Source of the DNA: an uncultured Pelagibacteraceae bacterium
GTDB lineage: Bacteria > Pseudomonadota > Alphaproteobacteria > Pelagibacterales > Pelagibacteraceae
DNA: 50,074 nt
Direction of reading: 5' to 3'
Assembly: GCA_902599575.1 (NCBI GenBank)
Contig: CACKFS010000005.1
Span: 1-50,074 of the forward strand
The notes beneath the pieces are model-generated. The model had not been told where the DNA came from. It searched no databases and was given only the letters and a program-made list of their open reading frames with translations. A program made the translations under genes and the position numbers. Positions 1 to 50,074 of the stretch are shown here, in pieces. Position 1 is the stretch's first letter, and each line of letters starts with the position of its first letter.

Positions 1-33
1 ATAGATATTCAAAATATTAAACTTAATAAAAAT

Positions 34-990
34 ATGAAAATTAAAAGTATAAACCATCTAAAAGTTAGTGTTTTAAATAATAATGACAAACTCAGCAAAT
101 TAGATATTAAAAATGATAAAAATAACTACTCTATAAATAGCCAAATATTCGATGGAACAAAATTAGTTGATGAAATTTTATTTTCAAAAGAAGAGGGTAA
201 TTTTTTTGATTTATTTGATAATTTAAATACTAACGTATCAATTAAAGTTGCAACTGCATATTTGAATAATGAGGATTATCTCGAGTTCGTAAACTCAAAC
301 TTAATTATAAAAAATAACAAAATTCTTGATTTGAATTTATTATCTAAATTCCCTAATAACGAAGAGTTTAAGGTTTCTATTAAAACAAACCAAAATAAAG
401 AAAAGATTACAACAGTTTTTACTAATTATGCAAAACCTTTAGTGAAAAAATATAAATTTATAAAAGGTTTTGATGGAGGTGCTCTAGATTTTTACTCTGT
501 TTCAAAGAATAAAATAACTAATTCAAATTTAAAATTATATGACTTTAAACTAAATGAAGTACCTGCACTTACTAAATTATTAACTTTAGCCTCTTTGCAA
601 GGTATAGCTGATTTATTATCTGGTGAGGGAATAAGATTTAATGAATTCGAAATGAAGTTTAATAAGCATAACGGATTAATGACAATTGAAGAGATCTATT
701 CACTTGGCCCCTCAATTTCAGTTTTAATGGAAGGCTATATTCAAAAAGATGATTTAATTAGTTTAAGAGGAACTTTGGTACCAGCTACTACTATAAATAA
801 AGCAATAGGTTCAATACCCGTATTAGGGGACATATTAGTTGGAAAAAAAACAGGTGAAGGAGTTTTTGGAGTAAGTTTTAAAATAAAAGGATACCCCAAA
901 AATTTAAAAACTACTGTCAATCCGATTAAAACACTAACACCAAGATTTATTACAAGAACGCTTGAAAAGATAAAAAAAGCTAATCAGTAA
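34..990 (+). CDS. AsmA-like/DUF3971-type C-terminal domain protein (may be the 3' part of a larger protein extending off the window)
   Basis: ORF 318 aa; C-terminal 'RGTLVPATTINKAIGSIPVLGDILVGKKTGEGVFGVSFKIKGYPKNLKTTVNPIKTLTPRFI' resembles AsmA/YhdP-like C-termini; ORF may be open upstream of the window edge. Confidence 0.6.
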   Translation: MKIKSINHLKVSVLNNNDKLSKLDIKNDKNNYSINSQIFDGTKLVDEILFSKEEGNFFDLFDNLNTNVSIKVATAYLNNEDYLEFVNSNLIIKNNKILDLNLLSKFPNNEEFKVSIKTNQNKEKITTVFTNYAKPLVKKYKFIKGFDGGALDFYSVSKNKITNSNLKLYDFKLNEVPALTKLLTLASLQGIADLLSGEGIRFNEFEMKFNKHNGLMTIEEIYSLGPSISVLMEGYIQKDDLISLRGTLVPATTINKAIGSIPVLGDILVGKKTGEGVFGVSFKIKGYPKNLKTTVNPIKTLTPRFITRTLEKIKKANQ

Positions 991-2212
991 TTTTAAATAA
1001 CACGTGGTTTTTCTTACCGTGTGATAATTTCAATATATTATCTTTAAAATCATCAACAGTAATATTAGCAACTTGCTTATCAATAGTATTATTATTTACT
1101 TTTATACCAAAGTTTTTTATTGCTCTTCTAACTTCACTTTTTGATTTTAATAAATTTGATTTGATTACTAAATCAATAATATTAATATTATTAACTTCAA
1201 CTTTTTTTAGTTTTATAACGGGTAGGTCGTCACCAAAAGTTCCTGCTGTAAATGTTTTTTCAGCAGTTTCAGCAGCTTTTTTTGCAGCAGCTTTGCCATG
1301 TAACATTGCAGTAGTTTCGTTAGCTAATATTATTTTTAATTCATTAATATTTTTATTTTTCATAATCTCAATTTCAGAAACTTTTTTATTAGTAAACATT
1401 TTCAAAAATTTAATAACATCACGATCGTCTGTATTCCTCCAAAATTGCCAGTAATCATATGGAGATAATAAATTTTTATCTAACCATACTGCACCTTTTT
1501 CAGTCTTTCCCATTTTCGCTCCTGATGCCAAAGTTATTAATGGCGTAGTCAATCCAAAAGCTTGTTTACCAAGGCTTCTTTTTATCAAATCAACACCATT
1601 AACAATATTTCCCCATTGATCGGAACCACCAATCTGGAGAATGCAGCCACTTTTTTTATTTAATTCTAAAAAATCGTAAGCTTGCAAAATCATATAATTA
1701 AATTCCATATAACTTAAAGATTGTTCTCTATCTAATCTCAACTTAACACTATCAAAACTCAACATTTTATTTATTGTAAAATGTTTGCCAATTTCTCTTA
1801 AAAATTTAATATAATTTAATTTTCCAAGCCACTTTAAATTATTTACGAAAATTGGTTTTGTTTTAATATTTTTATTATCTAAAAAAATATTAAAAACTTT
1901 TTTTATATTTTTAATATTTTTATTTATTTCTTTAGTAGACAAAATTTTTCTTGTTTCCTCTTTACCTGATGGATCTCCAATCATCGTAGTTCCACCACCT
2001 AACAATACTATTGGTTTATGCCCGTGTCTTTGAAGCATTCTTAAACACATTATTTGCAATAAACTGCCTACATGCAAACTTTGAGCTGTACAATCAAAAC
2101 CGATATATGCACTGATTTTTTTACTCTTCATCAAATTGTCCAGCTCATCAGAATTAGTGCATTGATTAAAATACTCTCTTTCTTTAAACTCAGATATAAA
2201 TGAATCTTTCAT
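980..2212 (-). CDS. tyrS: tyrosyl-tRNA synthetase
   Basis: YIGFDCTAQSLHVGSLLQI, GGGTTMIGDPSGK, GGSDQWGNI and KMGKT class I motifs, C-terminal S4-like region. Confidence 0.95.
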   Translation of the reverse strand: MKDSFISEFKEREYFNQCTNSDELDNLMKSKKISAYIGFDCTAQSLHVGSLLQIMCLRMLQRHGHKPIVLLGGGTTMIGDPSGKEETRKILSTKEINKNIKNIKKVFNIFLDNKNIKTKPIFVNNLKWLGKLNYIKFLREIGKHFTINKMLSFDSVKLRLDREQSLSYMEFNYMILQAYDFLELNKKSGCILQIGGSDQWGNIVNGVDLIKRSLGKQAFGLTTPLITLASGAKMGKTEKGAVWLDKNLLSPYDYWQFWRNTDDRDVIKFLKMFTNKKVSEIEIMKNKNINELKIILANETTAMLHGKAAAKKAAETAEKTFTAGTFGDDLPVIKLKKVEVNNINIIDLVIKSNLLKSKSEVRRAIKNFGIKVNNNTIDKQVANITVDDFKDNILKLSHGKKNHVLFKITD

Positions 2213-2271
2213 TTTTTAAATTATTGCTAATAATTCAATATACTTATTTTAAATTGATTGAAAAATAAATT

Positions 2272-3399
2272 GTGAACAAATCTCTTAATTGTTTAGGCTT
2301 AATGAGTGGTACTTCTGGCGATGGTGTTGATGCTTCGATAATCAATTCTGACGGCGAAGGACATTATAAAATTTTGATCAACAAATACTTTCAATATTCA
2401 GATGAAATCTCACAAAATATCTTTAGATTAAAAAGAAATATTAATAAAATTGACGATGTAAAAAAATTTAGCGTAGAAATTGATGAATTGGAGAGAAAAA
2501 TAACTTTATTTCATTCAAATGTTGTTTCAAATTTTACTAAAAATGAAGAATTTAAAATAGATTTAATTGGTTTTCATGGGCAAACAATATTACATAGTCC
2601 AAAAAATAGATATTCAAAACAACTTGGTGATGGAAACTTATTATCTCAGCTTTCAAAAAAAAAGGTTATTTACAACTTCAGACAAAATGATCTATTAAAT
2701 GGTGGCGACGGCGCTCCTCTGTCACCAATCTTTCATCAAATGATTGTCAAAGAAAAAAAAATTGATTTACCAGTTTGTATCTTAAATATTGGTGGAATAT
2801 CTAATTTGACTTTAATTGAAGACTTAAAAGAGGAAAATTTAACAAGTAGAGATATTGGCCCAGGAAACTGCTTAATTGATGAATGGATAAGACGAAATAA
2901 AAAAGGTACTTATGATATTGATGGGAAATTTGCAAACTGTGGTAAAACAAACAAATTGATACTCAATCAAGCTCTAGAAGATTTTGAAAATATTCCAACT
3001 AAAAATATAAGATCTTTTGATGTAAACGATTTTGAAATAAATTTTTTAAGAGGTCTTGATTTGAAAGATGGTGCTTCAACCATAACCGATTTTACGAGCA
3101 GTATTATTGCTAATAAGTTGTTAGAAGTAATTTCAAAATACAACCAAAAAATTTCTAAAATAATTTTATGTGGAGGCGGTAGAAAAAATAAAATATTAAT
3201 CGAAAGAATTAGGAGAGACACTCATAATAAATTCATATTCGAGACAACTGATGATTATGGAGTTGACGGTGATTTTGTTGAGTCCCAAGCATTTGCTTAT
3301 TTAGCCATTCGTTCATTTTTAAAACTTCCAATAACTTTTCCTAATACAACGGGATGTGAATTGCCTTCGACAGGTGGAATATTAATTAAAAACTTTTAA
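2272..3399 (+). CDS. anmK: anhydro-N-acetylmuramic acid kinase (GTG start)
   Basis: LGLMSGTSGDGVDASI, FHGQTILHSP, NIGGISNLT, CGGGRKN and GVDGDFVESQAFAYLAIR motifs. Confidence 0.93.
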   Translation: MNKSLNCLGLMSGTSGDGVDASIINSDGEGHYKILINKYFQYSDEISQNIFRLKRNINKIDDVKKFSVEIDELERKITLFHSNVVSNFTKNEEFKIDLIGFHGQTILHSPKNRYSKQLGDGNLLSQLSKKKVIYNFRQNDLLNGGDGAPLSPIFHQMIVKEKKIDLPVCILNIGGISNLTLIEDLKEENLTSRDIGPGNCLIDEWIRRNKKGTYDIDGKFANCGKTNKLILNQALEDFENIPTKNIRSFDVNDFEINFLRGLDLKDGASTITDFTSSIIANKLLEVISKYNQKISKIILCGGGRKNKILIERIRRDTHNKFIFETTDDYGVDGDFVESQAFAYLAIRSFLKLPITFPNTTGCELPSTGGILIKNF

Positions 3400-4052
3400 A
3401 ATAAAGCTGACTCTTTTTGAATATATTTATCTAAAACTTTTCTCAAACTATTTTCAGATTTAGTAAAAAAATGATTAGCATCTGAAACAGATTGAAAATC
3501 TACTTTAATTCCTTTCTGAGAGGACAATCTTTTATTAAGTTCGTTAATATGATCTACTGGAACTAATTCATCTTTTTTTCCATAAACCATTAATCCTGAG
3601 GTTGGACAGGGCGATAAAAATGAAAAATCATATACGTTAGGCTGAGGTGAAATTGAGATAAATCTATTTATTTCTGGTCTTCTCATTAAAAGTTGCATTG
3701 AAATTAGAGATCCGAAAGAAAAACCAGCAACCCAACATTGGGAATTATCAAAGTTTTCTCTTTCAATCCAGTCTAGTGCTGCAGCAGCATCAGCAAGTTC
3801 ACCCTGACCATTATCAAACTCTCCATCACTTTTTCCAACACCCCTGAAATTTACACGACAAACTGAAAATCCATTATCCATAAATGCATGAAATGTTTCA
3901 ACTACAACTTTATTATTCATTGTACCTCCATATTGAGGATGAGGTTGTAAAACTAAAGCAATTGGAGAGGTTATTTTTTGATTTTTAAAATATTTTGCCT
4001 CTAATCTTCCGGCTGGTCCAGGAATAAATATTTCTACAATTTTATTTTCCAT
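3396..4052 (-). CDS. alpha/beta hydrolase
   Basis: LQPHPQYGGTMNNKVV, NFRGVGKSDG, GFSFGS nucleophile elbow, DANHFF catalytic His region. Confidence 0.85.
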   Translation of the reverse strand: MENKIVEIFIPGPAGRLEAKYFKNQKITSPIALVLQPHPQYGGTMNNKVVVETFHAFMDNGFSVCRVNFRGVGKSDGEFDNGQGELADAAAALDWIERENFDNSQCWVAGFSFGSLISMQLLMRRPEINRFISISPQPNVYDFSFLSPCPTSGLMVYGKKDELVPVDHINELNKRLSSQKGIKVDFQSVSDANHFFTKSENSLRKVLDKYIQKESALF

Positions 4053-4053
4053 A

Positions 4054-4076
4054 TTTGTTAATGATAATTATTCTCA
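4054..4076. promoter_or_regulatory. Fur-box-like operator, copy 1
   Basis: tttgttaatgataattattctca; inner 19-mer GTTAATGATAATTATTCTC matches 16/19 of Fur consensus GATAATGATAATCATTATC. Confidence 0.6.
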
Positions 4077-4084
4077 AAAAAATT

Positions 4085-4107
4085 TTTGTTAATGATAATT
4101 ATTCTCA
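4085..4107. promoter_or_regulatory. Fur-box-like operator, copy 2 (identical 23-mer, 31 bp downstream)
   Basis: exact direct repeat of tttgttaatgataattattctca. Confidence 0.6.
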
Positions 4108-4164
4108 CAAAAAAACTTTATGTATCATAACGGGGTGACAAAATGCGAGTCTTTTTAATTTCAA

Positions 4165-4189
4165 AAACTTGACTATTTTAGTCGGGTAT
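4165..4189 (+). promoter_or_regulatory. type 1 IscR binding site overlapping the iscR-suf promoter
   Basis: AAACTTGACTATTTTAGTCGGGTAT matches 24/25 of ATASYYGACTRWWWYAGTCRRSTAT; contains -35 TTGACT (4169-4174), followed by -10-like TATAAG (4193-4198). Confidence 0.8.
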
Positions 4190-4216
4190 ATATATAAGTC
4201 GCATAAATAAACGATT

Positions 4217-4642
4217 ATGAAACTAAATACTAAATCAAGATATGCAGTAATGGCTCTTGCTGACATGGCTGTTTTTTCAAGAAATAATGCAGTCAGTTTA
4301 AGAGATATTTCATTAAGACAAGGCATATCTCTTCTTTATTTAGAGCAAATATTTCTAAGATTAAAAAAAAATAATGTTGTAAAAAGCGTCAGAGGAATTA
4401 ATGGTGGATATATACTTGTTAAAAGTCCTAAGGATCTAAAAATTTCAGACATACTACTAGCATTAGATCAAAAAGTTAAAACAGTAGGATGTAAAAAAGA
4501 ATCTAAGAAATCTTGTAATGGTAAAAGTACTAAATGTATCACACACCATTTCTGGGATGAATTAGATATTTATATAAATAGTTTTTTTGAAAATAAAAAA
4601 TTAAGTGATTTATTAAAAATAGAGAGGCAAGAATATAAATGA
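4217..4642 (+). CDS. iscR: Rrf2-family Fe-S regulator, IscR-like
   Basis: [18 protein letters not shown] Rrf2 N-terminus; three Cys ([17 protein letters not shown]) followed by C-x2-H; upstream of suf operon. Confidence 0.88.
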
Positions 4643-6075
4643 GAGATAAACAAATAGAAGATTTAAAAGATTATAAATATGGTTTTTCAACAGATATTGA
4701 AAACTTTAAAGCTCCAAAAGGGTTAAATGAAGATGTAATTAAGTTTATATCAAATATTAAAAAAGAACCTAAATGGCTATTAGATTGGAGACTTAAAGCT
4801 TTTGAGAGACTAAAAGTTTTAAAAGAACCAGATTGGCAAAAACCAAAATATCCAAAAATAGATTATCAAGACCTTTACTATTATTCAGCTCCAAAAAGCT
4901 TTAAAGATAAACCAAAAAGTCTTGATGAATTAGATCCAAAGTTACTTGAAACCTATCAAAAGCTAGGAATTCCACTTAATGAACAAAAAAGATTAAACGG
5001 GATAGCTGTTGATGCAGTTTTCGATTCAGTTTCTGTGGCTACAACTTTTAAAGAAACTTTAACAAAACAAGGAATAATATTTTGTTCGATTTCTGAAGCA
5101 GTACAAAAACATCCAGAATTAGTAAAAAAATATTTAGGTACAGTTATACCTTTAACAGATCATTTTTTTGCAACACTTAACTCAGCAGTATTTACGGATG
5201 GATCATTTGTTTATATTCCACCAGGAGTAAGATGTCCTATGGAGCTATCGACTTATTTTAGAATTAATGCTTCTGATACAGGTCAATTTGAGAGGACTTT
5301 AATTATTGCTGATAAAGGAAGTTATGTAAGTTATTTAGAGGGATGTACTGCACCAATGCGGGATGAAAATCAATTACATGCTGCTAATGTAGAACTTATT
5401 GCTTTAGATGATGCGGAAATAAAATATTCTACTGTTCAAAATTGGTATCCAGGAGACAAGGATGGAAAAGGTGGAATATATAATTTTGTAACAAAACGAG
5501 GTCTCTGCAAAGGTAAAAACTCAAAGATTTCTTGGACTCAAGTTGAAACTGGATCTGCAATTACTTGGAAATATCCAAGCTGTATTTTAAAAGGTGATAA
5601 CTCTATTGGTGAATTTTACTCAATTGCTATTACTAACAATCATCAAAAAGCAGACACAGGTACAAAGATGATACACCTTGGAAAAAATACAAAGAGTAAA
5701 ATTATTTCAAAAGGTATAAGTGCAGGCTTTTCAGACATGACGTATAGAGGTCTAGTAGATATTTCTCCAAAAGCTACAAATTCAAATAATTTCACTCAGT
5801 GTGACTCGTTATTAATGGGAAATAAGTGTGGTGCACATACAGTTCCATATATTAAAAATAAAAATTCAGACTCTAATATTGCTCATGAAGCAACGACATC
5901 AAAAATTAGTGAGGAACAATTACATTATTGTCAACAAAGAGGATTAAATCCTGAAGAAGCTGTTGGACTAATAGTAAATGGTTTTTGTAAAGAAGTATTA
6001 CAACAGTTGCCAATGGAATTTGCAGTCGAAGCTCAAAAGTTAGTTGGAATTAGCTTAGAAGGAAGTGTTGGCTAA
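4639..6075 (+). CDS. sufB: Fe-S cluster assembly protein SufB
   Basis: 478 aa; [28 protein letters not shown], conserved C-terminal [20 protein letters not shown]. Confidence 0.96.
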
Positions 6076-6809
6076 TGTTAAAAATTAACAATCTAAGTGC
6101 TAAAATTGACAACAAATCTATTTTGCAAGATTTCAAATTAGAAATTAATCCTGGTGAAGTTCACGCGATAATGGGTCCTAATGGTTCAGGTAAAAGTACA
6201 CTATCTAACATTTTATCTGGAAAAAAAGGATACGATGTAACAGGAGAGGTTTTGTTTGAAAATAATGATTTATTTTCATTAGAAACTGAAGAACGTGCAC
6301 ACAAGGGAATTTTTTTAGCTTTTCAGTATCCATTAGAAATACCAGGAGTTAATACCAATGTTTTTTTAAAAACTTCATTAAATGCAATTAAAAAGGCAAG
6401 AGGTGAAAAAGAATTGGATGCAATACAATTTTTAAAACTTGTTAAAGAAAAAGCAAAAGAACTTAAATTTGATGAAGAAAAATTAGGCAGGCAACTTAAT
6501 GTTGGTTTTTCTGGTGGAGAAAAAAAGAAAAATGAAATTCTTCAAATGTCTATTTTAAATCCAAAACTTTCTATTTTAGATGAAACAGACTCAGGCTTAG
6601 ATATTGATGCTCTTAAAACTGTTGCAGACGGTGTTAATGCATTAAGAAAGAAAAATAACTCTTTTTTAATTATTACTCACTATCAAAGATTACTTGAATA
6701 CATCAAACCTGATTTTGTTCATGTCTTAATGAGCGGAAAAATAATTAAATCTGGTGGTCCTGAACTAGCACTCGAGCTAGAGAAGAAAGGATACGAAAAT
6801 ATTAATTAA
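6075..6809 (+). CDS. sufC: Fe-S cluster assembly ATPase SufC
   Basis: Walker A GPNGSGKST, FSGGEKKKNEILQM signature, LDETDSGLD Walker B. Confidence 0.96.
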   Translation: MLKINNLSAKIDNKSILQDFKLEINPGEVHAIMGPNGSGKSTLSNILSGKKGYDVTGEVLFENNDLFSLETEERAHKGIFLAFQYPLEIPGVNTNVFLKTSLNAIKKARGEKELDAIQFLKLVKEKAKELKFDEEKLGRQLNVGFSGGEKKKNEILQMSILNPKLSILDETDSGLDIDALKTVADGVNALRKKNNSFLIITHYQRLLEYIKPDFVHVLMSGKIIKSGGPELALELEKKGYENIN

Positions 6810-8057
6810 ATGGAAAAACAATTAAAGATAGACTTTGAGAAAAAGTTAAAAGATTTCTCATATTCTGACCAGGAAAAAAAGTTTAAGGAGACTAACTTTA
6901 AAGAATTTCTTAAACAAGGTTTTCCTAATAGAAAATTAGAAAACTGGAAATTTTCTGATTTAAATCAAATAATTAAAAGTAATATTGGTGATTTAACATT
7001 CTACAATGATTATAAAAAAGAAAATCAAATTGATAAAATAGAATTAATAAATGAATTAGAACATAATAAAATTATTATAGTTGATGGAAAAATTGAAAAA
7101 ATTGATTTTAAGTTTGAAGATAAAGATAAAATTGAAGTTTTAGTTGAACAGGGTGAAGAAACTATTAAAGAAAATATTAATTCACTAATTAACCTAAACA
7201 ATGCTTTTTCTAATAAATTCTGCAAAATTATTATTAAAAAAAATTATAGTTTAAATAAACCTTTAGTTGTTTATCATTCAACAAATAAAAATACACAATC
7301 TAAAAATACTAATTCGAGAATTGATTTTAAGTTAGAGGAAAATGCATGTTTAAGACTAATTGATATTTTCAAGGACAATTCAGAAAAAAATTTTCTTAAT
7401 ATTTATTACAATTTTGAATTAGATAAATCATCAATATTAAAAAACTATAAAATAGACAAAGCAACAAACAATAATGTTAAATATTCATATAATAATGTGA
7501 ATCAGGAAGCTAATAGCATTTCTGAAACTTTTATATTATCAAGTGGATCAAAATTTTTCAAAAATGAAATTAATTGTGATCTTCTAGGTCATCATTCTTC
7601 AGCTTTTGTAAATGGAATTTTTGATTTAGATGATGAAAATCATCATGAAATAAAATCAAATATCAATCATCTAGTTGAAAATACTAAAAGTTATCAACTA
7701 GTAAAAAGTGTATTAGAGAAAAAATCTAAAGCAGTTTATCAGGGAAAAATTTTTGTAAGTTCTGAGGCTCAAAAAACAGACGGCTATCAACTAAGTAATG
7801 CAATACTTTTAAGTGAGAATTCAGAGTTTAATGCTAAACCTGAATTAGAGATTTATGCTGATGATGTAAAATGTTCTCATGGATCCTCATCAGGAAGTCT
7901 AGATGAAAACTCAATATTTTATCTAATGTCTAGAGGATTAAATTATAAGGAAGCAAAAAAACTTCTTATCAATGGTTTTTTATTAGATGTCATTGAAAAA
8001 ATAACGGATGAAGAGATTAAAAATTTAATTAAGAATTTATTGGGAGTTAAAGAATGA
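6810..8057 (+). CDS. sufD: Fe-S cluster assembly protein SufD
   Basis: C-terminal YQGKIFVSSEAQKTDGYQLSNAILLSENSEFNAKPELEIYADDVKCSHGSSSGSLDENSIFYLMSRG typical of SufD. Confidence 0.94.
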   Translation: MEKQLKIDFEKKLKDFSYSDQEKKFKETNFKEFLKQGFPNRKLENWKFSDLNQIIKSNIGDLTFYNDYKKENQIDKIELINELEHNKIIIVDGKIEKIDFKFEDKDKIEVLVEQGEETIKENINSLINLNNAFSNKFCKIIIKKNYSLNKPLVVYHSTNKNTQSKNTNSRIDFKLEENACLRLIDIFKDNSEKNFLNIYYNFELDKSSILKNYKIDKATNNNVKYSYNNVNQEANSISETFILSSGSKFFKNEINCDLLGHHSSAFVNGIFDLDDENHHEIKSNINHLVENTKSYQLVKSVLEKKSKAVYQGKIFVSSEAQKTDGYQLSNAILLSENSEFNAKPELEIYADDVKCSHGSSSGSLDENSIFYLMSRGLNYKEAKKLLINGFLLDVIEKITDEEIKNLIKNLLGVKE

Positions 8058-9268
8058 GCTTAAAAGATATTAAAAAAGAATTTCCTATCTTTAGTAATAA
8101 AATACAAAATAATGATCTTGTATATTTAGACAGTGCAAATTCCTCACAAAAACCCCAAGTAGTTGTAGACAGAATTTATGATTTCTATACTAAAGAATTC
8201 TCAAATGTTGGAAGAAGTATCCATTATCTAGCTGTTGCAGCTACTAATTTGTATGAGAATACAAGAACTTTAGTTCAAAAATATATTAATGCAAAAGATA
8301 AAAACGAAATAGTCTTTACTAAAGGTGCGACAGAGGCAATCAATTTAGTTGCTAATACATTTGGTCAAAAATATTTAAAAGAGGGTGATGAAATTCTTCT
8401 TACAGAATTAGAACATCACTCAAACTATGTGCCTTGGCATTACCTTAGAAAATCAAAGGGTGTCAAAATTAAATTTGCAGAAATGGATGAAAATGGAGAT
8501 GTAACCTTAGAAACAATCGAAAAAAATATTACTGATAAGACAAAAATTATAGCAATAACCCATTTATCTAATGTAACTGGCGCAATATTGCCTGTAAAAG
8601 AAATTACAAAATTAGCACACTCAAAAAATATTCCAGTGTTAATTGATGGCTGTCAAGGAGCGCCTCATTTAAAGCTTGATATGCAAGATCTTGATTGTGA
8701 TTTTTATGCAATCTCATGTCACAAAATGTATGGACCTACAGGATTAGGTATTTTGTATGCGAAAAAAAAATGGTTAGAGGAATTACCTCCGTATCAAGGT
8801 GGTGGTGGAATGATAAGAGAAGTCAAAAAAGAAGGAATTACATTTGGAGAATTACCAAACAAATATGAAGCTGGAACAATGGCGACCGCTCAAGTTATTG
8901 CATTTGGAGAATCTATTAAGTTTATAAATAAAATTGGAATTGAAAACATTGAAAAACATGAGCGGGAACTAACTGTTTATGGTGAGGAAGTATTAAGAAA
9001 AAATAATTCTGTAAAACTTATTGGAAACCCTAAAGATAAAGGTTCAGTATTATCATTCACTTTAGATGGTGTTCATCCTCATGATATTGCAACTATTCTT
9101 GATGAAGATGGTGTTGCAATTAGAGCTGGCCATCATTGTTGTCAGATTTTGCATGAGAAACTCGGTTTGTCAGCAACAGCAAGAGCATCATTAGGAGTTT
9201 ACAATACTAAAGAAGATTTAGATCAACTTAATGAATCATTAAATAAGTGTAAAAAAATATTTAGCTAA
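8054..9268 (+). CDS. sufS: cysteine desulfurase SufS
   Basis: FTKGATEAINLVA, CHKMYGPTGLGILY PLP-Lys region, IRAGHHCCQ catalytic Cys region. Confidence 0.95.
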   Translation: MSLKDIKKEFPIFSNKIQNNDLVYLDSANSSQKPQVVVDRIYDFYTKEFSNVGRSIHYLAVAATNLYENTRTLVQKYINAKDKNEIVFTKGATEAINLVANTFGQKYLKEGDEILLTELEHHSNYVPWHYLRKSKGVKIKFAEMDENGDVTLETIEKNITDKTKIIAITHLSNVTGAILPVKEITKLAHSKNIPVLIDGCQGAPHLKLDMQDLDCDFYAISCHKMYGPTGLGILYAKKKWLEELPPYQGGGGMIREVKKEGITFGELPNKYEAGTMATAQVIAFGESIKFINKIGIENIEKHERELTVYGEEVLRKNNSVKLIGNPKDKGSVLSFTLDGVHPHDIATILDEDGVAIRAGHHCCQILHEKLGLSATARASLGVYNTKEDLDQLNESLNKCKKIFS

Positions 9269-9270
9269 CA

Positions 9271-9741
9271 ATGGACTTAAAAGAGCTTTATCAAGAAATA
9301 ATTTTAGATCACGGAAAGAACCCGAGGAATTTAGGTAAATTCGAAAATTTTAATAAAGATGCTGAGGGTTATAATCCTTTATGCGGGGACAAAGTTCACG
9401 TTTATTTAAAATTAAATGAAGATAAAGAAATTGAAGATATATCTTTTGAAGGACATGGCTGTGCAATTTCAATGGCATCAGCATCAATAATGACTGAATT
9501 AATGAAAGATAAAAAAAATCCTGAGGTAAAAGAAATCTTAAATGATTTTTTAGATATGATTAAACAAAGTCCTGAATTAAAATCACAATTAATCAAAGAG
9601 GACGAAAAAACTAAGCTAATGTCACTATCAGGAGTTAAACGATACCCAATGAGAGTAAAGTGTGCTACTATAGCTTGGCATGCATTAGCATCAGCTATGG
9701 ACTATAAAAAAGACGAAGATAATAGTGAGAAATTTATTTAA
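9271..9741 (+). CDS. sufU: SufU/NifU-like scaffold or sulfur-transfer protein
   Basis: DLYQ-type N-terminus, NPLCGDKV, FEGHGCAISMASASIMTE, VKCATIAWHAL. Confidence 0.88.
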   Translation: MDLKELYQEIILDHGKNPRNLGKFENFNKDAEGYNPLCGDKVHVYLKLNEDKEIEDISFEGHGCAISMASASIMTELMKDKKNPEVKEILNDFLDMIKQSPELKSQLIKEDEKTKLMSLSGVKRYPMRVKCATIAWHALASAMDYKKDEDNSEKFI

Positions 9742-9743
9742 TT

Positions 9744-10043
9744 ATGAAACTTAAAGAAAAAATAATAGGAGAGATCAAAAAAATCTACGATCCTGAAATA
9801 CCAGTTAATATTTATGACCTTGGTTTAATTTACGATGTAAAAGTAGATGAAAAAAATAATGTCGATGTAAAAATGACTCTCACTACCCCTAATTGTCCAG
9901 TAGCAGAAAGTTTACCGATGGAGGTTGAAAACACAGTTAAAGAAGTTAAAGAAGTAAATAAAGTAAATTTAGAGTTGGTATGGGATCCACCCTGGGATAA
10001 ATCAATGATTACAGAGGCAGGAAAATTAGAGTTAAATCTATGA
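9744..10043 (+). CDS. sufT: SufT-like DUF59/MIP18-family Fe-S assembly protein
   Basis: IYDPEIPVNIYDLGLIYDV, TTPNCPVAESLP, VWDPPWDKSMI. Confidence 0.9.
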   Translation: MKLKEKIIGEIKKIYDPEIPVNIYDLGLIYDVKVDEKNNVDVKMTLTTPNCPVAESLPMEVENTVKEVKEVNKVNLELVWDPPWDKSMITEAGKLELNL

Positions 10044-10369
10044 CACAGGTAATTAAATTAAGTGATAAAGCAGCTGATAGAATAAAAGAAATACTCTCGC
10101 AAAATAAAGATTCATTAGGTGTAAGGATTGGCGTAAAGAGTGGTGGTTGTGCTGGAATGTCTTACATAATGGAATATGCTAAAACACAGCAGCCAAATGA
10201 CGAATTAATAGAAGACAAAGGTGTTAAAGTTTTCATAGACCCAAGTGCAATAATGTATCTTCTTGGAACAGAAATGGATTACAAAGTAGAAGAGTTTTCA
10301 TCTTCATTCGTATTCAATAATCCAAACGAAACTGAACGTTGTGGATGCGGCGAGTCTTTTAAAATATAG
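10040..10369 (+). CDS. sufA: A-type Fe-S carrier (SufA/IscA/HesB family)
   Basis: GVKSGGCAGMSY and ERCGCGESF cysteine motifs. Confidence 0.92.
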   Translation: MTQVIKLSDKAADRIKEILSQNKDSLGVRIGVKSGGCAGMSYIMEYAKTQQPNDELIEDKGVKVFIDPSAIMYLLGTEMDYKVEEFSSSFVFNNPNETERCGCGESFKI

Positions 10370-10374
10370 TTAAA

Positions 10375-11781
10375 TTAACAACTGTAATACATCTCAAATT
10401 CAATTGGATGTGGAGTATGTTCAAAATTATGAACCTCTTCCATCTTCAATGAAATGTACGCATCAATCTGGTCGTCTGTGAAAACTCCACCTTCAGTTAA
10501 GAATTTTCTATCCTTATCTAAACTCTCCATTGCTTCTCTTAAAGAACCACAGACAGTTGGGATTTTACTTACTTCCTCCTCTGATAATGCATAAAGGTCT
10601 TTATCAAAAGATTTACCAGGATTAATTTTATTTTTAATTCCATCTAACCCAGCCATTAACATAGCAGCAAAAGTTAAGTAAGGATTTCCAGCTGCATCAC
10701 CAAATCTGATTTCACATCTTGCAGCTTTTTTACTTAATGTTATTGGTATTCTGCATGAAGCTGATCTATTTCTTGCAGAATAAGCTAATAATACTGGTGC
10801 TTCAAATCCAGGAATTAATCTCTTATAACTATTAGTTGTTGCGTTAGAAAATGCGTTGATTGCTTTAGCGTGTTTTAAAATTCCACCAATATAATTTAAA
10901 GCAAGATCCGATAGTCCAGCATATTTGTCTCCTGAAAATAATGCCTTATCACCTTTCCATATAGATTGGTGTACGTGCATTCCAGAACCATTATCACCTT
11001 TCACTGGTTTAGGCATAAATGTAGCTGTCTTACCAAATGAGTGAGATACCATGTGAACAGCATACTTATAAAGTTGCAAATTATCTGCTTGATCTACAAG
11101 TGTTCCAAAGTACATACCTAATTCGTGTTGGCTTGGTGCTACTTCATGGTGATGTTTTTCAACTTTAATACCCATGTCTTTCATTGCTTTTAAATACTCA
11201 CTTCTCATATCTTGAGCACTATCAACCGGTGGCACTGGGAAATATCCGCCCTTAATACCAGGTCTGTGACCCATGTTTCCATTGTCATAGTCTTTACCTG
11301 TATTGTAAGGACCTTCAGTACTATCTATTTTAAAACCTGTTTCATTCATATCGTTTTTAAACTTAACGTCATCAAATACAAAAAATTCTGCCTCTGGACC
11401 AAAAAATGCTTTATCGCCAATACCTGATTTTTTTAGATATGCTTCAGCTTTTTTTGCTGTTCCTCTTGGATCTCTTTCATAAGGATCTTTTTTAATTGCA
11501 TCTAAAATATCACAAAAAATATTTAGAGTATTATGTGATGTAAAAGGATCTACGATTGCTCTAGATAAATCTGGTTTTAAAATCATGTCAGACTCGTTAA
11601 TTGCTTTCCAACCAGCGATTGATGAACCATCAAAAAATATTCCTTCTTCTAACATATCGCCATCTACTACCTTGGCATCCATTGTTACATGTTGAAGCTT
11701 TCCTCTAGGATCAGTAAATCTTAGATCTACGTATTCTATTTCTTTGTCTTTTATTGTCTTTAATACATTGTTTGCGCTCAT
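10375..11781 (-). CDS. glnA: glutamine synthetase type I (start reassigned from 11907 to internal [12 protein letters not shown]...)
   Basis: [49 protein letters not shown]; the first 42 aa of the ORF-track model are leader sequence with no family similarity. Confidence 0.95.
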
Positions 11782-11916
11782 AATAATCTCCAAATTTGTT
11801 GGATTAGTATCAAAATTAATTATAATTTGATCCTGAAATAAATTAATATCACCTATGCGGTTTAAGCATGGGTTTAATAAAGTAAATTGCTTTTTTGCAA
11901 CAATCAAAGGTTGAAA

Positions 11917-12399
11917 ATGAGTTCAATATTAACAAATGAGGCAGTGATCAGAGTTCAAAAAGCTCTTAACGAATTTAATGAAAATATTAAAATTATAATT
12001 TTGGAAAGCACTGCAAGAACAGCAAAAGATGCTGCAAATGCACTTAATTGTGAAATTGGGGCAATAGTTAAAAGTTTACTTTTAAAAGCTGATGATGGAT
12101 TTATTTTATGTTTGATACCTGGTGATAAAAAATGCTCGTTAAATAAATTAAAAAAAATTATTTCAAAAAAAGATGTTTGCATGGCTGACGCGGATCAAGT
12201 CAAAGAAAACACAGGTTTTAGTATCGGAGGTGTTTCACCAATTGGACATTTAAAAAAAATTGACGTTTTGGTCGACAAAACATTTGATAGATTTAAAGAT
12301 GTTTTTGCTGCAGCAGGCCATCCAAACAGTATTTTTAAAATAAGTAACTTAGATCTTTTAAAAATTACAAATGGTAAAACTTTGGATATTTCAGAATGA
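11917..12399 (+). CDS. YbaK/ProX-type aminoacyl-tRNA deacylase (start moved to MSSILT...)
   Basis: [47 protein letters not shown]. Confidence 0.85.
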
Positions 12400-13289
12400 G
12401 ACAGCCCAATTTAATTGACTATTCTTTGCTTGTTTTTTTAGCTGTAATTTGGGCTTCAGCTTTTTTTAATATTAAAATTGCAACAGAGTCTTTTGGACCA
12501 ATAACCATTGCTTTTATTAGAGTTTTTCTAGGCTCAATTCCCTTACTTATTTTATGTAGTATTAAAAATATTAAAATTGAAGCATTTTCAAAAGACTGGC
12601 TTTGGTTTGCATCAATAGGTTTTGTAAATCTTGTGTTACCATTTTTTTTAATTGCTTATGGAGTTAAGCAAGTTCAAAGTAATTTAGCTGCAATATTAAT
12701 GTCAACTTCACCTTTAACTTCCACACTATTGGCTCATGTATTCATAAAAAATGAGAAAATAAATCTCTTAAAAATTATTGGCGTTTCTGTTGGTTTTGCA
12801 GGCATAGTTTATCTATTTTCTGATGATTTTTTAATTAATGAAAACAACATCTTTTCAGCATTTTGTATATTAATGGGGTCTTTAGGCTACGTTATTGGGG
12901 GTATTTTAACTCTAAAAATAAGCAAGAAAAAAAACGAGAATGTTACAGCGTCTATTTTAATTTGGGCTACAATAATTTTACTACCAATATGTGTTATTTT
13001 AGAAAAACCTTGGAATTATAATCCTTCGGTTAACTCGCTTATTTCAATAATTTATTTAGGTTTAATTACAACAGGTTTGGCATGGGTCTTAAGGTTTAAA
13101 GTTTTAAAAGAAAATGGTTTAGTGTTTCAGTCTCAAGTAGCATATTTAATTCCTATTTTTGGAGTTATTTTGGGGTACATTTTTTTAGGAGAAATTATTA
13201 CAGATAAAGTAATTATAGCGTTAGTTGCAATTATCCTTGGAATATATCTTGTAAAAAAATCTACTAAGAGAATTCCAATTAAAGTTTAA
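12396..13289 (+). CDS. EamA/DMT-family transporter
   Basis: 10-TM hydrophobic pattern, LAVIWASAFFNIKIA, internal EamA duplication. Confidence 0.88.
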   Translation: MRQPNLIDYSLLVFLAVIWASAFFNIKIATESFGPITIAFIRVFLGSIPLLILCSIKNIKIEAFSKDWLWFASIGFVNLVLPFFLIAYGVKQVQSNLAAILMSTSPLTSTLLAHVFIKNEKINLLKIIGVSVGFAGIVYLFSDDFLINENNIFSAFCILMGSLGYVIGGILTLKISKKKNENVTASILIWATIILLPICVILEKPWNYNPSVNSLISIIYLGLITTGLAWVLRFKVLKENGLVFQSQVAYLIPIFGVILGYIFLGEIITDKVIIALVAIILGIYLVKKSTKRIPIKV

Positions 13290-13322
13290 TTTTAAATTTG
13301 ATTCAACTTTAGGTTTTTCTGT

Positions 13323-13338
13323 GGTTTCACGTGAAATT
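13323..13338. promoter_or_regulatory. parS-like palindrome
   Basis: GGTTTCACGTGAAATT; perfect 12-bp core TTTCACGTGAAA, 13/16 match to parS consensus TGTTTCACGTGAAACA; intergenic. Confidence 0.45.
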
Positions 13339-13354
13339 GATATAACTTGATTAA

Positions 13355-14209
13355 ATGAAAAATAGTTTATCCTTTGCTTTTATCTTTTTGTGGTCATCAG
13401 CTTTTGTTACAACTAAACCTATAGTTGATAACAGTGATCCATTTTCTGCATTAGCTTTTAGATTTCTTATAGTGGCTATTGGTTTTTTGATTTATGCAAA
13501 ATATAAAAAAATTTCACTATTATTAGAGAGAAAAGAATTATCCAATTCAATTTTAAGTGGAGTGTTGTTTCACGGAATTTATTTGGGTGGTGTTTTTTAC
13601 TCAGTCTCCCTCGGTATCCCAACAGGGATAACTGCTCTCATAGTTACAATGCAACCAATACTAACAAACGCATTAGCTGGACCAATTTTAAATGAAAAAG
13701 TTGGCTGGAGACAGTGGGTTGGAGTAATACTTGGATTTACCGGGGCAGCAATCGTTCTAGGTTTTGATTTTGGAGAAAGTTTACCCTCTGTAGGCATCAT
13801 AGCATCATTTATAGCCTTAGCATCTATTACATCTGCAACTTTGTTACAAAAGAAATTTGGGGGAAATGCTCCATTACCAGTAAGCAACATGTATCAAGCT
13901 GCGGGAGGATGCATGTTTCATATTTTAATAGTTATTTTTTTTGCCGATGCATTTATTAATTTTAATAAAACTTTTTTAATAGCAATGAGCCATCAAATAT
14001 TTCTAGTATCCTTTGGTGCCTTTACGATTTTAATGTATTTAATAAAAAATAATTCAGCGAGCAAAACTGTAACAATCTTTTTCCTAATTCCGGCAACAAC
14101 CGCAATTATTGCTTGGATATTTTTGAATGAACAACTCTCTAGTCTGGATATTTTTGGATTTGTGGTCGCATCTTTTGGCGTTTATTTAGCTACTAGAAAA
14201 ACTCGTTAA
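13355..14209 (+). CDS. EamA/DMT-family transporter
   Basis: FIFLWSSAFVTTKP N-terminus, EamA repeats, 10 TM. Confidence 0.88.
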   Translation: MKNSLSFAFIFLWSSAFVTTKPIVDNSDPFSALAFRFLIVAIGFLIYAKYKKISLLLERKELSNSILSGVLFHGIYLGGVFYSVSLGIPTGITALIVTMQPILTNALAGPILNEKVGWRQWVGVILGFTGAAIVLGFDFGESLPSVGIIASFIALASITSATLLQKKFGGNAPLPVSNMYQAAGGCMFHILIVIFFADAFINFNKTFLIAMSHQIFLVSFGAFTILMYLIKNNSASKTVTIFFLIPATTAIIAWIFLNEQLSSLDIFGFVVASFGVYLATRKTR

Positions 14210-14311
14210 AAACTTAGAAGTTAAGCCTAATATTTCTACAACTCAAAATTGAAAATAAAATTGCTCGTTTACAGAGTGTCCAAAAAGAGTTTTAATTAGA
14301 ATTATATAAAT

Positions 14312-16015
14312 ATGGCTAAGACTAAAAAGAAAGCTATTAAAAAGAGAAGAAAGAAAACGAAAAAGTCGATTAAAAGAAAGAAAAAACTTAAAAGCGGAAC
14401 GACAAGGAAACTTTCTAAATCATCAAAAAAAGCTAAGTCGAAGTCAAAAAAGCGTAAAACAAATGGAGGAAAAATGAGTGCAGAAATGAAATTGTCTTCT
14501 GTTCTGGATACATCTCATTTGAAGGTCAAATTTCCGTTTAAAGCTAAATACGGAAACTACATCAACGGTAAATTTGTAGAGCCTAAATCTGGAAAGTATT
14601 TTGACAATACTTCTCCGATTTCAAATGAAAAAATCTGTGCAGTTGCAAGATCAAATGAAAAAGACGTGGATGCAGCATTAGATGCAGCTCACGCAGCTTT
14701 TCCGTCTTGGGGTAAAACTTCAATTACGGAAAGATCTAACATGTTACTTAAAGTAGCTGATGCGATTGAGAAAAACTTAAACACATTAGCTGTAGCAGAG
14801 TGTTTAGATAATGGTAAGCCAATCAGAGAATGTATGGCTGCAGACCTACCTTTAGTGATTGATCACTGGAGATATTTTGCAGGTGTAATTAGAGCTGAAG
14901 AAGGTTCAATTGCTGAGATTAGCAGCGGTGAATATTCTTACCATATACCTGAGCCACTAGGTGTAGTTGGACAAATTATACCTTGGAACTTCCCTTTACT
15001 AATGGCAACTTGGAAACTTGCTCCAGCATTAGCAGCTGGGAACTGTGTGGTTTTAAAACCTGCAGAGCAAACTCCAGCTTCGATCATGGTATTGATGGAA
15101 CTTATTGGTGATATATTACCTCCAGGTGTAGTTAACATTGTAAGCGGTTTTGGTTTGGAAGCTGGTAAACCTTTAGCATCTTCTAAAAGAATAAGAAAAG
15201 TTGCTTTCACTGGTGAAACAACAACTGGTAGATTGATAATGCAATACGCATCACAAAACTTAATTCCAATTACTTTAGAATTAGGTGGTAAATCTCCTAA
15301 CATTTATTTTGAAGACGTTATGGATAAAGACGATGACTTCTTCGACAAATGTCTAGAAGGTTTTGCGATGTTTACATTAAACCAAGGAGAAGTTTGTACT
15401 TGTCCAAGTAGAGCATTAGTACAAGAGTCTATCTATGATAAGTTCATGGAAAGGGCTGTTGCAAGAACTAAAGCAGTTAAACAAGACAATCCTTTAAAAA
15501 TGGAAACAATGATTGGTGCGCAAGCTTCATTAGAACAAATGGAAAAAATCAAATCTTATCTAGATTTAGGTAAGAAAGAAGGTGCCAAAGTTCTATGTGG
15601 AGGAAATGTTGCTAAAATCAATAGTGGTTTAGAAAAAGGAAACTACATTGAGCCAACTATTTTCGAAGGTAAAAACGACATGAGAATATTCCAAGAAGAA
15701 ATTTTTGGACCTGTTGTTTCTGTAACTAAATTCAAAGACGAGAAAGAAGCATTAGAAATTGCTAATGACACTCTTTATGGTTTAGGTGCAGGAGTATGGA
15801 CTAGAAATGGAAATCGTGCGTTTAGAATGGGTAGAGAAATCCAAGCTGGTAGAGTTTGGACAAACTGCTATCACGCATATCCAGCTCATGCTGCTTTCGG
15901 TGGATACAAACAATCTGGTATCGGAAGAGAAACACATAAAATGATGCTTAACCACTACAGACAAGTGAAGAACTTACACGTGTCTTACAGTGAAAAGAAA
16001 TTAGGCTTCTTTTAA
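14312..16015 (+). CDS. NAD-dependent aldehyde dehydrogenase; Lys/Arg-rich 54-aa N-terminal extension or alternative start at 14474
   Basis: [50 protein letters not shown] active site; GGAGG (14465-14469) sits 4 nt upstream of an internal ATG at 14474. Confidence 0.93.
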
Positions 16016-16032
16016 ACAATAATTAATATATA

Positions 16033-16063
16033 ATGGCCCGTGAGGAATCACGGGCCATATTTT
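16033..16063 (+). terminator. Rho-independent terminator after aldehyde dehydrogenase
   Basis: 11-bp stem ATGGCCCGTGA-GGAA-TCACGGGCCAT (16033-16058) followed by ATTTT. Confidence 0.8.
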
Positions 16064-16065
16064 AT

Positions 16066-16416
16066 ATGAAAGTCAAAGCAACAGAATCTGCATTAAAACT
16101 TCTTGAAGATATTAAAGCTCAACATGGCGATGAGCTTTTATTTCATCAATCAGGCGGATGTTGTGATGGCAGTGCTCCAATGTGCTATCCTAGGAAAGAA
16201 TATTTAGTAGGTAATAGCGATGTTAAACTTGGAGAAATTGGTGGTGTTCCTTTTTATATGAATGATGATCAATATGAAAAATGGAAACACACTGATTTAA
16301 CTATTGATGCTGTTCAAGGTATTGGTGGAATGTTTTCTTTGGACAATGGAACAGGTCGAAGATTCCTGACAAAATCAGAAATTTGTTTAGTCGTGGACAA
16401 CGACAAAAAAAATTAA
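16066..16416 (+). CDS. DUF779-family protein (start reassigned to MKVKATESALK)
   Basis: FHQSGGCCDGSAPMCYP motif; typical aldehyde dehydrogenase neighbour. Confidence 0.88.
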   Translation: MKVKATESALKLLEDIKAQHGDELLFHQSGGCCDGSAPMCYPRKEYLVGNSDVKLGEIGGVPFYMNDDQYEKWKHTDLTIDAVQGIGGMFSLDNGTGRRFLTKSEICLVVDNDKKN

Positions 16417-16452
16417 TTTAAAATAAATATTTAAGTTGAGCCACTATAAAGC

Positions 16453-16480
16453 TTGACTTGTTACCTTTTTAAAATATGTT
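16453..16480 (+). promoter_or_regulatory. predicted promoter of DsrE-like gene
   Basis: TTGACT (16453-16458), 16-nt spacer, TATGTT (16475-16480). Confidence 0.5.
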
Positions 16481-16507
16481 ATATTATAACATGTTATAAT
16501 ATAACAT
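16476..16507. promoter_or_regulatory. 32-bp perfect palindrome formed by two abutting 15-bp operators
   Basis: ATGTTATATTATAACATGTTATAATATAACAT; halves TGTTATATTATAACA (16477-16491) and TGTTATAATATAACA (16492-16506) are each 7-1-7 inverted repeats. Confidence 0.8.
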
Positions 16508-16530
16508 TTAACAATTAAGGAGTTTATTTT

Positions 16531-16908
16531 ATGAAAATCGCGTACGTTTTCAAAAGTAATATGGCAAGTACTTTTCAATTGGGCACTATGATATTACCTC
16601 AGCTAGAGGATAATTCTCATTTAGTTAATGTCGTTGGAATGTTTTTCTTCGATGACAATATTATGTGTCTTCAAAAAGGTAATCCGGTGGGAGAGCGTTT
16701 AGCAAAGATTGCAAAAGAGAAGAAAATGCTTCTTATGGTTTGTGATCAATGTGCAGTCAGAAGAGAATTAGCAGAAGGTACTTTTGAGCAATGTGGTAGT
16801 GGAGAAGTTAAAGCAAAAGGTCTAGTTGATGGTGTAGTTGCGGGTTGTTTTCCTCAATTATATACTGCTCTTGGTCCTAATCCACCAGACCAAGTAATCA
16901 CACTTTAA
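16531..16908 (+). CDS. DsrE-like small protein
   Basis: KIAYVFKSNMASTFQLGTMILPQLED, CDQCAVRREL, GVVAGCFPQLYTAL; strong RBS (aaggag) at 16517-16522. Confidence 0.7.
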   Translation: MKIAYVFKSNMASTFQLGTMILPQLEDNSHLVNVVGMFFFDDNIMCLQKGNPVGERLAKIAKEKKMLLMVCDQCAVRRELAEGTFEQCGSGEVKAKGLVDGVVAGCFPQLYTALGPNPPDQVITL

Positions 16909-16922
16909 ATTAAGTCAGGGTT

Positions 16923-16955
16923 TTTAATCCTCTGTCCGCACAACAGAGGATTAAA
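16923..16955. terminator. bidirectional terminator between convergent genes
   Basis: 13-bp stem TTTAATCCTCTGT / ACAGAGGATTAAA with 7-nt loop between the DsrE-like gene and the GYD gene. Confidence 0.8.
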
Positions 16956-16962
16956 TAAAAGT

Positions 16963-17286
16963 TTAGCCCGCAGGTTTATAAACTGAAGCTACTTTTCCTG
17001 CCATCTCTGCAGCTGACTTAATGTCAATTGCCTCGCAAATAGTCATGTTGCTTATAGATCCACTAGCTTCTACAGCAAGTTTAATTGCTGCAACATTTGT
17101 AAAACTATCAGCCTCTACTACTGCTACGAAATCAACAGGACCTCTGACAATATCAAATGAGTGAACTTTTCCACCCATTGCTTGTGAAATTGCTTCAACT
17201 GCTTTTCCTCTATCTTGTCCGGGATCTTTAACAAATCCTTGGAAAGCTTGTGCTGAGTAATTTCCCATAACGTAAAATTTAGCCAT
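16963..17286 (-). CDS. GYD-domain protein
   Basis: MAKFYVMGNYSAQAFQGFVKDPGQDRGKAVEAI...VRGPVDFVAVVEADS. Confidence 0.82.
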   Translation of the reverse strand: MAKFYVMGNYSAQAFQGFVKDPGQDRGKAVEAISQAMGGKVHSFDIVRGPVDFVAVVEADSFTNVAAIKLAVEASGSISNMTICEAIDIKSAAEMAGKVASVYKPAG

Positions 17287-17372
17287 ATTCCTCCTTTTTA
17301 ATAAACATTATAATACGAATACGGAATTCTTTTTCATATGATTTATTTGCACACTAGACACTTTAAAAGGTA

Positions 17373-18830
17373 ATGTTAGATTGCAATATGTACGAAAAAT
17401 ACGGACAATTCACTGATGGTAAATGGCATAAATCATCAAATGGCGAAACTTACGAAGTAATTAACCCAGCGAATGAAGAAGTTTTAGGCCAAGCCTCAAA
17501 AGCATCGCCCGAAGATGTAAACAAAGCATTATTGTCTGCTCAAAAAGGATTAGAAGTTTGGAGAAAAACACCACCATGGCAACGTGCTTATATTTTAAGA
17601 AGAATTGCTGACAAGATGAGAGAAAAGCAAGACATACTTGCTAAATGGATGACACTTGAAGTTGGAAAACCTTTTGCAGAAGCAAAAGGCGAAGTTAATG
17701 GTGCTGCAGATATATACGAATGGAATGCAGAAGAGACAAAAAGAATTTATGGTCAAACAGTTGAAAGTAGATTTGAAGATACAAGAGTTCATGTTTATTA
17801 TCAGCCAGTTGGCGTTGTTGCAGCTTTAGTTCCATGGAACTTCCCTTTAGTTCTCTCTGCCAGAAAAATTTCTACAGCCCTTGCAGCAGGATGTTCTGTG
17901 ATTGTTAAGCCTGATGTAATAACACCAGGTGTTGTAATGGAACAGGTTGAAATTTGTAGAGAGTGTGGAGTGCCTCCTGGAGTTGTTAATTTATTATCAG
18001 GAGATCCACCAAGCATCGCACAACAATTAATCGCTTCAGATATTGTTAAAAAAATATCTATAACAGGATCATCTAGAGTTGGTAAATTAATTCTAAAACA
18101 AGCTGCAGATAAAGTTCAAAGAGTAACTATGGAACTAAGTGGACATTCACCTTTTATAGTTTTTGATGATGCTGATATTAAAAAAGCAGCTGACATGGCC
18201 ATTGCTGCAAAGTTTAGAAATAATGGGCAAGTTTGTATTTCCCCGAATAGATTTTACATACAAGAAAAGAAAAAAGAGGAATTTGTAAATCTTTTTGTAG
18301 AAAAAACAAAAAAATTAAAGATTGGTGATGGTATGGATCCATCAGTTCAACTTGGTCCTTTAACAACTAAAAAAAGATTAAATGAGATTGAAGATTTAGT
18401 TGAAACTACAAAAAAAGAGGGTGCGAAAGTTTTGTTAGGAGGTAAAAGACCAAAAGGATTTAATAAAGGATTTTATTACGAGCCAACTATTTTTGACGAT
18501 GTAAAAGATGATTTTACAATTATGAAGGTAGAACCATTTGGCCCTTTAGTGCCAATATTGTCGTTTAAAGAATTTGATGAAGTTATAGAAAGAGCAAACA
18601 ATCACGAACTTGGATTATCAAGTTATATTTGTACGAATTCAATGGAAAGAGCACACCGTGCATCTGAATTAATGGAGACGGGAACAGTTGCAGTTAATAC
18701 ACCTTTAGTCGCAATTGCCGAAGCACCATTTGGTGGTATAAAGCAAGCTGGTTATGGAAGAGAAGGTGGTTCAATGGCTATTAAAGATTATTTAAATGTT
18801 AAATATACTCACTTAGGAATTAAAGGATAA
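17373..18830 (+). CDS. NAD(P)-dependent aldehyde dehydrogenase (likely start at 17388)
   Basis: VPWNFPLVLSARKISTALAAG, ITGSSRVGK, MELSGHSPFIV, NNGQVCISPNRF. Confidence 0.92.
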   Translation: MLDCNMYEKYGQFTDGKWHKSSNGETYEVINPANEEVLGQASKASPEDVNKALLSAQKGLEVWRKTPPWQRAYILRRIADKMREKQDILAKWMTLEVGKPFAEAKGEVNGAADIYEWNAEETKRIYGQTVESRFEDTRVHVYYQPVGVVAALVPWNFPLVLSARKISTALAAGCSVIVKPDVITPGVVMEQVEICRECGVPPGVVNLLSGDPPSIAQQLIASDIVKKISITGSSRVGKLILKQAADKVQRVTMELSGHSPFIVFDDADIKKAADMAIAAKFRNNGQVCISPNRFYIQEKKKEEFVNLFVEKTKKLKIGDGMDPSVQLGPLTTKKRLNEIEDLVETTKKEGAKVLLGGKRPKGFNKGFYYEPTIFDDVKDDFTIMKVEPFGPLVPILSFKEFDEVIERANNHELGLSSYICTNSMERAHRASELMETGTVAVNTPLVAIAEAPFGGIKQAGYGREGGSMAIKDYLNVKYTHLGIKG

Positions 18831-18832
18831 AA

Positions 18833-18958
18833 ATGAAAACTAAAAAACAAATTAAAAAGGCTGCTAATATATTATTTTCTTGGAGAAATATGATGCCACT
18901 TTATTACGGCGTCATATGGATTATCTTGCTATTAATTGTAATTTTTTCACCTTTTTAA
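18833..18958 (+). CDS. small membrane protein (41 aa), absent from ORF track
   Basis: MKTKKQIKKAANILFSWRNMMPLYYGVIWIILLLIVIFSPF*; basic N-terminus plus one TM segment between ALDH and ccdA. Confidence 0.45.
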   Translation: MKTKKQIKKAANILFSWRNMMPLYYGVIWIILLLIVIFSPF

Positions 18959-18974
18959 AATTAAAAAATTATAA

Positions 18975-19682
18975 ATGGCACAATTATTATTACCTTTTTT
19001 TGCAGGCTTCATAAGTTTTTTGTCACCATGTGTTCTACCACTTATTCCAGGTTATATTTCTTATGTTTCCGGAAGTACTTTAAATGAACTATTAGAAAGT
19101 AAGCGGGTAAATATTATTCCAACTGTGCTTTTTACTATTGGTTTCTCAATAGTATTTATTGCTTTTGGAGCAACAAGTACTTTAATTGGTAACTTTGTAT
19201 TAACCAATTCTTTTGAGCTAAGAATTGTTTCAGGTGCAATTATTATATTATTTTCATTACAACTTTTAGGTCTTTTTAATTTTAAGTTTTTAAACATTGA
19301 AAAAAGATTTCAGACAGAAAGAAGATCAAATAAATTATACCCTGTTCTAGTTGGAATGGCTTTTGGTTTTGGTTGGACACCATGTATTGGGCCAATTCTT
19401 GGATCTATATTGGCCTTAGCGGCATTAGAAAGCACTTTAACTAAAGGAATTTTACTTTTAACAGCGTACTCCCTAGGTTTAGCGATTCCATTTATTTTGT
19501 CTGGTTTCTTAATTCAAAAGTTCATGGCAGTTTCAAAAAATCTTAAAAATAATATGAATATTATTTCAAAATCTGGAGGAGTTATCCTTTTAATTACAGG
19601 AATTCTAATTATTACAAATCAATTACAAGCTGTTAGTTATTATCTATTAGAATCTTTACCTTTCTTACAAAAGCTTGGTTAA
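18975..19682 (+). CDS. ccdA: CcdA-type thiol-disulfide transmembrane protein
   Basis: FFAGFISFLSPCVLPLIPGYISYVSG and GFGWTPCIGPILGSIL. Confidence 0.92.
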   Translation: MAQLLLPFFAGFISFLSPCVLPLIPGYISYVSGSTLNELLESKRVNIIPTVLFTIGFSIVFIAFGATSTLIGNFVLTNSFELRIVSGAIIILFSLQLLGLFNFKFLNIEKRFQTERRSNKLYPVLVGMAFGFGWTPCIGPILGSILALAALESTLTKGILLLTAYSLGLAIPFILSGFLIQKFMAVSKNLKNNMNIISKSGGVILLITGILIITNQLQAVSYYLLESLPFLQKLG

Positions 19683-19709
19683 AATAATTTTTTGGTGTAA
19701 AATATAGAT

Positions 19710-20729
19710 ATGTCGATAGGTTACTTTTTTAATCAGTCAACAAAATTTCTTTGGTACTCTGCGCATTATATAATTTCTTTTAAATATTCTACACCAATAA
19801 AAATAGATAAAACTAACCCTCCATCATTTTATGGTAAGATGCCATCAGGAAAACAAATGTTTTTTGAGATGATGAAGTTATTAAATGAGGAAAGAAAGTT
19901 AATTAATGCAAAATTCTATAAATTACCAAAAACACAACTAAAGGATTTATTAAGTGCAGCAAAAGGAAGTTTTGATTTTTTCCTTGACCTTCCTAAGATA
20001 GATAAACGAAGAGCATCAGGTAAGTTTTCTGAAGTAGAAACAAAGAAAAAGGACTTACCTAAATATTACCTAAGAAACTTTCACTATCAAACTGATGGAT
20101 ACTTAAGTGAAAAATCAGCAAGACTATATGAATTTCAAGTTGAAACACTTTTCACTGGGTGTGCAGCAACTATGAGAAGATTTTCCATGATACCACTCAT
20201 TAACTATTTAAATTCTAATAAAAAAAATATTAAATTATTAGATATTGGAACAGGTACTGGAGAAATTATTGAAAGTTATAAATTAAATTTTAAAGATACA
20301 GAAATTACGTGTTCAGACTTATCTGAAGAATACTTAAATGTTGCAAAACAAAAGCTTAAAAAGTTCAAAGATATTAAATATGTTAATTGCAAAGGGGAAG
20401 AATTACCGTTTGAGAACGAGACTTTTGATGTTCTCACATCTACATATATGTTTCATGAAATTCCAACTGAAATTAGAAAGCAGGTATTTTCTGAAATCTC
20501 AAGAGTATTAAAAAAGGGTGGTATATTTGTTTTAACAGACTCTTTACAAATTGATGATAATCCTAAGTTAAATCCACTTTTAGAATTTTTTCCATATTCT
20601 ACTCATGAACCCTTTTATCCAAAATACATAAGAGAAGATTTAAAAGAAGTAGCTAAAAATTATGGACTTGAAATGTACTATAACAAAAATGCCTATCTAA
20701 GTAAAAGCATGGCATTTAGAAAATTATAA
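19710..20729 (+). CDS. class I SAM-dependent methyltransferase with ~150-aa N-terminal region
   Basis: LLDIGTGTGEII, DLSEEYL, ISRVLKKGGIFVLTDS. Confidence 0.85.
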   Translation: MSIGYFFNQSTKFLWYSAHYIISFKYSTPIKIDKTNPPSFYGKMPSGKQMFFEMMKLLNEERKLINAKFYKLPKTQLKDLLSAAKGSFDFFLDLPKIDKRRASGKFSEVETKKKDLPKYYLRNFHYQTDGYLSEKSARLYEFQVETLFTGCAATMRRFSMIPLINYLNSNKKNIKLLDIGTGTGEIIESYKLNFKDTEITCSDLSEEYLNVAKQKLKKFKDIKYVNCKGEELPFENETFDVLTSTYMFHEIPTEIRKQVFSEISRVLKKGGIFVLTDSLQIDDNPKLNPLLEFFPYSTHEPFYPKYIREDLKEVAKNYGLEMYYNKNAYLSKSMAFRKL

Positions 20730-20731
20730 AT

Positions 20732-21361
20732 TTATTTCACTACCTCATATAATCCAAGCCAGGCATTCACTTCTTTACTAGCAAGATATTGAGATTTAAA
20801 AAACTCTAATTTTTTACATTTATTTGTGTCGCATAATTCTTTTAATTTTTTATCAAAACCATATTCTTCATAAATACCTTCATTAATCGTAAAACATATT
20901 AAACCTTTGTTTTTAGTAATTCTTACAAACTCATCTAAAGCAGGTGGTTTAACATGAGCATAAGTAAATGTACCAACACACATCACTGCATCAAATTTAT
21001 TATCTTCATGATTTATTTTTTTATTAAGATCAGCTTTCTCTAATAAATGATAAAGACCATTTGGAACTAAATCTAAAAGATTTTGGGAAAGATCTGCACC
21101 ATAAAAGTTTTTAAAACCATATTTTTTTAATTCAACCCCAACTAACCCTGTGCCACAACCAGCATCGTAAATTTTGATTTCTTTATCATTTGCATATTTA
21201 TTAAAAACTTCAGATGTCTCTTTTGGACCAGTGTAGTTCCAGTCTGACATATCTTTGTCGTACTTATTTTCTTTACCCCAGTCGTCATAAAACTTCATCA
21301 CATCCTCTGTTTTCTTTAGAGTATGTAATGGAACTTTATTTCCAATATCTTTTTGAGCCAT
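20732..21361 (-). CDS. class I SAM-dependent methyltransferase
   Basis: IYDAGCGTGLVGVEL, GADLSQNLL, DAVMCVGTFTYAH. Confidence 0.83.
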   Translation of the reverse strand: MAQKDIGNKVPLHTLKKTEDVMKFYDDWGKENKYDKDMSDWNYTGPKETSEVFNKYANDKEIKIYDAGCGTGLVGVELKKYGFKNFYGADLSQNLLDLVPNGLYHLLEKADLNKKINHEDNKFDAVMCVGTFTYAHVKPPALDEFVRITKNKGLICFTINEGIYEEYGFDKKLKELCDTNKCKKLEFFKSQYLASKEVNAWLGLYEVVK

Positions 21362-21377
21362 TGGATTTATAATTTAA

Positions 21378-22478
21378 TTAAATAAATTTTCTAAGTAAAT
21401 GTCTAAGTTTACCTTCAGAGGAGTCATAATCAATATAACAACCTTGTAAAAATCTATTTCCTTCATTTGGATTAAATTCTGTTCTACCGTGTAAGAGCCT
21501 ATAATTATCCATCATTAATAAATCACCTGGCATTAATTTAAATTCAATTAAAAACTTATCTGAGTTGTATATTTCTGATATTTTGTTTCTTGCTTGGTAG
21601 TATAAATCTAGTCTTTCTTTTTCTAAAGCAGGCACGAAATCTAATCTTGTACTAAATCTTACTTGTTTAACTTTGTTATTTTCATCTAATTCAATAAGTT
21701 GTCCTACATTTTCTAACACTACATCTTTATCAACAAACCTAAATTTTACCTTTACTTCTGTAAGAATTTTAAAAAAGTCAGGATGATTTTTTTTTAAACT
21801 CTCTGCAACTGAAAACCCATCTACTAAAGTTGAATATCCTCCACTTACTTCATTCTCAATACAATGTAATAATTGAATGTTAGGTATAGGTTTTCTATAT
21901 GGATTATCTGTGTGAGGTGATAAAGGTAAAGGCGTATATGCTAAGTCGTTTGGATTAGGTTTTGACTTTACATTAAAATATTCTCCAAAATTAGTCCTTC
22001 TAATACTTCCTATTGAATTTGCAAATTTAACAATGAAATTATCTTTTGTAGGAACATTAGAAATTACTACAAAACCATTTTTATAAAATGATTTTAAAAG
22101 TTCTAACATCTCATCACTTTCAAAAAAGTTATCTTTAAATTTAAAATTTTTAATATCTTTAAGTTTAGAGTCCCATAAAACTGGTTTTATTAGATCTTTT
22201 AAAAAAACATCTGAATTAAATTCTTTTTCTATTTTATCAATTTCAATCTTTGATTTTACACCATCGCTAAATTCAATATCCAAAAGCTTATCTATAATAT
22301 TTACTTTGTTAATTTTTATATCTTTTAAAAACGATGGATCAAAAAGACGTTGCTCAGTATTTTTATCTAAGTGTTCTTCCTCGCTTACTCTTTCTCTAAG
22401 CCAAATAGGGTGTAACTCCCATTTATTTGAACCTTCAAAAACAAATACTTTGTTATTTTGTTCTAATTCAATTTTCAT
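21378..22478 (-). CDS. TauD/gamma-butyrobetaine hydroxylase-like Fe(II)/2-oxoglutarate dioxygenase
   Basis: N-terminal HPIWLRER (DUF971-like), PLSPHTDNPYR (HxD), MMDNYRLLHGRTEF. Confidence 0.87.
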   Translation of the reverse strand: MKIELEQNNKVFVFEGSNKWELHPIWLRERVSEEEHLDKNTEQRLFDPSFLKDIKINKVNIIDKLLDIEFSDGVKSKIEIDKIEKEFNSDVFLKDLIKPVLWDSKLKDIKNFKFKDNFFESDEMLELLKSFYKNGFVVISNVPTKDNFIVKFANSIGSIRRTNFGEYFNVKSKPNPNDLAYTPLPLSPHTDNPYRKPIPNIQLLHCIENEVSGGYSTLVDGFSVAESLKKNHPDFFKILTEVKVKFRFVDKDVVLENVGQLIELDENNKVKQVRFSTRLDFVPALEKERLDLYYQARNKISEIYNSDKFLIEFKLMPGDLLMMDNYRLLHGRTEFNPNEGNRFLQGCYIDYDSSEGKLRHLLRKFI

Positions 22479-22563
22479 ACTAATATTCCTAGATATCTCA
22501 AAAAATTTACTTTTATCAAGTAAAATTAAATAGTAATAAGCTCATCTATACGAGCAAAAATAA

Positions 22564-23349
22564 ATGAAAAACAAAGATATTTATAATTTTCTAATTTCTT
22601 TAGCTAGAGATTTAAACAAATTTTATAAGTTAAAATTAAACAAAAAATTTAAAGCTAAGAATAAAGGTAGCGATTCTAATTATGACCCAGTTACCATTGC
22701 AGATAAAAAATTTGAAAAATTTATTAGAAATAAAATAAGTAAAAAATTTCCTCAACACTCAATTATTGGTGAAGAATTTGGATTAAAAAACAAAAAAAGT
22801 GATTATTCTTGGGTTATAGATCCAATTGATGGAACTAGATCATTTGTAATTGGATATCCATCTTGGAGTAATTTAATTGCATTTTGTTATAAGAATAAAC
22901 CAATTATGGGATTAGCAAACTTTCCTATCCTAAATAAATTTTATATCAACCAGGATAGTAAAAAAGCCTTTCTTTTTAATGGGAAGAAAAAAATAAAATT
23001 AAGATCTTCAAATTGTAAAAAATTTAAGGATGCAAAAATATCAGGAGATTTTCACGGTCAGTATAGTTTAGATAAACTTAAGAAAGTTAAAAAATTATTA
23101 CCACGAATGCAGTTTCCTTGTATGGATGCTTTAAGCTACTCACATTTTTGTGAAGGTAAAATTGATACAGTATTTCAAAGCGGAAATAAAATATGGGATA
23201 TTTATCCTTTAATTCCAATTATAAAAGCTTCAGGAGGAACTGTAACTAATTGGGAAAATAAAGAAAATTTTGATAGTGGAAATGTTTTAATATCTTCGAG
23301 TAGGCTAATTCACAAACAAATGCTTAAAATGTTAAAACCACTCAATTAA
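22564..23349 (+). CDS. inositol monophosphatase family protein (HisN/SuhB-like)
   Basis: DPVTIADKKFEKFI, IIGEEFG, WVIDPIDGTRSFVIGYPSW, GGTVTNW. Confidence 0.9.
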   Translation: MKNKDIYNFLISLARDLNKFYKLKLNKKFKAKNKGSDSNYDPVTIADKKFEKFIRNKISKKFPQHSIIGEEFGLKNKKSDYSWVIDPIDGTRSFVIGYPSWSNLIAFCYKNKPIMGLANFPILNKFYINQDSKKAFLFNGKKKIKLRSSNCKKFKDAKISGDFHGQYSLDKLKKVKKLLPRMQFPCMDALSYSHFCEGKIDTVFQSGNKIWDIYPLIPIIKASGGTVTNWENKENFDSGNVLISSSRLIHKQMLKMLKPLN

Positions 23350-24227
23350 TTATTTTTAATAAAATCTTTTATATAATCTCTTAACTTGATTTTACCAAAG
23401 TGTTTGTAGACTTTGTTAGAAAGATTCATATTAGTAAGTGCAGATGCATATCTCTCCCCAGCTCTTCTTGGTAAGTATTTTATTTTCCTTTTGAACATTT
23501 TTGCAACTTTAATAATTGAAAAACTTTCTCTGTGGGAAATACTATAGTGTCTACAAAGATTTTTTTTCCAAGCCATAAAACAAATTTTAACTGTATCATC
23601 AATGTGAGTGAATCTTCTTGATTGAGTTCCGGGTCTTACAACAGGAAGTGGTTTCTTTCTTTTGTAAAAATCTTCAAATATTCCAATAACAGTTGCCATA
23701 CTTCCTTTACCAATTTGATTGGGCCCATAAACATTGTAAAAATAAATTATCTCATATTTAAAATTAAACCATTTCTTCATATTTTCTAAGAGTTCTAAAT
23801 TTTTTGCTTTTGTAAAAGCATAAGGTGATAAATCTTTATCTTTACCTTTATTTCCAAGAGACGCAGATGTAGCGCTATAAATTAATTTTATTTTATTTTT
23901 TAAACAAAAATTTATTACAGCATTAGTACCTATAGAGTTTGAGTCTATACATTTATCCATCTGTAAAAAACTTTGATAAATTCTAGCAAATTCCCCAAAA
24001 TGAAAAATAGAATGAATTTTTTTTGGATTTAAAACCGTGCTTATATTTTTTGTATGTGCTTTTATATATCGTATTCTTGAACTTTTGATATGATTTCTCT
24101 TTGAGCTTGAGCTATAATTATCAATTGAAATTATATTCAATTTTGTTTTTTCTAAAAAATATTTAATAAGATTTGTTCCAACAAATCCTGCTCCACCAGT
24201 GATTACTATCTTTTTAGCGTTCATCAA
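23346..24227 (-). CDS. NAD-dependent epimerase/dehydratase
   Basis: VITGGAGFVGTNLIKYF, SPYAFTKAKNLELL (YxxxK), NVYGPNQ. Confidence 0.87.
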   Translation of the reverse strand: MMNAKKIVITGGAGFVGTNLIKYFLEKTKLNIISIDNYSSSSKRNHIKSSRIRYIKAHTKNISTVLNPKKIHSIFHFGEFARIYQSFLQMDKCIDSNSIGTNAVINFCLKNKIKLIYSATSASLGNKGKDKDLSPYAFTKAKNLELLENMKKWFNFKYEIIYFYNVYGPNQIGKGSMATVIGIFEDFYKRKKPLPVVRPGTQSRRFTHIDDTVKICFMAWKKNLCRHYSISHRESFSIIKVAKMFKRKIKYLPRRAGERYASALTNMNLSNKVYKHFGKIKLRDYIKDFIKNN

Positions 24228-24299
24228 ACAGTTATCTATTAATTTAAATATTTATTTATGTAAATAACTAAATTAGAATAAGTATTTAATAGGAGGAAT

Positions 24300-24692
24300 A
24301 TGGAAATTTTTAAACCAATTAATGAAAAAAAAGCTAAAGGCAAAGTCAAAAAAATTTTTAATGAAATTAAAAAAACAAGAAAAATATCAAAAATACCAAA
24401 TTTTTGGAGATCAATTGCACATAATCCTACACTGCTTGAAAGAACTTGGAATAATCTTAAAGCAATTATGAAAGACGGAGCGTTAGACGCTGTCACAAAA
24501 GAGTTAATTTATGTAGCTGTTTCAATTACAAATAGCTGTGGATATTGTACAAGATCACATACTTTTGCTGCTAAAAAAAAAGGTGCAACAGATCAAATGA
24601 TAAAGGAAATGATTGACGTTGTTGGTATAGCAAATCAAAATAATAAATTAGTTGAGGCTTATCAAGTGGAAGTAGATAAAATTTATAAATAA
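24300..24692 (+). CDS. carboxymuconolactone decarboxylase/AhpD-like protein
   Basis: LIYVAVSITNSCGYCTRSHTFAA CxxC motif. Confidence 0.87.
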   Translation: MEIFKPINEKKAKGKVKKIFNEIKKTRKISKIPNFWRSIAHNPTLLERTWNNLKAIMKDGALDAVTKELIYVAVSITNSCGYCTRSHTFAAKKKGATDQMIKEMIDVVGIANQNNKLVEAYQVEVDKIYK

Positions 24693-24693
24693 T

Positions 24694-25029
24694 ATGAGTA
24701 ATTTAATTGGATATGTATATTTACTTTTAGCAGTTATTCTTGGAATAACTTCTAACGGATTTCTTAAAACTACAAATGGTTTTACGAACATTGGCCCAAC
24801 CATAATGTGTATGGTTACCATACTTCTTTGTATATTTTTTCTGGCAAAAGCAATGATGATAATACCTGTTGGATTTACATATGCGACTTATGGAGGTTTA
24901 ACAATCACTGCGGTGACTATTTTTGGAATACTTAAATATAATCAAATTCCAAATATCTATGGCATTATTGGTATAACTTTAATTATCATAGGTGTAGTGC
25001 TTGTAAATTTTTTAGGAAAAACCTCTTAA
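24694..25029 (+). CDS. SMR-family small multidrug/quaternary ammonium transporter
   Basis: 4-TM 111 aa, IGYVYLLLAVILGITSNGFLK, PVGFTYATYGGL. Confidence 0.8.
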   Translation: MSNLIGYVYLLLAVILGITSNGFLKTTNGFTNIGPTIMCMVTILLCIFFLAKAMMIIPVGFTYATYGGLTITAVTIFGILKYNQIPNIYGIIGITLIIIGVVLVNFLGKTS

Positions 25030-25097
25030 AAATAACTAGGACAATTCTGTACATTTTAAAACATTGAAAATTTGAAAAATTTTATTATTTTAAAATT

Positions 25098-25220
25098 ATG
25101 AACGTTTGTTATGCAACATTATTAGGAATAGCTTTTTTAGCAACTATTGTATTTATTTTTAGAAAACCATCAAAAAAAGAGTTAGAAAAATTCGAAAGCA
25201 AAGACCAAGACAAAATTAAT
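25098..25220 (+). CDS. small membrane protein (40 aa), absent from ORF track
   Basis: MNVCYATLLGIAFLATIVFIFRKPSKKELEKFESKRPRQN*; single TM. Confidence 0.35.
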
Positions 25221-25268
25221 TGGTCTAAAATGGGTTTTTAATTTTTTCAATTAAAGTATAATTAATTT

Positions 25269-25892
25269 ATGTGTGGCAGGTATGTAATTACCAAACCAGT
25301 TGAAAAAACTGTTAAAATTGTAAAATCATCTACAACAGTTAAAGATGATGAGAACTTTAACGCACATCCAAGTCAAGCATTACCAATTATAAAATCATAT
25401 TCAAATGGCAAGACTTTAGAACTAGTGAAGTGGGGAATAGTGCCATCGTGGGCAAAACAAAAAGATTTTAGACCTTTAATAAATGCAAGAATAGAAACAA
25501 TTGATGAAAAAGTTTCTTTCAAAAAACTTATAAAAACAACAAGATGCGTTGCTGTAATGGATGGCTTTTATGAGTGGAAAAGATCTAAAGAAAGCAAAAC
25601 TCCATTTTATTTTACAAGAGAAGATAAAAAACCATTATACGTGGCTGGAATTTTTGAAAATAATGAATTTTGTTTAATTACTGAAGAGGCTAGCCAAAAC
25701 GTTATGGATATACATCATAGACAGCCAGTTATTTTAGATAATAATGAAATAGATAATTATTTAGATCTTAAAAAGGATGGCAAAAAATACTTGAGCCAGA
25801 TTAAGAAAATTACTTTAAATTTTTATGAGATTTCTAAAGAAGTTAATAAACCTACAAACAATTATCCATCATTGATTAGTAAGTTAAATTAA
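25269..25892 (+). CDS. SRAP/HMCES (YedK) family abasic-site DNA-protein crosslink protein
   Basis: MCGRYV catalytic Cys2, WGIVPSWAK, INARIET, DGFYEWKR, HHRQPVIL. Confidence 0.95.
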   Translation: MCGRYVITKPVEKTVKIVKSSTTVKDDENFNAHPSQALPIIKSYSNGKTLELVKWGIVPSWAKQKDFRPLINARIETIDEKVSFKKLIKTTRCVAVMDGFYEWKRSKESKTPFYFTREDKKPLYVAGIFENNEFCLITEEASQNVMDIHHRQPVILDNNEIDNYLDLKKDGKKYLSQIKKITLNFYEISKEVNKPTNNYPSLISKLN

Positions 25893-25894
25893 TA

Positions 25895-26422
25895 ATGGAT
25901 TTAACTAAGTATAAAAATAAAAGTAGAATTCTATTAATTAAATCCCCAAATTATAAATTAAAAGATTACTTAAATATTAAGCATGTTTATCAAAAGCATA
26001 TAAAAAAATTTCACAAAAGACATGTTAAGTTAATTACAAAAATAGATAAAAAAGGTTTTAAAATAAATTTTATTGATTTTGATGGCAAAACAAAAAAAGT
26101 TTTGAATAAAGTTAATACCAATACTTTATTTAAATATATTGATACTCTAAAAATTAGTAAGACTATAAAACCAATAAATTTATCTCTATTTTCAGATTAT
26201 AATCCTAAAACTACGACCCATGGATTAGGTTTTAAAAATAAAGAAAAAGCTTTATATACAGTTAATACGATTAAAAACAGACCTATAAAATATCAAGTTA
26301 ATGTAATTGCAACTATGCTAGGACGCGCAAAAAAACACCCCCATAAAACAAATGATATGAATGATGCTATAAAAGTTTTTAGTAAATGGATGTCTAATTA
26401 TAAAGAAAGTTCTAAGAAGTAA
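25895..26422 (+). CDS. hypothetical protein
   Basis: ORF 175 aa, 2 nt after the SRAP gene; C-terminal YNPKTTTHGLGFKNKEKALYTVNTIKNRPIKYQVNVIATMLGRAKKH. Confidence 0.7.
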   Translation: MDLTKYKNKSRILLIKSPNYKLKDYLNIKHVYQKHIKKFHKRHVKLITKIDKKGFKINFIDFDGKTKKVLNKVNTNTLFKYIDTLKISKTIKPINLSLFSDYNPKTTTHGLGFKNKEKALYTVNTIKNRPIKYQVNVIATMLGRAKKHPHKTNDMNDAIKVFSKWMSNYKESSKK

Positions 26423-26633
26423 TTTTATCTACAAATTTTTTAACAACTGGGGCAAGACTTAATACAGTAATAATTGCAATTGGTAAACTTACAGACCAAG
26501 CTTTCAAAAATCGTTTTACATATAATTCGTCTAGCCCAGTGTTAATATAAGTAATTAACAAAGTCATGATAAGACTTGTAAAAAATCCCACAATCAATGT
26601 AAAAAGTAATTGAGAGTATTTTTTTGAGATCAC
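26412..26633 (-). CDS. DUF2798-like two-TM protein
   Basis: 73 aa, FTLIVGFFTSLIMTLLITYINTG...AWSVSLPIAIITVLSLAPVVKKFVDK. Confidence 0.7.
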   Translation of the reverse strand: MISKKYSQLLFTLIVGFFTSLIMTLLITYINTGLDELYVKRFLKAWSVSLPIAIITVLSLAPVVKKFVDKITS

Positions 26634-26920
26634 TACACACCTTTAATTATAATTAAATTACCTTCAGAATTTTTTTGACGTAGTTCTTTAACTGGCTTGT
26701 ATAAATCTGAGTTATACCACTCCAATGCTTTTTCGTAAGTGGGAAATTCAATAATTACATTTCTGGTATAATCCCATTTACCTTCCATAGATGTATATTC
26801 GCCAGCTCTTACAATATATTTGCCGCCGAATTTTTTTATACTTTCAGGAACTTGCTCTGCATAAACTTTAAAACCCTCTTTATTAGTCATATTAATCTGA
26901 GCTACTACATAACCAGCCAT
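26633..26920 (-). CDS. DUF1330-family protein (start reassigned to MAGYVVAQ)
   Basis: GGKYIVRAGEY...NVIIEFPTYEKALEWYNSDLYKPVKELR. Confidence 0.85.
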   Translation of the reverse strand: MAGYVVAQINMTNKEGFKVYAEQVPESIKKFGGKYIVRAGEYTSMEGKWDYTRNVIIEFPTYEKALEWYNSDLYKPVKELRQKNSEGNLIIIKGV

Positions 26921-26937
26921 TTTAAATCCTTTGTTCC

Positions 26938-27225
26938 TTAGTTTCTGAAGTCCATGATGTTTCCACACTCTTCTGGATCAGTGGTAAACATGCTGTTCAT
27001 ATCACCAAGTTGTTCTATGATTGCATCTTTACTTTCAGCTTCCCATCTACAGAAAACTTTCATAGAGTCACCCGCACCTACCATAGTAACCAAGCATCTT
27101 GCTTTTGCACCTGTCACACCTTTTTTTAAATCTTCATGTGGAGTTGAAGTAACAAAATCCATGAATTTTTTCTTCATCTCTTCAGATTTAAATATGTGTG
27201 TTGCTAAATAGTTTTTCATAATCAT
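26938..27225 (-). CDS. small conserved-type hypothetical protein
   Basis: 95 aa ORF MKNYLATHIFKSEEMKKKFMDFV...ARCLVTMVGAGDSMKVFCRWEAES. Confidence 0.65.
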   Translation of the reverse strand: MIMKNYLATHIFKSEEMKKKFMDFVTSTPHEDLKKGVTGAKARCLVTMVGAGDSMKVFCRWEAESKDAIIEQLGDMNSMFTTDPEECGNIMDFRN

Positions 27226-27299
27226 CCTTTCATTTGTTTAATTTTATTTAATATAATTAATCAAGTTAAAGGTTTTATTACAAATGAGGAATGCGTTTT

Positions 27300-28301
27300 T
27301 TAGATCCAACTAGGAACAGGAAGACCTTTTTCTTGTAAAAACTTTTTATTAAACAGCTTTGAGTTGTATTTATCTGATCTATCACAAAGTATTGTTACTA
27401 TAGTTTTACCTGGTCCTAATTTTTTACCAAGTTTAATTGCACCGGTAACATTTATTGCACAGCTAGTTCCTAAACTTAACCCCTCGTTTTGAATCAAGTC
27501 ATATAGAACTGGTAGAGCTTCTTTATCAGTTACTTTAAAAGCACCATCAATTTTGGCTTTTGCAAAATTAGCTGTTACTCTACTAGATCCTATTCCTTCT
27601 GTAATAGAGCTTCCCGAAGATTTTAATTCACCATTTTCAATATGATCAAAAAGGGAAGAACCATCAGGATCGGCTAAAAATATTTTTATGTCTTTATTTT
27701 TTTCTTTTAGAAAACTACTTACTCCACCAATAGTTCCTCCAGTTCCAGATGAACAAACAAATCCATCAACTTTTCCATCTGTTTGCATCCAGATCTCTGG
27801 ACCAGTTGTTTCATAATGACCTTTTGAATTTGCAGTATTATCAAATTGGTTAGCCCAAACTACTCCATGGTTATTAGAACTCTTTAAGTCATCTGCTAAT
27901 TTAGCAGCTACTTTTACAAAATTACCATCATCTTTGTAAGGTTTAGGTGGTACTAACCTTAAGTCAGCACCCATATTTCTTAGCATATCTTTTTTCTCTT
28001 GAGTTTGATCTTCGTTCATAACAATGATTGTTTTATACCCAATAGAATTTCCGATTAAACACAAACCAATTCCTGTATTGCCAGCAGTTCCTTCAACTAT
28101 CGTTCCACCTTTTGATATTAATTTTTTTTCTTCCGCATCTTTAATCAAAGCAAGTGCTGCTCTATCCTTAACTGAGCCACCAGGATTTAAGTATTCTGCT
28201 TTGCCATAAATATTACATCCGGTTATCTCAGATGCAGCTCTCAGTTTTACTAGAGGAGTATTTCCAATACCTTCAATAAAATTATTTTGAGGTTTATTCA
28301 T
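27300..28301 (-). CDS. cysK: cysteine synthase
   Basis: IGNTPLVKLR, NPGGSVKDRAAL (PLP Lys), EGTAGNTGIGL, SSGTGGTIGGV. Confidence 0.9.
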   Translation of the reverse strand: MNKPQNNFIEGIGNTPLVKLRAASEITGCNIYGKAEYLNPGGSVKDRAALALIKDAEEKKLISKGGTIVEGTAGNTGIGLCLIGNSIGYKTIIVMNEDQTQEKKDMLRNMGADLRLVPPKPYKDDGNFVKVAAKLADDLKSSNNHGVVWANQFDNTANSKGHYETTGPEIWMQTDGKVDGFVCSSGTGGTIGGVSSFLKEKNKDIKIFLADPDGSSLFDHIENGELKSSGSSITEGIGSSRVTANFAKAKIDGAFKVTDKEALPVLYDLIQNEGLSLGTSCAINVTGAIKLGKKLGPGKTIVTILCDRSDKYNSKLFNKKFLQEKGLPVPSWI

Positions 28302-28883
28302 TTAATTTTTGTCACTATCTTGTGTGATACCATATGGTTTAAAGTTTTCATCTTGCGTTGAGACTTCACCAACATTTTTAGCTGGTATACCAACCATTAC
28401 AGAGTTTTCATCAACATCTTTTGTAACAACAGCATTAGCACCAATTTTTGCATTTTTTCCAACAACAACTGGTCCTAATATTTGAGCACCTGATCCTACA
28501 ACAACATTATCCATTAATGTTGGATGTCGTTTTGTATTTCTTTGATCATCTGAATTAATACTTGGAGATATTCCACCAAGGGTGACCATATGATAAATAG
28601 TTACATTATCACCAATTTCAGAAGTCTCACCTATAACAACTCCCATACCGTGATCTATAAATAAATTTTTTCCAATCTTTGCATTAGGATGAATTTCTAT
28701 TCCTGTTAAAAATCTTGAAAACTGAGAAATTATTCTTGCAACTAAATTAAATTTTGCAATTGCAAAAAAATTTGCAATTCGATGAAAGAAAACAGCTTTT
28801 GCTCCAGGATAAGTTAATATTACACTTAACTTTGATTTAGCAGCTGGATCTCTTTTAATTATAGAATCTAAAAATTCATTCAT
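28302..28883 (-). CDS. cysE: serine O-acetyltransferase
   Basis: Left-handed beta-helix; [43 protein letters not shown]. Confidence 0.93.
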
Positions 28884-28898
28884 GTTGTTTACAGTTTT

Positions 28899-29597
28899 TT
28901 ATGCTTTAACTTGATTTAAAGTTAAACCCTTTAGATTAGCTGGAACAGCTACATCCATCATTTTAGGGTTTGCAAGTTTAAGGTTATTCATTATTTCTAC
29001 GTATTGGTCAACAGAATTAACTTGTAACCTTGGATTATTTTTTCTTTCTGATCCAATTGTAGAATGTTTTTTACCATTATAGTCATGCGCAGGAAATACC
29101 ATCGTATTCTCCGGTAATTTTAATAATTTATTAAATATAGAGTCGTACTGTTGTCTAGCATTACCGTTTTGAAAATCAGTTCTTCCAGTTCCATTTATTA
29201 AAAGAGTGTCACCTGTAAAAACCCTGTCGTTCATTAAATAACTGTAAGAGCAATCTGTATGTCCAGGTGTGTACATTACTTTTAAATTAATATTATCAAT
29301 TTTTACGTTTTCATCTTCCTTAACTCTTAAATCAACAACCTCAGACTTTGAATTTTCACCCATAATTTTTGTGCAACTTGTTCTTTCACTTAATTCGTTT
29401 AAACCAGTTATGTGATCCGCATGAATATGTGTATCTATAACTTTTACTAATTTTAATTCTAAATTATTTAAAAAATTTATGTATTGATCTGTGTGTTCTA
29501 AAACTGGATCTATGATTAAAGCTTCTCTACCTTTGCCGCTTGATAATATGTACGTATAGGTTGAAGACTTAGTATCAAATAATTGCTCAAATATCAT
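28899..29597 (-). CDS. ETHE1-like MBL-fold persulfide dioxygenase (start reassigned to MIFEQLFD)
   Basis: THIHADHITG, YTPGHTDCSYSYL, FTGDTLLINGTGRTDFQNG, FPAHDYNGKKHSTIGSER. Confidence 0.85.
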   Translation of the reverse strand: MIFEQLFDTKSSTYTYILSSGKGREALIIDPVLEHTDQYINFLNNLELKLVKVIDTHIHADHITGLNELSERTSCTKIMGENSKSEVVDLRVKEDENVKIDNINLKVMYTPGHTDCSYSYLMNDRVFTGDTLLINGTGRTDFQNGNARQQYDSIFNKLLKLPENTMVFPAHDYNGKKHSTIGSERKNNPRLQVNSVDQYVEIMNNLKLANPKMMDVAVPANLKGLTLNQVKA

Positions 29598-29672
29598 ATT
29601 AATGATCACTTTATAAAAAATTGCATAGCAAATCAATCTTGCATATAATTTGTTTATAAAAAGGAGAGTATA

Positions 29673-30335
29673 ATGACTTTAAAAATAAATAGCTTAGCAC
29701 CTGACTTTAAGGCTAAAACAACTATTGGTGATATATCGTTTCACGAGTGGTTAGGAGATAGTTGGGGTGTTTTATTTTCACATCCAAAAGATTTTACTCC
29801 AGTTTGTACAACTGAACTTGGATCTTTAGCTAGAATGAAACCTGAGTTTGACAAAAGAAACGTCAAAGTTATTGGTTTAAGTGTGGATCCAGTTGCAGAT
29901 CACGTTAAATGGCTGGACGACATTAAAGATGTAACAGGAATGAAACCTGATTATCCAATAATTGCGGATGAGGATCTAAAAATTGCAAAACTTTATAATA
30001 TGTTAGAGGGTGATGCGGGAACTACTTCAATGGGTAGAACTGCAGTTGATAACCAAACAGTTAGAACAGTTTTTATTATTAGACCAGATAAAAGAATTGG
30101 TTTGTTCTTAACTTATCCAATGGCAACTGGAAGAAACTTCATGGAATTATTGAGATCAATAGACTCAATGCAATTAACCGCAAAACATAAAGTTGCAACA
30201 CCAGCAGATTGGAAAAAAGGTGAAGAAGTTATCATTGTTCCAGCAGTCAAAGATGATGAAGCTAAGAAATTGTTTCCAGATGGTTGGAATGCAGTTAAAC
30301 CTTATTTAAGAAAAGTACCGGATCCATCGAAGTAG
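29673..30335 (+). CDS. 1-Cys-type (Prx6-like) peroxiredoxin
   Basis: SHPKDFTPVCTTELG, GLSVDPVADHVKWLDDI, FIIRPDKRIGLFLTYPMATGRN. Confidence 0.92.
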   Translation: MTLKINSLAPDFKAKTTIGDISFHEWLGDSWGVLFSHPKDFTPVCTTELGSLARMKPEFDKRNVKVIGLSVDPVADHVKWLDDIKDVTGMKPDYPIIADEDLKIAKLYNMLEGDAGTTSMGRTAVDNQTVRTVFIIRPDKRIGLFLTYPMATGRNFMELLRSIDSMQLTAKHKVATPADWKKGEEVIIVPAVKDDEAKKLFPDGWNAVKPYLRKVPDPSK

Positions 30336-30336
30336 G

Positions 30337-30990
30337 TTGGACAATAAGATTTTAATCGAACAATCTCAGCATTGGGAAAAAAGTTTCTCAAGTAAGCCTG
30401 AGATGTTTGGTTCTGAACCAAGTTACTCTGCAAAAATAGCTCTAGAAAAATTTAAAAAAAATAACGTAAAACAGATCATTGAACTTGGTGCAGGACTAGG
30501 ACGTGATACAATTTTTTTTGCTAAAAATTCTATTAAAGTAACTGCGTTAGATTACAGCCCAACCGCAGTTGAAATAATTAAAAATAAGACAAACAGTTTA
30601 GGTTTAGGTGATTTGATTGAAGTTCGAACACATGACTTAAGACAAAAATTAAATTTTAAAGATTATAGTTTTGATGGTTGTTATTCACATATGCTTTATT
30701 GTATGGCTTTTACATATTCTGAATTAGAAAATTTGAATAACGAAGTCTGTAGAGTTTTAAATAAAGATTCATTAAATATTTATACAGTCAGAAATCATTC
30801 AGATGCAGATTATAAAAAAGGCACACATCGAGGTGAAGATTTATATGAAATGAATGGATATATTGTTCATTATTTTTCGGATGAAAAAATTAAAAAATTA
30901 GTAAAAGGTTTTAAAAATATAAGTATCGATCATTTTGATGAAGGAAGTTTTCCTAGAAAATTATCATTAGTTATTAATCAAAAAATTTAA
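30337..30990 (+). CDS. class I SAM-dependent methyltransferase (TTG start)
   Basis: IIELGAGLGRDTIFFAKN, ALDYSPTAVEI, FDGCYSHMLYCMAF. Confidence 0.83.
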   Translation: MDNKILIEQSQHWEKSFSSKPEMFGSEPSYSAKIALEKFKKNNVKQIIELGAGLGRDTIFFAKNSIKVTALDYSPTAVEIIKNKTNSLGLGDLIEVRTHDLRQKLNFKDYSFDGCYSHMLYCMAFTYSELENLNNEVCRVLNKDSLNIYTVRNHSDADYKKGTHRGEDLYEMNGYIVHYFSDEKIKKLVKGFKNISIDHFDEGSFPRKLSLVINQKI

Positions 30991-30991
30991 T

Positions 30992-31606
30992 ATGGAATAC
31001 TTATTAATTGGTTTTTTTACTGGTTTAAGTTTGATTTTAGCACTTGGAGCTCAAAATGTATTTGTAATAGAACAGGGTCTAAAGAGACAACATACTTTTT
31101 TAGTATGCTTAATTTGCTCAATTTCAGATTATCTTTTAATTTTTTTAGGTATTATTTTATTTGAATACTTTCAAAGTTACTTTAACCAAACAATTGAACT
31201 TATATTAAATATTCTATTATTATTATTTTTATTACATTTTATTTATTCTAAAATAAAATTAAGTTTTTCAAATGTTGATTTTTCAACAAATAAAACTGAC
31301 GAAACTTTTAAAAGTATTTTATTAAAGACCTTAGGCTTTACTTATTTAAATCCACATGTTTATTCAGACACAGTCTTTTTTTTAGGAAATTTCTCTAAAA
31401 ATTTTGCTTTAGTTAATAAAATATATTTTGGATTAGGTGCTACGATATCTTCTTTTTTATTTTTTTTTACTATTGGTTATTTAGCAAATTTTTTATCTAA
31501 ATATTTAAATAATAAAAGAACTTGGTTTTACATAAACATTTTAGTTATTCTTTTCATGACAGTTTTGTCTTTATATGTTTTAAATACTATTCTTAATTTC
31601 TATTGA
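30992..31606 (+). CDS. LysE/ArgO-family amino acid exporter
   Basis: LILALGAQNVFVIEQGLKRQH, TFLNPHVYSDT-like FTYLNPHVYSDTVFFLG. Confidence 0.88.
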   Translation: MEYLLIGFFTGLSLILALGAQNVFVIEQGLKRQHTFLVCLICSISDYLLIFLGIILFEYFQSYFNQTIELILNILLLLFLLHFIYSKIKLSFSNVDFSTNKTDETFKSILLKTLGFTYLNPHVYSDTVFFLGNFSKNFALVNKIYFGLGATISSFLFFFTIGYLANFLSKYLNNKRTWFYINILVILFMTVLSLYVLNTILNFY

Positions 31607-31673
31607 TATAGAACACTTTTAAACGTCAATTTAGACCCATTGGTTTTTAAAAAAAAATAACTAAATAAGAAGT

Positions 31674-32336
31674 ATGAATAATTTAGAAAAACATTATGAG
31701 CCAAACAACTTTAGCGATAAAGTTGCTTTGGGCTTTACTAAGTTTTTAAGATTTCTAGCTGATACTTTTTTTAAGAAAAGATACGGCCATAGAGCCGTTG
31801 TATTAGAAACAGTTGCTGCAGTACCTGGAATGGTAGCTGGAATGCTAATTCACTTAAAATCATTAAGAAAAATGGAAGATGATAAAGGGTGGATTAAAAT
31901 TCTTTTAGATGAAGCAGAAAATGAAAGAATGCATTTAATGACTTTTATTCATGTTGCAAAACCAACATGGTTAGAAAGAGTTATTATTTTGATGGCTCAA
32001 TTTATTTTTATTGTTACATACGCTATCATTTATTTAGTATCTCAAAGAACCGCTCATAGAATTGTTGGTTATTTTGAAGAAGAAGCTGTAAGAAGTTACA
32101 CAGAATATTTACACGAATTAGAGACTGGCAAAATAAAAGATGAGCCAGCTCCAGAAGTTGCAATAAATTATTGGAACCTACCTTTGCATGCTACTCTAAA
32201 AGATGTAGTTAGAGTAATTCGTGATGATGAAGCTGGACACCGTGATGTAAACCATAGTTTTGCAAATATCATTAACGAAAAAAAATACCCAAAAAAAGAA
32301 GAAAATATTAACTCTAAAGATTTAAGTAGAGAATAA
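31674..32336 (+). CDS. aox: alternative oxidase (di-iron ubiquinol oxidase)
   Basis: [54 protein letters not shown]. Confidence 0.95.
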
Positions 32337-32374
32337 ATTCAATTTTTATATATTCATTTTTAAATTATCAATTT

Positions 32375-34483
32375 ATGATGAGTAGATTAATTAAAATTTT
32401 TTATATAATTTTAATCTTTATAAGCTCATTTCATTTTAAAGCTATAGCGGAGCCATCCTTTGTGCAAAGTAAATCGATTGCTTCGGCCTTTTATTTAGGA
32501 CTTAACTTTAATAATGATGGTACAAAAATGTATACTGTAAGAAATGGAGCAAAAACGGATGCAGTTATCGAACATATATTAACTACCGCATATGACATTT
32601 CAACGGCAACCGTAAACAATACTAAAGTAGTACATAGAAGTGGAAATAATAGTTCTCATATACCATCACAAGTAGTGTTCAATAACGATGGAACAAAAAT
32701 GTTTATTTCTAACCATACTGGTAGTTACATAGAATACTATTCACTAACCACTGCATTTGATATTTCAACTGCTACATTTGATGATCAGAAAGATATTTCT
32801 GGTCAAGAAATAAGAGCAAATTCATTTGCATTTAATAATGATGGTACCAGAATGATTGTTGCTGGTGCAGGAAATGAGTCCCAACATCGTATTCATGAAT
32901 ATTCACTAGCTACACCATTTGATCTTAGTTCAGGAGTTACTCATCTTAACACTGAAGACCTAAGTTCTACTCACGATTACATAGATACAGTTACTTTTAA
33001 TAACAATGGTACCAAAATGTATACCATTAGAAACGAAACTGAAGATGACAATCACATTTCTCAATTTAAATTAACTACACCATATGATGTTTCTACTTTA
33101 TCCCTTGAAGGTACCTTCGATGTAAGTTCTCTTATTTCAGGATCATCAGATTCAAGAGAAATGGTTTTTAGCAACGATGGAAGTAAAATGTTTATCATTG
33201 ATGATGGACTTGATCAAGTTCATGAATTTAACCTAAGTTGTAATTGGAGCGTTATTGATGGTACTTGTGACGATCCAGCGGATGATAAAGAAATTTCAAG
33301 CTCAATAGAGTCTCAAACAGAAACAGCTAAACAAATCGCTATTCAAGCGAGTACACCAGTTCTTAATCGAATGTACTGGTTAAGAAGACACAGAACTAGT
33401 GACCAATTAAGTAATCAAAATATTAATTTTAATTTTCCAAACAAAACCATTGCATCTTTAGCAAAAGTTTTTCCAATAGCTGAAAAAACTAATAATACTC
33501 TAAATAAATTATCAGATAACTGGTCATTTTGGAGTGAAGGTAGTGTGAGCTTTGGAAGGACTGGAGACACATCTTCTTCAGCATCAAAAGATATAAATAG
33601 CAATGGGATAACTATTGGAATGGACAAAAAAATTAGTGAAAATAAATTATATGGCTACGCCCTTAGGTTTGGTAATGATGAAGTTGATATAGGATCATCT
33701 GGGACTTCTTTAGATACAGAATCTTTTAGTTTATCACTTTATGGAACTTTTCCGCATGATGAAGAAAGATTTACAGAAAGTATTATTGGAATAAGTACTT
33801 TAAAAACTGATCATGTAAGAGTAGGTGGGGGAAATAGAAGAACTGGTGAGAGAGATGGAGCGCAAGTTTTTGGATCAATTAATTATGTTACTAAATATAA
33901 AAAAAATAATTTTGTTATAGATCCTAATATTAGAATTGATTTGAGTTATACAGAATTATCAAAATATCGGGAAAAAGGAGTTGCTGCACTAGTATACAAT
34001 AAACAAACTGTTGAAACTGGCATGGTATCCACAGGGTTTACAATAAGTGATATTTTAGATTTTGATACTTTTACTTTTAAATCTTATGGCGGCTTAGAAC
34101 TTGGTTTAGATTTTAGCCCATCATCAGATGCTACATATCGTTATCTCTCTGAAACTACAGAATATACAAAAGCAATTGATCAAGATTCTAAAAATTTAAG
34201 AGCGAATATTGGATTTGATTTAATAAATGAAAATGGTTTATCAATTATGACTATTTATGAAAGAAATCAGAGTGATAATTCTCACAGTGATACTTTATAT
34301 TTTGGTTTAGGCTATGTGCCATCAGATGACATTGAATATGCAATGAACTTAGATAATAATAAAGCTTATTTAAGCTACAATAGAAATTTAAAAGGTTTTG
34401 ATATCAGGGTGAATTCAAATTATGATTTAATGAGTTCAATTCCTGATTATGGTGCAACTATTGAGCTTGTTAGTACCTTTTAA
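32375..34483 (+). CDS. secreted beta-propeller autotransporter with C-terminal beta-barrel
   Basis: Signal peptide; five FNNDGTKM-type blade repeats; C-terminal autotransporter-like barrel ending in ...IELVSTF. Confidence 0.8.
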   Translation: MMSRLIKIFYIILIFISSFHFKAIAEPSFVQSKSIASAFYLGLNFNNDGTKMYTVRNGAKTDAVIEHILTTAYDISTATVNNTKVVHRSGNNSSHIPSQVVFNNDGTKMFISNHTGSYIEYYSLTTAFDISTATFDDQKDISGQEIRANSFAFNNDGTRMIVAGAGNESQHRIHEYSLATPFDLSSGVTHLNTEDLSSTHDYIDTVTFNNNGTKMYTIRNETEDDNHISQFKLTTPYDVSTLSLEGTFDVSSLISGSSDSREMVFSNDGSKMFIIDDGLDQVHEFNLSCNWSVIDGTCDDPADDKEISSSIESQTETAKQIAIQASTPVLNRMYWLRRHRTSDQLSNQNINFNFPNKTIASLAKVFPIAEKTNNTLNKLSDNWSFWSEGSVSFGRTGDTSSSASKDINSNGITIGMDKKISENKLYGYALRFGNDEVDIGSSGTSLDTESFSLSLYGTFPHDEERFTESIIGISTLKTDHVRVGGGNRRTGERDGAQVFGSINYVTKYKKNNFVIDPNIRIDLSYTELSKYREKGVAALVYNKQTVETGMVSTGFTISDILDFDTFTFKSYGGLELGLDFSPSSDATYRYLSETTEYTKAIDQDSKNLRANIGFDLINENGLSIMTIYERNQSDNSHSDTLYFGLGYVPSDDIEYAMNLDNNKAYLSYNRNLKGFDIRVNSNYDLMSSIPDYGATIELVSTF

Positions 34484-34485
34484 AA

Positions 34486-35775
34486 TTATTCGTTAGAATA
34501 TCCGTATTTACGTAATCTTACATCACCAGTTCTTGCATGGGCTTCCATGCCTTCGTATCTTGAAATTCTAGCAGCTGCAGAACCAACTTCTTTTGTAGAC
34601 TCCTTTGTCATTCTTTGAAAACTTAATGTTTTTATAAATTTACCAACAAACAATCCTCCAGTATATTTACCAGCACCTTTAGTTGGTAATATATGATTGG
34701 TACCAGAACATTTATCACCATAAGCAACAGTTGTTTCTTCCCCGATAAATAACGAACCGTAGTTTTTTAATCTCTTATGAAACCATTCAAGATTTTTAGT
34801 TTGTATCTCTAAATGTTCAGGTGCATAGTCATCACTCACTTTTACCATTTCTTCATCCGTATCACATAAAATAACTTCACCGTAATCTCTCCAAGCAGCC
34901 TCTGCACTTAACCTTGGAACTTCTGGAAGTTTCTCTATTAATTCTGGAACTCGTTTCATAACTTCATCTGCAAGTTTTTGGCTTGTGGTATATAACCAAC
35001 ATGGAGAATTATATCCGTGTTCAGCTTGACCAACTAAATCAACGGCTACAATCTCTGGATCTGCAGTTTCATCTGCAATAATTCCAATTTCTGTTGGACC
35101 AGCAAATAAATCAATTCCAACTTTTCCAAATAAAATTCTTTTAGCTTCAGCAACAAATTGATTTCCAGGACCAACTAAAATATCAGCTGGGGCATTTCCA
35201 AACATTCCATATGTCATTGCAGCGATAGCCGGAACTCCACCAAGATTTAAAATTACATCAGCGCCACATAAATTTGCTGTATAAATTATAGAAGGGTGGG
35301 CACCAATTCCTTCTTTAGGGGGACTACAAGCAATAATATTTTTAACACCAGCAACTTTTGCAGTTGTAACACTCATTACTGCAGATGCTATGTGAGCATA
35401 TCTTCCACCTGGGATATAACAACCCGCAGTATTAACAGGTACTAACTTTTGACCAGCGTATAATCCATTTGATAATTCAACTTCAAAATCTTTTCCATAG
35501 TTTGCAAGTTGAGCTTCTGCAAATTTACGAACTCTATCGTATGAAAATTTAATATCGTCTTTAGTTTTTTGATCTAAATTTTTATTTATTTCCTCTATTT
35601 TTTCTTTTGAAACAATTATTTCTCCATCATATTTATCAAATTTTTTAGTTAATTCTTTACAACCTTCTTCTTTTGATTTTTCCAATTCTTTTAAAAGATT
35701 TTGAACTATATCTTTTGTTTTAGTGTCATCTGTTGATGCAGTTTTAGATGCTTTTTTTAAATATTTAATTGTCAT
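34486..35775 (-). CDS. histidinol-dehydrogenase-family protein (HisD or HpsN-type sulfopropanediol dehydrogenase)
   Basis: VPVNTAGCYIPGGRYAHIASAVMS, GVPAIAAMTYG, AGPTEIGIIAD, GTNHILPTKGAGKYTGGL. Confidence 0.88.
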   Translation of the reverse strand: MTIKYLKKASKTASTDDTKTKDIVQNLLKELEKSKEEGCKELTKKFDKYDGEIIVSKEKIEEINKNLDQKTKDDIKFSYDRVRKFAEAQLANYGKDFEVELSNGLYAGQKLVPVNTAGCYIPGGRYAHIASAVMSVTTAKVAGVKNIIACSPPKEGIGAHPSIIYTANLCGADVILNLGGVPAIAAMTYGMFGNAPADILVGPGNQFVAEAKRILFGKVGIDLFAGPTEIGIIADETADPEIVAVDLVGQAEHGYNSPCWLYTTSQKLADEVMKRVPELIEKLPEVPRLSAEAAWRDYGEVILCDTDEEMVKVSDDYAPEHLEIQTKNLEWFHKRLKNYGSLFIGEETTVAYGDKCSGTNHILPTKGAGKYTGGLFVGKFIKTLSFQRMTKESTKEVGSAAARISRYEGMEAHARTGDVRLRKYGYSNE

Positions 35776-35798
35776 TTTTACAAATTTATATTGTTTTA

Positions 35799-36710
35799 TT
35801 AATCTAATGCAACAACTGCAGCAGCAATAGAAGCTAATCTGGCTGTCGCTTCATCCGATCTACTTGTAATAACCACTGGTACTTTTCCTCCAATTACAAC
35901 ACCGGCTGCACAAGCTCCCATAAAATAAATCATCATTTTTACTAAAGCATTTCCACTTTCAACACTAGGAACTAAAAGAACATCAGCATCCCCTGCAACT
36001 ACATTTTTAATACCTTTAATTTCAGCAGATTTTTTTGAAATACAGTTATCAAAAGCTAAAGGACCAAATACATCTGCATCTAAACCTTCTTTTTTTGAAA
36101 GTTCGGTAATTTCTTTTGCCTCCATTGAACTTTGAATACTATCTAAAACTTCTTCCGTTGCTGATAAAACAGCAATCTTAGGTCTATTGTTTCCAATTCT
36201 TTTTGAAAAATCTATAACGTTTTTTAATATATGCATTTTTGTTTTTACATTCGGTAAAACATTTAAAGCACCATCAGTGATTATTAATGGCTTATCATCT
36301 TTTTCTAAAGTCATGTGCCAAACATGACTTAATCTAGTTTTGCCAAGAAGTTTATATTCTCTTTTTAAAACTTCTTTCATCAATATATCTGTATGAATAT
36401 GACCCTTTACTATAATCTTTACTTTGCCCTGCATTGCAAGTTTAGCAGCAACTGCTGCTGTATTATTTTCTACTGGCTCATGAATTACTTCATAACCCGA
36501 AATATCAAATTGAATTTCATTAGCGCATTTTTGAATTTGATCTTTATCGCCGATAAATATTGGTTTAATTAAATCTTCTTTAACAGCATCCATTACAGAT
36601 TGCATAGGAAGAGGTTTTCCAGCATTAACAATTGCAGCTGTTGCACCTTTCTTTTTTAAAGATGCATCTAGTAAATTATTTGGACAAATTATTTGTTTAT
36701 TAGATAGCAT
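35799..36710 (-). CDS. phosphate acetyl/butyryltransferase family protein
   Basis: VKGHIHTDILMKEVLKRE, ITDGALNVLPNVKTK, DVLLVPSVESGNALVKMMIYF. Confidence 0.85.
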   Translation of the reverse strand: MLSNKQIICPNNLLDASLKKKGATAAIVNAGKPLPMQSVMDAVKEDLIKPIFIGDKDQIQKCANEIQFDISGYEVIHEPVENNTAAVAAKLAMQGKVKIIVKGHIHTDILMKEVLKREYKLLGKTRLSHVWHMTLEKDDKPLIITDGALNVLPNVKTKMHILKNVIDFSKRIGNNRPKIAVLSATEEVLDSIQSSMEAKEITELSKKEGLDADVFGPLAFDNCISKKSAEIKGIKNVVAGDADVLLVPSVESGNALVKMMIYFMGACAAGVVIGGKVPVVITSRSDEATARLASIAAAVVALD

Positions 36711-37713
36711 TTAGTTTTTTTAAATCTTCCATAATACTTTTTGGTATTGGAATATTCTTTTTCATATTTTTTTTATATCTTTTTTTTGTGCCTTCACCAG
36801 GAAAATTTATTTCTTTAACTCCTTTGATTTTTGGTAATTTCTTTATAATTCTTATGTTCTCTTTAATTCTTTTAATATAATTGCTTCCAATAAAAATATT
36901 TGGTTTTACAGCCATAAATAAATGTCCAACATTTTGTGGTCCTTTAAAATCATCAAATGGATCTCTTACTTTACCCCCATGATTTGCACCAGTCATTACA
37001 CCACTTAATATATCTACCATCCAAGCTAAACCCGAACCTCTAAATCCTGCGATAGGTAACTGTACACCTTTAAGAGCTTTAATTGGATCTGTAGTTGGCT
37101 TTCCATTTTTATCTAAAGCTACACCTATAGGAATTTTGTGACCTAAATTAGCCGCTACTCTTATTTTACCTCTATTAATCATTGATACTGAAGTGTCTAA
37201 AATAAACGGAACCTTCCCACCTGAGGGTGTTCCAAAACAAATTGGATTTGTTCCAAATAAAGTTTTCTTTGATCCGTAAGGTGCAATAGCTGGCGGTGCA
37301 TTTGTAAAACACCATACCATTAAATTTTTTTTGACAGCCTGTTCGACAAAATAGCTAGATAAACCGTAGTGGCCAGAATTTTTTACACCAACCATTCCAA
37401 TTCCAGTTTTTTTTGTATTTTTAATTAATGATTTGATAGCGATATCAGCTGCAACAAATCCAATGGAGTTATTAGCATCTACATATGAAATCGAATTAGA
37501 TATTTTTTTTATTTTAATTTTTGGTTTTGGATTAATAACTTTTTTATCAATTCTATCACAATACATTTTAAGTCTTGATAACCCATGAGAATGAGCACCA
37601 ACTAATTCTGCATTGATTAAAGCTTTAGCACTAATCATGGCGTGCGTTGGACTTAAACCTCTGTTCTTTAATACTTTAATAATTATGTTTGTTAATTTTT
37701 TTGCATTAGCCAT
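36700..37713 (-). CDS. LDH2/MDH2 (ComC-like) malate/lactate/sulfolactate dehydrogenase family
   Basis: GAHSHGLSRLKMYCDRI, NSGHYGLSSYFVEQA, GTNPICFGTPSGG. Confidence 0.85.
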   Translation of the reverse strand: MANAKKLTNIIIKVLKNRGLSPTHAMISAKALINAELVGAHSHGLSRLKMYCDRIDKKVINPKPKIKIKKISNSISYVDANNSIGFVAADIAIKSLIKNTKKTGIGMVGVKNSGHYGLSSYFVEQAVKKNLMVWCFTNAPPAIAPYGSKKTLFGTNPICFGTPSGGKVPFILDTSVSMINRGKIRVAANLGHKIPIGVALDKNGKPTTDPIKALKGVQLPIAGFRGSGLAWMVDILSGVMTGANHGGKVRDPFDDFKGPQNVGHLFMAVKPNIFIGSNYIKRIKENIRIIKKLPKIKGVKEINFPGEGTKKRYKKNMKKNIPIPKSIMEDLKKLNAI

Positions 37714-38750
37714 AAAGCATCCTGACTTAAAAAAAAGATCTTACCACTAACTGGATGGACTTGTATGTCTCTAATTCTTCCGATTTCTCTTTTAAATATG
37801 ACTTCTTCTTTAACATTTTCTAAGTTGGAAAAATCAAGTTTTCTAAGTGACATGTCTTTTAGAGATGTAATTAAAGCATGACCATTCCACTCTTTAAATT
37901 CTTCACCTTTATAAATTGTTATTGCACTTGTTGCAATTGAAGGCACCCAATATTTAATAGCTTTTGTATAGCCAGGTAACCACTTTGGTCCAATTTTAGT
38001 TCCGCTGTAATTTGTTCCACCCCAACCAAGAACTTTCCAACCATAGTTTTCTCCTTTTTTAATTTCACCAAACCAATCTCCACCTCTTGCTCCATGGTTA
38101 CTTGCATAAATTTTTTGATCGAAAGGGTTTAATGTTAAACCTTGTGGGTTTCTAACACCTATTTGAAAAATTTCAGGTAGCCAATCTTTTTTATCAATAA
38201 ACTTTGGATTATCTTTTGGAATACTTCCATCAATATTAATTCTAATTATACTTCCAGGATGTTTTGTTGGATCTTGAGCTATCATTCCTTCACCTCTTTC
38301 ACCAACTGATGCAAAAAGATAATTGTCTTTAATAGCTAATCTTGACCCAAAGTGATATCCAGAATTTATTGGTGGAGTCGCAACAAAAATATTTTTAAAA
38401 TCTATTTGATCTTTATTAAATTTCCCTCGTGCAACTGAGGTTGTTGTTTTTGATTTTCCATGATCTTCAGAATAACTTACCCAAACTACCCCGTCTTTAT
38501 ATAAGATATCTAACAAACCACCTTGACCATCTTCTAACACTTTTAAGTTATGTTTAACCTCGGTGATAGAACCAGTTTCGATATTAATTAATTTTAAATT
38601 ACCAGATACTTCAGTTAAAAGTATTTCATTATTAGATACAAATGTGGATCCCCAAGGACTTCTAAAATCAGCAATCTTTTTAAAATTTAATTCTGCTGCT
38701 TCAGATGAAACTGAAAATAAAAATATGATTAATGTAACTTTTTTCCACAT
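37692..38750 (-). CDS. PQQ-dependent soluble aldose/sugar dehydrogenase-like protein
   Basis: Signal peptide; RSPWGSTFVSNNEILLTEVSG, VGERGEGMIAQDPTKHPGSIIRINIDGSIP, NPQGLTLNPFDQKIYASNHGARGGDW. Confidence 0.85.
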   Translation of the reverse strand: MWKKVTLIIFLFSVSSEAAELNFKKIADFRSPWGSTFVSNNEILLTEVSGNLKLINIETGSITEVKHNLKVLEDGQGGLLDILYKDGVVWVSYSEDHGKSKTTTSVARGKFNKDQIDFKNIFVATPPINSGYHFGSRLAIKDNYLFASVGERGEGMIAQDPTKHPGSIIRINIDGSIPKDNPKFIDKKDWLPEIFQIGVRNPQGLTLNPFDQKIYASNHGARGGDWFGEIKKGENYGWKVLGWGGTNYSGTKIGPKWLPGYTKAIKYWVPSIATSAITIYKGEEFKEWNGHALITSLKDMSLRKLDFSNLENVKEEVIFKREIGRIRDIQVHPVSGKIFFLSQDALWLMQKN

Positions 38751-38767
38751 TGTTTAATTTATATTTA

Positions 38768-39280
38768 TTAAAACTTACCTTTAATCCAATCTTTGTATTT
38801 TTTTGCAGCTTGTTTTGGTTCTAGCAATATACCATTTTCCACTGGACCAATACAAAACTCACTCTCATAAGTATAATTATATTCTGTTAAATTATGTTTA
38901 AAATAGGTAGAACCTTTTAAATTTGCTGTGCTCGCTTGTTCGATGTAATTATTTAAATTTATCTCAAATTTATCTACTGACTTAGATGAATTTACATTTT
39001 TTACAAATTTTGATCTTAACACATCAGATATTGTAAAATTTCCTGTTCCTACTTTAAAAGCTTTCTCATTATCGTATCCGGCAGATGTATGAACAGTCAA
39101 TTTCTTTTTATTTGTATCAATTTTTATAAACATAAAAAATTTTCCACCTGTAACTTCAGAATATTTGTTAGCTCCTGTGTCTTCTAATATATTATTTACG
39201 CACTTGTAATAGTATTTATCGGCTTTGGATTCAGTAAAAATTAAAATACAAAAAATAAAAAAAAATATAAATTTTTTCAG
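38768..39280 (-). CDS. secreted hypothetical protein, possible CTG start (ORF track begins at 39133)
   Basis: Frame extends upstream of 39133 to encode LKKFIFFFIFCILIFTESKADKYYYKCVNNILEDTGANKYSEVTGGKFF, a plausible signal peptide, with no ATG/GTG/TTG before the permease stop codon. Confidence 0.55.
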   Translation of the reverse strand: MKKFIFFFIFCILIFTESKADKYYYKCVNNILEDTGANKYSEVTGGKFFMFIKIDTNKKKLTVHTSAGYDNEKAFKVGTGNFTISDVLRSKFVKNVNSSKSVDKFEINLNNYIEQASTANLKGSTYFKHNLTEYNYTYESEFCIGPVENGILLEPKQAAKKYKDWIKGKF

Positions 39281-39283
39281 TTT

Positions 39284-41209
39284 TTATCCCTTTCCTCTCC
39301 ACGGTATTGTTTTATCTATTATCTTTCTCAATGTAACATCGAATAATAGTCCCAGCATACCCATAATAAATATGGTTATCCAAATAACTTCGTATTGAAA
39401 ATATTTTTTTGCAACGTTTTCTACAAATCCAATACCTGTAGTTCCTGCTAAAAACTCTGCCGCAACTAAAGTTCCCCAACACATCCCAACTGCAACTCTA
39501 ATTCCTGTTAAAATTTCAGGTAATGAGTTTGGAAATATTACATATCTTAATATTTGTTTCTTTGATGCTCCAAGTGAGTGAGCAGCATGTATTTTTGATA
39601 ATTGAGTACCAGATGCACCAGCTCTTGCAGAAATAATCATAATAGATAATGAAACCATAAATAACAAAAATACTTTTCCAGTATTATCTATTCCAAGGAC
39701 TGAGATAATTAGTGGAGCCCAAGCTAAAGGTGGCACAGGTCTATAAAGCTCAATCAATGGATCAAAGAAACCTTTTGCAAAACGATTTAATCCCATAAAC
39801 AAACCTAAGGGAACACCAATTAAAATTCCAAAGACTAAACCTAAAAATACTCTTAAAAAAGAATCCCAGATATGTCCATAAGGCACTGGAATTTTGAACA
39901 ATTTAAAGTCTCCTGTAACAACTTTTAAAACTTGTCCTTTAAAATTTTGTTTCACAACACCATCAGATGAATGAACTGGGTATTCTCCCGGTAAAATATC
40001 TGCAATCCAGTCAGGTAAAATAAATCCAATTATTTTACTTACATCCATCATGTCTATCCAAAGTAATGGGATATTTTTGTAACCAACACTTGGTTTAGAC
40101 ATTAAGATAAACTTATTTAACGTATCAGATGGTTTTGGTAACCATCTACCAGATCCTTGCTCAGAACAACTGGTTCCACTTGAAACAATTGTTCCAGCAG
40201 GAAATAAAAATATATCAACAAATCTTAAACCACCTTGCTCTTCTTTTTGAAGATTATCAAACTCAACAATTGCATTTTGCATTTCATTAAGAGCGCTTGG
40301 TGGATAAATGCTTGCAAATTCTATTCTTCTTGCAATTTTAACAATATCTTTTGCATAGTTTGATGCTATTTCTTCTGCATCACTTAAATCTTTTCGATAT
40401 GCTTTTATATCTTCTTTAAGTTGTTTGATTGAATTTTTAAATTGTGGATTATGATTTCTTAATTTAAAAAATTTATCATTAATAATTGTAAGCTCTTCTG
40501 CAGCCGCTTGAAATTTTAAACCTCTATCAGTTGCTGCAATTAAAGGGACTTCAATAGTATTTTCTATTGATCCAGTTCCTGCTTGAACCTTTATAATTCC
40601 CCAATCACCTTGTTCAGAAACTGCAGTTTGTCTTGCACTTTTTTCATCAGGTGTTTCAAATGGATAATCTTTCTTTTTAAAGTTTGAACTTAAAAGTCTT
40701 AACTCATCAGTCATTTCTTTAATTTTTATTTTAGTATCCATCTCCATTAAATTTTCATTTGTAAGTAATGGAATTAACTGAGATGTTTTATTTACAAATC
40801 CAATTAATATAGTTTTTTGCTTCGAGTTTAATTGTTGTGAACCTTGTATTTCATTACTTATTTTACTTAAATTTTTATTTTCAATTTTTATAATAGAGGT
40901 ACTTTTGAATTCTCTTTCTTCGATTGGGAATTGATATTTTAATCCAAGTAAAGACTCATTAACTTTAGCAACCTGACATAATTCATTTGCAGATTTTGGA
41001 TAAAATCCTTTAGCGATATCCCACGAATAATAAAGCCAAACAAGTAATATTGCACTACTTCCAACAATAATCCAGTGAGTACCACCTTTAGCTCTTTCAG
41101 GATTACCAAAAACAGCATCTACTTTCTCTGTTTTAATTAATCTTCTTCCATAAAGAATACATCCAACAATGGATACAAGAATTAAAATAGTTATGGATTG
41201 GGTTAACAT
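39284..41209 (-). CDS. TauC-like ABC permease with large N-terminal extension
   Basis: C-terminal SFLRVFLGLVFGILIGVPLGLFMGL...PVPPLAWAPLIISVLGI...GIRVAVGMCWGTLVAAEFLAG permease; N-terminal ~350 aa with 2 TM and coiled-coil-like region. Confidence 0.9.
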   Translation of the reverse strand: MLTQSITILILVSIVGCILYGRRLIKTEKVDAVFGNPERAKGGTHWIIVGSSAILLVWLYYSWDIAKGFYPKSANELCQVAKVNESLLGLKYQFPIEEREFKSTSIIKIENKNLSKISNEIQGSQQLNSKQKTILIGFVNKTSQLIPLLTNENLMEMDTKIKIKEMTDELRLLSSNFKKKDYPFETPDEKSARQTAVSEQGDWGIIKVQAGTGSIENTIEVPLIAATDRGLKFQAAAEELTIINDKFFKLRNHNPQFKNSIKQLKEDIKAYRKDLSDAEEIASNYAKDIVKIARRIEFASIYPPSALNEMQNAIVEFDNLQKEEQGGLRFVDIFLFPAGTIVSSGTSCSEQGSGRWLPKPSDTLNKFILMSKPSVGYKNIPLLWIDMMDVSKIIGFILPDWIADILPGEYPVHSSDGVVKQNFKGQVLKVVTGDFKLFKIPVPYGHIWDSFLRVFLGLVFGILIGVPLGLFMGLNRFAKGFFDPLIELYRPVPPLAWAPLIISVLGIDNTGKVFLLFMVSLSIMIISARAGASGTQLSKIHAAHSLGASKKQILRYVIFPNSLPEILTGIRVAVGMCWGTLVAAEFLAGTTGIGFVENVAKKYFQYEVIWITIFIMGMLGLLFDVTLRKIIDKTIPWRGKG

Positions 41210-42007
41210 TTAATTATCTTTCCCCATTATTTCTTCTTCCATATTCCAAATCATAGATAGAATTTCTTCTCTTTTAGACGAGAACTCTTTATTTTTTTTA
41301 ATTTCTCTTAAATCATCTTTTAATCCCATTTCTGCAAATGGAAGTTTATACTCTTTATGTATACGACCAGGTCTTGGTGCCATTACATATAATCTTTCAC
41401 CAAGTAACAAAGCTTCTTCAACTGAGTGAGTAATTAATATTATTGTCTTACCTGTTTCTTTCCAAATTTTTAAAACTAATGACTGCATTTTTTCTCTTGT
41501 TAATGCATCTAATGCACCCAAAGGTTCATCCATTAAAATTAAATCTGGATCATTAATTAAACATCTTGCAAGAGCAACTCTTTGCTGCATACCACCCGAT
41601 AATTGATAAGTAGGTGTGTTGCCAAATCCTTTCAGACCAACTATCTCTAACCATTCATCAACTTTTTTTTGAGTTTCCTCTGGATCTTTCTTTTTCATTC
41701 TAAGACCAAAGTTTACATTTTCAGAAACTGTTAACCATTCAAACAAAGCACCTTGTTGGAAAACCATTCCTCTATCAACTCCAGGTCCATTAATTTCATT
41801 ATTACCTAAAGTAATTGTTCCTGAAGTTGGTCTAATAAAACCAGCTGCAATATTAAGTAGTGTTGTTTTTCCACATCCAGATGGACCTAATACAGTTAAA
41901 AGCTCACCTTTTTTGATTGTAAAATTTAAATCTTTTAATGCATGAACAGTCTCTCCTTTAGGAGATTTAAAAATCATATTTAAATTTTGTGAAACTAAAT
42001 CACTCAT
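41210..42007 (-). CDS. tauB: TauB-like ABC transporter ATPase
   Basis: GPSGCGKTTLLNIAAGF, YQLSGGMQQRVALARCL, LILMDEPLGALDALTRE. Confidence 0.88.
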   Translation of the reverse strand: MSDLVSQNLNMIFKSPKGETVHALKDLNFTIKKGELLTVLGPSGCGKTTLLNIAAGFIRPTSGTITLGNNEINGPGVDRGMVFQQGALFEWLTVSENVNFGLRMKKKDPEETQKKVDEWLEIVGLKGFGNTPTYQLSGGMQQRVALARCLINDPDLILMDEPLGALDALTREKMQSLVLKIWKETGKTIILITHSVEEALLLGERLYVMAPRPGRIHKEYKLPFAEMGLKDDLREIKKNKEFSSKREEILSMIWNMEEEIMGKDN

Positions 42008-42033
42008 AAGATGACTTTATATTAAAATTCTCA

Positions 42034-42073
42034 TAAAAAAAATAGGCACCAATTAGAAAATTGGCGCCTATTT
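42034..42073 (-). terminator. attenuating terminator between tauA-like and tauB-like genes
   Basis: minus-strand stem AAATAGGCGCCAATT-TTCT-AATTGGTGCCTATTT (one G-U) followed by a T tract. Confidence 0.8.
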
Positions 42074-42093
42074 AATTTTAATAAACCTTTAGA

Positions 42094-43035
42094 TTATAAA
42101 GGTAAGAAACTAGTGTCTACGTTTCCTCTTGGTGTTCCCATTCCTTTTAAGAATGCATCAAGATTTCCTTTAGTCATAGACTGTTTAGTCTCTTCAGGTG
42201 TTAAAAATTTGAAACCACTTAAAGTTTCTTTCATATCAGCAACTTTCATTTCTGAAGCTTTTGACATAGCGTTCATGTCGCTTTTGCCATTTCTGTATCT
42301 TTCGTTTGCTTCGTGAGTTACTTCAATAAAAGTTCTTAGCATACCTGGGTTTTCCTTCATAAACTTTGTAGTTACTGAAGTAATATCTATTCCAAGAATA
42401 CCAGCATCTCTTGCTTCTTGAACTGTAAGTAATCTAGTACCAACTGCAGTTGCAGCTTTGATTGAATTACCACCAAATAAACATGCCATTACAACATCAC
42501 CGCTTACTAATGCAGCAGCACCTTCCTCAGGGTCCATTTGAATGATATCCATTTTTTTTCTGTCAGCTCCAACAACTTTCATACTTTCATCAAAAACGTA
42601 TTCAGCCATTGTTCCTAGTGGTACAGCAACTTTTTTACCCTCAAGTTCTGTAGCATTAGCTTTTGTAATGCCAGATGCATTTGAAGTTACGCAAGTTGTT
42701 CCACCCATTCCATATTCCATAGCTATATCAACAAGCTTAATTGGCGCTTTTGATTTAACTGCGTTAATGAAAGGTACTAAACCTTGTGAATAAGAAATAT
42801 CAATATCTCCAGCTAACATTGCATCAGTCATTGCTCCACCGTTTGTGAAATTTGTCCACTTAACTGGTACACCTAATGCTTTTGCAAAGTTTTTTTTCAT
42901 CATGTCCTCTAAATTCGGACTTGGCCATTCTAAGAAGTAAGCAACTCTAACTTCTTTTGCAGCTGAATTAGCAACTGAAATAGTAAGGTTAAGAGCTAAA
43001 ATAGTTCCAAGAATAAAACTTAGTATTTTTTTCAT
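42094..43035 (-). CDS. tauA: TauA-like periplasmic substrate-binding protein
   Basis: Signal peptide; VRVAYFLEWPSPN, TNGGAMTDAMLAGDIDISYSQGLVPFI, NTD KKVAVPLGTMAEY. Confidence 0.87.
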   Translation of the reverse strand: MKKILSFILGTILALNLTISVANSAAKEVRVAYFLEWPSPNLEDMMKKNFAKALGVPVKWTNFTNGGAMTDAMLAGDIDISYSQGLVPFINAVKSKAPIKLVDIAMEYGMGGTTCVTSNASGITKANATELEGKKVAVPLGTMAEYVFDESMKVVGADRKKMDIIQMDPEEGAAALVSGDVVMACLFGGNSIKAATAVGTRLLTVQEARDAGILGIDITSVTTKFMKENPGMLRTFIEVTHEANERYRNGKSDMNAMSKASEMKVADMKETLSGFKFLTPEETKQSMTKGNLDAFLKGMGTPRGNVDTSFLPL

Positions 43036-43216
43036 TTATTCCTCTCCTTATTTAAATTTATAAAGAGTATTAAAGTTGAAAAAGAGACCAAAGTAAACGA
43101 TCTTATTGTATGGTTTGGGGCGACACAATTATCTATTCAATTTTAAGTTGTATCAAACTATTATAATTTTATAGTTAAATTTAATGATTTAGTCTAAAGA
43201 TTAGAAATATATAAAA

Positions 43217-44557
43217 ATGAGTCAAAAACCATCAATACCAAATTCTTTAAATGAACATTGGATGCCATTTACATCCAATAAAGATTTTAAAGAAAGACCA
43301 AGATTAATTACAGAAGCAAAAGGTGTTTATTTAAAAAATCACGAGGGTAATACGCAAATTGATGCAAGCTCTGGTCTTTTTTGTAATCCATTAGGTCATG
43401 GTAGAATGGAAATTATTGATGCAATTACAAATCAATTAAAAACTTTAGATTATGCTCAACCGTTCCAACAAGGTTTTGGAGGATCATTTGAATTAGCAAC
43501 TAGAATTTCAAAACATACACCAGGAAATTTAAATAGAATTTTTTACACAATTTGTGGATCAACTGCTGTTGAAACAGCAATTAAAATTAGTATCGCTTAT
43601 CATAAAGCAAGAGGAGAAGGACAAAGATTTAGATTTGTTGGAAGAGAAAGAGCTTACCATGGTATGAATATTGGTGCCACTTCAGTAGGTGGAATGATTA
43701 ATAACGTTAAGGCATATGCAAGTGTTTTGATGCCAGGTGTAGTTCACATGAGACATACTCATTTAGATGAACATAAATTTATATCTGGTCAACCTGAAAC
43801 AGGTGCAGAAATTGCAAATGATTTAGAGAGAATATGTACAAACTTTGGTGCTGAAAATATTGCAGCATGTATAGTAGAACCAATTGCAGGATCTACTGGA
43901 ACATTAGTTCCACCAGTTGGATATTTACAAAGACTTAGAGAGCTTTGTGATAAACATAATATTCTTTTAATTTTTGACGAAGTAATAACAGGATGGGGCA
44001 GAACAGGTTCAACTTTTGGTGCACAAGAGTTTGGTGTTACACCTGATATTATGACAATGGCAAAAGCTACAACAAACGGAATTGTTCCATTTGGTGTAGT
44101 TGCATGCAAAGAAGAAATTTACGATGCAGTTATGGATAATTCTCCTAAAGGAGTTATTGAGCTTTTCCACGGTTATACTTATTCTGGAATTCCAATATCT
44201 GTTGCAGCAGCTTTAGCGGTTCAAGATATATTTGAAAAAGAAGATATTTTTAATAGAGCAAAAGAATTAGCTCCTTATTTCCAAGAAGGTTTATTCTCAT
44301 TAAAAGATATTGATGTTGTTGAAAACATTAGAGGATATGGAATGATGGGCGGTATTGATATTAAGATGGATACAAAACCAGGTAGAGCAGGACTTGCAAC
44401 ATTTAAACATTGCTATGATGCAGGAGTAAATTTCAAAGCTACCGGAGACTGTTTAATTATTGCACCAATGTTTATTTGCGAGAAAAAACATATTGATGAA
44501 ATAATCGATAAGCTAAGAACAGGAATTACGAACTATAGTAAAAGTAAGAAGAATTAA
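43217..44557 (+). CDS. tpa: class III aminotransferase, probable taurine:pyruvate aminotransferase
   Basis: RERAYHGMNIGATSVGG, LIFDEVITGWGRTGSTFGAQEFGVTPDIMTMAKATTNG; divergent from tauABC and adjacent to alanine dehydrogenase. Confidence 0.82.
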   Translation: MSQKPSIPNSLNEHWMPFTSNKDFKERPRLITEAKGVYLKNHEGNTQIDASSGLFCNPLGHGRMEIIDAITNQLKTLDYAQPFQQGFGGSFELATRISKHTPGNLNRIFYTICGSTAVETAIKISIAYHKARGEGQRFRFVGRERAYHGMNIGATSVGGMINNVKAYASVLMPGVVHMRHTHLDEHKFISGQPETGAEIANDLERICTNFGAENIAACIVEPIAGSTGTLVPPVGYLQRLRELCDKHNILLIFDEVITGWGRTGSTFGAQEFGVTPDIMTMAKATTNGIVPFGVVACKEEIYDAVMDNSPKGVIELFHGYTYSGIPISVAAALAVQDIFEKEDIFNRAKELAPYFQEGLFSLKDIDVVENIRGYGMMGGIDIKMDTKPGRAGLATFKHCYDAGVNFKATGDCLIIAPMFICEKKHIDEIIDKLRTGITNYSKSKKN

Positions 44558-44565
44558 TTTTCTTT

Positions 44566-45684
44566 ATGAAAATTGGCGTTCCAAAAGAGATAAAGCCTCA
44601 AGAAAACAGAATAGGATTAACACCAGAAAGTGTAAAAACTTTAGTTAGCGAAGGTCATGAAGTATTAGTTGAAAACAATGGTGGCTTTGAAGCTGGCTTC
44701 GAAAATGATCAATATACTAAAGCAGGTGCAAAAATTGTAAAAACTGCTGGTGATATTTTTAATGATGCAGACATAATTGTAAAAGTAAAAGAGCCTCAAA
44801 AAGTTGAGGTGGATATGTTAAAGGAAAATCAAATTCTTTATACTTATCTTCATTTAGCCGCTGCAAAAGAACTCACAGAAGGACTGATCAAGTCTAAAAG
44901 TGTAAATATTGCTTACGAAACAGTTACAGACGATAATGGCAGACTTCCTTTACTAGCACCTATGAGTGCAGTTGCTGGTCGTATGTCAGTTCAAGCTGGA
45001 GCACATTGTTTAGAAAAAAATCAAAAAGGCAGAGGTATATTATTAGGTGGAGCACCAGGTGGTGAACCTGCAAATGTATTAATTCTTGGAGGTGGAGTAG
45101 TAGGAGAGAATGCTGCAATTATTGCAACAGGTATGAGAGCTAAAGTGCATATAGTTGATAAGTCTGAAGAAAGATTAAAACAATTAGTTAAAATGTTTGG
45201 AGATAAAATTATTCCAGAGCAAAGTGATAAAGTTGATTTAAATAAGTTAGTTTCTGAAGCTGATTTATTAGTTGGTGGAGTTTTAATACCTGGTGCAGAG
45301 GCACCAAAATTAGTTACCAAAGATATGTTAAAACTAATGAAAAGAGGTTCTGTAATAGTCGATGTTGCAATAGATCAAGGAGGATGCGTTGAAACAAGCA
45401 AGCCAACCACTCATGGCGACCCAACTTATATAGTTAATGATGTTGTTCATTATTGTGTTGCTAATATGCCAGGAGGAGTTCCAAGAACATCAACATTTGC
45501 ACTAAATAAAGCAACCCTTCCTTATTTAGTAAAATTAGCTAATAAAGGTTATCAGAAAGCTTTAGGTGAAGATAAGAATTTTTTAGCAGGGCTTAATGTT
45601 CACAAAGGGCATGTGACTTATAAAGCTGTTGCAGATGTTTTTGGTCACGAATATGTTAGTGCAGGAGATGCAATCAAAAACTAA
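44566..45684 (+). CDS. ald: alanine dehydrogenase
   Basis: MKIGVPKEIKPQENRIGLTPESV, ILGGGVVGENAAIIATGM, VDVAIDQGGCVETSKPTTHGDPTY. Confidence 0.95.
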   Translation: MKIGVPKEIKPQENRIGLTPESVKTLVSEGHEVLVENNGGFEAGFENDQYTKAGAKIVKTAGDIFNDADIIVKVKEPQKVEVDMLKENQILYTYLHLAAAKELTEGLIKSKSVNIAYETVTDDNGRLPLLAPMSAVAGRMSVQAGAHCLEKNQKGRGILLGGAPGGEPANVLILGGGVVGENAAIIATGMRAKVHIVDKSEERLKQLVKMFGDKIIPEQSDKVDLNKLVSEADLLVGGVLIPGAEAPKLVTKDMLKLMKRGSVIVDVAIDQGGCVETSKPTTHGDPTYIVNDVVHYCVANMPGGVPRTSTFALNKATLPYLVKLANKGYQKALGEDKNFLAGLNVHKGHVTYKAVADVFGHEYVSAGDAIKN

Positions 45685-45688
45685 TCTA

Positions 45689-46147
45689 ATGAAAAACGTT
45701 TTTATTCTATTTATTGTGAGCATATTTTTAACTAATTGTGCAGATCCAAATCAAAGTTCAATAATTAAAGACATGAAAAATGATGCATATGAACAAAGCC
45801 CGGGTGTTCAGAAAAAAGTATCTAAATACATGAAATATCCCGAGGATGTTCTTTGTATAGGTTATATTAATCACTATCCAATCCTAACACCAAAATTTTT
45901 AAAGAAAAAATCCCAAGCTGCCAGAAAAGTTGCCATAGAAAATAGAAAATTAGATTGTACAAAATATTATGATGCAGCTTATTATGATAAACAAAAACGT
46001 TTAGATGGAATTGCAGATGCAACAAAAAAAGCACTTGATGAAAATGCAAAATCAAAACAAGAAATAGCAGAAATGGTAAATAAAAGAAGACCCACAAATT
46101 GTATTGAGAGAAAAAGAGGTAGCAGAACAACAATTACCTGCAATTAA
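45689..46147 (+). CDS. small lipoprotein (start reassigned to MKNVFILF)
   Basis: MKNVFILFIVSIFLTNCADPNQSS lipobox-like sequence; the upstream part of the ORF-track model overlaps ald. Confidence 0.65.
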   Translation: MKNVFILFIVSIFLTNCADPNQSSIIKDMKNDAYEQSPGVQKKVSKYMKYPEDVLCIGYINHYPILTPKFLKKKSQAARKVAIENRKLDCTKYYDAAYYDKQKRLDGIADATKKALDENAKSKQEIAEMVNKRRPTNCIERKRGSRTTITCN

Positions 46148-46239
46148 ATAATGAAAAAAATTCCAAAATTTAATTAAATCTAAGTAAATTAAAGCTACTT
46201 AATTGTTGATGCACTTTCAAATGAGTGGTAGGTTTTTTT

Positions 46240-47004
46240 ATGAGACTAATTAAATTCGTAGTTTGTTTTGTTTTAATTTTTAATCTTAATACTAAAGTAG
46301 AGGCCTATACTGGTATAGGTCCTATTAAATTTAGTACTCAAACTATGAATGATTTTTTTGCCTATCTTAGAGGTGATGGCAATCCGTCAGGTGATGTAGG
46401 TAAAAAAAAGGGTGAGCCATTAAGTTTTGCAGTAAATCCAGAAGGAACAACATCGTTTTATTTTTATTGTCCAACGAAATTTGGTAGTGGTGCTTGTGCT
46501 CCAGCCTCAGCTAAAGCAGTTTCCATGTGTTCTAAAAGAAGTAAAGCAAGAGGTGGCAGTAAATGTAAATTATTTGCAAGAGGTTATAAAGTTGTTTGGG
46601 GTGGCACAAATATAAAATTTTCTAGAAAGTTTGATGAGGAAGTTGTTAGAGCAATTTTCAAACAAAATGGTTGGTTCACTGGAGGATATGACGAATACAA
46701 CAATAATTGGGATGATAAGTATGTCGTTAAAGTTAGACATACTGAGACTAATGAAGATTTCAAAGCAATGTCTTCAAAAGAAGATTATGCCAAAGAATTA
46801 GCTATGGAAAATTGTCAATCTAAGTTTAAAAGTGGTTGTTACCTTTATTCAGTAAAACATAAAGGAAAAACTAAAACATTTGCAAAAAAAGAAGATATAA
46901 ATCAAGATACCGTAAAAAAACTTCAAGATATTAAGAAAATGCTCGATGAGGGTTTAATCACTGAGGCTGAATTTAAAAAATTAAAGGAAGAAATTCTAAA
47001 TTAA
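46240..47004 (+). CDS. secreted Cys-containing protein with C-terminal SHOCT-like motif (paralog A)
   Basis: Signal peptide MRLIKFVVCFVLIFNLNTKVEA; C-terminal VKKLQDIKKMLDEGLITEAEFKKLKEEIL. Confidence 0.7.
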   Translation: MRLIKFVVCFVLIFNLNTKVEAYTGIGPIKFSTQTMNDFFAYLRGDGNPSGDVGKKKGEPLSFAVNPEGTTSFYFYCPTKFGSGACAPASAKAVSMCSKRSKARGGSKCKLFARGYKVVWGGTNIKFSRKFDEEVVRAIFKQNGWFTGGYDEYNNNWDDKYVVKVRHTETNEDFKAMSSKEDYAKELAMENCQSKFKSGCYLYSVKHKGKTKTFAKKEDINQDTVKKLQDIKKMLDEGLITEAEFKKLKEEILN

Positions 47005-47007
47005 ACC

Positions 47008-47529
47008 ATGAAAAAAATTCTTAGTACTTTATTTATTTTTTTATTATTAACCACAAGCACATATAGTAAATCAGGAAAAGGAAATATAACATTGTCAAAA
47101 AATGCTATGGAGTATTTTTTAGATTATCTTTTTGGGGGTGCAAAAAATTTAAATGCAAATACTGGCGGAGGTACAAATAATAAAGGTAGAAAAACTAAAC
47201 CATTATTATTCACTTTAAGTGAGGACGGAAAGTCGTTTTCTTTTAATTATTGTCCTTTTTCATCATGCAGTGATCCAAGTCGTTATAAGGCAATAAAATC
47301 TTGTGAAAATTATTCAGGAGGTGTTACTTGTTTTACATTTGCTGTTAAATCCAAAATTGTTTGGAAAAACAATCAAAATCCTAAGGGGCTAAATTTAAAA
47401 AAAGTAATTAAAGAAGGAAGAGCTCATGTTGCTCAAATTATAAAAGATGCAGGATATTATGATGGCGATATTACATTGTTGAGAGGTTTTGAAAGTGAAA
47501 CATGGTCTTCAAAGCCTGAAAGTAATTAG
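47008..47529 (+). CDS. secreted Cys-containing protein (paralog B)
   Basis: Signal peptide MKKILSTLFIFLLLTTSTYS; aligns by eye to the upstream protein through YCP...C...C..F....K.VW positions. Confidence 0.7.
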   Translation: MKKILSTLFIFLLLTTSTYSKSGKGNITLSKNAMEYFLDYLFGGAKNLNANTGGGTNNKGRKTKPLLFTLSEDGKSFSFNYCPFSSCSDPSRYKAIKSCENYSGGVTCFTFAVKSKIVWKNNQNPKGLNLKKVIKEGRAHVAQIIKDAGYYDGDITLLRGFESETWSSKPESN

Positions 47530-47547
47530 TATTTCATAAATAAATAT

Positions 47548-49986
47548 ATGAAAATTCCAGGTTCAGCAAAGGTTGTTGTTATTGGTGGTGGGGTAGTTGG
47601 ATGCTCATGCGCTTATCATTTAGCAAAGTTTGGTTGGAAAGATGTCATTCTTTTAGAAAGGGATAAACTTACATCTGGAACTACTTGGCATGCAGCAGGT
47701 TTAGTAAGTCAATTAGGGCCATCTGCAACAATTACAAAAATTAGAAAGTATTCTTTAGATCTTTATAAGGAACTTGAAAAAAAAGTAGATCATTCAGCAG
47801 GACTTAGATTAAACGGTGCAATGTCAATTGCCCAAGAAGAGGGGAGATGGCAGGAATTAAAAAGGCAAGCAACTACTGCTCAACTTTATGATGTCAATGT
47901 TCAAATTTTAAATAAAGATGAAATCAAAGACAAAGTTCCCTTAATCAAAAATGATGATTTATTAGGTGGCATTCTTATGCCAGGCGATGGTGCAGGGGAT
48001 CCATCCGGGATTACGCAATTACTTGCAAAAGCTGCAAAAGCAGAAGGCGCTAAAATTTTTGAAGATTCTCCTGTTGAAGACATACTAGTTAAAAATAAAA
48101 GAATAGAAGGCGTTGTCGTTAATGGTCAAAAAATAGAATGTGAATATATTGTTTTAGCAACTGGGATGTGGTCAAGACAAATTGGTGAAAAATTAGGTGT
48201 AAGTATTCCATTATATCCTGCTGAACATTTTTATGTAATTACAGAGCCAATAAAAGAAGTTCCAAAAGATTTACCAGTAATAAGAGATTTTGACAGCAGA
48301 ACTTATATAAAAGAAGACGCTGGCAAATTATTATTAGGTATTTTTGAGGGAAAATCCATTCCTGCATTTGATAAAACTAATAAAGTTCCTGAAGACTTTT
48401 CTTTTGGTGAATTTCCAGAAAATTTTGAACATTTTGAGCCTTACTTAACAGCATGTATGAAAAGATTTCCAATATTAGAAAAAGTTGGCATTAGAAAATT
48501 TTTTGCAGGTCCAGAATCTTTTACACCAGATACAAATACACTACTTGGTGAAGTTCCTGAGGTAAAAAACTTTTTCGTTTGTTGTGGATTAAATAGTATT
48601 GGAATAGCAAGTGCTGGTGGAGTTGGCAAAGTTACAGCTGAATGGTTAATGAATGGTCATATCAATGAAGATATATTTAGTTATGATATAAAAAGATTTC
48701 AAAAATTTCATTCAGAAATAAATTTTATTAAAGAAAGAGTTACTGAAACGCTTGGAGATTTATATGGAATGCATTGGCCATACAAACAACACAATACATC
48801 AAGGAATGTTATAACACTTCCTTATCATGATGAATTAAAAAAACATGGTGCATGTTTTGGTGTTTCAGGCGGATATGAAAGACCGATGTGGTTTTCAAAA
48901 GATGAAAAAAATAAAGATTATGAATATAGTTACAACTATCAAAATTGGTATCCAAGTGCAGAATTTGAAACAAAAAATGCAAGAACTAATGTTGGATTAT
49001 TTGAACTTTCACCTTTTTCAAAATTCGATTTGAAAGGAGAAAAAGTTCACCAAGAATTACAAATGTTATGCACCGCTAATATAAAAGATATACCAGGTTC
49101 TATTAAATACACTCAAATGCTGAACAAAGATGGAGGAATTGAAGCTGATTTAACTGTTATCTGTATTGATAAAAATTATTTTAGAGTAGTAAGTTCAGCT
49201 GCTAATCGTGAAAGAGATAAATTTCATATTTTAAAACATATTTCAAATGAAATAGACTTTAAGGATGTAACTGAAGAATATTGTTGTTTAGGTTTATTTG
49301 GGCCTAAAAGTAGAGAAATGATATCTTCAATTAGTAATAGTGATTTTTCAAAAGATAACTTTAAATTTGCAACTGCAAAAGAAGTTGAAATATCAAATGT
49401 GAAAGTATGGGCTCAAAGGATATCTTATGTTGGAGAATTGGGCTATGAATTATATGTCAAAAAAGACAATGCAAAAAAACTATTTGAAACTTTAGTATCT
49501 GAGGGGAAAAAATACAATCTATCTTTATGTGGTATGCATGCAATGGATATTATGAGAATGGAGTCTGGCTACGTGCATTGGGGCCATGACATATCTCCTG
49601 AAGAAAACCAATTTGAGGCTGGACTTAATTTTGCAATTAGCTTTAAAAAAAATACTAATTTTATTGGAAGAGAAGTTTTAGAGAAAATCAAAGATAAAAA
49701 TACTAATAAAAAACTTAAAATGATCATTTTAGAAAATTCTAAACCTGGAGAACCTCTTCTGCTACATGATGAACCTATATTTTTTAAAAACAAGATTGTT
49801 GGAAGAACCACATCAGGAAACTTCTCATTTAATTTTAACAAAAACCTTGCTTTTGGCTACATTAACTCCGGGATGAGCCATCAGGAGATTGAAAATTCAG
49901 AGTTTGAGATAGAAGTTGAGAAGAAAAAGTTTAAAGCCTCAATTTTAAAAAAACCCCTAAATTCAAAAAAACTTTCAGAGCTCTAG
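47548..49986 (+). CDS. FAD-dependent dimethylglycine/sarcosine dehydrogenase-like protein (DAO + GcvT domains)
   Basis: VVVIGGGVVGCSCAYHLAKFGWKDVILLERDKLTSGTTWHAAGLV; C-terminal GcvT-like YVGELGYELYV, MRMESGYVHWGHDISPEENQFEAGL. Confidence 0.9.
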   Translation: MKIPGSAKVVVIGGGVVGCSCAYHLAKFGWKDVILLERDKLTSGTTWHAAGLVSQLGPSATITKIRKYSLDLYKELEKKVDHSAGLRLNGAMSIAQEEGRWQELKRQATTAQLYDVNVQILNKDEIKDKVPLIKNDDLLGGILMPGDGAGDPSGITQLLAKAAKAEGAKIFEDSPVEDILVKNKRIEGVVVNGQKIECEYIVLATGMWSRQIGEKLGVSIPLYPAEHFYVITEPIKEVPKDLPVIRDFDSRTYIKEDAGKLLLGIFEGKSIPAFDKTNKVPEDFSFGEFPENFEHFEPYLTACMKRFPILEKVGIRKFFAGPESFTPDTNTLLGEVPEVKNFFVCCGLNSIGIASAGGVGKVTAEWLMNGHINEDIFSYDIKRFQKFHSEINFIKERVTETLGDLYGMHWPYKQHNTSRNVITLPYHDELKKHGACFGVSGGYERPMWFSKDEKNKDYEYSYNYQNWYPSAEFETKNARTNVGLFELSPFSKFDLKGEKVHQELQMLCTANIKDIPGSIKYTQMLNKDGGIEADLTVICIDKNYFRVVSSAANRERDKFHILKHISNEIDFKDVTEEYCCLGLFGPKSREMISSISNSDFSKDNFKFATAKEVEISNVKVWAQRISYVGELGYELYVKKDNAKKLFETLVSEGKKYNLSLCGMHAMDIMRMESGYVHWGHDISPEENQFEAGLNFAISFKKNTNFIGREVLEKIKDKNTNKKLKMIILENSKPGEPLLLHDEPIFFKNKIVGRTTSGNFSFNFNKNLAFGYINSGMSHQEIENSEFEIEVEKKKFKASILKKPLNSKKLSEL

Positions 49987-50074
49987 GACATTTTGACTCG
50001 AGTAATGACTACAACCCATTTTGAACTTAAAATAATTTGATTATATCACATTGATAGTGTTTAATAAGCTTATG

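Follow-up and report, generated by a model that had tools for sequence, protein, structure and literature searches.

A tandem operator upstream of a DsrE-fold gene in Pelagibacteraceae matches the zinc-uptake operator of the genus and is predicted to bind Zur

Introduction

The DNA analysed here (the window, a stretch of 50,074 nucleotides from an uncultured Pelagibacteraceae bacterium) holds a long perfect palindrome directly in front of a gene for a small DsrE-fold protein. Matches of this protein and the relatives of the genome assign the window to Pelagibacter (SAR11). Which regulator recognizes this palindrome, and to which signal does the gene respond? A sequence-only reading had predicted tight, probably cooperative repression by a dimeric sensor and, in view of the cysteine-containing product, had favored a sulfur- or redox-responsive regulator, for example of the ArsR type. 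By sequence analysis we found that the site is identical to the znu/zur operator of the genus, that it is conserved, that it changes in parallel with the operators of zinc genes and that the controlled gene is linked to zinc genes. The palindrome is very probably a double operator of the zinc sensor Zur that represses the DsrE-fold gene and releases it under zinc starvation. This names the likely regulator of a previously unexplained operator and gives the Zur regulon of SAR11 a definition in sequence, comprising znuA, znuCB-zur and, in some strains, the DsrE-fold gene.

Two boxes over a predicted promoter

The palindrome is perfectly self-complementary over 32 bp, at the position given in Table 1, and resolves into two 15-bp inverted repeats placed side by side, both as the sequence-only reading had described. 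No longer perfect palindrome occurs in the window, which has a GC content of 30%. In a first-order Markov simulation with 100 replicates the longest palindrome was 24 bp; counts fell about 0.29-fold with each added pair, and extrapolation to 32 bp gives a chance expectation of ~ 1e-4 palindromes per window. Both repeats fit TGTTATA-W-TATAACA (7-1-7). Because each box departs from a palindrome only at the W in its middle, which is T in one copy and A in the other, the 32-bp symmetry needs no extra cause. A scan of the window and its own genome with up to three mismatches was uninformative due to the AT-rich background; control motifs matched equally often.

The palindrome had also been described as starting at a predicted −10 element. 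A −35-like TTGACT, at 16453 where that reading let the feature begin, is indeed followed 16 bp on by TATGTT, although the match to the promoter consensus is weak (9 of 12 positions).

Table 1 Features of the putative operator and the gene behind it (positions in the window)
Feature	Position	Strand	Basis or remark
Predicted promoter TTGACT-16-TATGTT	16453..16480	+	Consensus match only; −10 and the beginning of box 1 overlap
Two abutting putative Zur boxes, 32-bp perfect palindrome ATGTTATATTATAACATGTTATAATATAACAT	16476..16507	.	Sequence reading, simulation
Putative Zur box 1, TGTTATATTATAACA, 7-1-7	16477..16491	.	Same as the znuA/znuCB-zur site of the genus
Putative Zur box 2, TGTTATAATATAACA	16492..16506	.	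Restricted to the subclade of the window
Ribosome-binding site AAGGAG	16517..16522	+	Read from sequence
Controlled gene, 125-aa DsrE-fold protein	16531..16908	+	NCBIfam NF040913 (SaoD/DsrE family)

The same operator at zinc uptake genes

Of 121 Pelagibacter genomes, 64 contain the exact sequence TGTTATAWTATAACA, with 67 sites in total, while the reversed control sequence does not occur at all. All 67 sites were classified: 61 lie in the divergent promoter of znuA and znuC-znuB-zur (identified by Pfam and NCBIfam matches to ZnuA, a ZnuC-type ATPase and ZnuB) and the other six upstream of the DsrE gene, namely two in the window and the rest in G008, G016, G032 and G104. Most of the znu sites have a second near-copy at a distance of 18 bp (16 bp in two cases). 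A regulon scan had been proposed as a check; its exact sites lie at these two kinds of promoter only. Allowing one mismatch, boxes were found upstream of 50 of 73 DsrE orthologs, 10 of 12 znuA genes and 2 of 495 other open reading frames, counts that do not represent independent events since the loci are often close kin; both box-bearing other frames share a divergent intergenic region with a DsrE gene. Conservation upstream of orthologs is found for the single box and not for the pair. The box is absent at about a third of the DsrE orthologs, mostly outside the marine Alphaproteobacteria.

Where the operator changes, it changes at both kinds of gene. TGTAATA half-sites are found at both DsrE and znu in G160 and G164, G168 contains exactly two copies of TGCAATAWTATTGCA, one in front of a zur-like gene and the other in front of DsrE, and longer sites of the AATGTAATGTTATAACATTACATT type are located at DsrE and znuA in the SAR116 loci L088 and L237. 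Such parallel change at DsrE and zinc genes is simply explained by a shared regulator. The operon behind TGCAATAWTATTGCA in L247 and L248 (G168 and G165), consisting of the zur-like gene and an unknown membrane-like gene, may represent another kind of zinc regulon in marine bacteria; in the related G165 (L248) the zur-like gene leads an operon with the zinc uptake protein ZrgA (PF10986).

Because the sequence marks the znuA/znuCB-zur promoter in the whole genus and is the same as the Zur box already known, we take Zur, the zinc sensor of the Fur family, as the most likely regulator. For proteobacteria the Zur box has been published as GAAATGTTATA-N-TATAACATTTC (PMC4219657), and the window carries two exact TGTTATA-N-TATAACA copies that match this consensus. 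For Sinorhizobium fredii, gel shifts have proven a box of the 7-1-7 type at znuA and znuC-znuB-zur (PMC7029138); the SAR11 site resembles the rhizobial one in its repeat and in the arrangement of the znu genes, but a DsrE-fold gene was not found among the reported rhizobial targets. The inner 15 bp of the E. coli Zur box, known from the znuABC, zinT, L31p and pliG operators, are likewise TGTTATA-N-TATAACA, and both operators overlap a promoter, which in the window is a predicted one; the window differs in having two full boxes in direct contact, with their centres 15 bp apart. The Zur box itself is ordinary. In SAR11, znuA was reported in half of the genomes, always together with a Fur-family gene (PMC4771312); that study contains neither an operator definition nor a site-based assignment to Zur nor a link to DsrE.

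A sulfur- or redox-responsive repressor of the ArsR type, as first proposed, would suit a product with a DsrE fold and four invariant cysteines, but its chance of being the regulator appears negligible since the identical operator lies on znuA and znuCB-zur across the genus. Moreover, no ArsR-type gene stands beside any ortholog examined, and the recurrent linked regulator is the Fur-family Zur.

In the Zur-based mechanism that we propose, zinc-loaded Zur dimers would sit on both 15-bp boxes in zinc-replete cells, cover the −10 element and the transcript start and so keep the DsrE-fold gene from being transcribed. When zinc runs short, Zur would lose its zinc and leave the DNA, so that the gene would be expressed along with znuABC. 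That Zur binds, in which direction it regulates and how many dimers are bound are what we infer here.

One box or two

The abutting pair is present in the window, L021-L024 and L291, with one mismatch in L022 and L024, while the sister strains L025-L029 have box 1 only in an otherwise alignable promoter. Confined to one subclade with such sisters, the pair is, as judged from the alignments, lineage-specific and arisen by recent duplication or loss. The distance between paired boxes varies among loci (5, 15, 16, 18 or about 21 bp). Upstream of DsrE in L043, L049-L050, L054, L056 and L058 we observed TGTTATGTTATAACATAACA, in which two 7-1-7 boxes overlap by 10 bp at an offset of 5, an arrangement that would be another way of placing two dimers.

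In the window box 1 overlaps the predicted −10 element, and in L036-L041 a single box lies between TTGACA and TATGAT and takes up their 17-bp spacer exactly, again in a predicted promoter. Across these loci the conserved feature is the coverage of the predicted promoter and not the 32-bp element. This position also bears on a reading of the palindrome as an RNA hairpin, that is a structure of the 5′-UTR or an attenuator, instead of a protein site. The transcript of the window could indeed pair over 14 bp with −11.1 kcal/mol. However, the one-box orthologs fold weakly (−1.8 to −6.3 kcal/mol), a box that fills the −35/−10 spacer, as in L036-L041, would remain untranscribed, one box serves two divergent genes at znu, and a terminator-like T run is missing downstream of the palindrome. 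On these grounds we rejected the hairpin, which we regard as very improbable.

A candidate Zur in SAR11

A search of the window's own assembly (723 kb, 53% complete) found neither zur nor znuA; the earlier statement that the regulator is not encoded adjacent to the palindrome holds for this genome. We deduce the presence of Zur in the host from relatives such as the closely related G016, which has the entire znu-zur locus and a DsrE protein with 99% identity. The own genome encodes two other Fur-family proteins, and 7-1-7 operators are common to this family. Both points would suit another member, of the Fur/Mur or Irr type, that binds the boxes and confers a response to iron or manganese instead of zinc. 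We consider this highly unlikely, because all exact sites in the genus lie at znu/zur or the DsrE gene, the box is the one published for Zur and the neighbours are zinc genes (znuABC, zrgA, zigA).

The Zur candidate of SAR11 (L161:4377-4787) comes after znuCB and belongs to the Fur family (PF01475, 29.1 bits). Its best matches among solved structures are Zur 7dh7 (1.1e-16) and E. coli Zur 4mtd (3.4e-12). As it reaches only 68.9 bits against the NCBIfam Zur cut-off of 167 bits (PRK11639), a model that we read as centred on enterobacteria, the protein is named by its operon and nearest structure and not by this equivalog. In E. coli Zur, Tyr45 and Arg65 contact bases, and Asp49-Arg52 form a salt bridge between dimers (PMC6103462). 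According to the alignment, Tyr45 and Arg65 are conserved in the SAR11 candidate as Tyr34 and Arg53, and these common recognition residues fit the common box. In contrast, Asp49 and Arg52 are replaced by Phe38 and Gln41, and cooperativity of the E. coli type is not supported by the sequence. Of the repression that had been predicted initially, the tandem operator for a dimeric sensor, overlapping the predicted promoter, remains supported; cooperativity is no more than a possibility, as the salt-bridge residues are not conserved and the spacing varies. The second box probably tightens repression.

A DsrE-fold protein predicted to belong to the zinc-starvation response

The product of the controlled gene matches the NCBIfam family NF040913 (DsrE_rel_ELSE) over its full length (198.6 bits; cut-off 152), while no Pfam family matched at E ≤ 0.001. 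Its initial description as DsrE-like is justified at the level of the fold: the AlphaFold2 model (pLDDT 94.5) finds DsrE 2hy5_A (1.9e-5), 3mc3 and the TusBCD chain 2d1p_A as best matches in Foldseek. Across 40 relatives drawn from several phyla, Cys71, Cys74, Cys88 and Cys106 never vary. As only 22 of 399 genomes of the genus carry the gene, it is accessory; when the family was sought across the class, just 6 of the 385 alphaproteobacterial genomes searched had it. At two good family matches outside the genus no obvious box was seen in the one orientation viewed.

The Pelagibacter loci L031, L035, L036 and L163 have the DsrE gene and znuA tail to tail within the cluster that also holds zur, with a box in each of the two promoters. 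Zur repeatedly targets COG0523, folE and other paralogs of this sort (PMC6103462). In 15 loci the DsrE gene adjoins the gene of the zinc chaperone GTPase ZigA (COG0523), and HisI, FolE or a second znu set is nearby in some. The SAR116 locus L088 contains folE, zur, a COG0523 GTPase gene, DsrE, DUF1636 and a second znuCBA set in one run. In L045, L060, L061 and L074 the COG0523 gene follows DsrE by 3–6 bp; the three of these that were tested reached 587–594 bits, just under the ZigA equivalog cut-off of 600. On the Verrucomicrobia-labelled contigs L042, L072 and L075 DsrE is close to a hisI paralog and zigA.

The shared operator predicts that the DsrE-fold protein belongs to the zinc-starvation response and not to a sulfur or redox circuit. 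NCBIfam assigns no function to NF040913, and the link to zinc comes from the present analysis; in the open-access literature we found nothing relevant on a connection of DsrE with Zur or COG0523 and no description of a DsrE-fold protein that has four invariant cysteines and is under Zur control. We tentatively suggest, giving the idea somewhat less than an even chance, that the NF040913 family has a new and widespread role in zinc starvation and not in sulfur relay; it might, for instance, carry zinc on its thiols or act as a partner of ZigA/COG0523. An uncharacterised DsrE-fold family is thereby tied to zinc limitation, and an inference drawn from the fold is corrected: a DsrE-like product need not mean a sulfur-responsive promoter. 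Since few bacteria are as abundant as SAR11 in the zinc-poor surface ocean, the DsrE-fold gene could serve as a testable marker of zinc stress.

Some neighbours of the DsrE gene were conspicuous in their own right. Directly after it, L021:4410-5552 and similar frames in L022, L023 and L030 encode a secreted-looking, histidine-rich, porin-like protein of ~ 380 amino acids with an N-terminal EEGHEGHDHGAHGG followed by SHSH and HAHGG; the protein has no Pfam match, is absent from the window and is a candidate for a Zur-controlled outer-membrane zinc protein. Behind the COG0523 gene that neighbours DsrE, L088:2459-3511 and related frames in L089 and L090 encode a WD40-repeat protein; it recurs in these three distant loci and is possibly another part of the zinc response. 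In the window, the ExaC-like aldehyde dehydrogenase at 14312-16015 has an N-terminal tail of ~ 55 residues, nearly all Lys, Arg, Ser and Thr, which recurs in relatives, e.g. L021.
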